Shown here: one piece after another, positions 1 to 39,514 of the stretch
Layout: every line of letters begins with the position of its first letter
How positions within the stretch are numbered: the first letter of the stretch is position 1
Assembly: GCA_030605125.1 (NCBI GenBank)
Contig: JAUWBD010000022.1
Coordinates: 1-39,514 of the forward strand
Direction: 5' to 3'
DNA length: 39,514 nucleotides
Source of the DNA: Verrucomicrobiota bacterium
Lineage (GTDB): Bacteria; Verrucomicrobiota; Verrucomicrobiia; Opitutales; Opitutaceae
Position numbers and translations under genes: made by a program
Notes under the pieces: model-generated
The model's input: only the letters and a program-made list of their open reading frames with translations
What the model was told of the DNA's origin: nothing
The model's database searches: none

Positions 1-1319
1 TCGTCGCCGCTGGCGGCCGTCTCCGGCAGGCGCGCGACCAGCAGCTTGTCGATCCGGTGCCGGTCCATGTCGATCACCTCGAAGCGCCAGCCGGCGTGGT
101 CGAAGTGGTCGCCGGCGCGCGGGATGCGCCCGAAGAAGGTCATCACGAAGCCGCCCGCCGTCTTGAACTCCGCCGTGTCCTCGTGCGGCAGCGTCTCCAC
201 ACCGAGCAACTCCTTGAACTCGGCGACGAGCAGCGTGGCGTCGATCAACCACGAGCCGTCCTCGCGCTTGCGCGCCTCGGGCGCGGCGCGGCGGCCCTTC
301 TCGGGCAAATCACCGGCGATGGCCTCCATCACGTCGATCATCGTCACCAGACCTTGGATCGCGCCGAACTCGTCGGTCACGAGCGCGAGGTGTTGGCCGG
401 TCTTGCGGAACTGCTCGATGAGGTGGATCACCGTCATCGCCTCGGGCACGATGAGCGGGGGCGACATCACGTGGCGGAGATTGGCGGGCAGGCCGAAGGC
501 GGTGTTGGCCCAGATCGCTTTCACCGTGACCACGCCGACGACCTGATCGCGGTTGTTGGCATACACCGGATAACGCGAATGTCCGCTCGTCACGATCTTG
601 CGCCAGTTCACCTCCTCCGGGTCGTCGAGGTTGAGAAACACCATCTTCGGCCGCGGCGTCATGATCTCCGTCACGCCGAGTTGATCGAGCTCGAGCACGC
701 CCGCCACCATCTCGGTCTCGGTGGCGTTGAAGGCGCCGGTCCGCAGGCCCTGCTGCACGAGATCGTTGATCTCGCCCTCTGAGACCTCCTGGGCCCGGGC
801 CTTGCCGAGCCCCAGGCCACGCAGCAGCTTTTCCGTGATCCACGAGAGCGCCTCGACCACCGGATGCACCAGGCCGCCGAGCCGCTCGATCGGCCCGGCG
901 GTGAAGCGGGCGATCGTCTCGGGAAACGCGAGCGAGAGGCGCCGCGCCATCAGCGTGCCTAGCGCCACCGCCGCCAGCGCGGTCAACAAGCCGACCAGCC
1001 CGATCGCGATCCCGCCTGCGCGCGGACCGATCACCGGCACGTCGCGCAGCAGCTCCGCCAACGGCGCCGCGAGGCGCGTGCCGCCGAGCGCGCCGGCAAA
1101 GACCGCCGTGAGCGCGATGCCCGCGCGGATCGCGGAGTGAAAGCGCGCCGGAGCCTCCACCACCGCCAGCGCCCGGGCCGCGCGCGCGTCGCCGGCCTCC
1201 GCCTGCTCCCGCAGCCGCGCCTTGCGCGCCGTGGCCGCCGCCAGCTCCGCCATCGCGAGAAAACCGTTCGCCAGCAGGAGCGCGAACAGGAGCACCAGCT
1301 CAGGAAAGACCGATTGCAT
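1..1319 (-). CDS. CNNM/CBS/CorC_HlyC family transporter or 'hemolysin' protein, 3' end cut by window
   Basis: The gene reads leftward from ATG at 1319 and runs out of the window at base 1, about 440 codons in. The N-terminus (MQSVFPELVLLFALLLANGF) opens a DUF21/CNNM membrane domain with several hydrophobic helices over the first ~150 residues. A linker (EGEINDLVQQG, then TETEMVAGVLEL) follows, then paired CBS domains containing the family motif EIMTPRPKMVFL, VVTVKAIW and LVTDEFGAIQGLVTMIDVMEAI. It ends in a CorC_HlyC domain (DGSWLIDAT, TAGGFVMTFFGRIP). Most of the usual ~430-450-residue length is present, so only a few residues should be missing. Family members are inner-membrane proteins linked to Mg2+/Co2+ or other cation efflux; the 'hemolysin' label is historical. 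Substrate cannot be read from sequence. Confidence 0.9.
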   Translation of the reverse strand, partial: MQSVFPELVLLFALLLANGFLAMAELAAATARKARLREQAEAGDARAARALAVVEAPARFHSAIRAGIALTAVFAGALGGTRLAAPLAELLRDVPVIGPRAGGIAIGLVGLLTALAAVALGTLMARRLSLAFPETIARFTAGPIERLGGLVHPVVEALSWITEKLLRGLGLGKARAQEVSEGEINDLVQQGLRTGAFNATETEMVAGVLELDQLGVTEIMTPRPKMVFLNLDDPEEVNWRKIVTSGHSRYPVYANNRDQVVGVVTVKAIWANTAFGLPANLRHVMSPPLIVPEAMTVIHLIEQFRKTGQHLALVTDEFGAIQGLVTMIDVMEAIAGDLPEKGRRAAPEARKREDGSWLIDATLLVAEFKELLGVETLPHEDTAEFKTAGGFVMTFFGRIPRAGDHFDHAGWRFEVIDMDRHRIDKLLVARLPETAASGD

Positions 1320-1594
1320 TTGGGTGTGAACCGCGCCACTCCTCCCACGTCGGCACCCGCCGCGCAAACCGATTCCGGAAGGCCTCCCGGGCCGCCCGGC
1401 GGGCGTATCCTTTATCTGAATACACAGGCGGCGGCCAAAGAAAATCGCGCGAACCCTTCATCCGGAGCTTGCAAAGCATGCGGGCGTTTGAATGCTGCCG
1501 CTCACGCAGCGCGAAATGCGCGGTGTCCGGCGAGCCTCTCCCCAGGCCTTCGTCCGGTGTCAGACCCAGAACCAAACCAAACAGGAGATACATC

Positions 1595-1717
1595 ATGGCC
1601 ACTGCCAAAAAGACGGTGAAGAAAGTCGCGGCTAAGAAGCCCGCCAAGAAGGCTGCCGCGAAGAAGCCCGCCGCCAAAAAGGCTGCCGCGAAGAAGCCCG
1701 CCGCGAAGAAGAAGTAA
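1595..1717 (+). CDS. Small lysine/alanine-rich histone H1-like protein (40 aa)
   Basis: The product is 40 residues long and almost entirely K, A and P after MATAKKTVKKVAAKK, with repeated AAKKPAAKK blocks like the C-terminal tail of histone H1 or chlamydial Hc1/Hc2-type proteins. A good Shine-Dalgarno AGGAG lies at 1583-1587, seven bases before the ATG, and a strong intrinsic terminator follows the stop, so this is a stand-alone, probably well expressed gene. The coding DNA has an internal ~30-bp tandem repeat that could expand or contract by slippage. The likely role is non-specific nucleic-acid binding or nucleoid compaction; this is inference from composition. It lies 275 bp from the divergent CNNM gene, and that spacer probably holds both promoters. 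Confidence 0.75.
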   Translation: MATAKKTVKKVAAKKPAKKAAAKKPAAKKAAAKKPAAKKK

Positions 1718-1755
1718 TTCTTCCCTTCGCGACGACGCTCTCGGCGTCATCACCG

Positions 1756-1786
1756 ACCGCCGTCTCCTCGGAGACGGCGGTTTTTT
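1756..1786 (+). terminator. Intrinsic terminator of the histone-like gene
   Basis: Perfect GC-rich stem (CCGCCGTCTC paired with GAGACGGCGG) around a CTCG tetraloop at 1767-1770, followed directly by six T residues at 1781-1786. It starts 38 bp after the stop codon of the small gene. Confidence 0.9.
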
Positions 1787-1944
1787 CATGCCCGGAAAAA
1801 GCGCTCCCCGGCCTCGGTGTCCGCGCCCGCTCGCCCTCCGCGACGCCCGCCGCTCCGCAAGCCGCCCGTGGAAACAAGCCGTTCCTTTCCCCCGCCCAAG
1901 AGATTGCACCTCCGGGCCCGCCCGGCTTTCTGAACCCCTTCCCC

Positions 1945-3210
1945 ATGCTTCTGTCCACGCTCCTCCTCCTCATCGGCGGCCTCGTCCTCCTCGTGCTCGG
2001 CGGCGAGTTTCTCGTTCGCGGCTCGGCCCGGCTCGCCGCCCTCGCCGGGCTCTCCCCCCTGGTCGTGGGCCTCACCATCGTGGCCTACGGCACCAGCGCC
2101 CCGGAAATGGCCGTCAGCATCCGCGCCGGATTCGCCGGCACCGATTCCATCGCCCTCGGAAACGTCGTCGGCTCAAACATCTTCAACATCCTCTTCATCC
2201 TCGGCGCCTGCGCCGCCCTCGCCCCGCTCGTCGTGGATCGCCGCCTCGTCCGCATCGACGTGCCGGTCATGATCGTGATCTCCGTCGCCGCCGGCCTCTT
2301 CGCCCTGAACGGCAGCATCTCCACCGTCGAGGGCGCCATCCTCGCCGTCGGCGCGATCGGCTACACCGCGTGGTGCGTCCGCGCCGGACGCGTCGAGGCG
2401 ACCGCCTCGAATCCCGATTCCGCCGGCGACGACGACAACACGCCGCCCGACACCGGCGGCCGCGCTTGGACGCTCGCCTTCATCGGCCTCGCGCTCGCCG
2501 CCGCCGCCGGCTGGGCCCTCGACGTCCTCGCCGCCACCGAAGCGGCCACCACGCTCGCCGGCTGCGCGTTGTTCTTCGCGTCGCCCCTGCTCTCCGCGGG
2601 CCGGCCCAGGCGCGGCGACTTCCTCCGCCAGATCGCCCTGATCCTCGTCGGCCTCGGTGTCATCGTCGTCGGCGCCGGCTGGCTGGTCAAAGGTGCCGTC
2701 GCCCTCGCGCAAAGTCTCGGCGTATCCGACGCCGTCATCGGCCTCACCATCGTCGCCGCCGGCACCTCGCTCCCCGAGGTGGCCGCCTCCATCATCGCCA
2801 CCCTCCGCGGCCAGCGCGACATGGCCATCGGCAACGTCGTCGGCAGCAACATCGCCAACATCCTCGCCATCCTCGGCGTCGCCTCCCTCGTCACCCCCGG
2901 CGGCCTCCGGGTGGATCCGCAGCTCCTCCGCCTCGACATCCCGGTCATGATCGCCGTCGCGGTCGTCTGCCTGCCCGCCTTCTACACCGGCTACCTCATC
3001 CGCCGTTGGGAAGGCTTCGTCTTCTTCGGCGCCTACATCGGCTACACGTCCTACCTCGTCGCCCACGCCACCGGCCACTCGCTCGCCCCCGCCCTCGGCG
3101 AAGCCCTCGCCTACTTCTGCGCGCCGATCGCCCTCGCCGCCTTCGCCGCCACCGGCTTCCACGCCCTGCTCACCCGCCGCCACCGCATCGCTTCCGCAAA
3201 CGGCGGATAA
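1945..3210 (+). CDS. Calcium/sodium antiporter, CaCA family (YrbG-like)
   Basis: 421 residues of almost continuous hydrophobic helices with two inverted alpha-repeats, the signature of the cation/Ca2+ exchanger superfamily. Repeat 1 carries GTSAPEMAVSIRAG (around residue 50) and GNVVGSNIFNILFILG; repeat 2 carries AAGTSLPEVAASIIA (around 271) and GNVVGSNIANILAILG. The paired acidic residues in GTS-PE motifs line the ion-binding site in known members. A hydrophilic loop around 150-170 (DSAGDDDNTPPDT) separates the halves. ATG 1945 follows the previous terminator by about 160 bp; no strong Shine-Dalgarno is visible. Predicted role: export of Ca2+ (or another divalent ion) in exchange for Na+ or H+ across the inner membrane. 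Confidence 0.92.
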   Translation: MLLSTLLLLIGGLVLLVLGGEFLVRGSARLAALAGLSPLVVGLTIVAYGTSAPEMAVSIRAGFAGTDSIALGNVVGSNIFNILFILGACAALAPLVVDRRLVRIDVPVMIVISVAAGLFALNGSISTVEGAILAVGAIGYTAWCVRAGRVEATASNPDSAGDDDNTPPDTGGRAWTLAFIGLALAAAAGWALDVLAATEAATTLAGCALFFASPLLSAGRPRRGDFLRQIALILVGLGVIVVGAGWLVKGAVALAQSLGVSDAVIGLTIVAAGTSLPEVAASIIATLRGQRDMAIGNVVGSNIANILAILGVASLVTPGGLRVDPQLLRLDIPVMIAVAVVCLPAFYTGYLIRRWEGFVFFGAYIGYTSYLVAHATGHSLAPALGEALAYFCAPIALAAFAATGFHALLTRRHRIASANGG

Positions 3211-3259
3211 AGGCTCGCGCGCCTCGCCGCCCGCCCGCCACGCTGCCCGCCTTCGTCCC

Positions 3260-3841
3260 ATGCGTGTCGTCATCCTTGGTTCCGGCCGCGGCTCCAACGC
3301 CGAGGCGCTCTGCCTCGCCCAACAAGAGGGCCGCCTCGGCCGCGCCCGCATCGTCGCCATCTTCGCCGACCGCCCCGAGGCCGGCATCCTCGCCCTCGGC
3401 CCCCGCTTCGGCATCGACGCCCGCCACCTCGACGCCTCGCCCTTCAAGACGAAGCTCGAGGGCGAAGGCGAGCGCCGCTACATCGAGGCCGTCCGCGCCT
3501 GCTCGCCCGACCTCGTCGTGCTCGCCGGCTTCATGCGCGTCGTGAAACCCGGCTTCCTCGAGGCCTTTGCCGGCAAGGTTATCAACCTTCACCCGAGCCT
3601 GCTCCCCAGTTTCCCCGGCCTCGACGGCATCGGCCAGGCCCTCCGCCACGGCGTGAAGATCACCGGCTGCACCGTCCACCACGTCATCCCCGCGATCGAC
3701 GCCGGCCCGATCATCGACCAGGCCGCGGTGCGCATCGAACCGACCGACACCCTCGAGAGCCTCGCCGCCAAGATCCACGCCGCCGAGCACAAGCTCCTCG
3801 TCGAGGTCGTCGCCCGCCTCAGCCAGACCGCACCGCACTAG
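3260..3841 (+). CDS. purN: Phosphoribosylglycinamide formyltransferase (GAR transformylase)
   Basis: 193 residues, the normal PurN length. It transfers the formyl group of 10-formyl-THF to GAR in step three of de novo purine synthesis. Seen in sequence: the N-terminal phosphate loop GSGRGSNAEAL (7-17), DLVVLAGFMRVV (84-95), and the catalytic set Asn109, His111 (NLHPSLLPSFPG) and Asp147 (AIDAGPIIDQ), which match Asn106/His108/Asp144 of the E. coli enzyme. The gene starts 49 bp after the antiporter stop and may be co-transcribed with it. It is followed by a heptanucleotide tandem array. Confidence 0.95.
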   Translation: MRVVILGSGRGSNAEALCLAQQEGRLGRARIVAIFADRPEAGILALGPRFGIDARHLDASPFKTKLEGEGERRYIEAVRACSPDLVVLAGFMRVVKPGFLEAFAGKVINLHPSLLPSFPGLDGIGQALRHGVKITGCTVHHVIPAIDAGPIIDQAAVRIEPTDTLESLAAKIHAAEHKLLVEVVARLSQTAPH

Positions 3842-3880
3842 CCCCTCGCCCCGCGCGCGTTCAACAGCTATCGCACCGCC

Positions 3881-3950
3881 CATTGGTCATTGGTCATTGG
3901 TCATTGGTCATTGGTCATTGGTCATTGCCATTCGTGATTCGTCATTCGCC
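3881..3950 (+). repeat. Uninterrupted heptanucleotide array (CATTGGT x6 plus four variants)
   Basis: Ten contiguous 7-nt units without spacers: six perfect CATTGGT (3881-3922), then CATTGCC, ATTCGTG, ATTCGTC and ATTCGCC. It lies in the purN-argC gap, 40 bp after purN and 40 bp before argC, and is AT-richer than the coding DNA. It belongs with the other 7-nt word elements in this window but has spacer length zero. Confidence 0.95.
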
Positions 3951-3990
3951 TTGAGCCGCCGAGGTTCCGGCGCGAATTTGCCCTCTTGCC

Positions 3991-4938
3991 ATGAAAACCA
4001 AGGTCTTCGTTGACGGACAAGAGGGCACCACCGGCCTGCAAATTTTCGAGCGCCTCGCCGCGCGCGCCGACATCGAGCTGATCCAGATCGACCCCGCGAA
4101 GCGCAAGGACTCCGCCGCGCGCGCCGCCTGCCTCAACGCCGCCGACATCGTCTTCCTCTGCCTGCCCGACGCCGCCGCCAAGGAATCCACCGCGCTCGTC
4201 ACCAACCCGCGCACCTGCGTGATCGACGCCTCCACCGCCCACCGCGTCGCCGAGGGCTGGACCTACGGCGTGCCCGAGCTCGGCGCCGCCTACCGCGCCG
4301 CCATCCGCACCTCCAAGCGCATCGCCAACCCCGGCTGCCACGCCACCGCCTTCGCCCTCGCGGTCCGCCCGCTCATCCAGCGCGGCCTCCTCCCCGCCGA
4401 CCACGCCGTCACCTGCTTTTCCCTCACCGGCTACAGCGGCGGCGGCAAAAAGATGATCGCCGACTACGAGCAAAACCCGCCCGCCAAGCTCCGCTCGCCG
4501 CGCCCCTACGCCCTCGCCCTCATGCACAAGCACCTCCCCGAGATGCGCGTGCACACCGGCCTCGCCTTCGCCCCGATCTTCAACCCCGTGGTCGCCGCCT
4601 TCTACCAGGGCCTCGCCGTCACCGTGCCCATCCCGCTCCACGCCCTGCCCGCCGCGCCGACGCCGCAGGCCCTGCACCACGCCCTCGCCGAGACCTACGC
4701 CGGCGAGAAATTCGTCAACGTGCTCCCCTTCGGCGACGAGGGCGTCCTCGACGGCGGCTTCTTCGACGTGCAGGCCTGCAACGGCACCAACCGCTGCGAC
4801 ATCGCCGTCTTCGGCCACGCCGAGCAGGCCGTCGTGATGGCCCGCCTCGACAACCTCGGCAAAGGCGCCTCCGGCGCCGCCATCCAGTGCATGAACCTCC
4901 ACCTCGGCCTCGACGAGGGCCTCGGCCTGTCCGCCTGA
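3991..4938 (+). CDS. argC: N-acetyl-gamma-glutamyl-phosphate reductase, type 2
   Basis: 315 residues, matching the short type-2 AGPR family rather than the ~345-residue type 1. It makes N-acetylglutamate semialdehyde with NADPH, the third step of arginine synthesis. The N-terminal Rossmann motif reads VFVDGQEGTTGLQIFERL (5-22), and the nucleophilic cysteine is Cys116 in RIANPGCHATAFAL. VIDASTAHRV, YGVPELG and FSLTGYSGGGKKMI also match type-2 enzymes. No other arg gene is adjacent. The upstream heptanucleotide array and the downstream hairpin element isolate it from both neighbours, so it is probably transcribed alone or read through from purN. Confidence 0.93.
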   Translation: MKTKVFVDGQEGTTGLQIFERLAARADIELIQIDPAKRKDSAARAACLNAADIVFLCLPDAAAKESTALVTNPRTCVIDASTAHRVAEGWTYGVPELGAAYRAAIRTSKRIANPGCHATAFALAVRPLIQRGLLPADHAVTCFSLTGYSGGGKKMIADYEQNPPAKLRSPRPYALALMHKHLPEMRVHTGLAFAPIFNPVVAAFYQGLAVTVPIPLHALPAAPTPQALHHALAETYAGEKFVNVLPFGDEGVLDGGFFDVQACNGTNRCDIAVFGHAEQAVVMARLDNLGKGASGAAIQCMNLHLGLDEGLGLSA

Positions 4939-4947
4939 AAATCATCG

Positions 4948-5032
4948 ACCACGGATCACACGGATCTTCACGGATAAAAGCCACCGCTCCGAAGCTTGGT
5001 CCGTATCCGTGTTTATCCGTGCCATCCGTGGT
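4948..5032. repeat. Inverted 7-nt-word element (CACGGAT type), full hairpin
   Basis: Left arm 4948-4976 is AC + CACGGAT, 2 nt, CACGGAT, 3 nt, CACGGAT. Right arm 5004-5032 is the reverse complement in the same 3-2 spacing. The two 29-nt arms match at 24 positions; all mismatches are in the spacers, so the words alone pair and the spacers form internal loops. The central loop is 27 nt. It begins 9 bp after the argC stop. Confidence 0.95.
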
Positions 5033-5059
5033 TAAGAATTTCTCCGCCTTCTCCACCTT

Positions 5060-5088
5060 ATCCGCGCCCATCCGCGCCATCCGCGGTT
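5060..5088. repeat. Half element, CGCGGAT words
   Basis: Three copies of ATCCGCG (complement CGCGGAT) with spacers of 3 and 2 nt, ending in GGTTAA like the right arm of the preceding hairpin. No matching left arm is present nearby. Confidence 0.92.
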
Positions 5089-5105
5089 AAGGTTTTCTTC
5101 CTCTT

Positions 5106-5133
5106 CTTCGCGCCCCTTCGCGTCCTTCGCGGT
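5106..5133. repeat. Half element, CGCGAAG words, directly before prmA start
   Basis: Three copies of CTTCGCG (complement CGCGAAG) with spacers of 3 and 2 nt, ending in GGTTAAT. The prmA ATG begins 5 bp later at 5139, so the element occupies the position of the ribosome binding site; no purine-rich Shine-Dalgarno is present there. Confidence 0.92.
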
Positions 5134-5138
5134 TAATC

Positions 5139-6014
5139 ATGTCCCTCTTCGAAATCAAAACCGAGATCGCCCCCGCCGCCGTCGATGCCATCGACGAGCT
5201 CCTCCTCGAACAGGGCCTCGAAAACTGGAGCCTACTCCAAGACGTGATCGCCGGCCGCGCCTGGCTCGTCGGCATCTTCCCCGACGCCGCCACCGCCCGC
5301 GCTTCCTGGGCCGCCCTCTCTCCTCTCCTTCCCGCCGAAGCATCGCCCGCCGCGCCCGAGGAGCGCGCCCTCGGCGACCAGGACTGGCGCGACAGCTACA
5401 AGGCCCACTTCAAGGCCTGGCGCTGCGGCCGCCTCCACTGGGTGCCCGTCTGGGAGCGCGCCACCCACGTCCTCGCCCCCGGCGAGACCGCCATCTGGCT
5501 CGACCCCGGCCTCGCCTTCGGCACCGGCAACCACGAGACCACCCGCCTCTGCGTCGAGCGCCTCGTCGCCCGCGCCGAGAGCACGCCCCGCCGCGGCCGC
5601 GTGATCGACGCCGGCTGCGGCTCCGGCATCCTCGCCCTCTCCGCCCTCCGCCTCGGTTGGACCGACGTCGTCGGCTTCGACAACGACCCCGAGGCCGTCC
5701 GCGTCGCCCAGGAAAACGCCGAGCTCAACGACCTCGGCTCCGCCATCCGCTTCGCCACCGCCGATCTCGTCTCCGGCCTCCCCGCCGGCACGCAGGCCGA
5801 CGTCGTGCTCGCCAACATCCAGGCCGACGTCCTCCTCCGCTTCATCCCGCAACTGGTCAACGCCATCGCCCCCGGCGGCCTGCTCGTCCTGAGCGGCATC
5901 CTCGCCCGCGAAAACGACCAGGTGCGCGCCGCCTACGCCGCCGCCGCCCCCGGCTGGCGTGTCGAACACCGCCTCCTCGGCGAGTGGAGCGACGTCGCCC
6001 TCTTCCGCCCCTGA
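5139..6014 (+). CDS. prmA: Ribosomal protein L11 methyltransferase
   Basis: 291 residues, normal PrmA length. It trimethylates lysines of ribosomal protein L11 using SAM. Seen: an N-terminal substrate-recognition domain (1-~75), [18 protein letters not shown] (121-138), SAM motif [17 protein letters not shown] (155-170), the acidic residue in GFDNDPEAV, and the motif IV equivalent [13 protein letters not shown] where most homologs have NILA. 'GTGNHETT' replaces the common GTGTHPTT, a mild deviation. The start codon sits only 5 bp from a heptamer element and lacks a clear Shine-Dalgarno, so translation may depend on an unstructured leader. It is followed by the deacetylase gene after 40 bp. 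Confidence 0.92.
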
Positions 6015-6054
6015 TCGCCCGACGGTTTCTTCCACCCTCACCTCCGCCCCGCCC

Positions 6055-6720
6055 ATGCTCCGCGTAGTCCAGTGCTGGGACGACGGCGTCGAAGACGATC
6101 TCCGCCTCATCGAGATCCTCCGCCGCCACCGCGCCACCGCCACCTTCAACCTCAACCCCGGCCTCCACGACGCCACGCGCGGCCACGGCTGGTCCTTCCG
6201 CGGCCTGAAGCAGGTCCGCCGCCTCGCCCGCGACGAGTTGGTCTCCGCCTACGCCGGCTTCACCATCGCCAACCACACCGTCACCCACCCGCGCCCGCTC
6301 GATATCCCGCTCGAGCAGTGGCGCCGCGAGGTCGAGGACGGCCGCAAACAGCTCCAGGACCTCTTCGGCCAGCCCATCCTCGGCTTCGCCTACCCCTTCG
6401 GCACCAACGACGAGGCCACCGCCGACGTTGTCCGCGCCGCCGGTCATATCTACGGCCGCACCACCGGCAAGGCCACGCCCTGCCTGCCCGCCGCCGACCT
6501 CGCGCGCTGGGCGCCCGACTGCCACTTCCTCGCCCCCGACTTCTGGGAACGCCTCGCCGCCGCCAAGGCCTCGCCCGCCGGCGTATTCTATTTCTGGGGA
6601 CACAGCTACGAGCTCGTCACCGAAGAGGACTGGGCCGCCTTCGACGCCAAGCTAGCCCGCCTCGCCGCCGACCCCGACATGCGCTGGGCCGAACTAACCG
6701 ACGTCGTCTCCGGCCTCTGA
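6055..6720 (+). CDS. Polysaccharide deacetylase (NodB/CE4) family protein
   Basis: 221 residues from ATG 6055. An upstream in-frame ATG at 5959 would overlap prmA and add 32 residues unlike the family, so 6055 is chosen. CE4 motifs are visible: motif 1 CWDDG (Asp9/Asp10), TFNLNPGLH, motif 2 ANHTVTHPRPL with the two metal-binding histidines, and motif 3 GFAYPFGTND. The end has YFWGHSYELVTEEDW. No signal peptide is evident, so the enzyme may act in the cytoplasm or on a small N-acyl sugar rather than on peptidoglycan; substrate is unknown. The last 27 bp overlap the end of the convergent DTW gene. Confidence 0.85.
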   Translation: MLRVVQCWDDGVEDDLRLIEILRRHRATATFNLNPGLHDATRGHGWSFRGLKQVRRLARDELVSAYAGFTIANHTVTHPRPLDIPLEQWRREVEDGRKQLQDLFGQPILGFAYPFGTNDEATADVVRAAGHIYGRTTGKATPCLPAADLARWAPDCHFLAPDFWERLAAAKASPAGVFYFWGHSYELVTEEDWAAFDAKLARLAADPDMRWAELTDVVSGL

Positions 6721-7431
6721 TTTCAAGCGCGCCTCGCGGCGCTGAAACGAATCCGGATTCGGCCGCTTGCGCGCGAACTCCGCGATCAACTCCGGAAACG
6801 CGTCCCGCGCCGGCGACTCCGCCAGGTAGGCCTCCGCCTCGGCCTTGCGTCCGCGCGAGCAAAGCCCCGCGTAAACGTGCAGCTCAAACTGGAGCCGCAG
6901 CCGCCGCGCCGCGTCCGTCTCGCCCCGCGCCTCGAGCAGAAACAGCAGCGCCTCGAAGGTGGAGAACCGCCCGTCGCCGTTCTGCGCCCGCAGCGCGTAT
7001 CGGCTTTTCCCCGACATCGGCAGGCGCACCCGCCGCCCCCAGTCCTGCACCTGCGCCAGCATCCCGCCCGCCTGCGCCCAGCTCGCGTCCAGCAGCAACA
7101 CCTGCAACTTCCGCCCAAGTCCGGCCTCGTCCCGCTCCGGCAGTTCCTCGCCGTTCGGATGCAGGATCCACAATTCGCCCGCCTCCGGCCGCACGATCTC
7201 CTCGCGCACCAGCGGGCGCTCGCGCCGATACAGGTGCACGCGCGCGCCCTCCACGACGCGCGGGATCAGGTTGCCCGTGCTCGACGGCCGGTGAGCTTCG
7301 AGCGCGTGCTGCAGCACGTCCACGTGGATCGGGCACGCCTCCGCCCGCTGCGCGGCGCACACGCACCACCGCGGCGGCAATTCGCAGCGTTCGCACCGCC
7401 GCGTCCCTTGAAGCACCACGCTACGAGCCAT
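6694..7431 (-). CDS. DTW domain protein, probable tRNA-uridine aminocarboxypropyltransferase
   Basis: 245 residues. The DTW family (TapT/TuaA) adds the 3-amino-3-carboxypropyl group of SAM to uridines in tRNA (acp3U). Seen: the N-terminal metal-binding motif C13-x2-C16-LPPRW-C23-x-C25, HRPSSTGNLIPR (47-58), and the diagnostic D-x-S/T-W as Asp115-Ala-Ser-Trp118 followed by MSGKSRYALR. The C-terminal ~80 residues are helical and charged. Its ATG overlaps the end of the kinase-like gene by 11 bp, so cinA, the kinase-like gene and this gene form one operon. The 3' end overlaps the convergent deacetylase by 27 bp. Confidence 0.85.
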   Translation of the reverse strand: MARSVVLQGTRRCERCELPPRWCVCAAQRAEACPIHVDVLQHALEAHRPSSTGNLIPRVVEGARVHLYRRERPLVREEIVRPEAGELWILHPNGEELPERDEAGLGRKLQVLLLDASWAQAGGMLAQVQDWGRRVRLPMSGKSRYALRAQNGDGRFSTFEALLFLLEARGETDAARRLRLQFELHVYAGLCSRGRKAEAEAYLAESPARDAFPELIAEFARKRPNPDSFQRREARLKSEAGDDVG

Positions 7432-8134
7432 ACTCCACCAGATCAGCCAGCCCGCACGCCTCCGCCTCCCCGAAGTTCACCATCACGAAATCGATCGGCA
7501 CGATCGTTCCTTCTTCAGCAACCACGCAGTTGGCCGGGTGCACATCGAAGCAACCGAGCGCCCCCCGAAGAAAGGAAAACGAACGATAGTGCCCCATAGG
7601 CGGCACTCGAAGCCGGCGAAGCCCATGCTGCGCCGCCAGCAGGCGCTCCATCTCTTCCCAATCCGGAGCCCGACCGACGATGTGCGGCTGTTCGGTCACG
7701 ATTCGCAGATGGTAACCCGAAGCCTGCACACCGACGAACTCGATCTGGTCGCCGAAGACCTCGTTCTGCAAGAGGAGGCGTTTCAAATACTGCGACGGGC
7801 GCGCCGGCAGAAACACGAGGTCTTCGTTCACCCGTTCCACCGTGTATCCGGACTGATTCCACTTGGTAAACTTCCGCCAGCACTGCGCGTCCTCGACGAA
7901 GAACACATCGTGCTCCCGCCCACCCTCGCGCTCCGGCGCTACGTGCTCCGGGACGAGCCGTCCTTCGGCTTGGCACCACGCGCGCAAGCAACGCCACTCC
8001 CGGCCGGGGAGCTCTCCTTCGTCGTCACCCGCCGCATCTCCTGCATCTGCGCGTAGGCCTTGCTCGAGGGCGTGAAGGGCTGCCTCGAGCGAAGTTCGCG
8101 AAGGGAACTGGCGCTTACTGTCATCGATCCCCAA
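7421..8134 (-). CDS. Small protein kinase-like protein, resembles polyvalent-protein kinase domain
   Basis: 237 residues; no in-frame ATG exists near the N-terminus, so a TTG at 8134 is taken as start. The C-terminal part carries a kinase-like catalytic loop and metal site: Asp197-Val-His-Pro-Ala-Asn202 and Asp215 in VPIDFVMVNF, comparable to H-x-D-x4-N and D of aminoglycoside phosphotransferase-like kinases. The middle (EHDVFFVEDAQCWRKFT, QNEVFGDQIEFVGV, LRIVTEQPHIVG) fits an N-lobe and hinge. This best matches my memory of the kinase domain found in phage and ICE polyvalent proteins, here as a single domain. Base composition is more even than in its neighbours, suggesting transfer. The target is unknown; the adjacent cinA and DTW genes may be chance partners. 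Confidence 0.55.
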   Translation of the reverse strand: MGIDDSKRQFPSRTSLEAALHALEQGLRADAGDAAGDDEGELPGREWRCLRAWCQAEGRLVPEHVAPEREGGREHDVFFVEDAQCWRKFTKWNQSGYTVERVNEDLVFLPARPSQYLKRLLLQNEVFGDQIEFVGVQASGYHLRIVTEQPHIVGRAPDWEEMERLLAAQHGLRRLRVPPMGHYRSFSFLRGALGCFDVHPANCVVAEEGTIVPIDFVMVNFGEAEACGLADLVEYGS

Positions 8135-8167
8135 GGGCTAGACACTTCTCGCGTCCACGCAAGCCCG

Positions 8168-9520
8168 CTACTGCATCGCCCCGCCCGCGCGCTGCTGTGC
8201 CGCGGCCGAGCCGCAGCACCCGCCGCGCTTCGCGCGCAACAGCTCCCGGCGCAGCCAGTCGAGCGCGGCGTTGACCGCGCGCTGCTTCACCGCCGCCCGC
8301 GGACCCGACTGGCAAAGCCGCCGCGACCACACCCCGCCCGGCGTGTAGAGCGCCAAAAAAATCGTGCCCACCGGGTTCTCCTTCGTGCCCCCGCAGGGCC
8401 CCGCGAAGCCCGTGATCGCCAGCCCGTAGTCCGCGCCCAGCCGCTCCGCCACGCCCGCCGCCATCGCCACCGCGTTTTCCGACGACACCGCCCCGTGCTG
8501 GATCAGGATGTCCTCCGGCACGTCGAGGAGCTGCATCTTCGATTCGTTCGAGTAGCACACGCAGCCGCCCGCGAAAAACTTCGAGGCCCCCGCCACGTCC
8601 GTGAAGCAGTTGGCCAGCAGCCCGCCCGTCGCCGTCTCCGCCACCGCCAGCGTGTGCTCGCCCGAGCGCAGCAGGTCCGCGCAGACCTTCGCCAGCGAGT
8701 CGTGCCCGATGCACAAAAAATCCTCGCCAAGCAGCGTCGCGCACTCGCGAGCGATCTCCTGCAGGCGCTCCATCGGCAGCGCGCCGCTCGGCGAGCTCAG
8801 CCGCAGGTCCACCTGCCCCTGGTGCGCGCAAAACGCCACCGAGAGCGCCTCGCCCTGCGGCCCCAGCACAGGCTGGAGCTTCACCTCCAGCGCGCTCTCG
8901 CCGATCCCCGCCGTCCGCACCTGCACGTAGGCCTCGCGCTCCGCCAGCAGGCCGAGCCTGGTCAGGCGCGGCAGCACCTGCTCGCTGAACATCGGCTGCA
9001 ACTCGTTGGGCGGCCCGGGCAGCATCACGAGCACCCGGCCGTCCTGCTCCGCCCACAGGCCGGGCGCGGTGCCGTTGGCGTTGGGCAGCACCTCGCCGCG
9101 CGAAAAACGGTAGGCCTGCTTGAGGTTGTTGTCGGTCATCCGCCGCCCGAGCCGGGCGAAGCGCGCCTCGATCGCCGCGCGTATCGAGTCGTCAAATACA
9201 AGCTCCTGCCCGAGCACCGCCGCCACCACCTCGCGTGTGCGGTCGTCGCAGGTCGGCCCGAGCCCGCCGGTGGTGATCACCACGTCGCTGCGCGCCCAGC
9301 TCTCGGCGAACTGGGCCGCGATCTGGTCGGCCTCGTCGGTGATCGTGACGTTGCGCGTGATCCGCGCGCCCTGCCGGCCGAGCGCCGCGCCGATGAAGGT
9401 GAGGTGGCTGTTGGCCGTCAGCCCGAGGAGCAACTCGTCCCCGAGGGTGATGAGTTCATAGCGCACCGCCGCGACGGGACGCGCCAAGGAGGAAGGGGTA
9501 TGGGGGGAGCTGGAAACCAT
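8168..9520 (-). CDS. cinA: CinA family protein: MoaB/MogA-like domain plus NMN deamidase-like domain
   Basis: 450 residues from ATG 9520; the longer frame from 9568 would overlap uvrC. The N-terminal COG1058 domain starts at YELITLGDELLLG and includes VVITTGGLGPTCDDRTREV. The C-terminal domain belongs to the NMN amidohydrolase (PncC) family. The motif usually reads AESCTGG; here it is AETATGG, so the nucleophilic serine is replaced by Thr296 while the partner Tyr and Lys (YSNESK, 32 residues later) are kept. The extreme C-terminus (GCCGSAAAQQRAGG) is a low-complexity tail. The family recycles NMN to nicotinate mononucleotide and/or cleaves ADP-ribose. The gene is first of a three-gene operon and divergent from uvrC, 38 bp apart. 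Confidence 0.88.
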   Translation of the reverse strand: MVSSSPHTPSSLARPVAAVRYELITLGDELLLGLTANSHLTFIGAALGRQGARITRNVTITDEADQIAAQFAESWARSDVVITTGGLGPTCDDRTREVVAAVLGQELVFDDSIRAAIEARFARLGRRMTDNNLKQAYRFSRGEVLPNANGTAPGLWAEQDGRVLVMLPGPPNELQPMFSEQVLPRLTRLGLLAEREAYVQVRTAGIGESALEVKLQPVLGPQGEALSVAFCAHQGQVDLRLSSPSGALPMERLQEIARECATLLGEDFLCIGHDSLAKVCADLLRSGEHTLAVAETATGGLLANCFTDVAGASKFFAGGCVCYSNESKMQLLDVPEDILIQHGAVSSENAVAMAAGVAERLGADYGLAITGFAGPCGGTKENPVGTIFLALYTPGGVWSRRLCQSGPRAAVKQRAVNAALDWLRRELLRAKRGGCCGSAAAQQRAGGAMQ

Positions 9521-9558
9521 GCGTTGCGTCTGTAACAGTCTGGATACGCTTTTCCAAA

Positions 9559-11055
9559 ATGCCAGCAACCGACCCGGTAAACTTGAAAGAGAAAGTGCGG
9601 CGTCTGCCCGACAAGCCCGGCGTCTATCTTATGAAGGACCGCCTCGGCCGCATTCTTTACGTCGGCAAGGCCAAGGCCCTGAAGAAGCGCGTCTCGTCCT
9701 ATTTCACCCCCTCGCGGGCGATGACCGTCCATCCGAAGATCCGCGCGCTCATCGGCCTGATCCACGATTTCGACACCATCGAGGTGAAGTCCGAGCCCGA
9801 GGCCCTGCTCCTCGAGGGCAAGCTCATCAAGCAATGGAAGCCGCGCTACAACACCGACTTCATCGACGACAAACGCTTCCTCCAGGTCCGCGTGGACCTC
9901 GCCGAGGCGCTCCCGCGCTTCCGCCTCACCCGCTTCCGAAAAGAAGACCGCGCCCGCTACTTCGGCCCCTTCGCCCACTCGGGCCTGTTGCGCAAGACCC
10001 TCGGGCAAATGCGCCGCCAGTTCGGCATCCTGCTCGGCGACGCGACCCCGCAAAAATTGTCCGACGGCCGCTGGCAGCTCTACGACGACGTGCGCGAGGA
10101 GCTCTACGGCTTCCAAAACATCCTCACCGCCGAGGAATACCGCACCCGCGTGGACGACGCCTGCGCCTTCCTCGAAGGCAAGTCGCGCGAGTGGCTCGAA
10201 ACCCTTCGCACCGAGATGGCCGAGGCCGCCGCCAAACAAAACTTCGAGCACGCCGCCGAGCTGCGCGACATCGTCTTCGCGCTCGAAAAGACCCTCGCCA
10301 AGACCCGCAAGTTCGAGCGCGACCACCCCGTGATCGACGCCGACGAGGACGCCATCGCCGAGCTCGGCCGCGCCCTCGGCCTCACCCCCGCGCCCCGCAC
10401 GATGGAGTGTTTCGACATCTCCCACATCAGCGGCACCTACTGCGTCGCCTCGATGGTCCACTTCGCCGAAGGCCGGCCCGACAAAAACAACTACCGCCGA
10501 TTCCAGATCAAGAGCTTCATCGGCAACGACGACTTCCGCGCCATGGAGGAGGTCGTCGGTCGCCGCTACCGCCGCCTCGCCGAGGAGGGAAAACCGTTTC
10601 CCGACCTCGTCGTCATCGACGGCGGCCGCGGTCAGATCGGCGCCGCGCTCAAGGCTTTTTACGCGCTCGATCTCACTCCGCCCGCCCTCATCGGCCTCGC
10701 GAAAAAACACGAGACGATCATCTTCCCCGACGAGCGCGAGCCGCTGAATCTTCCGCTCAACTCCCCCGCGCTTCAGCTCCTCCAGCGCCTGCGCGACGAG
10801 GCCCACCGCTTCGCCAACACCTACAACGCCGACCTTCGCTCAAAGAAGATCCGCGAGAGCGTGCTCGACGATTTTCCCGGCCTCGGCCCCGTGCGCCGCG
10901 CCGCGCTCATGGAGCGCTTTGGCGACATCGACCGCCTGCGCCGCGCCACCGAGGAGCAGCTCGCCGAGGTGGAGGGCTTCGGCGAAAAACTCGCCGCCGA
11001 GCTCCACGACTTCCTGCACCGCGACGAGACGCCCCCGCCGGTCCAGCCCCAATAA
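9559..11055 (+). CDS. uvrC: UvrABC excinuclease subunit C, compact form
   Basis: 498 residues, about 100 shorter than typical UvrC. Order: GIY-YIG nuclease (GVYLMKD 21-27, ILYVGKAKALKKR 32-44), a UVR motif for UvrB contact (NFEHAAELRDIVFALEKTLAK, ~228-248), an RNase H-like nuclease with the DDH set Asp286 (ECFDISH), Asp354 (VVIDGGRGQ) and His416 (RDEAHRF), and a tandem HhH domain (FPGLGPVRRAAL to VEGFGEKLAAELHDFL). Two usual parts are missing: the cysteine cluster after the FGP motif, and the ~120-residue stretch between the UVR motif and the RNase H core. All catalytic residues for both incisions remain, so the protein should be active. The ATG is 38 bp from the divergent cinA start. Confidence 0.93.
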   Translation: MPATDPVNLKEKVRRLPDKPGVYLMKDRLGRILYVGKAKALKKRVSSYFTPSRAMTVHPKIRALIGLIHDFDTIEVKSEPEALLLEGKLIKQWKPRYNTDFIDDKRFLQVRVDLAEALPRFRLTRFRKEDRARYFGPFAHSGLLRKTLGQMRRQFGILLGDATPQKLSDGRWQLYDDVREELYGFQNILTAEEYRTRVDDACAFLEGKSREWLETLRTEMAEAAAKQNFEHAAELRDIVFALEKTLAKTRKFERDHPVIDADEDAIAELGRALGLTPAPRTMECFDISHISGTYCVASMVHFAEGRPDKNNYRRFQIKSFIGNDDFRAMEEVVGRRYRRLAEEGKPFPDLVVIDGGRGQIGAALKAFYALDLTPPALIGLAKKHETIIFPDEREPLNLPLNSPALQLLQRLRDEAHRFANTYNADLRSKKIRESVLDDFPGLGPVRRAALMERFGDIDRLRRATEEQLAEVEGFGEKLAAELHDFLHRDETPPPVQPQ

Positions 11056-11265
11056 CCGGCGGCTCCGCGACGGCTCCCAACAAAACGCCGGCGAGTCGTT
11101 TTGCGTTTCTCCGGCCCAGCGACATCTTCCCGCCTCACGCTCCCTGCTTGGGCGTATCCCCATGTCGCCCCTCCCCGCTCGCTCGCATTCGCGCTTCCGC
11201 GTTCGCCGCCCCGGTCTCGTCTCCCGGACCGCGTATCCGCCCCGCGCCTCGTTCCCCCTGCCTCG

Positions 11266-12879
11266 ATGAACGGCCTCGAGATCGCCGGCGGTATCGCCCT
11301 GATTCTTTTTGGAATCCGCTTTCTGCGCAAAGGCTTGGATCGGCTCTTCGGCGGCAAACTCCTCGCCTGGCTATCGCGCCTCACTGCCAGTCGCATCCGG
11401 GCCTTCTTCGCCGGCGTCGTCACGGGCGCCGCCACGCCCTCGTCCACGAGCATCTCGCTCCTGTCCGTCCAGCTTCTCTCCGACCCGCGCATCCACCTCG
11501 CCGGCGTGCTCGCCCTCGTCCTCGGCGCCAACGTCGGCATGACCGTCACCGTGCAGGCGATGGCCTTCCGCATCCAGGATTACGCCGCGGTGGGCATCGT
11601 CGGCGGCGTCGCGCTTTTCCTCTACGCCCGGCGCGAGTCCTGGCGCGGCGTCGGCCAGTGCGCGCTCGCCCTCGGCTTCATCTTTCTCGCGATCCAGTGG
11701 ATCGGCCACGGCGCGGAGGGACTCGCCGACTCCGCCGACGCCCGCCAGTTTTTCGCCCTGCTCCAGGGCCACCCCTGGCTGGTGTTTCTCGGCACCATCG
11801 GGCTCGTCGTCGCCCTGCAAAGCTCCACCGCCGCCATCGGTCTCGGCATCGGCCTCTGCGCCTCCGGCCTCCTCGGCGCCGCGCAACTCGTCCCGTGGAT
11901 CGCGGGCGTAAACACCGGCGTCGGCATCAGCACGCTCCTCGCCGGTTGGCGCACGGCGGAGGGCCGCCGCCTCGGTCTCGCGAACCTGCTCGCCAAGGCC
12001 GCGCTCGCCCTCCCGCTCGTCGTCCTGCCGGACTTTGCCCGCGCCCTCTTCGAAAGCCTCCCCGGCGACGCCGCCCAGCAGACCGCCACCGGCCACACCC
12101 TGTTCAACATCCTCGTCGGCGCGGTCGCCCTGCCCTTGGCGCCCGCGCTCATGCGGCTCGCCGCCGCCCTCGTGCCGACCCCCGATCCGGGCGAGACCGT
12201 GCTCGCGCAGAGCCATCTCGACCCCCTGGCGCTCGAGACGCCCTCGCTCGCCCTCGCCCGCGCCACGCGCGAGACGCTCCGCATGGCCGATCTCGTCCGC
12301 GCCCAGATCGTCGGCTTTTGGCGAGCCTGCCGCACCGGCGACGTCGAGCTGGCCCGCCGCACGCAAAAGGAGGACGACAAGATCGACCGCTACAACCGCG
12401 ACCTCATCGCCTACCTCAGCCACATCGGCGGCGAGAAAAACCCGCGCGACCAACGCTGGCAGGTCGCGCTCATGAACTTCGCCGTCGAGCTCGAATCCAT
12501 CGGCGACATCCTGGAAAAACACCTCTGCGATCTCGCCATCAAACAGCACGCGGAGAGCGCCACGCTCGGCACCGACGAATGGGCCACGCTCGACCAGCTC
12601 CAACGCGAGCTCCTCGCCCGTTTCGACGAACTCGTCAGCCTCTTCTCCCTCGACGGCGAAAACCGCGCCGACGCCTTCATCGCGGCCAAGCGCGCCTTCA
12701 ACGAGCGTTGTCGAGCGCTTCAGGCCGACTACTACGCCCGCCTCCGCTCCGCCCCGCCTCCGGGCGTCGCCCAGACGCCGAGCAACGGCTACTTCCTCGA
12801 TTATCTAAACGGCTTCCGCCGCATCAACAGCCACCTCACGGGCGTGGCCTACGGGCTGGCCCGGCCCTCGGGCAAGTGA
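11266..12879 (+). CDS. Na/Pi cotransporter family membrane protein with C-terminal PhoU-like domain
   Basis: 537 residues from ATG 11266; the frame is open upstream but that part does not resemble a protein. Residues 1-~310 form two repeats of transmembrane helices like NptA/YjbB: repeat 1 LDRLFGGKLLAWLSRLTAS...GVVTGAATPSSTSIS and repeat 2 GTIGLVVALQSSTAAIGLGIGL. The QSSS core is degenerate in repeat 1 (PSSTS) and partly kept in repeat 2 (QSST), so Na+/phosphate specificity is uncertain. From ~350 a helical PhoU-like bundle follows (RETLRMADLVRAQIV, QKEDDKIDRYNRDLIAYL, NFAVELESIGDILEKHL). Predicted role: phosphate or anion movement across the inner membrane. The 210 bp before it hold no recognisable gene. 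Confidence 0.85.
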   Translation: MNGLEIAGGIALILFGIRFLRKGLDRLFGGKLLAWLSRLTASRIRAFFAGVVTGAATPSSTSISLLSVQLLSDPRIHLAGVLALVLGANVGMTVTVQAMAFRIQDYAAVGIVGGVALFLYARRESWRGVGQCALALGFIFLAIQWIGHGAEGLADSADARQFFALLQGHPWLVFLGTIGLVVALQSSTAAIGLGIGLCASGLLGAAQLVPWIAGVNTGVGISTLLAGWRTAEGRRLGLANLLAKAALALPLVVLPDFARALFESLPGDAAQQTATGHTLFNILVGAVALPLAPALMRLAAALVPTPDPGETVLAQSHLDPLALETPSLALARATRETLRMADLVRAQIVGFWRACRTGDVELARRTQKEDDKIDRYNRDLIAYLSHIGGEKNPRDQRWQVALMNFAVELESIGDILEKHLCDLAIKQHAESATLGTDEWATLDQLQRELLARFDELVSLFSLDGENRADAFIAAKRAFNERCRALQADYYARLRSAPPPGVAQTPSNGYFLDYLNGFRRINSHLTGVAYGLARPSGK

Positions 12880-12981
12880 TCGGGCCCTCCACCGCGCCCA
12901 AGGCCGGCCCCGCACGCGCGCCGGTTTTGAGGATTGAGCCGTCTCCGGGCATGAACCACGAAAGCGCTCATTGATCGACGC

Positions 12982-13548
12982 ATGGCACCCACCGAAAACG
13001 CATCTGTTTCCCCCCGCACACCCAAGGCGCCCTTCGTAGCCGCCTCCGCCCTCTTCTGCGTCGTCGCCGTCCTGATCGGAAGCTTCGCGATCAAGCCGCT
13101 CGGAGCCGCCGAGCTCCTCGGCCTCCTCGCCTGCGTCGCCTCCGCGTCTATCTCCACGACCATCCCCTTCGCCCTCGATTTCGCCCGCCGCGCCGACGCC
13201 ACGCGCGGATTCGCCTCCGGTGCGCGGCCCGCGGCACAGCCCGCGCCCACCCTCGACACCTCCGCGCTCTCCGCGGAAGTCGCCGCCGCCGTCGAGGCCC
13301 GCCTCTCCGCCGCGCTCCCCGAACTCGCCGCGCAAATCACCGCCTCGCTCGCCGCCGCCGAGGAGAAACGCCGCGCCGAGTTCCAAGCGGCGCTCGCCGC
13401 CGCCACGCCTCCGCGCCCATTCGAGGCCGAGGCGATCACGGCGCCGCCCGGCGCCAAGCCCCGCCTCGGTCGCGGCCTCGCCGGCCTGATGCACCACCCT
13501 TCGGCGCTCGCGAAGCCGCCGGCGCCCGAGAACCGCGAGGCCGCATGA
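12982..13548 (+). CDS. Hypothetical two-helix membrane protein with Ala/Glu-rich tail
   Basis: 188 residues of unrecognised family. Two hydrophobic helices at about 18-38 and 42-66 are followed by a cytoplasmic-looking tail, with an Ala/Glu-rich helical segment (~95-145, likely coiled coil) and a basic Pro/Ala-rich end (GAKPRLGRGLAGLMHH). Its stop lies 6 bp from the next start, so it is probably translated with the four-helix-bundle gene and the YjbR-like gene. No function can be assigned; the tail could be a docking arm for the soluble partners. Confidence 0.6.
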   Translation: MAPTENASVSPRTPKAPFVAASALFCVVAVLIGSFAIKPLGAAELLGLLACVASASISTTIPFALDFARRADATRGFASGARPAAQPAPTLDTSALSAEVAAAVEARLSAALPELAAQITASLAAAEEKRRAEFQAALAAATPPRPFEAEAITAPPGAKPRLGRGLAGLMHHPSALAKPPAPENREAA

Positions 13549-13554
13549 GATCCC

Positions 13555-14244
13555 ATGAGCTCGCCCGGCAAACATGGGAATGATGGGAAGCATGAGAATC
13601 ATGGGAGCGGCCGTCCGCCCTCCCATAACTCCCCTGCTTCCCATAACTCCCATCCCCCGAGCCGCACCGCCCCTTCTCGCCGCGCCCCCGAGCGCATCCT
13701 CCCGCCCCGCGGCGACTACCAGACCCTGCTCTCCTACCAGAAGGCCGAGGTGATCTACGACCTCACCCACCGCTTCGCCCACCGCTACCTCGAGCGCGGC
13801 GACCGCACCATCGACCAGATGATCCAGTCGGCGCGCTCCGGGAAGCAAAACATCCTCGAGGGCAGCAAGGCCGCCCAGACCTCCAAGGAGACCGAGATCA
13901 AGCTCACCAACGTCGCCCGCGCCAGCCTCGAGGAACTGCTCGCCGACTACCGCGACTACCTCCGCGTCCGCGACCTCCCCATCTGGGAAAAAGACTCCAA
14001 GGAGGCCCTCTTCATCCGCCGCCTCGGCCGCCGCACGCCGCATACCTTTGAGCTCTACCGCGAGTTTTTCGAGACGCGCCCGCCCGAGGTGATCGCCAAC
14101 ATCGCTATCTGCCTGATTCACCAGACGAACTACCTGCTCGACCAACAGCTCCGCAGCCTCGAGCAGGCCTTTACCCAGGGAGGCGGCCTCCGCGAGCGCA
14201 TGACCCGCGCCCGCCTCGCCCACCGCGCCCGCCCCACCCCATGA
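13555..14244 (+). CDS. Four-helix-bundle suffix-domain protein
   Basis: 229 residues. From about residue 53 it matches the four-helix bundle family related to the 'S23' intervening-sequence proteins: LLSYQKAEVIYDLTHRFAHRYL, TIDQMIQSARSGKQNILEGSKAA, EIKLTNVARASLEELLADYRDYL, then a suffix region with IANIAICLIHQTNYLLDQQL. The function of the family is unknown. The first ~35 codons consist largely of a 7-nt-word inverted repeat (13574-13653), producing low-complexity HGNDGKHENHG and SHNSPASHNS. No ATG or GTG lies between this segment and the conserved domain, so translation through the repeat is likely. The 3' end overlaps the next gene by 4 bp (ATGA). Confidence 0.8.
   Translation: MSSPGKHGNDGKHENHGSGRPPSHNSPASHNSHPPSRTAPSRRAPERILPPRGDYQTLLSYQKAEVIYDLTHRFAHRYLERGDRTIDQMIQSARSGKQNILEGSKAAQTSKETEIKLTNVARASLEELLADYRDYLRVRDLPIWEKDSKEALFIRRLGRRTPHTFELYREFFETRPPEVIANIAICLIHQTNYLLDQQLRSLEQAFTQGGGLRERMTRARLAHRARPTP
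13574..13653. repeat. Inverted 7-nt-word element (ATGGGAA type) inside a coding region
   Basis: Left arm 13574-13607 is four copies of ATGGGAA-like words with 2-nt spacers; right arm 13620-13653 is the reverse complement pattern (28 of 34 positions match). The loop is 12 nt. It occupies codons ~7-33 of the four-helix-bundle gene. Confidence 0.93.
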
Positions 14245-14675
14245 GCGCCAAGCCCGCCCGCGTCTCCTCCGCCCGACCGCGCGCCGCCCGGCCCGAGCAC
14301 TCGCTCGAGTGGCTGCTCGAGCCCGCGCGCGACGATCCCGGCTTCGAGACCCGCGCGTGGTTCGGCGGGCGCACGCTCACGCTCGACGGCAAACACCGGC
14401 TCTTCCTCACCACCCAGGGCGAGCCTTGGCAGGGCGTCCTCGTCTGCACCTTCCACGACCAACACGCCTCGCTCCTCGCCGAGTTCCCCGCCCTGCGCCA
14501 ACACCCGATCCTCGGCAAGTGGCTCTACCTGCCCGAGGCCGCCGAAACCTTCGAGCGTGACGCGAAACAGCTCGTGCGCCTCTCCCTCGCCCGCGATCCA
14601 CGGATCGGCATCGAGCCCTCGGCGAAAAAGAAAAAACGCGCCGCGAAACGTATCCGCTTCGGCGACGCGCTCTGA
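14241..14675 (+). CDS. Hypothetical protein, possibly MmcQ/YjbR-like fold
   Basis: 144 residues, with ATG overlapping the previous stop (ATGA), which suggests translational coupling. The central region (SLEWLLEPARDDPGFETRAWFGGRTLTLDGKHRLFL, then PWQGVLVCTFHDQHASLLAEFPALRQHP, then GKWLYLP) resembles the small alpha/beta MmcQ/YjbR or TfoX-N fold in length and pattern, though I cannot confirm it. The C-terminus is basic (SAKKKKRAAKRIRFG), compatible with nucleic-acid contact. It ends 14 bp from the convergent regulator gene with no terminator hairpin in between. Confidence 0.55.
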   Translation: MSAKPARVSSARPRAARPEHSLEWLLEPARDDPGFETRAWFGGRTLTLDGKHRLFLTTQGEPWQGVLVCTFHDQHASLLAEFPALRQHPILGKWLYLPEAAETFERDAKQLVRLSLARDPRIGIEPSAKKKKRAAKRIRFGDAL

Positions 14676-14689
14676 TCAGCGTTCCGCTC

Positions 14690-16759
14690 CTACTCCGCCG
14701 CCGCGTCCACGCCTGCGGCCCCAGCCGCCGCCCGCCGGTCCTGCCAACGGTAGAGGCTCGCCCGGTTGATCCCGAGCAGACGCGCCGCGCGCGACATATT
14801 GCCCTCCGCCACCGCCAGCGCCCGCGCGATCAGGATGTCCTCCGCCGCCGCGAGGTTCAGCGGCAGCTCGGCGAGAAACTTTCGCCCCAGATCCCCGGCC
14901 CCGGTTTCCCCTTCGACCGTAGGCTCCGCCTGCGGCGACGGCCCGCCCTGGCGCGGTGCGAAAGCGATGTGCTCCACGCCCAGCTCGTCGCCTCCGGCGT
15001 AGATGATCGCGCGCTCGAGCGTGTTGCGCAGCTCGCGGATGTTGCCCGGGTAGGCGTGCGCGAGCAGGCGCTGCAAGGCCTCCGGACGCAGCCGCGGCGC
15101 GGAGCGCTTCAACTCGGCCGCGATTTTCTTCACGAAGTGCTGCGCCAGCGCCGGCACGTCCTCCATGCGTTCGCGCAACGCCGGCACCGCGATGTGAAAC
15201 TGGCCTAGCCGGTAGTAGAGGTCCTGCCGAAAACGCCCTTCCGCGATCCGCGCGGGCAACTCGGCGTGGGTCGCGGCGATGATGCGCGCATGCAGCGTGC
15301 GCGGCTGGTCGCCCCCCGCCGGCAAGTAGGCGCCGTCCTCCAGCACGCGCAGCAGCCGCCCCTGCAGGGCGAGCGGCAGATCGCCGATCTCGTCGAAGAA
15401 CAGCGTGCCGCCCTCCGCCAGTTCGCAGTAGCCGCGGCGCGGCGACTCGCCGCGCGGCCCGCCGCCACGCGCCGCGCCGAAGAGCAACGCCTCCGCCTGG
15501 TCGGCCGGGAGCGAGGCGCAGTCCACGCGCACGAAAGGCGTGCCGGCCAGCGGGCCGCCGTAGTGGATCGCGCGGGCCACGAGCTCCTTGCCCGTGCCGC
15601 TCTCGCCGGTGAGCAACACCGTGGTGCGCTCGGACGCCTGCACCGCGCGCACCTCGCGCAGCAGTTGCCCAAACCGCGCGCCGCGTCCCACCAGCCCGGC
15701 CAGCGCCCACTGGCGCGCCTCGGCCTCGGTGAGGAGCGAGAGCTGCGCGTCGGCGCGGGCCAGGGCGGCCTCGGCGGCTTTGCGCCTGGCCATCTCCTCG
15801 CGCAGCTCGCGGTTGGCCTCCTCGAGCGAGGCCGTGCGGGCGGCGACGCGTCGCTCGAGCACGTCGTTGGCAAACTGCAGGTCGGCGGCGGCGCGCGCCA
15901 GCCAGGCCGGATCGGCCTGACGAAAGCGCGGGCCGGGCGAAAAAACAAAACGCCACACGCGCCCCGCGACTGGCATCTCGTGCGTCTGCCGCCAGGCGGG
16001 CGAATCGCCCGGCGCTTCGCCGACCGCGTAGGGCGGCGTGGCCTCGTCTTCGAGATCGCGAATCTCCACGTGGATGCCCCGCGCGAGGAGCGGCGCGAAG
16101 ATGCGCTCGACGAGACGCTGCACGCGAAAAACCGCGAGCACCCAGCCGGTGCCGCAGGCCATGACGACCAGGAAGCCGAGCCGGCGCTGCCCTTGCTGGG
16201 CGAGGCGCAGCGGCGAGGTGGCGAGCGGCAGGCCGGTGGCCGCGGCGCGCTCCAGCGCGGCGCGACGGCCGGGCTCGGAACGCATGTCGAGGCCGAGCAC
16301 GGGTGAGTTGCTCGCCGCCGGCTCGACGTAGTGCACCGGCCAATACGCCTCGGCCTCGGGCGCGACCACCAGCCGGCCGCGCGCGTCGATCGAGCGAAAC
16401 TCGTAGTCCACCAGGCCCTCGGCCCGCGCCGCCGCCTCGAGCGCCGCCCGATCCGCCGCCGCCACGCGCGGGATCCACTCCAGCGCCTGCAACTCCGGCA
16501 ACCGCTCGATCGCGCCGCCGACGAAGCGCGCGAACTCGGCGCGGCTGACGTCCGGCTTGATCTCGAACAGGGCCCGCACGGCGTGAAGCACCTCCAGCGC
16601 GCGAAGCATCGCGGCGCGCAGCTCCTCCATCCGCTCCAGGGCCTCGGCGCGCACACCGGTCTCGGCCTCGCCCGCACCGGCCGGAGCGAGCCGGGAGCGT
16701 GAGGCGGGGGCCGATTTGGCAAGGCTGGTAGCCGGGGCGGGCGAAGGGGCAAAGGTCAT
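14690..16759 (-). CDS. AAA+ enhancer-binding-type regulator with CHASE-like sensor and Fis HTH; GAFTGA lost
   Basis: 689 residues from ATG 16759. Residues ~60-215 resemble a CHASE ligand-sensing domain (ALFEIKPDVSRAEFARFV, LQALEWIPRV, VDYEF, YWPVHYVEP, VLGLDMRSEPGRRAALERA). A coiled coil (~290-345) leads to the AAA+ core: Walker A GESGTGKE (385-392), Walker B GTLFFDEIGD (451-460), and the R-finger region FRQDLYYRLGQFHI. The C-terminus is a Fis-type helix-turn-helix (GNMSRAARLLGINRASLYRW). Where sigma54 activators have GAFTGA this protein has GGGPRG (432-437; bases 15449-15466), and no membrane helix flanks the CHASE-like region. It is the last gene of the co-oriented urea block and is the natural candidate regulator for it. 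Its mode of action cannot be settled from sequence. Confidence 0.85.
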   Translation of the reverse strand: MTFAPSPAPATSLAKSAPASRSRLAPAGAGEAETGVRAEALERMEELRAAMLRALEVLHAVRALFEIKPDVSRAEFARFVGGAIERLPELQALEWIPRVAAADRAALEAAARAEGLVDYEFRSIDARGRLVVAPEAEAYWPVHYVEPAASNSPVLGLDMRSEPGRRAALERAAATGLPLATSPLRLAQQGQRRLGFLVVMACGTGWVLAVFRVQRLVERIFAPLLARGIHVEIRDLEDEATPPYAVGEAPGDSPAWRQTHEMPVAGRVWRFVFSPGPRFRQADPAWLARAAADLQFANDVLERRVAARTASLEEANRELREEMARRKAAEAALARADAQLSLLTEAEARQWALAGLVGRGARFGQLLREVRAVQASERTTVLLTGESGTGKELVARAIHYGGPLAGTPFVRVDCASLPADQAEALLFGAARGGGPRGESPRRGYCELAEGGTLFFDEIGDLPLALQGRLLRVLEDGAYLPAGGDQPRTLHARIIAATHAELPARIAEGRFRQDLYYRLGQFHIAVPALRERMEDVPALAQHFVKKIAAELKRSAPRLRPEALQRLLAHAYPGNIRELRNTLERAIIYAGGDELGVEHIAFAPRQGGPSPQAEPTVEGETGAGDLGRKFLAELPLNLAAAEDILIARALAVAEGNMSRAARLLGINRASLYRWQDRRAAAGAAGVDAAAE

Positions 16760-16798
16760 GACGAAAGCGCCCGCCTGTAGCAGCTTGGCTGCCAACTT

Positions 16799-16813
16799 GT
16801 CGCCAAATGCGAC
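16799..16813. promoter_or_regulatory. GTCGC-N5-GCGAC dyad upstream of the regulator gene
   Basis: Perfect 5+5 dyad 40 bp upstream of the regulator ATG, in the 77-bp gap after allophanate hydrolase. The same arms and spacing occur at 29887-29901 upstream of the porin. Candidate operator; inference only. Confidence 0.35.
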
Positions 16814-16836
16814 ACTCGCCCCGTTGCCGCCCGAGA

Positions 16837-18660
16837 TCAGACGGTCGCCAACTTCGCCTCGAGGTAGGCGCGCCAGCCGCCGTGGGACGTGATCTCGGTG
16901 GCGCCTTCGAGCGCGGAGGGTTCGCAGACAAAACCCTTCACGCTCGTGCCGTCGGCGAGGACGAGATTGCCGATGGCGAGCGGGGCCGGCACCTCGGCGG
17001 TGAACTCGCCGAAGGCCGCCGACGCGAGGCTCCAGACCTCGACCGCGATGCCCGGGCCAGCGAAGCCGGGTTCGCGCACGAGACCGGGCTTGGGCGGCGT
17101 GGTGTTGGCGAGGGCGTAGAGCCGATAGTCGACGGCGGTGCGCGTGGAGCGGACCAAGGTTGCGCCGCGCGAGGTGAGTTGGCGGTTGAGCGGCTGGCCG
17201 GTGAGGTGCGCGCCGACGACGGCGAGGTGGATGGACTGAGGTGGCATCCCGCAAGCGGGACCCGTGGGCACGTGGGGCGGCATGGGCGTCTCGGTGCCGC
17301 CGAGCTTGCCGCCGAGCGCTGCGTGCAGGCGGGCGCCGAGGGCGAGCACGGAGGCGTCGGCGAAGGCCGGGGCGAGCAGCGTGACACCCAGCGGCAAGCC
17401 GTCGGCGCGGAAACCGGCGGGCACGGCGACGCCGCAGAGATCGAGCAGGTTGACGAAGTTCGTGTAGGTGCCGAGGCGGGTGTTGAGCAGCACGGGCTCG
17501 GCGCCCAGCTCGGCGTGGGTGTAGATCGTCGGCGTGGTCGGCAGGAGGAGCACGTCGATGCGCTCCCAGATCGGCGCGGTGGCGCGGCGCAGCTCCTCGA
17601 GCCGGTAGAAAGCGCGGAAGGTGTCCACCGCGCTGAAGCGGCTCGCGGCGGTGATGATGCCCGCCGTCACCGGGTGCAGCGCCTCCGGGTGCTCCTGCGC
17701 GAAGGGCGTGATCGCCGCGAGGCGTTCCGCCACCCAGGGGCCGGAGTAGAGCAGCTCGGCCGTCTCGCGGAAGGGCGCGAAGTCGATCTCGACCGGCGTG
17801 CCACCGAGGGCGCGCAGGCGGGCGACGGATTCCGCGAAAAGACGCGCCGCCTCGCGGTCGCCGAAAAACTCGAGCTGCGAGGAGCGCGGGACGCCGAAGC
17901 GGAAGGCGGCGGGGAAGGGCGCGGCAGACGACGCGAGACGCGAATACGGATCGGCGACGTCGAAGGCGGAGACGACGCCCGCGATGGCGGCGGAGTCGGC
18001 GCAGGTGAGCGAAAATACGCTCACGCAATCGAGCGAGCGGCAGGCGGGCACGAGGCCGCGGGTGCTGAGCAGGCCCTTGGTCGGCTTCCAGCCGACGAGG
18101 TTGTTGAAGGCCGCCGGCACGCGGCCAGAGCCGGCGGTGTCGGTGCCGAGCGCGAAACTCACCAGGCCGGCCGCGACCGCCACGGCGCTGCCGGAGCTGG
18201 AGCCACCGCTTATGTAGTTTTTATGAAATACACTGCTGGGCGCGCCGTAGGGCGAGCGCACGCCAACGAGGCCGGTGGCGAACTGGTCTAGGTTGGTCTT
18301 GCCGATCACGAGGGCGCCGGCGGCGCGGAGGCGGCGCACCACCTCGGCGTCGGCGGCGGGCGTGTAGGCGAAGGCCGGGCAGGCGGCCGTGGTGGGCAGG
18401 CCGGCGACGTCGAGATTGTCCTTCACCGCGAAAGGCACGCCGTAGAGCGGGAGCGCCTCGCCGCCGGAGCGGCGCGCGGCGAGCGCGGCGGCCTCGGCGA
18501 GCACGTCCTCCTCCGGGCGGAGCGTGATCCACACGTGGTCCTCGCCCCGGGCGCGGATGCGGGCATAGACCTCGCGGACGATTTGCACGGGCGTGGCCCC
18601 GGCGGCGTAGGCGGCGGCGAGGGAGGCGAGGTCGAGGCTTTGAAGAGCGGAGGCGGACAT
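16837..18660 (-). CDS. atzF: Allophanate hydrolase
   Basis: 607 residues from ATG 18660. It hydrolyses allophanate to two ammonia and CO2, completing urea breakdown after urea carboxylase. The N-terminal two thirds is an amidase-signature domain with the Ser-cisSer-Lys set: Lys80 in FAVKDNLD, the GGSSSGS segment (152-158) and nucleophile Ser178 in GTDTAGSGR. From ~480 to the end is the C-terminal domain specific to this family (MPPQSIHLAVVGAHLTGQPLNRQL, YRLYALANT, EVWSLASAAFGEFTAEVPAPLAIGNL). The urea carboxylase gene lies directly upstream in the same direction, across a 130-bp gap with two small palindromes. The symbol follows the family; DUR1 or ahl would also be used. Confidence 0.93.
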   Translation of the reverse strand: MSASALQSLDLASLAAAYAAGATPVQIVREVYARIRARGEDHVWITLRPEEDVLAEAAALAARRSGGEALPLYGVPFAVKDNLDVAGLPTTAACPAFAYTPAADAEVVRRLRAAGALVIGKTNLDQFATGLVGVRSPYGAPSSVFHKNYISGGSSSGSAVAVAAGLVSFALGTDTAGSGRVPAAFNNLVGWKPTKGLLSTRGLVPACRSLDCVSVFSLTCADSAAIAGVVSAFDVADPYSRLASSAAPFPAAFRFGVPRSSQLEFFGDREAARLFAESVARLRALGGTPVEIDFAPFRETAELLYSGPWVAERLAAITPFAQEHPEALHPVTAGIITAASRFSAVDTFRAFYRLEELRRATAPIWERIDVLLLPTTPTIYTHAELGAEPVLLNTRLGTYTNFVNLLDLCGVAVPAGFRADGLPLGVTLLAPAFADASVLALGARLHAALGGKLGGTETPMPPHVPTGPACGMPPQSIHLAVVGAHLTGQPLNRQLTSRGATLVRSTRTAVDYRLYALANTTPPKPGLVREPGFAGPGIAVEVWSLASAAFGEFTAEVPAPLAIGNLVLADGTSVKGFVCEPSALEGATEITSHGGWRAYLEAKLATV

Positions 18661-18716
18661 GAAGATGAAGGGCGGAAATCGGATCGAGGTGGCGCGGCTT
18701 GTCCTCAAGACGCTGA

Positions 18717-18761
18717 CGCGGCGAAGCCGCGCCGAGCCAAGCGCGTTGGGGACAACGCGCT
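18717..18761. repeat. Two adjacent perfect palindromes in the uca-atzF gap
   Basis: CGCGGC-GAA-GCCGCG at 18717-18731 and AGCGCGTTG-GGGA-CAACGCGCT at 18740-18761. Neither is followed by a T-run in the direction of transcription, so they are not classic terminators. They may be REP-like elements or an mRNA processing or stability structure. Confidence 0.8.
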
Positions 18762-18790
18762 CCACCGGGGGTGCACTGGGAGCGGTCGGA

Positions 18791-21700
18791 TCACTCCGGC
18801 GCGATGGTGAGGAGGGGCTGGCCGGCGGTGACGAGGCGGCCGGGCGCGGCGACGAGTTTTTGCACGATGCCGCTGATCGGCGCTTCGACCGGGACCTCCA
18901 TTTTCATCGCTTCGATGATGGCGATCTTCTGGCCGGCGGCGACGCGCTCGCCTTCCTTGACCGGCACAGCCCAGACGTTGCCCGAGATGGGCGAGCCGAC
19001 GAGGGCGCCGCCGGGCGGGGCCACGAGGTCGTCGCTGGGCGGCGGCGCGTCGGGCTCGGCGACCGTGAGGCTGGCAGAGCCGTCGGCCGCCCAGCGCTCG
19101 CGTTCGGCGTTGAAGGCCGCGGTCTGGCGAGTCTTGAAGTCGGCGATATCGGCGGCGTCGCGCGCGAGGAAGGCGTGGTAGTCGGCCACGCGGAAGGGCT
19201 GCTCGGTGATGTCGAGCCGCGCTTGGCCGCGGTGGAATGCGACGCGAAACTCGTTCAGCTCCTTCTCCGGCATCGGGTAAAACTGCACCTGGTCGAAGAA
19301 GCGCAGCAGCCAGGGCTGGCCGGCGGGGAACTCGGGCGTGACGCGGTAGGTGTTCCACACCGGCACGGTGCGGCCGACGAGTTGGTAGCCGCCGGGGCTC
19401 TCCATGCCATAGACGCACATGTAGACGCCACCGATGCCGACCTCGCCCTCGGCGGTCCAGGTGCGGGCGGGGTTGTATTTGGTGGTCTGGAGGCGGTGGC
19501 GCGGATCGACGGGCACGGCGCAGGGCGCGCCGAGGTAAACATCGCCGAGGCCGAGCACCATATAGCGGGCGGAGTAGATGGTGCGCTCGACGTCCTCGAC
19601 CGAGGGCAGGCCGTTGATGCGGCGGATAAACTCGACGTTGCTCGGCAGCCAGGGGGCGGTGTCGCGCACGGATTGGCGATACTTGGCGATGGCGGCCTTG
19701 GTGGTGTCGGCGTCGAAGGCGAGCGGCAGGCGCACGAGGCGCGAGGGCACGGTGAGCGTGGCGGCGGGCGGCAGCTCGGCCTCGGCGGCGACCAGCACGT
19801 CGAGCAACTTGGCGAGCGGGAGCACGCGTCCGTCGTAGTTGACCTGGAGCGAGCGCACGCCGGGCGAGAGCTCGATCAGGCCGCGCAGCGGGCGGGCCTT
19901 GAACCAGTCCATCAGCGCGTGCACGCGGAAGCGCAGGTCGAGATCGAGGAGGAGCGGGCCGTATTCGATCAGCAAATACTTGTCGCCGGCCATGCGATAG
20001 ACGACCGCGGGACGTTCCGGCGTGGCGGGCAGCTCGCGCACGATGGCGGGCTCGGGCGTGACGACGAGCGGCACGGGCCAGGCGGGGGCGGCGAGCGCGG
20101 AGATGGCGGAATCCTGCGCGCGCTCGAGCTCGAGGGCGTGCTCGTAGGTGGTGCGGACGAAGCGGATGGTGTCGCCGGGGCGGAGTTGGCCGACTTTCCA
20201 GAGCTCGGCCTTGATGATCGTGACCGGGCAAACGAAGCCGCCGAGGGAGGGGCCGTCCTTGGCGAGGATGACGGGCAGCTCGCCGGTGAAGTTGAGCGTG
20301 CCGACGGCGTATTCGGTGTCGTGGATGTTGGAGGGGTGCAGGCCGGCTTCGCCGCCGTCGGCGCGGGTGAATTCGGGCTTGGGGCCGATGAGGCGAATGC
20401 CGAGGCGGTTGGAGTTGTAGTGGACCTTGTAGTCGCTGGCGAAGAGCGTGGCGATGGAGGCCTCGGTGAAAAAGTCGGGCGCGGCGTGCGGGCCGTAGAG
20501 GACCTTGATCGTCCAGTGCGTGGCGTAGGAGGGGACGAGCGCGGGAGGCGCCGTGCGGACGGGAGCGAAGGGCTCGGCGACGCGGGCGAGCGGGAGCACG
20601 TCGCCGTGGCGGAGCACGCGGCCGGCGTGGCCGCCGAACTTGCCGAGAGCGAAGGTGGACTTGCTGCCGAGGTAGTCGGGCACGTCGAAGCCGCCGCGCA
20701 CGGCGAGGGCGGCGCGGCAGCCGGCGGACTTGACGCCCTTGATGCGAAGCACGGAGCCGGCGCGGACGTGGACCGTGGTCCACCAGGGGAGCGCGTTGCC
20801 ATCGAGGTCGGCCTCGAACTCGGCGCCGCAGAGGGCGATGGAGCTGTCGGTGTTGAACTTGAGGGTCGGGCCGGCGAGGGTGATCTCGAGGGCGGCGGCG
20901 GAGGCCGGGTTGCCGACGAGCTCATTGGCGACGCGGTGCGCATAGTCGTCCATCGGGCCGGAGGGCGGCACGCCGACGGCCCAGTAGCCGCTGCGCCCGG
21001 GGTAGTCCTGCACGCTGGTCTGCGTGCCGGGCTCGACGACGTCGATGGTCGAGGGGCGGTAGGGGAAGGTGGCGAGCCACTTGGTGTGGATCTGCGCGGC
21101 ACCGAACTCGGGGCTGGCGATGATCTGGCGGAGATACTCGAGGTTGCACTCGATGCCGGCGACGCGGGTGGCGGCGAGGGCGGCGGAGAGTTTTTGCACG
21201 GCCTCGGCGCGGGTGGGCGCGGTGACGATGATCTTGGCGATCATCGGATCGTAGAACGAGGGGATCTCGGAGCCGCGTTCGACCCAGGTCTCGACGCGCG
21301 CAAGCTCGGGCGACGGGAAGTCGGCCGCGGTGAGCACACCGCTGGAGGGCTGGAAGTTTTTGTTGGGGTCCTCCGCGTAGAGGCGCACCTGGATCGAGGC
21401 GCCGGCGGGGGCGATGGTCGGCACCGTGGGATAGGTGGAGAGGTCGAGCTCGCCGGCGGCGGCGCGGACCATCCACTCGACGAGGTCGATGCCGGTGACC
21501 TGCTCGGTGACGCCGTGCTCGACCTGGAGGCGGGTGTTGACCTCGAGGAAGTAGAAGCGGAGCGAACTGACATCGAAGACGTATTCGACGGTGCCGGCGG
21601 ACTGGTAGCCGACGGCGGAGGCGAGACGCTGGGCGGAGGCGAGCAGCTCGGCGCGGACCTCGGCCGTGAGGCCGGGCGCGGGCGTCTCCTCGACGACCTT

Positions 21701-22405
21701 TTGGTTGCGGCGCTGGGCGGAGCAATCGCGCTCGCCGAGGGCGACGACGTGGCCGCGTCCGTCGCCGAAGATCTGCACCTCGATGTGGCGGGCGACGCCG
21801 ACATATTTCTCGATGAAGACGCCGCTCTGCTTGAAGGCGGAGGCGGCGAGGCGCTGCACGGAGGCGAAGGCGTCGGTGAGTTCGGCGTCGTCGGCGCAGA
21901 CGCGCATGCCGATGCCGCCGCCGCCGGCGGTGCTCTTGAGCATGACCGGGTAGCCGATGCGGGCGGCCTCGGCGAGGGCGGCGGGAAGGTCGGCGAGCAG
22001 GCTGGAGCCGGGAAGCATGGGCACGCCGTGGCGCTCGGCGAGGGCGCGGGCGGTGTGCTTGAGGCCGAAGTCGCGCATCTGCGCGGGCGTGGGGCCGATG
22101 AAGACGAAGCCGGCGGCGGCGCAGGCCTCGGCGAAATCGGCGTTTTCGGAGAGGAAACCGTAGCCGGGGTGGATGGCCTGGGCGCCGGTCTGGCGGGCGG
22201 CGGCGAAGATTTTTTCGAAGCTCAGGTAGGTGTCGGCGGCGGGGCCGGGGCCGAGGCAGACGGAGGCGTCGGCCTGCGCGACGTGGAGCGAGGCGGCGTC
22301 GGCCTCGGAATAGACCGCGACGGAGCGGACGCCCATGCGACGAAGGGTTCGAATGACTCGGCAGGCGATGGCGCCGCGGTTGGCGATGAGGACGGTCTGG
22401 AACAT
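18791..22405 (-). CDS. uca: Urea carboxylase (biotin-dependent)
   Basis: 1204 residues, the normal full length. It makes allophanate from urea, bicarbonate and ATP. Order: biotin carboxylase (1-~450; ANRGAIACRVIRTL, HPGYGFLSENADFAEAC, LKSTAGGGGIGMR, EVNTRLQVEHGVTEQ), the AHS2 carboxyltransferase part (VVEPGTQTSVQDYPGRSGYW onward, ~470-780), the AHS1 part (YGPLLLDLDLRFRVHALM, LNP-like region with GLGDVYLG, ~800-1040), and a C-terminal biotinyl domain with Lys1168 in EAMKMEVP. The domain order separates it from acetyl- or propionyl-CoA carboxylases. It sits between urtE and allophanate hydrolase, so transport and breakdown are encoded together. UAAP1/UAAP2 genes often found with it are absent here. 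Confidence 0.95.
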   Translation of the reverse strand: MFQTVLIANRGAIACRVIRTLRRMGVRSVAVYSEADAASLHVAQADASVCLGPGPAADTYLSFEKIFAAARQTGAQAIHPGYGFLSENADFAEACAAAGFVFIGPTPAQMRDFGLKHTARALAERHGVPMLPGSSLLADLPAALAEAARIGYPVMLKSTAGGGGIGMRVCADDAELTDAFASVQRLAASAFKQSGVFIEKYVGVARHIEVQIFGDGRGHVVALGERDCSAQRRNQKVVEETPAPGLTAEVRAELLASAQRLASAVGYQSAGTVEYVFDVSSLRFYFLEVNTRLQVEHGVTEQVTGIDLVEWMVRAAAGELDLSTYPTVPTIAPAGASIQVRLYAEDPNKNFQPSSGVLTAADFPSPELARVETWVERGSEIPSFYDPMIAKIIVTAPTRAEAVQKLSAALAATRVAGIECNLEYLRQIIASPEFGAAQIHTKWLATFPYRPSTIDVVEPGTQTSVQDYPGRSGYWAVGVPPSGPMDDYAHRVANELVGNPASAAALEITLAGPTLKFNTDSSIALCGAEFEADLDGNALPWWTTVHVRAGSVLRIKGVKSAGCRAALAVRGGFDVPDYLGSKSTFALGKFGGHAGRVLRHGDVLPLARVAEPFAPVRTAPPALVPSYATHWTIKVLYGPHAAPDFFTEASIATLFASDYKVHYNSNRLGIRLIGPKPEFTRADGGEAGLHPSNIHDTEYAVGTLNFTGELPVILAKDGPSLGGFVCPVTIIKAELWKVGQLRPGDTIRFVRTTYEHALELERAQDSAISALAAPAWPVPLVVTPEPAIVRELPATPERPAVVYRMAGDKYLLIEYGPLLLDLDLRFRVHALMDWFKARPLRGLIELSPGVRSLQVNYDGRVLPLAKLLDVLVAAEAELPPAATLTVPSRLVRLPLAFDADTTKAAIAKYRQSVRDTAPWLPSNVEFIRRINGLPSVEDVERTIYSARYMVLGLGDVYLGAPCAVPVDPRHRLQTTKYNPARTWTAEGEVGIGGVYMCVYGMESPGGYQLVGRTVPVWNTYRVTPEFPAGQPWLLRFFDQVQFYPMPEKELNEFRVAFHRGQARLDITEQPFRVADYHAFLARDAADIADFKTRQTAAFNAERERWAADGSASLTVAEPDAPPPSDDLVAPPGGALVGSPISGNVWAVPVKEGERVAAGQKIAIIEAMKMEVPVEAPISGIVQKLVAAPGRLVTAGQPLLTIAPE

Positions 22406-22430
22406 GGGAGGGGAGAGTCGGAGATTTTTA

Positions 22431-22458
22431 ACCGCGGATGACGCGGATGGGCGCGGAT
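22431..22458. repeat. Half element, CGCGGAT words, between urtE and uca
   Basis: AC + CGCGGAT, 2 nt, CGCGGAT, 3 nt, CGCGGAT, in the 61-bp gap upstream of urea carboxylase. Same word and spacing as the half element at 5060-5088 about 17 kb away, in opposite orientation. Confidence 0.93.
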
Positions 22459-22466
22459 GAAGGGGC

Positions 22467-23321
22467 TCAGACTTGTAGGTGTTGCTTCACTACGTCGTCG
22501 GTGAGGTCGGAGATGGGGCCGCTGATGGTGACGGCGCCGCGGTCCATGGCGTAAAAGCGGTCGGCGATGGCGCGGCAGAAATCGACGTATTGCTCGACGA
22601 GCAGGATGGAGAGGCCGCTGCGGGTGCGGCGGAGGGTCTTGATGGCGCCGGTGATCTGCTCGGTGTCGCGATGCGCCTCGTCGATCGCGGCGGAGACGGG
22701 CGGCGATTTGAGTTTTTTGAGGGTGTCGCCGATCTCCTCGATGATGCTGGGCTGGATGCCTTCGGTAGGCTCGTCGAGGAGGAGGAGTTTCGGCTGCGTG
22801 AGCAGGGCGCGGCCGATGGCGAGCTGTTGCTGCTGCCCACCGGAGAGCACGCCGCCTTTGCGGGCGACGAACTGTTTGAGGATGGGGAAGAGCGTATAAA
22901 CCTCCTCGAGGGCGGAGCGGGCGGCGGCGCCCTTGATGCCGTGGGTGACGAGGCTGATGCGGAGGTTCTCCTCGACGGTGAGGTGCGGGAAAATCTCGCG
23001 GCCCTGGGGCACGTAGCCGAGGCCGGCGCGGGCGCGCGCGGCGGTGTCGAGCTTGGTGAGGTCGGTGCCGGCGAGAGTCATGACGCCGGAGCGCAGCGGG
23101 CGCAGGCCCATGAGGGCGCGGAGCGTGGTGGTCTTGCCCACGCCATTGCGGCCCATGAGAGCGACCAGCTCGCCGGGGCGGACCTCGAGCGTGACGCCGC
23201 GGAGGATGCGGGAGCCGTCGATGTCCACTTCGGCGGCGGAGACGGTGAGGAGGACGTCGGAGGGCCGAGGAGTCGAGAAGTCGAGGGGCCGAGGAGCGGC
23301 GGATTGCGGGGGCTGTGGCAT
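22467..23321 (-). CDS. urtE: Urea ABC transporter ATP-binding subunit UrtE
   Basis: 284 residues versus ~230-240 for usual UrtE. ABC motifs: Walker A GRNGVGKTT (58-66), Q-loop YVPQGREIFPHLTVEENL, signature LSGGQQQQLAIGRAL (159-173), Walker B LLLLDEPTEGIQPSII (179-194). Two length differences stand out. First, residues ~11-22 (RPLDFSTPRPSD) are encoded by one arm of a 7-nt-word repeat just after the ATG. Second, about 26 residues (206-231; SPPVSAAIDEAHRDT onward) are inserted between the D-loop helix and LVEQYVDF. The rest matches UrtE/LivF proteins that power high-affinity urea import with UrtD. It lies 61 bp downstream of urtD and 61 bp upstream of uca. Confidence 0.9.
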   Translation of the reverse strand: MPQPPQSAAPRPLDFSTPRPSDVLLTVSAAEVDIDGSRILRGVTLEVRPGELVALMGRNGVGKTTTLRALMGLRPLRSGVMTLAGTDLTKLDTAARARAGLGYVPQGREIFPHLTVEENLRISLVTHGIKGAAARSALEEVYTLFPILKQFVARKGGVLSGGQQQQLAIGRALLTQPKLLLLDEPTEGIQPSIIEEIGDTLKKLKSPPVSAAIDEAHRDTEQITGAIKTLRRTRSGLSILLVEQYVDFCRAIADRFYAMDRGAVTISGPISDLTDDVVKQHLQV

Positions 23322-23375
23322 GGGCGACGTGCGGGTATGTGACTTCTCGGCTCCTCGGCTTTTCGGCTCCTCGGC
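23264..23375. repeat. Inverted 7-nt-word element (CGAGGAG type) across the urtE start
   Basis: Arms 23264-23296 and 23343-23375, each 33 nt, made of four 7-nt words with 1-nt spacers. They match at 28 of 33 positions, and all five differences are transitions that would be G-U pairs in a plus-sense RNA. The urtE ATG (23319-23321) lies in the 46-nt loop, so one arm is translated as the UrtE N-terminus and the other lies in the leader. Confidence 0.93.
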
Positions 23376-23382
23376 TCTGCGC

Positions 23383-24153
23383 TCAGTGCTTTCCGCGGCC
23401 GAGATAGACGGCGCGGACTTGGGGATTGGATTGGACCTCGTCGAATTTTCCCTCGCAGAGCACGGTGCCCTGGTGGAGGACGGTCACCTGGCCGCCGTCG
23501 GAGATCTGCTTCACGAAGGTCATGTCGTGCTCGACGACGACGATGCTGTGCTTGCCGCGCAGGCTGAGGAGCAGCTCGCCGGTGCGGTGCGTCTCCTCGT
23601 CGGTCATGCCGGCGGCGGGTTCGTCCACGAGGAGCACGCGCGGCTCGGAGGCGAGGAGCATGCCGATCTCAAGCCACTGTTTCTCGCCGTGGGAGAGGAG
23701 GCCGGCCTTCCAGTGGCGCTTGTCCTCGAGGCGCACGAGCTTGAGCAGGGCGTCGAGGCGGTCGCGTTGGGTGGAGTCGAGCCGGTGGAAGAGCGAGGCG
23801 AAGACGCCGCGCGGGCCCTTGAGCGAGAGGACGAGGTTGGTGTGGACGCTGTGCTCGGCGAAGACGGAGGGCGTCTGGAACTTGCGGCCGATGCCGAGGC
23901 GCTGGATCTCGTATTCGTTGAGTTCGGTGAGATCGATCGCGGGCGCGGCGTCGGAGTCGGCGTATTTGATCGAGCCGGTGTCGGGCTGGGCGCGGCCGGT
24001 GAGGAGGTCGAAGAAGGTGGATTTGCCCGCGCCGTTGGGGCCGATGACGGTGCGCAGTTCGCCGGGGAAGAGGTAGAAGTTGAGGGCGTTGATGGCGCGG
24101 AAACCATCGTAGGTCTTGGAGACGTCCTCGGCTTGCAGAATGGGATGGGCCAT
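23383..24153 (-). CDS. urtD: Urea ABC transporter ATP-binding subunit UrtD
   Basis: 256 residues, typical length. Motifs: Walker A GPNGAGKSTFFDLLTG (~38-53), Q-loop region GIGRKFQTPSVF, the UrtD-type signature LSHGEKQWLEIGMLL instead of LSGGQ, Walker B VLLVDEPAAGMTDEE, and the H-loop VVVEHDMTFV. LSHGEKQWLEI is the feature that separates UrtD from general LivG. It couples ATP hydrolysis to urea import with UrtE, UrtB and UrtC. It starts 13 bp after urtC, consistent with one transcript. Confidence 0.95.
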   Translation of the reverse strand: MAHPILQAEDVSKTYDGFRAINALNFYLFPGELRTVIGPNGAGKSTFFDLLTGRAQPDTGSIKYADSDAAPAIDLTELNEYEIQRLGIGRKFQTPSVFAEHSVHTNLVLSLKGPRGVFASLFHRLDSTQRDRLDALLKLVRLEDKRHWKAGLLSHGEKQWLEIGMLLASEPRVLLVDEPAAGMTDEETHRTGELLLSLRGKHSIVVVEHDMTFVKQISDGGQVTVLHQGTVLCEGKFDEVQSNPQVRAVYLGRGKH

Positions 24154-24166
24154 AGGCGCGGAAGGG

Positions 24167-25330
24167 TCAGGCGGAGGGTTTGGAGGCGTCGGCCACAGGC
24201 ACGTCGCCGCTCCGGCGGAGACGCGCGACGAAGGCGCGGAGCTTGGCGGGGAGGCTGACGAGGCCGCCGGGAAGGAGGAGGACCACGCCGACGAATAGGC
24301 CGCCGAGGATGTAGAGCCAGAGCTCGGGCGCGGCGCGCGTGGCCCAGCTCTTGAGGGCGTTGACGAAGATGGCGCCGAGGATGGGGCCGAGGAGGGTGCC
24401 GCGTCCGCCGACCGCGACCCAGACGACGGCCTCGATGGATTTCTCGGGCGTCATCTCGGAGGGGTTGATGATCCCGACCTGCGGCACGTAGAGCGCGCCG
24501 GCGAGGCCGGTGATGGCGGCGACGAGCACGAAGACGAAGAGCTTGTAGCGCGCGGTGGCGTAGCCGGAGAAGAGCACACGGTTCTCGCCGTCGCGGATCG
24601 CCTGCATCAGGTGGCCGAACTTGGCGCGGGTCAGCCAACGGTAGAGCAGGAAGACGCCGGCGAGGAGGACGACGGAGGCGACGTAGAGCCAACGGCGGGT
24701 GTCGGGCGAGGAGAGGTCGGCGCCGAGGATGCGTTTGAAGTCGGTGAAGCCGTTGTTGCCGCCGAAGCCGAAGTCGTTGCGGAAAAAGAGGAGGGCGGCG
24801 GCGTAGGTGAGCGCCTGCGTGAGGATGGAGAGATACACGCCCTTGATGCGCGAGCGGAAGGCAAGCCAGCCGAAGACGAAGGCGAGCAGCCCGGGCACGA
24901 TCAGCGCGGCGGCGGTGGCGAAGGGGAAACTGTAGAAGGGCTCCCAGTGCGCGGGCAGGGCCTTGTAACCGAGGAAGACCATGTAGTCGGGCAGGTCGGA
25001 TTTGTATTGGCCGTCCTTGCCGATCATGAGCAGCAGGTGCATGCCGAAGGCGTAGCCGCCGAGGGCGAAGAAGAGCGCCTGGCCGAGCGAGAGGATGCCG
25101 AGGTAGCCCCAGAGCAGGTCCACGCCGAGGGCGAGCACGGCGTAGGTGGCGTATTTGCCGTAGAGATTGAGCGTGAAGTCGCTCGGGCGGAGAAAGCTGT
25201 CGGCGGGCAGGAAGGCGTTGAGCAGCGGAAGGACGAGCGCGAGGAGGAGCGTGGGGACGAGAAACGCGGCCCACTGCGTGCGAGTGAAGAAGCGCGGCTC
25301 GACGGCGGAGAGAGAGGCGGGGGCGGACAT
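24167..25330 (-). CDS. urtC: Urea ABC transporter permease UrtC
   Basis: 387 residues, normal length, with about ten hydrophobic helices. LivM/UrtC-type landmarks: [31 protein letters not shown] (70-100), a long extracytoplasmic loop ([30 protein letters not shown]), [15 protein letters not shown], and the EAA-like contact loop [20 protein letters not shown]. The C-terminus is a short charged tail. With UrtB it forms the inner-membrane channel for urea. Starts 9 bp after urtB. Confidence 0.95.
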
Positions 25331-25339
25331 GGCGGCGGG

Positions 25340-27112
25340 TCAGTCGAGGCTGCGGCTGCGCGTGGGGAAGAGGCCGCCCGGGCGCCACTGGAGGAAGAGG
25401 ATGATGGCGAAGAGCACGAGGATCTTGCCCATCACGGGGCCGAGCACGGGCTGGAGCACCTGGTCCACGGTGCCGATGCCGAGCGCGGCGAAGACGGTGC
25501 CGAGGATGTTCCCCACCCCGCCGGAGACGACGACCATGAAGGAGTCGATGATGTGGAGCTGGCCCATCGAGGGGCCGACGTTGCCGAGCTGCGCGAGGCA
25601 GGCGCCGGCGAGGCCGGCGAGGCCGGAGCCGAAGGCGAAGGTCATCATGTTGACCCGCGTAGTGCGCACACCGATACAGGAGGCCATCTGGCGGTTCTGC
25701 ATCACGGCGCGGACGAGGAGGCCGAGCGGGGTGCGGTTGAGCACGAGCCAGACGCCGAAGACGACGAGGGCGGCGAAGCCGATGACGAAGAGTCGGTTGT
25801 AGGCGAAGGCGACGTCGGCGACGGTGGCGCCGCCCTGGAGCCAGGAGGGGGCGTTTATCTGCACGTTGGCCGGGCCGAAGATCAGGCGGAAGGTCTGCTG
25901 GAGGGCGAGCGAGACGCCCCAGGTGGCGAGCAGACTCTCGAGCGGACGCTTGTAGAGGAACTGGATGACGCTTCGCTCGATCACGAGGCCGACGAGGGCG
26001 GCGGAGACGAAGGCGGCGGGCAGCGCCGCAACGAAGTAGTAGTGGAAACCGGCCGAGCCGGCGCCGAAGACGGAGACGAAGATGTTCTGGGTGACAAAGG
26101 TGGCGTAGGCGCCGACGACCATGAGCTCGCCGTGAGCCATGTTGATCACGCCCATGAGGCCGAAGGTGATGGCGAGGCCGAGGGCGATGAGGAGGAGGAC
26201 GGAGCCGGCGCTGAGGCCGCGGAAGAGGTTGCCGGCGAAATTGACGCGCGCCCAGTGGCCCTCGATGCGCTGGAGGGAGCGGCGCATCCCGACGGCGTCG
26301 GCCGCGGAGGGCGCGGAGGGATCGCCGACGGGGAGCGCGAGGGCCTCCTTGAAGCGGGCGGCGGCAATCAGGGAGCGGACGTCACCGAGCGTGACGAATG
26401 CCTCGGCGCGCACGGCGGGATCGGGATCGGAGAGGCGGAGGAGCGCGACGGCCTCCCGAAGCGTGCGGAGGACGACGGAGGATTTTTCCACCTCGAGGCG
26501 GGCGAGGAGCAGCGGGAGGTGCTCGGTTTTGTGGGACTGGCCAATGCGGGCGATGGATTCGCGGCGGACGTGCGGGCGCGGATCGGACACGCCCGCGACC
26601 TCAAGCACGTCGCGGATGGCGCGGCGGAGCGGCGCGGAGGTATCAAGCGGGCGGAGCTGGCGCGAGGCGATGAGGAGGGGCGCGGGGGCAATGTTCGTAT
26701 TACGAACATTGGGCTCGGGGGAGTCGGCCGTGGAGGCGGGGGCAAGAATGGGGCGGCCGTCGGCCACGGCGAGGGCGACGAGCTGGTCGGGGGCGGCGCC
26801 GGGCGCGTGGGCGGCGGCTGGGGCGAGCGTGGCGGGCACGCGGGTGCCGTCGGGGAGCGGCACGAGGAAGAGTTCGCCGGCGCGCCAAGCGGTCAGCACG
26901 GGCTCGATGGCGGCGTCCTCGGCGCCGACGAGGGCGCGGACGGCGGCGACCTGCTCGGCGGCGGGCGCGAGGAGCGCGGCAACGAGGCGGGCGCGGTCGG
27001 GCGGCGGCGCGGCGAGTTCGGGCGCGGGCTCATCCTGCTCCTCGTCGGCAGCGCGGAGGGGCGCGGCGAGGAGGGCGAGGAGGAGAAGAAGATGGGCGAG
27101 GAGACGAGGCAT
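25340..27112 (-). CDS. urtB: Urea ABC transporter permease UrtB with N-terminal periplasmic domain
   Basis: 590 residues from ATG 27112; the frame stays open upstream but the signal peptide MPRLLAHLLLLLALLAAPLRA begins here. After cleavage comes a ~270-residue periplasmic region with HEAT-like helices (PLRRAIRDVLEVAGVSDPRPHVRRES, LLLARLEVEKSSVVLRTLREAVALL, AVRAEAFVTLG), as in long UrtB proteins. The LivH-like permease starts near residue 295 (NLFRGLSAGSVLLLIALGLAITFGLMGVINMAHGELM) and has the loop AVMQNRQMASCIGVRTTRVN. A 23-bp AT-rich perfect palindrome lies in frame in the periplasmic part (26689-26711; NVRNTNIA). A terminator-like hairpin precedes the gene. Confidence 0.94.
   Translation of the reverse strand: MPRLLAHLLLLLALLAAPLRAADEEQDEPAPELAAPPPDRARLVAALLAPAAEQVAAVRALVGAEDAAIEPVLTAWRAGELFLVPLPDGTRVPATLAPAAAHAPGAAPDQLVALAVADGRPILAPASTADSPEPNVRNTNIAPAPLLIASRQLRPLDTSAPLRRAIRDVLEVAGVSDPRPHVRRESIARIGQSHKTEHLPLLLARLEVEKSSVVLRTLREAVALLRLSDPDPAVRAEAFVTLGDVRSLIAAARFKEALALPVGDPSAPSAADAVGMRRSLQRIEGHWARVNFAGNLFRGLSAGSVLLLIALGLAITFGLMGVINMAHGELMVVGAYATFVTQNIFVSVFGAGSAGFHYYFVAALPAAFVSAALVGLVIERSVIQFLYKRPLESLLATWGVSLALQQTFRLIFGPANVQINAPSWLQGGATVADVAFAYNRLFVIGFAALVVFGVWLVLNRTPLGLLVRAVMQNRQMASCIGVRTTRVNMMTFAFGSGLAGLAGACLAQLGNVGPSMGQLHIIDSFMVVVSGGVGNILGTVFAALGIGTVDQVLQPVLGPVMGKILVLFAIILFLQWRPGGLFPTRSRSLD
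26689..26711. repeat. Perfect 23-bp palindrome inside urtB
   Basis: Arms CAATGTTCGTA and its exact reverse complement, separated by a single T. It is AT-rich in a very GC-rich coding stretch and is translated in frame as part of the Ala/Pro-rich linker in the UrtB periplasmic domain. Confidence 0.95.
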
Positions 27113-27183
27113 GGCGCGGGACGCGCGAGGGATAGCAAGGGGCGGGCCGGAGCCGGCGGGCGGAACGAGCGCGGGAGCGCGGG

Positions 27184-27219
27184 AAAAAGCGCGGGGCGGG
27201 TCTCTGGAAGACCCGCCCC
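27184..27219 (-). terminator. Intrinsic terminator/attenuator between urtA and urtB
   Basis: Perfect 11-bp stem (arm GGGGCGGGTCT, 27193-27203, with 27209-27219) around a 5-nt loop, followed in the (-) direction by GCGC and five T residues (27184-27188). It lies 106 bp after the urtA stop. Partial termination here would make more binding protein than membrane components. Confidence 0.8.
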
Positions 27220-27283
27220 GGCAACCAAACTGAACCTTTGAGCAGGACACGCGCGCCCTGACCGGGGCGCCGTGGGGAGGAGT

Positions 27284-27319
27284 GTAGCGACTTTTCAACT
27301 ACATGGGCGGGACGCCCAT
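27284..27319. repeat. Palindromic element of the 'GRDAHAT' type after urtA
   Basis: CATGGGCG-GGA-CGCCCATG (27303-27321 region) preceded by GTAGCGACTTTTCAACTAC. Translated in one frame the element reads LHGRDAHAT, a string I recognise from spurious ORFs in many Verrucomicrobia and Planctomycetes genomes. It begins 4-7 bp after the urtA stop. Confidence 0.7.
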
Positions 27320-27325
27320 GCCACC

Positions 27326-28549
27326 TTACTTGAAGGTGCCCTTGAGGAAGGGTTCGCCGTAAACGTTCTCGTAGGCCTTCAGGATCTTGAACTGGCCGTC
27401 GGCGAGAGTCTCGCCGATATAGACGTTCTTGGTGACGTGGTGGTTCTTCTGGACGGTGTATTGGCCGCCGGGGCCGGCGAAGGTGGCGCCGTAGAGCGCC
27501 TCGCGAACCTTATCGACCTCGAAGGAGCCGGCCTTCTCGACGGCGGCCTTCCAGAGATAGACGCCGATGTAGGAGAGGACCATCGGGCTGTTGGTCACGC
27601 GGCCCTTCTTCTCGATGCCGGGGACGGTGCTCTTCTCGAGCCAGGCGAAGAAGTCCTTCTTGAACTTGTCGTTGGCGGGCGTGTCGATCGACATGAAGTA
27701 GGACCAGGCGCCGAGGTGGCCGACGAGGTCCTTGGTGGGCAGGCCGCGGAACTCGTCCTCGGAGACGGAGAACGACATGACCGGGCAGTCCTCGGACTTG
27801 ATGCCGGCGTTGGCCAGCTCGCGGAAGAAGGGCACGTTGGTGTCGCCGTTGAGCGTGGAGACCACGCAGGCGTCGCCGGTGGCGGCGAACTGTTTGATTT
27901 CGGCGACGATCTGCTGGTAGTCGGTGTGGCCGAAGGGCGTGTAAACCTCGCGGATGTTGGCCGCGGGCACGCCCTTGGAGGCGAGATACTCCTTCAGCAC
28001 GAGGTTGGTCGTGCGCGGGTAAACGTAGTCGGAGCCAAGAAGGTAGAACTTTTTGCGCTCCAGCTCGCCGAGGAGGTAGTCCACGCCGGGGGTGGCCTGC
28101 TGGTTCACGGCCTCGGCGGTGTAGAAGATGTTTTTGGAGAGTTCTTCGCCCTCGTATTGCACGGGGTAGAAGAGGAGGCCGTTGTTCTGCTCGTAAACGG
28201 GCAGCACGGACTTGCGGGAGACGGAGGTCCAGCAGCCGAAGGTGACGGCGACCTTGTCCTGCTCGAGGAGCTGCTTGGCCTTTTCGGCGAAGAGCGGCCA
28301 GTTCGACGCGCCGTCCACGACGACGGGCTCGATCTTTTTGCCGAGCACGCCGCCCTTGGCGTTGATCTCGTCGAAGGTGAAAAGGAGGATGTCGCGGAGG
28401 GAGGTCTCCGAGATGGCCATGGTGCCGGAGAGCGAGTGGAGGACGCCCACCTTGACCGTATCCTGGGCTTGGATACGAGTGGCGGTGGCGGAGAGCGCGC
28501 CGAGCGCGAGGGCTCCGGCGGCGAGGGTCTGGCTGAGTTTCTTGAGCAT
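27326..28549 (-). CDS. urtA: Urea ABC transporter substrate-binding protein UrtA
   Basis: 407 residues from ATG 28549; the frame extends upstream but the Sec signal peptide [20 protein letters not shown] (cleavage near TRIQA-QD) fixes the start. The mature protein begins [18 protein letters not shown], the Leu/Ile/Val-binding fold. It carries the UrtA/FmdD-type sequence [63 protein letters not shown] and [14 protein letters not shown], which marks short-chain amide and urea binders. It captures urea in the periplasm. It is second in the block, after the porin, and is followed by a terminator-like hairpin. Confidence 0.95.
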
Positions 28550-28605
28550 GTAGAGGAGAGGAGGGACGGACGATTGGACGGGTGCGGGAGAGAGGAGGGC
28601 GGAAG

Positions 28606-28633
28606 GCGCCGCGCGTTTGCTGGCGCGCGGCGC
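28606..28633. other. Perfect hairpin in the porin-urtA spacer
   Basis: Arm GCGCCGCGCG pairs exactly with 28624-28633 around an 8-nt loop. No T-run follows on either strand. It could stabilise or separate the porin and urtA parts of the transcript. Confidence 0.75.
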
Positions 28634-28703
28634 GGGAGGGGCGGCCGGAGCGGGCTGGACTCCGCCGGCCGCCGAAGGGGAGGCGCGGGCGGGCGCGCGT
28701 TGC

Positions 28704-29684
28704 TCAGAACCTGAAGACGCCCTGGATGCCGTAGAAGAAGCCCTTGGCGTCGCCGAGGCTGCCACCGGACTCGGCGCTGTCGGCGTAGGAGACCTCGGCG
28801 CGGAGCGAGAAGTGGTCGTTGAACGTGTAGGTGGGGGCGACGGTGAAGTAGGACCCGGTGTCGCCGCCATCGAGGTCGATCACGCTGGCGCGGGCGATGG
28901 CGGACCATTTGTCGCTGAACAGGTATTGCAGGAAAACCAGCGCGGACTGGGCGACGTCCCTGTTGTAGGTGTATTCGGCGGCGACGGTGACGGCGTCGGT
29001 GAGCGCGTAGCTGGCCCAGACGTCGAAGACGAAGGCATCGGAGGCCAGGTCGGTGTTTTCGTAGCCGATACCGGTGAAGATGGTGAGGTTCTCGATGCCG
29101 GTGAAGCTGATGAAGGCCTCGTAGCCGAGGTCGTCGGAGAAGTCGCCGTCGCCCTGGAAGAAGCCGTCGCCGGGGAAGAGCGAGTCGGTCACGGAGACGC
29201 CCGCGCTGAACGCCTCGCCGGCGTAGTCGATCTTGGCGCCGGTGTGGTAGGCCGGGATGCCGCTGATCGTGGCGTAGGTGAGCTGGGTCATGTTGACCGG
29301 ATCGAAGGCCTCGAAGCCGAGATAGCTGAGGTATTTGCCGGCGGTGAGGCTGACGGGACCAGCGGTGTAGGTGGCGAAGGCATCGAGGATGCCGGCATCG
29401 CCGGTGGAGGTGCCGGTCTGGGGCACGTAGAAGAGGCTGACCTTGGCGGAGAGCGCCTCGTAGGTGCCGGTGAGGGCGACCTTGGCGGAGTCGAGGTTGG
29501 AGGCGCCGGAGTCGGCGAGGGTGTAGTCCTTCGAGCCCGAATCGGGGTTGGTGATGGTGCCGGCGGCGACGGCGTAGCCGCTGATGGAGAGGTGGTCGTT
29601 GATTTTGACCTCGGCTTGGAGGCTGGCGGTGGCGGCGGTGGCGAAAGCGGCCCCGAGGCCGGCGAACTTCAGGCGGTGTTTCAT
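28704..29684 (-). CDS. Outer-membrane porin, BBP2 (OmpL-like) family
   Basis: 326 residues from ATG 29684; a further in-frame codon 10 residues upstream is less likely because the signal peptide [20 protein letters not shown] starts here (cleavage near LQA-EV). The mature chain is a run of amphipathic beta-strands with the BBP2 features [89 protein letters not shown] and EYTYN, and it ends in aromatic RF, the usual outer-membrane barrel terminus. As first gene of the urea block, 154 bp before urtA, it likely admits urea or amides through the outer membrane, much as FmdC-type porins sit with amide transporters in proteobacteria. That role is inferred from position. Confidence 0.85.
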
Positions 29685-29752
29685 GTGTGGCTGGTGGTTG
29701 GTTTGCGAATACACGTGGCGTCACCGATATGACGCCGGTCGCGGCCCTCCTA

Positions 29753-29768
29753 AGCGGCGAGCGTGCCA
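29753..29768 (-). promoter_or_regulatory. Sigma54-like -24/-12 promoter of the porin-urt block
   Basis: On the (-) strand TGGCACG (29768-29762) matches the -24 box exactly. Four bases later CCGCT places GC at 29755-29754, exactly 12 bp from the -24 GG, as required. Only the two T of TTGC are replaced. The predicted start is near 29742, giving a ~58-nt leader to the porin ATG. Confidence 0.6.
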
Positions 29769-29800
29769 GCCAGCCTGCGTTTTCTTTAGTCACTGGGATA

Positions 29801-29828
29801 AAGCAGGTTGAATGCAGGACCCCTGCTT
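29801..29828. promoter_or_regulatory. Inverted repeat upstream of the sigma54-like promoter
   Basis: AAGCAGG and CCTGCTT separated by 14 bp, centred about 73 bp upstream of the predicted start. A possible activator site; it does not match the NtrC consensus. Confidence 0.35.
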
Positions 29829-29886
29829 GCCGCGAAAACGACCGCCTAAGAACGCGACAGGTGCGGGGGACGGGGGATTCGCCGGT

Positions 29887-29901
29887 GTCGCGTTTTGCGA
29901 C
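29887..29901. promoter_or_regulatory. GTCGC-N5-GCGAC dyad upstream of the porin promoter
   Basis: Perfect 5+5 dyad about 150 bp upstream of the predicted porin start, a usual distance for enhancer sites. Arms and spacing are the same as the dyad in front of the regulator gene (16799-16813). Confidence 0.35.
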
Positions 29902-30087
29902 GGGCGGCTTTCGGCTGTTTCAGGCCGCTGGCGCAAAAGAGCCGCCCCAAGAGCGGATCAGCCTAGACGGACCCCGAGTGCAGCGGGCCCCCTGGTAAAA
30001 TTGACCACCCGCGCGGGTGTTCTCACCCCCTGCTTGCCCCCGCCCGGACCGCGGGCTCATTGTCGTCAATTCGAAACACCTCCGCGC

Positions 30088-30669
30088 GTGCTCCTCGTCA
30101 TCGACAACTACGACTCCTTCACCTTCAACCTCGTCCAATACTTCGGCCAGTTGGGCGTGGAGCAGCGTGTCTTCCGCAACGACGAGATCACGCCCGAGGA
30201 GGCGTTGAAACTAAACCCCGACCGCGTGCTCATCTCCCCCGGTCCCTGCTCGCCCGCCGAGGCCGGCGTGTCGCTCGCCATGATCGGGGCCTTCGCCGGC
30301 AAAAAACCCATCCTCGGCGTCTGCCTCGGCCACCAGTCGATCGGGCACCACTTCGGCGGACGCGTCGTCCGCGCCGATCGGCTCATGCATGGCAAGACCT
30401 CGCCGATCTTGCACAGAAACACCGACGTCTTCCGCGATCTCCCGCAGGGCTTCCCGGCCACGCGCTACCATTCGCTGCTCGTCGAGCGCTCCACCCTGCC
30501 CGCCTGCCTCGACGTCACCGCCGAGACCGCCGAGGGCGAGATCATGGGCCTGCGCCACAAGGAGCTGCCCGTCTGGGGCGTGCAATTTCACCCCGAGAGC
30601 ATCGCGACCGAAGGCGGTATGAAGATCCTCGAGAATTTCCTCAAACTTGATCGCGCCGAGACGGCCTGA
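30088..30669 (+). CDS. pabA: Anthranilate/aminodeoxychorismate synthase glutaminase subunit
   Basis: 193 residues starting at GTG 30088 ([20 protein letters not shown]); the frame is open upstream but the family starts here. It is a class I glutamine amidotransferase: nucleophile Cys in [18 protein letters not shown] and His-Glu in [10 protein letters not shown]. It supplies ammonia to TrpE or PabB for tryptophan or folate synthesis; the PabA and TrpG forms cannot be told apart from this alone and no trpE/pabB is adjacent, so the symbol is provisional. It is divergent from the porin and 21 bp ahead of nrdR, so it probably leads a short operon. Confidence 0.92.
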
Positions 30670-30690
30670 TCGACCCGCCCACCGCTCCCC

Positions 30691-31176
30691 ATGCGCTGCC
30701 CGAAGTGCACCTCCATCGAAGACAAAGTCATCGACTCCCGCATCAGCCGCGAGGGTAACAGCATCCGCCGCCGCCGCGAGTGCCTCGAATGCGGCCACCG
30801 CTTCACCACCACGGAGGTCCTGGTGCGCGAGGGCGTCTACGTGCTCAAGCACGACGGACGCCGCGAGGAGTTCGACCGCGAGAAGCTCGTCCGCTCGGTG
30901 CGCGCCGCCTGCCACAAGCGCCCGATCGACGCCGAGCGCATCAGCATGCTGGTGGACGACGTGATGGACATCCTCGAGGCGCGCCACGAAAGCGAGATCC
31001 CGAGCAGCGCGATCGGCGAAGGCGTGATGGAGCAGCTCCGCAAGATAGATCACGTCGCCTACGTGCGCTTCGCCAGCGTCTATAAGGAATTCCGCGACGT
31101 CTCCGAGTTTGTCTCGGAGATCAAGGACCTCGGGAAAGAATCCGGAGGCTCCGCCGGAACCACTAATGCTCACTAA
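30691..31176 (+). CDS. nrdR: Transcriptional repressor NrdR
   Basis: 161 residues. The zinc ribbon is C3-x2-C6 (MRCPKCTSIEDKVIDSR) with C31/C34-type pair in RRECLECGHRFTT, followed by an ATP-cone (VLKHDGRREEFDREKLVRSVRAACHKRPI, SSAIGEGVMEQLRKIDHVAYVRFASVYKEF). It binds NrdR boxes and represses ribonucleotide reductase genes in response to ATP/dATP. The conserved part ends at DLGKE; the last residues GTTNAH and the TAA stop come from a repeat arm beginning at 31159. No nrd genes lie in this window. Confidence 0.95.
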   Translation: MRCPKCTSIEDKVIDSRISREGNSIRRRRECLECGHRFTTTEVLVREGVYVLKHDGRREEFDREKLVRSVRAACHKRPIDAERISMLVDDVMDILEARHESEIPSSAIGEGVMEQLRKIDHVAYVRFASVYKEFRDVSEFVSEIKDLGKESGGSAGTTNAH

Positions 31177-31242
31177 TGGGACACTAATCCCAAGCCACCT
31201 CCGGTAGCCTGACATTAGTGACCATAAGTGCCCATTAGTGGT
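31159..31242. repeat. Inverted 7-nt-word element (CACTAAT type) at the nrdR 3' end
   Basis: Left arm 31159-31188 is AC + three CACTAAT words with 3-nt steps (spacers GCT and GGGA, allowing one base of slack); right arm 31214-31242 is ATTAGTG, ATAAGTG, ATTAGTG with 3-nt spacers, ending GGT. The arms flank a 25-nt loop. The TAA stop of nrdR (31174-31176) is inside the second word, and the next gene starts 6 bp after the right arm. Confidence 0.92.
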
Positions 31243-31248
31243 AAAAAC

Positions 31249-31758
31249 ATGCCGCCGCCCGCCTCCCGCGACGACCTGCGCCGCCTGCACTTCGTCAACG
31301 CGCTCTTCGCTCGCCTCACCGGCGACGATCTCTACCTCGCGCGGCAGATCCAGGACGCCATCGCCTTCAGCCTGGCCGAACTGGAAGAGCAAACCCGCGC
31401 CCGGCCCGAGTCCGCCGCGCGCTACGACGCCGCCTTCACCGCCGCCGCCGCGCGCCTGCTGGAGAAGTTTTTCGCCGGCCAGCCCGGCCACGGTTTTTTC
31501 CATTGGGACGCGCTCAGCACGCTTAGCTCGGCCACGCCGCTCTTCGCCCGCGCCGAGTTGATGACCGGCCTGAAACGCCTCGCGCCCTACCGCGAGTCCA
31601 CGCTGCTCGTCACCAATCTCCGCGCCGCCCTCCTCCCGCCCGAGCAACGCGAGACCGCCCGTCGCCGTCGCGAATACGAGGAGGCGCTCGCCTACGTGCA
31701 GGACCTCGCCGCCGCCCGCACCCGCCCCGACGCCGACCTCCGCCTGCTGTTTCTATAA
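31249..31758 (+). CDS. Hypothetical helical protein
   Basis: 169 residues from ATG 31249; an in-frame GTG at 31228 lies within a repeat arm and is less likely. I do not recognise the family. It is mostly alpha-helical and charged: RRLHFVNALFARLTGDDLYLARQIQDAIAFSLAELEEQ, then LLEKFFAGQPGHGFFHWDAL, a core FARAELMTGLKRLAPYRESTLLVTNLRAALLPP, and a C-terminal helix RRRREYEEALAYVQDLAAA. There is no signal peptide or membrane segment. It sits 72 bp after nrdR and 56 bp before the HIT gene, both spacers occupied largely by repeat elements. Confidence 0.6.
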   Translation: MPPPASRDDLRRLHFVNALFARLTGDDLYLARQIQDAIAFSLAELEEQTRARPESAARYDAAFTAAAARLLEKFFAGQPGHGFFHWDALSTLSSATPLFARAELMTGLKRLAPYRESTLLVTNLRAALLPPEQRETARRRREYEEALAYVQDLAAARTRPDADLRLLFL

Positions 31759-31776
31759 CCGGCCGGCCTCGGTTTC

Positions 31777-31802
31777 TTTCGTGTGTTTCGTGTGTTTCGT
31801 GG
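31777..31802. repeat. Half element, CACGAAA words, before the HIT gene
   Basis: Three copies of TTTCGTG (complement CACGAAA) with 2-nt spacers, ending GGTTC, 12 bp before the HIT ATG. Same position relative to the downstream gene as the element before prmA. Confidence 0.92.
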
Positions 31803-31814
31803 TTCTTAGGAACC

Positions 31815-32150
31815 ATGACCATCTTCGAACGCATCATCGCCCGCGAGATTCCCGCCAAGATCGAGCACGAGGACGAGCACTGCATCGTCATCCACGACAT
31901 CCAGCCGCAGGCCCCCGTCCACCTGCTCATCATCCCCAAGGTCGTGATCCCGCGCGTCGGCGAGGCCGCGCCCGGGCACCAGGCCGTCCTCGGAAACCTG
32001 CTGCTCGCGGCCGGCGTAGTGGCGCGCAAACTACAGCTTGATCGCGGCTTCCGCCTGGTGATCAACCAAGGTCCCGACGCCTGCGAGAGCGTGCCCCACC
32101 TGCACGTCCACCTCCTCGCCAAGCGCCAGCTCGCCTGGCCCCCGGGCTGA
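31815..32150 (+). CDS. HIT (histidine triad) nucleotide-binding protein, HinT-like
   Basis: 111 residues, normal HinT length. It starts MTIFERIIAREIPAKIEHEDEHCIVIHDIQPQAPVHLLIIPK, the typical HinT N-terminus, and ends with the triad motif VPHLHVHLLAKRQLAWPPG, which contains the nucleophilic histidine. HinT proteins hydrolyse AMP-lysine and other purine phosphoramidates. The middle (FRLVINQGPDACESVPHLHVH) fits; the G-x-x-A stretch has DACESV where most have DAGQTV. Confidence 0.93.
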   Translation: MTIFERIIAREIPAKIEHEDEHCIVIHDIQPQAPVHLLIIPKVVIPRVGEAAPGHQAVLGNLLLAAGVVARKLQLDRGFRLVINQGPDACESVPHLHVHLLAKRQLAWPPG

Positions 32151-32241
32151 AGCGGCGGCCTATTCGGGCTGGGTAGAAATTCTTACCTCGACCTCGTTGC
32201 GGAATCCCGCGCAAGACACAGGTTTCGCATCTAACCACCGG

Positions 32242-34338
32242 ATGCCGACTCCTGCTCCGAAACGCACCGCTTACCGCACCCTCGGTGCCGCCCTGCTTCT
32301 CGCGGCAAGTCCGCCCCTTCCGGCTCAGACCGACTGGCGCGCCGAGGTCGGCTACACGAGACTCCTCCAAACGTTTGTCACCGGAGTGCCCACCGCCGCC
32401 TCGCCGGGCCTCGCCCAAATCGAGGCGATCGACATCAACGGCAACTACGCACCCAACGCCGGCGACAGCCGCTTCACCGGCAAAAGCTTCACGCTCCTCA
32501 GCGGCACCTCGGCGGCCTCCGGCCACGCCACCTTTGTCGGCGCCTTTATCTACGGCTCCACCAGCAGCTTGGTGCCAGCCACCACCGCGGTGGACATCTA
32601 CTCAGCATCAAATGCCGCCGGAACCGGCTGGATCAACCGTGCGCCCTACACCGACACCCGACTTGTCCAGAATCATAGCTGGGTTGCACGGGCCAATAAC
32701 TTTCCCGTCGGCGCCAACCTCAACCAGGAAGCGTTGGCGGCCAACCTGCGCGTCGATGTCATGGCCAACCAAGGTTCGATCATCGTCGCCGGCATGGACA
32801 ACGAGGCCGCGTCGTCACTTCCGGTTTGGCTTACCCAGGGCTATAACCTGATCAGCGTGGGTCGCAGCGATGGCGCGCATAGCGCAGGCACCACGATCTA
32901 TGACGGCGCGGGTCGCATCAAACCCGACATCGTCTCCTTCGAAACCACGACCAGCGGCGCCACCGGGCAGGTCTCCTCCGCCGCGGCCCTGCTCGCGCAG
33001 CGACTCACCGACGCTCCCTTTTCCCGATCGGACGCCGACCTTCCTCGAATCACCAAAGCCCTCCTCCTCGCCGGTGCCACGAAGGAAAAATTCCCTTCGT
33101 GGACACGCAGCTCCACCCAGCCGCTCGATCTCCGCTACGGCGCGGGCGAGCTGAACGTCCTGCTTGCCTACCGCACCCTTCTCGGCGGCCCCGTGGCGCC
33201 ATCGAACTCCGTCACCGCGCCCAACACCGCCTGGGCTCACGCCCAAATCCAGTTCAACACCCAGGAGAGGAACCGCACCTATTTCTTCGACGTGCCGGCA
33301 GGGTCCACCCACACGCGCTTTTCCGCCGCCCTCGTCTGGCACCGCCCGGCCACCTTCGCGAACGGCTCCTTCAGCTACAGCCCGCCAACCAATCTGAGCC
33401 TCACGCTCCTCACCGCGACCAACTTCACGACTGGCTCGGTGGTCACCGACGGCACGAGCAACAGCGCGGCCGATAACGTCGAGCACATCTATCTGCCTTC
33501 CCTGCCCCCCGGGCGCTACGCTCTCCAGGTCTCCACCGCGGCCTTCTCCTCCGCCACCGACTACGCCCTCGCCTGGCGCACCAGCCCCACCGTCACCGTC
33601 GCCGCCACCGTCGCCTCGACATCCGAAAGCAACCCCTCCTCGCCGGCGGTTTTCACCCTGACCCGCACCGGCCCCACCACCTCTCCCCTCTTCGTGCCGC
33701 TCGCCTGGGGCGGGACCGCCGTATCCGGAACCCACTACAGCACGCCACCCGCCGGCCTGCTCATTCCCGCGGGCAGCGCCTCCGCGACCGTGAGCATCAC
33801 GCCCGTCGCCGACTCGCTCGCCCAGGGCGACCGCAGTGTCACGCTCTCCGTCGCCACCGATTTCTCACTCTCCGCCGGCACGCCCTCGGCCGCCTCCGCG
33901 ACGATCCACGACAAGCCCTACGACGCCTGGCGCCATGCCCGCTTCTCCTCCGCCCAGCTCGCCGACCCCGCCGTGTCCGGCGACTCGGCCGACCCCGACG
34001 GCGACGGGCTCGCCAACCTGCTCGAATACGCCTTCGCCGGCGAACCGCTCACGCCCGCTTCCGTGCCCGCCGAGCGCCTGCCCGCCGTCGGCCTCGCCGA
34101 GGACGGTCGTCTCACCCTGACCTATTTCCACGCCGCCGACCGGCCCGATCTCGCGCACGCCGTCGAGTGGACCGACGACCTCGCCGCCGGCCCCGCCGGC
34201 TGGCAGACGGGCACGGGCGTGGTCACCGAGATCACGCGCGCGCCGGTCGAGGGCGGCGAACTCGTCACCGTGCGCGCCGACGCCACGCCGGCCGCGGCGC
34301 CGCGGCAGTTCCTTCGTCTGCGCGTGACGCGGCTGTGA
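32242..34338 (+). CDS. Secreted subtilase-like (S8) protease with Calx-beta and Verrucomicrobial C-terminal module
   Basis: 698 residues from ATG 32242 (an upstream TTG is in frame but the signal peptide, ending near LPLPA-QTDW, starts here). The catalytic part is diverged but traceable: Asp in EAIDINGNY, His in ASGHATFVGAFIYG (S8 HATHVAG pattern), oxyanion Asn in VQNHSWVAR, and Ser in KPDIVSFETTTSGATGQVSSAAALLAQ, aligned with GTSMAT. A jelly-roll-like region follows (~370-450), then a Calx-beta repeat (SNPSSPAVFTLTRTGPTTSP, GTHYSTPPAGLLIPAGSASAT). The C-terminus (DPDGDGLANLLEYAF to FLRLRV) is a module common on Verrucomicrobial secreted proteins. Probable extracellular or surface protease; activity is uncertain because flanking motif residues differ. 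Confidence 0.7.
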   Translation: MPTPAPKRTAYRTLGAALLLAASPPLPAQTDWRAEVGYTRLLQTFVTGVPTAASPGLAQIEAIDINGNYAPNAGDSRFTGKSFTLLSGTSAASGHATFVGAFIYGSTSSLVPATTAVDIYSASNAAGTGWINRAPYTDTRLVQNHSWVARANNFPVGANLNQEALAANLRVDVMANQGSIIVAGMDNEAASSLPVWLTQGYNLISVGRSDGAHSAGTTIYDGAGRIKPDIVSFETTTSGATGQVSSAAALLAQRLTDAPFSRSDADLPRITKALLLAGATKEKFPSWTRSSTQPLDLRYGAGELNVLLAYRTLLGGPVAPSNSVTAPNTAWAHAQIQFNTQERNRTYFFDVPAGSTHTRFSAALVWHRPATFANGSFSYSPPTNLSLTLLTATNFTTGSVVTDGTSNSAADNVEHIYLPSLPPGRYALQVSTAAFSSATDYALAWRTSPTVTVAATVASTSESNPSSPAVFTLTRTGPTTSPLFVPLAWGGTAVSGTHYSTPPAGLLIPAGSASATVSITPVADSLAQGDRSVTLSVATDFSLSAGTPSAASATIHDKPYDAWRHARFSSAQLADPAVSGDSADPDGDGLANLLEYAFAGEPLTPASVPAERLPAVGLAEDGRLTLTYFHAADRPDLAHAVEWTDDLAAGPAGWQTGTGVVTEITRAPVEGGELVTVRADATPAAAPRQFLRLRVTRL

Positions 34339-34339
34339 C

Positions 34340-34434
34340 TTTTGGAGGGACGCCGTCCCCGGCGTCCGCGAAGGCGTCTCGGGCAAGGAAACCCAATAGA
34401 CTCCGCGGACGGCGAGGACGCCGTCCCTCCAAAA
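34340..34434. repeat. Long inverted repeat between convergent genes
   Basis: 31-nt arms at 34340-34370 and 34404-34434 match at 28 positions, with a 33-nt loop. Arms start TTTTGGAGGGACG. It begins 2 bp after the protease stop and ends 10 bp before the stop of the convergent carboxykinase gene. No T-run follows the stem on either strand, so it is a repeat element that may block read-through, not a standard terminator. Confidence 0.92.
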
Positions 34435-34444
34435 AACACACCGC

Positions 34445-37400
34445 CTACACGCGGTGGGCGTGGGCGATGTCGCGCGCCACGGCAGGCTCGCCGCCGAGCG
34501 TGCCGCGCAGCGCCTCGGCGTAGGCCGGGGCCTTGGCGGCCTTGGCCTGGGCGGAGACGCGGTCGAGGCGGCCCTGGATATCGAGCCGCACCGCGATGTC
34601 GCTGTAGTTGGCCCGACGCAGGAACTTTTCCAGGTAGCGCGCATGCGCCTCCCAGGTGGAGGCGTCGATCACGCGCTTGGCCTCGAGGCGTGCCTTATAC
34701 CAGTCGCTCTTCAACATCTCGGCGCGGTCGAAGAGGCGGCGCACCTCGGGCGAATCGAGGCCCTTCCCCTCCCACTGGCCGTCGCGCATGATGTGGAGCA
34801 GCGCGCGCAGCGGCGGGCAGGCGTGCTCGACCGAACCGTCGGCGAAGTAGTGCTCGGCGGCCTCCTTCATCGCGGTGACGATGTTCTCCATGCCGTCGGC
34901 GAAGATGCCAAGGTCGGTGAGCTCGGGGCGCAGGTGCTCCTCGGCGAAGACCGTCGAGGGGTTGCTCATCACGCGGCCGAAGAAGGCCTGCACAAAGCGC
35001 TCGGTGATGCGCCAGCCGAGGCGCGAGGCGAGGACCGGCTTGCCCTCGTGGGTGAAGTCTTTGCAGCGCTCGAGGAAGCCGTGCTCGATGAGATACTTCG
35101 GCGTGCGCTCCTCGGCCGTCATGCGGCACCAGAGCTCGGGCACGAGCAGCGAGATGTCGTGGTCCACGCGCAGCTTCGGGCCCACCCAGCCGGCCGCGGT
35201 GGAGAAGGCGGGCAGGTCGGTGAGCAGGAAGGAGACGAGCGCGGCGTTGAGATCGTAGATCGGCGGCAGCGCGTTGAAGGGGCCCTTCGTGAGCGCGCCC
35301 TCGGAGCCGGCGCCGGTGGTCGAGGGCGACTTGCCGGTGAGCGAGGCGATGAGGTCCATGAAGGCCTCGGGCAGCTCCTGGTAGTGGATGGGGTTGAAGA
35401 CGCAGAGCGGGCGCACGCCCTTCTCGGGCGGGTTGAGGCGGCGGCCCATGAGCACGGCGCCGACCGGGAAGACCACGGGCGCCTCGGCGTCGAGGCCGCG
35501 GTGCAGGCGCGCGCCGATGCGGGCGAGCGCGGTGGCGCGGGGATCGAGCAGGTCGGGGCGGATCTGGAGGTAGCGCGGGTTCTTGGTCGGCTTGCCGTCC
35601 ACGATGCGCGGATGCGAGGGGAGGACGATGTATCCGGCCTTTGGATTCGCGGCGAAGTCGCGCACCATGTCCTTGATCGGGGCGGTGTAGGCGTCGAAGC
35701 CGAGGGTGTCGTCGAGGAGGTCGGCGGCGGCGGAGTGCGGGAGCGGCTCGTAGTTGGAGAAGAAGTTGCGCGGGCCGCTGAAGTCCTTCTCGGCGTGCTT
35801 GTCGTAGCCGCGCACGATGGCGTCGTCGGGGCGCTGGAAGAGGCGCGTCTCGCAGTTGTGGATGATCTTCACCGCGGAGTCGGCGGGCGTGCCGGCGGGC
35901 AGGCCTAGGACGGCGGAGGCGGGGGCGACGGCGGAGGCGGTGATGTCGTCCTCGGCCTGGATCTTCACCGCGGGCAGGAAGTCGCCGCGGAGGGTGAAGG
36001 TGCGCCAGCCGCCGTCCTTCGAGTAGCCGACGCGAAGGAACTGCTTGGTGGCGCGGGCGCCGTGGTATTTGAGCTCGTTGCCCGGGCGGCCGTTGATCGT
36101 ATCCACCGAGAAGTGGGCGCGCCAGTCGTCGCCGTGCTCGGGCTTGTGGACGCGTTTCACGAGGAGCACGAGGTCGCGGATGTGGCGCGGGATGGAGTCG
36201 AGCCAGGCGTTATACTCGTCGGTGTAGTCGGGGCTGCGGGAGAGCAGCTTGACGACGGAGCCGAGGGAGCGCTTGGGCGAGAGGATGGGGCGGCCGGCGC
36301 CGGGGGCCTTGTTGCGCGCGGCGTCCTTGTAGCGCACGGCGTAGTCGCGCTTCAGGATCGATTCGACGAGGTCGAGGTCCTTCACGGCGTCGGCGATGAA
36401 GACGGGGCCGGAGAAGGTGGCGTCGGCGATGGACTTGGAGATCTCGGACTTGCCGCCGCCGGAGACGGTGCAGGGCTTGTGGCAGAGCAGGCCCTCGGCG
36501 GTGGTGCCGCGCAGGCGCCAGCGCGAGGCGGGGTCGGGCCGCACCATCTCGACCTTATAGCCGGAGGGCAGGACGTAGGTGATGCCGGGGAGAAGCTTGA
36601 GCGTGTGCGCGGGCGCCTCCGCCGGGCCCCAGGAGACGCGCTGGGCGCGGAGGTCGAAGCGGGCGTCGCCGGGGACGTAGTGGATATCCGGATACTCGGC
36701 GTCGCGGGCCCAGCCGCCGGGCTGCGGGATGGCGCGGGCGGCGAGGAGCTTGAGGGCGCGATCGAAGGCGCCGGCCTCCTCGGGGAACCGGGAGGCGAGG
36801 CTGAACTGCTCGCCGAGGTCGTAGCTGGGGAAGGCGAGGGCGCCGCCGGCGTGCTCCTCCTCGGCGAGGCCGAGCAGGTTGGCCGAGAGGGAGATCTGGG
36901 TCTTCACCTCCTTCTTGCAGTAGCCGAAGTAGTTGTCGGAGATCACCGTGACCACGACGCCCGAGGCGTCGCGCGAGGTGCACTTGAAGGCGACGCCGTC
37001 GTTGTAGGGCTCGTCGGGCGATTTCCAGCACATGCCGTCGCGGCGCTGGCGCTCGGTGGCGTCCGCCCAGGAGGGCAGGCCGAGGTCTTTCTTGAGGAGG
37101 CCGTTCAGGTGCGGGGCGAGGATGATGCAGCCGGTGTGGCCGGTCCAGGTCTCGGGATCGAGGGCGGCGTCGTTGACCGGCAGGCCGGGGTCGCCGGCGT
37201 TGCCGAAGATGCTTTCGACGAAGTCGAGGTTGGCGACGAGCGCGCCGGGGATGAAGAAACGCGTCTCCATGCGGCGGGCGGGGGTGAAGCCGGGCACGGC
37301 CGGCACCACGACCGGGCGCAGGTAGAGCGAGACGAAGGTCTTGGCCGCGGCGGGCGAGGCGGCGGTGAAGGGCAGGGAGAGCAGGTCGTCGGGCGGGTTG

Positions 37401-37936
37401 AGCGCGGCGACGAGGAGGCGGCGAAACACGGCCGCGGGCACGGCCTTCTTGTCGTCGGGGATGGGCAGGCCTCCTTCGGCGACGTGGAAGATGCCCTGCG
37501 TGGTGCGGCGGTCGCTCTTGGGGTTGTGCAGGATGCCGTTGTGCAGGCGGGTGGAGGTGAGGATGGCGCTCTTGTGCTCGTCGGCGGAGGGCGGGAGCGA
37601 GAGGGCGCGGGCGAGGCCGGGACGGTCGAGGACGAAGGTGGCCGAGGGCAGGTGCGGCACCGGGCCGTATTCCTCCAGGGTCGAGTAGAGGAAATTTTGG
37701 ATGCGCTGATCCACGGGGCACAGGTGCTTGGCGAGCAGGCGGTCCTTCTCGCGGCCGAGCAGGAGGAAGTGGTCCACGAGCTTGGAAAGGGAGGCGGAGC
37801 CCTCGTCCTCGGGGAGTTCGATCCCGGGCTGGCCGATTTCGCGGAGCTTGAGGTTGAGATAGGCCAACACGCGCGGGTCGCGCGGATCGGGCAACTTCGG
37901 CAACAGGGCGGCGGCGGTGGCGGCTTCGTCGTGCAT
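34445..37936 (-). CDS. Very large PEP carboxykinase-like protein, candidate pyrophosphate-dependent PEPCK
   Basis: 1163 residues from ATG 37936 (MHDEAATAAALLPKLPDP); the open frame upstream is not protein-like. No signal peptide or membrane segment. The key motif is TVSGGGKSEISKS at ~490-502, which aligns with the P-loop of ATP-PEPCK (GLSGTGKTTLS). Size and general pattern agree with the PPi-type PEPCK described from Propionibacterium and Entamoeba (about 1100-1150 residues). Other likely conserved blocks: GRPILSPKRSLGSVVKLL, YTDEYNAWLDSIPRHIRDLVLLVKR, NGRPGNELKYHG, LRVGYSKDGGWRTFTLRGDFLPA, AEDDITAS. If correct it interconverts oxaloacetate and PEP with PPi/Pi instead of a nucleotide. It is divergent from an adenylate-kinase-like gene. 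The identification rests on motif and size, not on a search. Confidence 0.6.
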   Translation of the reverse strand: MHDEAATAAALLPKLPDPRDPRVLAYLNLKLREIGQPGIELPEDEGSASLSKLVDHFLLLGREKDRLLAKHLCPVDQRIQNFLYSTLEEYGPVPHLPSATFVLDRPGLARALSLPPSADEHKSAILTSTRLHNGILHNPKSDRRTTQGIFHVAEGGLPIPDDKKAVPAAVFRRLLVAALNPPDDLLSLPFTAASPAAAKTFVSLYLRPVVVPAVPGFTPARRMETRFFIPGALVANLDFVESIFGNAGDPGLPVNDAALDPETWTGHTGCIILAPHLNGLLKKDLGLPSWADATERQRRDGMCWKSPDEPYNDGVAFKCTSRDASGVVVTVISDNYFGYCKKEVKTQISLSANLLGLAEEEHAGGALAFPSYDLGEQFSLASRFPEEAGAFDRALKLLAARAIPQPGGWARDAEYPDIHYVPGDARFDLRAQRVSWGPAEAPAHTLKLLPGITYVLPSGYKVEMVRPDPASRWRLRGTTAEGLLCHKPCTVSGGGKSEISKSIADATFSGPVFIADAVKDLDLVESILKRDYAVRYKDAARNKAPGAGRPILSPKRSLGSVVKLLSRSPDYTDEYNAWLDSIPRHIRDLVLLVKRVHKPEHGDDWRAHFSVDTINGRPGNELKYHGARATKQFLRVGYSKDGGWRTFTLRGDFLPAVKIQAEDDITASAVAPASAVLGLPAGTPADSAVKIIHNCETRLFQRPDDAIVRGYDKHAEKDFSGPRNFFSNYEPLPHSAAADLLDDTLGFDAYTAPIKDMVRDFAANPKAGYIVLPSHPRIVDGKPTKNPRYLQIRPDLLDPRATALARIGARLHRGLDAEAPVVFPVGAVLMGRRLNPPEKGVRPLCVFNPIHYQELPEAFMDLIASLTGKSPSTTGAGSEGALTKGPFNALPPIYDLNAALVSFLLTDLPAFSTAAGWVGPKLRVDHDISLLVPELWCRMTAEERTPKYLIEHGFLERCKDFTHEGKPVLASRLGWRITERFVQAFFGRVMSNPSTVFAEEHLRPELTDLGIFADGMENIVTAMKEAAEHYFADGSVEHACPPLRALLHIMRDGQWEGKGLDSPEVRRLFDRAEMLKSDWYKARLEAKRVIDASTWEAHARYLEKFLRRANYSDIAVRLDIQGRLDRVSAQAKAAKAPAYAEALRGTLGGEPAVARDIAHAHRV

Positions 37937-38470
37937 AGGGCGTGGGGGAACCGAAGAACGGGCGGTGAAAACGCGTCCACGGTCACCGCCCACGTTAGGG
38001 ATTGGCTCGAGCAGGGCGCAAGACACGGGGCCCCAAGCGCGCAAAAAACGCAAAATACGCAGAATCGACCGGAGGCGCGCATACGCCCGCGGGTGCCGCC
38101 AAACCCGCCGCCCATAAACACCAAGACGGGGCCACCACAAGGGCGGCCCCGTCAGGTCCAGCTTCAACTAACACTCCTGAAGTTCGCGGCTTCAGGAATT
38201 GGGTGTGTTCACAGGGTGAGCACGAAAGAACAAAATTGGTGCCTCGAGAACGTATCCGGAGCTTCGGCTTGGGGCTTGGCGGGAGGAAGCAATTCTCAAG
38301 GGTATGCGCAGTCTGACGCGCACCTGAAAGGAAGGTTCCCAAAAAATCTCGGGGATGCAAACCGAAGCGGTCCAAACGGGGTAACAACCCCAAAAAACGC
38401 GTCATCGGGCGGGCGCCAACTTCGCTATCGAAACCCCGCCGGCTTTGCCCCTTTGTGACCTGCTTTCTCC
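37937..38470. other. 534-bp divergent spacer between PEPCK-like and NMP kinase genes
   Basis: No convincing gene. It is clearly AT-richer than the flanks from about 38160. Contents: a half element of CGCAAAA words (38040-38064), a 9-bp perfect hairpin with arm GACGGGGCC (38125-38133 with 38145-38153), and an 8-bp hairpin with arm TCCTGAAG (38175-38182 with 38190-38197). The ~270 bp after these show small stems but nothing I can name; a structured leader or small RNA is possible. Confidence 0.55.
38040..38064. repeat. Half element, CGCAAAA words
   Basis: CGCAAAA, 2 nt, CGCAAAA, 2 nt, CGCAGAA. Same 7+2 layout as the element at 31777-31802. Confidence 0.85.
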
Positions 38471-39514
38471 ATGGCCACGCCACTCCCGGACCCCGCCCTG
38501 AAGCCCCTCGCCCCGACCGGCACCGCGCCTGCCGCCACCCGTCACCACGACCTCGAGATCAAGGACGCGCAGGTGATCTTCGACACCGTCTGGCGCGACC
38601 TGGAGGCCGAGTTTGGCCGCGACCAGCTCCGTTTCCCCAAGGAGATCATCCTGCTCGGCGGCGCGCCCGGCGCGGGCAAGGGCACCAACACCGCCTTCAT
38701 CCTCAAGGCCCGCGGGCTCACCTGTGAACCGATCGTGGTGAGCGCCCTGCTCGACACCCCGGAGGCCCGCCGGATCAAGGACGCCGGGCATATGGTCGGG
38801 GACCGCGAGGTCATCCGCCTCCTGCTGCGCCGCCTGCTCGACCCCGCCTACCGCGACGGGTGCATCCTCGATGGGTTCCCGCGCACGGAGGTGCAGGTGG
38901 AGTGCCTCAAGCTGCTCGTGGACCGCATGCACGCGCTGCGCCGCGAGTTCTACCACACGCCGCTGCGCATGCACTTCCGCCACCCCACCATCCACATCAT
39001 GGTGCTGTTCGTGGACGAGAAGACCTCCGTCGAGCGCCAGCTCAAGCGCGGCCTCGAGATCCGCGCGCACAACGAGGACGTGCGCCGCACCGGCCTCGGC
39101 GAGCTGCTCGAGGAGCGCCCCACCGACTACGACCTCGATCTCGCGAAGCGCCGCTACAAGGTCTTCAAGGAGCAGACCTGGGACGCGCTCCAATCCCTGC
39201 GCGAGATCTTCCACTACCACCTGGTCAACGCCCAGGGCAGCCTCGTCGAGGTGGAGCAAAACATCATCCGCGAGCTGCAATACCAGAGCTCGCTCGAGCT
39301 CGACCCGCGCACCCACGACCTGCTCCGAGCCATCCCGGTGGCGAGCGATCTCGTGGTCCACGCGCGCCAGGAGCTGGTCAAGCGCCTCGACGACTACGCC
39401 TTCGAGCACGGCGATCTGCTGGCCAAGGTGGTGGACTTCATCGCCCGCCGGGTGATGCCGATCGTGACGCGCCACGCCATCTCGGGCATCGCCTCGGTCA
39501 ACACCGAGGACGCG
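38471..39514 (+). CDS. Adenylate kinase-like nucleoside monophosphate kinase, long form, 3' end beyond window
   Basis: At least 348 residues from ATG 38471 with no stop before the window ends; ordinary adenylate kinase is ~215. P-loop GGAPGAGKGTNTAF (63-76) and ILDGFPRTEVQ (132-142) are adenylate kinase hallmarks. HIMVLFVDEKTSVERQLKR and RRYKVFKEQTWDALQSLREIFHYHLVNAQGSLVEV follow the fold to its usual end. A ~55-residue N-terminal extension precedes the P-loop, and at least 90 further helical residues (NIIRELQYQSSLELDPRTHDLLRAIPVAS onward) follow the core as an extra domain. Substrate (AMP or another NMP) is not decided by sequence. Divergent from the PEPCK-like gene. Confidence 0.85.
   Translation, partial: MATPLPDPALKPLAPTGTAPAATRHHDLEIKDAQVIFDTVWRDLEAEFGRDQLRFPKEIILLGGAPGAGKGTNTAFILKARGLTCEPIVVSALLDTPEARRIKDAGHMVGDREVIRLLLRRLLDPAYRDGCILDGFPRTEVQVECLKLLVDRMHALRREFYHTPLRMHFRHPTIHIMVLFVDEKTSVERQLKRGLEIRAHNEDVRRTGLGELLEERPTDYDLDLAKRRYKVFKEQTWDALQSLREIFHYHLVNAQGSLVEVEQNIIRELQYQSSLELDPRTHDLLRAIPVASDLVVHARQELVKRLDDYAFEHGDLLAKVVDFIARRVMPIVTRHAISGIASVNTEDA

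Follow-up and report, generated by a model that had tools for sequence, protein, structure and literature searches.

A probable copy of a dispersed word-armed element holds the start codon of urtE in an Opitutaceae genome

The start codon of urtE, a gene for urea transport, in a bacterium of the family Opitutaceae lies between the arms of an inverted repeat. The feature is probably a copy of a small dispersed element, which entered the gap between urtD and urtE in a set orientation and whose 3' arm took over the start of the gene; the origin of the element would be IVS-like. The analysis is centred on a window, the whole stretch of 39,514 nucleotides that was analysed (assembly GCA_030605125.1, contig JAUWBD010000022.1). 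The genome is called G000, its sister species G013, and the other genus mates G002, G004, G005, G006, G007, G010, G011 and G014.

The inverted repeat between urtD and urtE

Of the 33 positions of the two arms, 28 are paired. When the window is shuffled 40 times with its dinucleotides preserved, the best 33-nt arms with spacers of 3–80 nt reach 22–25 of 33, and the 33-nt inverted arms that the initial annotation had described around the urtE ATG are real. Ungapped extension of the repeat results in 39-nt arms with 82% pairing. The arms are built from repeated words, as had been proposed; however, the unit is 8 nt long rather than 7 nt, with four words in each arm. An origin of the repeat by chance within GC-rich coding sequence, in favour of which there is only the high GC content, is virtually impossible, because it is refuted by the shuffles, by the existence of further copies, and by the z-scores of the predicted folds.

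The window contains at least three further word-armed inverted repeats, each with different words (Table 1). It is another repeat, at 34341, that pairs best among the 33-nt inverted repeats of the window (29 of 33 positions). The longest inverted repeat of the window, at 34321–34453, has 53-nt arms (GGAGGGACGCCGTCC), is positioned at a convergent junction, and is of a different type. A search of the window against Rfam at the gathering threshold identified no family.

Table 1 Features of the urtD-urtE junction and related features of the window
Feature	Position	Strand	Description
urtE	22467..23321	-	TIGR03410 292.4 bits (cut-off 285.8), profile from residue 25
urtD	23383..24153	-	TIGR03411 331.8 bits (cut-off 304.1)
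5' arm in urtE sense	23343..23375	-	purine-rich, words CCGAGGAG CCGAAAAG CCGAGGAG CCGAGAAG; 8 nt into the gap from the urtD side
Spacer, 46 nt	23297..23342	-	AATCCGCC in its 3' part, common to the spacers of other copies in the same orientation
3' arm in urtE sense	23264..23296	-	pyrimidine-rich; in-frame translation is part of RPLDFSTPRP
urtE ATG	23319..23321	-	in the spacer; sole plausible start
Codon 20 of urtE (CCC)	23262..23264	-	place of the ATG of relatives (ATG YCY GAC GTC); alignment by eye
Word-armed inverted repeat, CACGGAT words	4939..5041	.	follows a stop codon immediately; genes on both sides codirectional
Word-armed inverted repeat, ATGGGAA words	13574..13653	.	within the 5' end of the four-helix-bundle ORF
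Word-armed inverted repeat, CACTAATG words	31159..31242	.	codirectional genes on both sides
ORF of a four-helix-bundle (suffix) protein	13555..14244		TIGR04258 82.4 and TIGR02436 29, both above cut-off; PF05635 25, below cut-off

The new N-terminus of UrtE

The urtE genes of relatives open with ATG YCY GAC, and the corresponding sequence in G000 is CCC TCC GAC, positioned directly after the 3' arm. The stretch from the 3' arm to the conserved core of UrtE does not contain an in-frame ATG, GTG, or TTG. The protein from G000 has about 19 extra residues at its N-terminus. The 3' arm does not contain a stop codon in any frame and is translated in the frame of urtE, which bears out the proposal of the initial annotation that one of the arms encodes UrtE residues. 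The ancestral ATG of urtE has been replaced by the 3' arm, and the ATG of the spacer now opens the gene.

Seven genus mates have urtE-like matches with at least 80% identity, and five of the junctions were inspected, leaving out that of G014 and a fragment from G006. The junction is empty in G011, G004, and G007, in which 17, 17, and 10 nt, respectively, separate the stop codon from the ATG. The junctions of G005 and G002 are occupied by elements with CACGAAAA-like and CGCAAAGA words, respectively, with the ATG outside the element in both. Among farther relatives, inspection by eye indicated differing word repeats at some junctions, for example in L041, L043, L045, and L055, and no repeat at others (L044, L047–L049, L051, and L053). 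A structure conserved at the same gene, as expected of a cis-regulatory RNA, is not found in the relatives. The element entered the urtD-urtE gap in a lineage-specific manner; a target-site duplication is not readable at this divergence. Relatives with the same operon and an unchanged N-terminus of UrtE, in which the element is missing, had been named in advance as evidence against a regulatory role. Three of the five inspected relatives lack the element, but the N-terminus differs.

A dispersed family in one orientation

The junction sequence matches 26 places in its own genome. Stretches around such places, totalling 339 kb, were combined with the window into a sample of 378 kb, and because the sample was drawn around the matches, the densities within it are not genome-wide values. 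The sample contains at least 14 paired elements, 13 of which were identified by word search and one, L162, by an inverted-repeat scan, and solo arms occur besides them. The arms consist of approximately four words, most commonly TCGAGGAG and CCGAGGAG, are conserved among the copies within G000, and enclose spacers of 26–113 nt. Some arms with the same words are present in the sister species. The 378-kb sample contains 36 scored arms, as opposed to none in 400 kb of G010 and none in 400 kb of G011. These two samples constitute the usable control, whereas counts obtained with backward patterns (52 and 24 in G000) and with the reversed sequence (29) are unusable, because reading a tandem word in reverse results in a shifted version of it, so that the same arms were matched.

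Gaps that hold arms make up 22 of 194 codirectional gaps, none of 25 convergent gaps, and none of 25 divergent gaps, as classified with a home-made gene finder. The names given here to genes without a family search are based on the reading of their translations. Nine of the 13 paired copies lie wholly within a gap, with the downstream ATG outside the element, and one is inside an ORF. Each of the remaining three extends into the end of a gene where two codirectional genes meet: the start of urtE, the 3' end of an S23 gene, and the 3' end of a pyrG-like gene. Twelve of the 36 scored arms do not belong to any listed pair. Among the ten unpaired arms located between codirectional genes, nine are pyrimidine-rich in the sense direction and one (L158:4150) is purine-rich.

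An inverted repeat is nearly identical when read in either direction, and therefore its orientation is visible only in its imperfections. The motif CCAA?G precedes the 3' arm in the sense direction in seven of 14 spacers and in none in antisense (mean 0.56 and maximum 3 in 200 shuffles), and ATCCGCC occurs in sense in five of 14 spacers and in none in antisense (mean 0.30, maximum 2). One pair of spacers is homologous over 42 nt, a match equalled in none of 1000 shuffles. Apart from this pair, the spacers are mostly dissimilar: the best score does not exceed that of shuffled spacers (57 of 200 as good), and the mean score does (0 of 200). All copies share one orientation relative to transcription.

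Folding and polarity of the arm mismatches

The initial annotation suggested that the start codon is positioned in the loop of a transcript hairpin, the folding of which could set the initiation of urtE relative to urtD. The predicted structure agrees with this geometry, because the ATG is located within the 46-nt spacer. The minus-strand RNA, which is the sense of the urtE mRNA, folds with an energy of -53.1 kcal/mol (z-score -5.5) and has the ATG in its apical region, and the element is in frame and stop-free. The plus-strand RNA folds with -91.3 kcal/mol (z-score -10.3).

The five arm mismatches at the urtD-urtE junction are all G·T on the plus strand, which is antisense to urtE. Since urtE is encoded by the minus strand, they are A·C in its mRNA. 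The observation that the mismatches are compatible with G-U pairing only in the RNA opposite to the mRNA is correct here and holds for the whole family. In the sense of the genes, the mismatches of the 13 copies comprise 45 A·C, 13 G·U, and 14 of other kinds, in addition to five gaps; A·C exceeds G·U in 12 of the copies, with one tie, and the genes are located on both contig strands. A count restricted to ungapped arms results in 46 A·C and 15 G·U. The A·C to G·U ratio is 19:18 in other word-armed repeats and 41:32 in non-word repeats, and in the 7-mer family of G013 it is 22:10 (10 copies, two of which are opposite and two tied). The base frequencies of the gaps in the sense direction (A 0.125, C 0.425, G 0.253, T 0.197) give A·C no advantage over G·U, and composition was rejected as a source of the bias.

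The sense fold is weaker than the antisense fold in 14 of 14 copies, by a mean of 16.4 kcal/mol. However, this also holds for 20 of 27 other repeats located in gaps and for 50 of 58 gaps that have no inverted repeat, and part of the effect is therefore a general property of such gaps. The longest uninterrupted sense helices are 8–17 bp long, and their mean length is below that expected for random polarity of the mismatches (P 0.001). Evasion of RNase III was considered as a cause of the A·C bias and is a weak explanation, because antisense helices of at least 20 bp are present in only one of 13 copies.

The mismatches are of the A·C kind in the transcript, so that folding of the mRNA has not been conserved, and its hairpin is a tolerated feature rather than a selected one. 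A start-codon switch at urtE is physically possible but finds no support in the comparison of relatives. Dependence of urtE initiation on folding is not supported, in view of the dispersal of the element, of genus mates with an empty junction or with other words, and of A·C mismatches where G·U would be expected if the mRNA fold had been selected. Many unrelated operons contain the same hairpin and have their ATG outside it, and the uniformly weaker sense fold also speaks against the regulatory reading, which is unlikely despite the favourable geometry. If anything, the element is expected to have reduced or altered the initiation of urtE rather than to form a conserved switch.

The sister species has other words in the same gaps

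A tree of 15 genus members places G000 beside G013 (100/99). Words of the GTCGAAG type, which are 7 nt long, occur in 92 places in G013 versus one in the control, and in 12 places in G000 versus four. Such words are present in 33 gaps of G013, 30 of which are codirectional. Six of the gaps have both flanks in the G000 sample, and all six are occupied in G000. Five of them (ctaD-ctaE, ctaE-ctaF, pyrG-kdsA, yidC-yebC, and pilB-pilT) contain an 8-mer element in G000 and a 7-mer element in G013, with the ctaD-ctaE arms of G000 being below the arm-score threshold yet listed as a pair by the word search; the sixth contains 7-mer elements in both genomes. The sample was built around 8-mer copies, and therefore the fair null is the occupancy of 22 of 194 gaps, for which the probability of five of six is about 1e-4. 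In nine other genus members the pilB-pilT gap measures 33–83 nt and does not contain these words.

The alignment of the ctaD-ctaE gaps suggested that the words of one ancestral element had been converted in place. This possibility has been rejected at least for yidC-yebC, because the G000 spacer there copies the spacer of L158 and differs from that of G013.

Word-armed genes of the S23 family

Three genes of the S23 (four-helix-bundle) family in the genus are bracketed by word arms. The S23 gene of L158 in G000 (PF05635 123 bits, TIGR02436 113.5) comes from the sample that was chosen for the arms and is located between an sdhA-like gene and the next, sdhB-like gene of the operon. A purine-rich arm precedes its ATG and a full pair of arms is positioned at the gene end; the outer arms are inverted, with a flank score of 56, and consist of the same 8-mer words as the element at urtE. 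The aligned flanks of L158 are only 63–157 nt apart in five of six relatives, without an S23 gene, and have no match in G013. The other two genes, L344 in G010 and L432 in G006, were found by similarity to that of L158 and are located between cysD-like and cysN-like genes inside 7-mer arms. The cysD-cysN gap of G000 holds a gene-less pair of 8-mer arms (L159). The flank scores of L344 and L432 are 35 and 37; however, four of 80 control genes from G010 also reach 35, so that these two genes stand out by their words and not by the score. The cysN-side (3') arms of L344 and L432 differ by two whole words, which indicates that arms change by units.

A search with the S23 profile over the 2.66 Mb of loci examined identified L158 and L344 only, and a scan of viral contigs for S23 returned none. 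Twenty-two plasmid records match S23, of which 19 were analysed and three apparent near-duplicates were left out. The flank score is at least 40 in 13 of the 19 plasmid S23 genes as opposed to five of 78 neighbouring control genes (Mann-Whitney P 2.5e-6), and three of these five controls directly adjoin an S23 gene and share its arm. The cases are not independent, because 17 of the 19 plasmids are cyanobacterial and several have words in common. The other six plasmid genes comprise three with weaker word-like arms (32–36) and three with none (18–20), and two of the latter are split ORFs. In 12 of 17 annotated plasmid cases, the S23 gene and both adjacent genes have the same direction. Three cyanobacterial plasmids, L417, L423, and L427, have a word-armed S23 gene inside a CRISPR operon, between cas6 and cas4 in two plasmids and between cas10 and cmr3 in the other.

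The element at urtE does not have an S23 ORF between its arms, whereas such an ORF is present in the elements of L158, L344, and L432. Repeats of this kind at loci other than urtE enclose a gene from a family of selfish elements that is already known, and this suggests an origin for the repeats. The four-helix-bundle ORF of the window (Table 1) is the site of a second in-window repeat at a gene start, and its 5' end reads through the whole inverted repeat of ATGGGAA words. An ORF6N-domain gene (L153:1026-1613) is located within the nuo operon in G000, G006, and G005 and is absent from the sister G013. It was rejected as element cargo, since its flank scores are 22–26 and the adjacent CGCTAAA repeat is also present in G013, without the gene. 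Searches of the open-licence PMC literature returned no paper connecting S23 genes to word arms and, when queried with the word strings, no paper on such repeats.

Comparison with known repeats

The nearest described repeats to the element of G000 are the heptameric GGGAATC and GGGGAYT intergenic repeats of Xanthomonas and Nostoc (PMC4692102). As described there, they form approximately four tandem units between aligned ORFs, with 70 inverted pairs in X. campestris, and are positioned in sense near the stop codon and on the antisense strand before the next ORF. In two species, most of them are found between the same pairs of genes, and their sequences vary. Their interpretation as quadruplexes is based on the G-tracts, and heptamer slippage has also been proposed (PMC4692102). 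The G000 element shares with them the number of units, the position between aligned ORFs, and the frequent inverted pairs. By contrast, its words are 8 nt long and lack a GGG tract, and its orientation, empty sites, and takeover of a start codon have been shown. The terms 'S23' and 'four helix' are absent from the main text of PMC4692102, and therefore the link to S23 is not made there.

Local slippage, by which words would have grown in place and the inverted arm would have arisen by fold-back copying without mobility, agrees with the whole-word difference between the cysN-side arms of G010 and G006 and with the proposal made for the heptamers. It is very improbable as an explanation of the G000 element, because the same words and related spacers are present at unrelated loci of G000 and hardly in genus mates, and relatives have empty sites.

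The IVS of the Coxiella 23S rRNA has terminal inverted repeats and an optional S23 ORF, and forms a stem-loop in the transcript that is excised by RNase III (PMC4990558). It has been called selfish, and its ORF has been proposed to act in mobility; the S23 protein is without known function according to the same source. The urtE element has similar terminal inverted repeats that form a stem; however, it is located between urtD and urtE instead of in 23S rRNA, its arms are made of tandem words, and it does not contain an ORF.

The element resembles REPINs (PMC3116915, PMC3733652), as these are described there, in its inverted doublets with a spacer, solo arms, and numerous intergenic copies; it differs from them in that it has no REP palindrome, no GTAG/CGTC tag in the words, and no bordering RAYT. 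A REPIN-like non-autonomous element mobilised by a REP-associated tyrosine transposase would account for the hairpin-forming doublets and singlets in the gaps, and Y1 transposases do occur. It is nevertheless quite unlikely, because the arms are tandem words rather than tagged palindromes, and word arms are absent from the flanks, of approximately 1–1.7 kb, of all eight Y1 transposase (Y1_Tnp) genes in G000 and G013. Several Y1 genes are flanked by classic GC-rich hairpins instead, for example C146 (AGGTGGCGCAGGCATTCC). The Y1 transposase gene at L165:11939-12701 of G000 has its own GC-rich hairpins (AGGTGGCGCAGGCATTCC) at the borders and forms a REP/RAYT-like unit.

Similar to MITEs (PMC10969869), the element is small and has inverted repeats; unlike in MITEs as described there, its arms are not conserved across related genomes, its spacers are variable, and neither a target duplication nor a transposase was identified. 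Host proteins contain Rickettsia palindromic elements (RPEs) as segments translated in frame, and Chunjie is located in an operon (PMC10969869).

Proposed origin of the urtE start

The reading of the urtE feature as a copy of a mobile element is probably correct and would involve the following steps. An element consisting of two inverted arms, each with four 8-nt words, and a variable spacer would have entered the urtD-urtE gap in the usual orientation of the family relative to transcription. Its 3' arm would have replaced the old start codon, so that the spacer ATG starts urtE and the arm is read through as the N-terminus. The A·C mismatches keep the uninterrupted helices of the mRNA short. 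The elements could be gene-less relatives of IVS-like elements that carry an S23 gene between their arms, with the gene-less copies descending from S23-bearing ones, and they may copy themselves between transcribed operon gaps by a transcription-oriented mechanism. The searches described above, including that of the Y1 gene flanks, did not yield a mobilising enzyme.

A wider and more tentative interpretation is that the word-armed hairpins in operon gaps of Verrucomicrobiota, Cyanobacteria, and others could belong to one mobile class, with S23-containing long forms, short forms from which the gene was lost, transcription-oriented insertion, and interchangeable words, which would explain why the gaps shared by sister species are occupied by different words. 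The 23S rRNA IVS might then be its rRNA-dwelling branch.

On the reading given here, the odd start codon of urtE exemplifies how the N-terminus of a housekeeping transport protein is rewritten by a selfish repeat. Should the link to S23 be true, short inverted word repeats that have so far been called quadruplex or slippage repeats would originate in IVS-like elements, and the S23 protein would gain a testable role in the spread of repeats.
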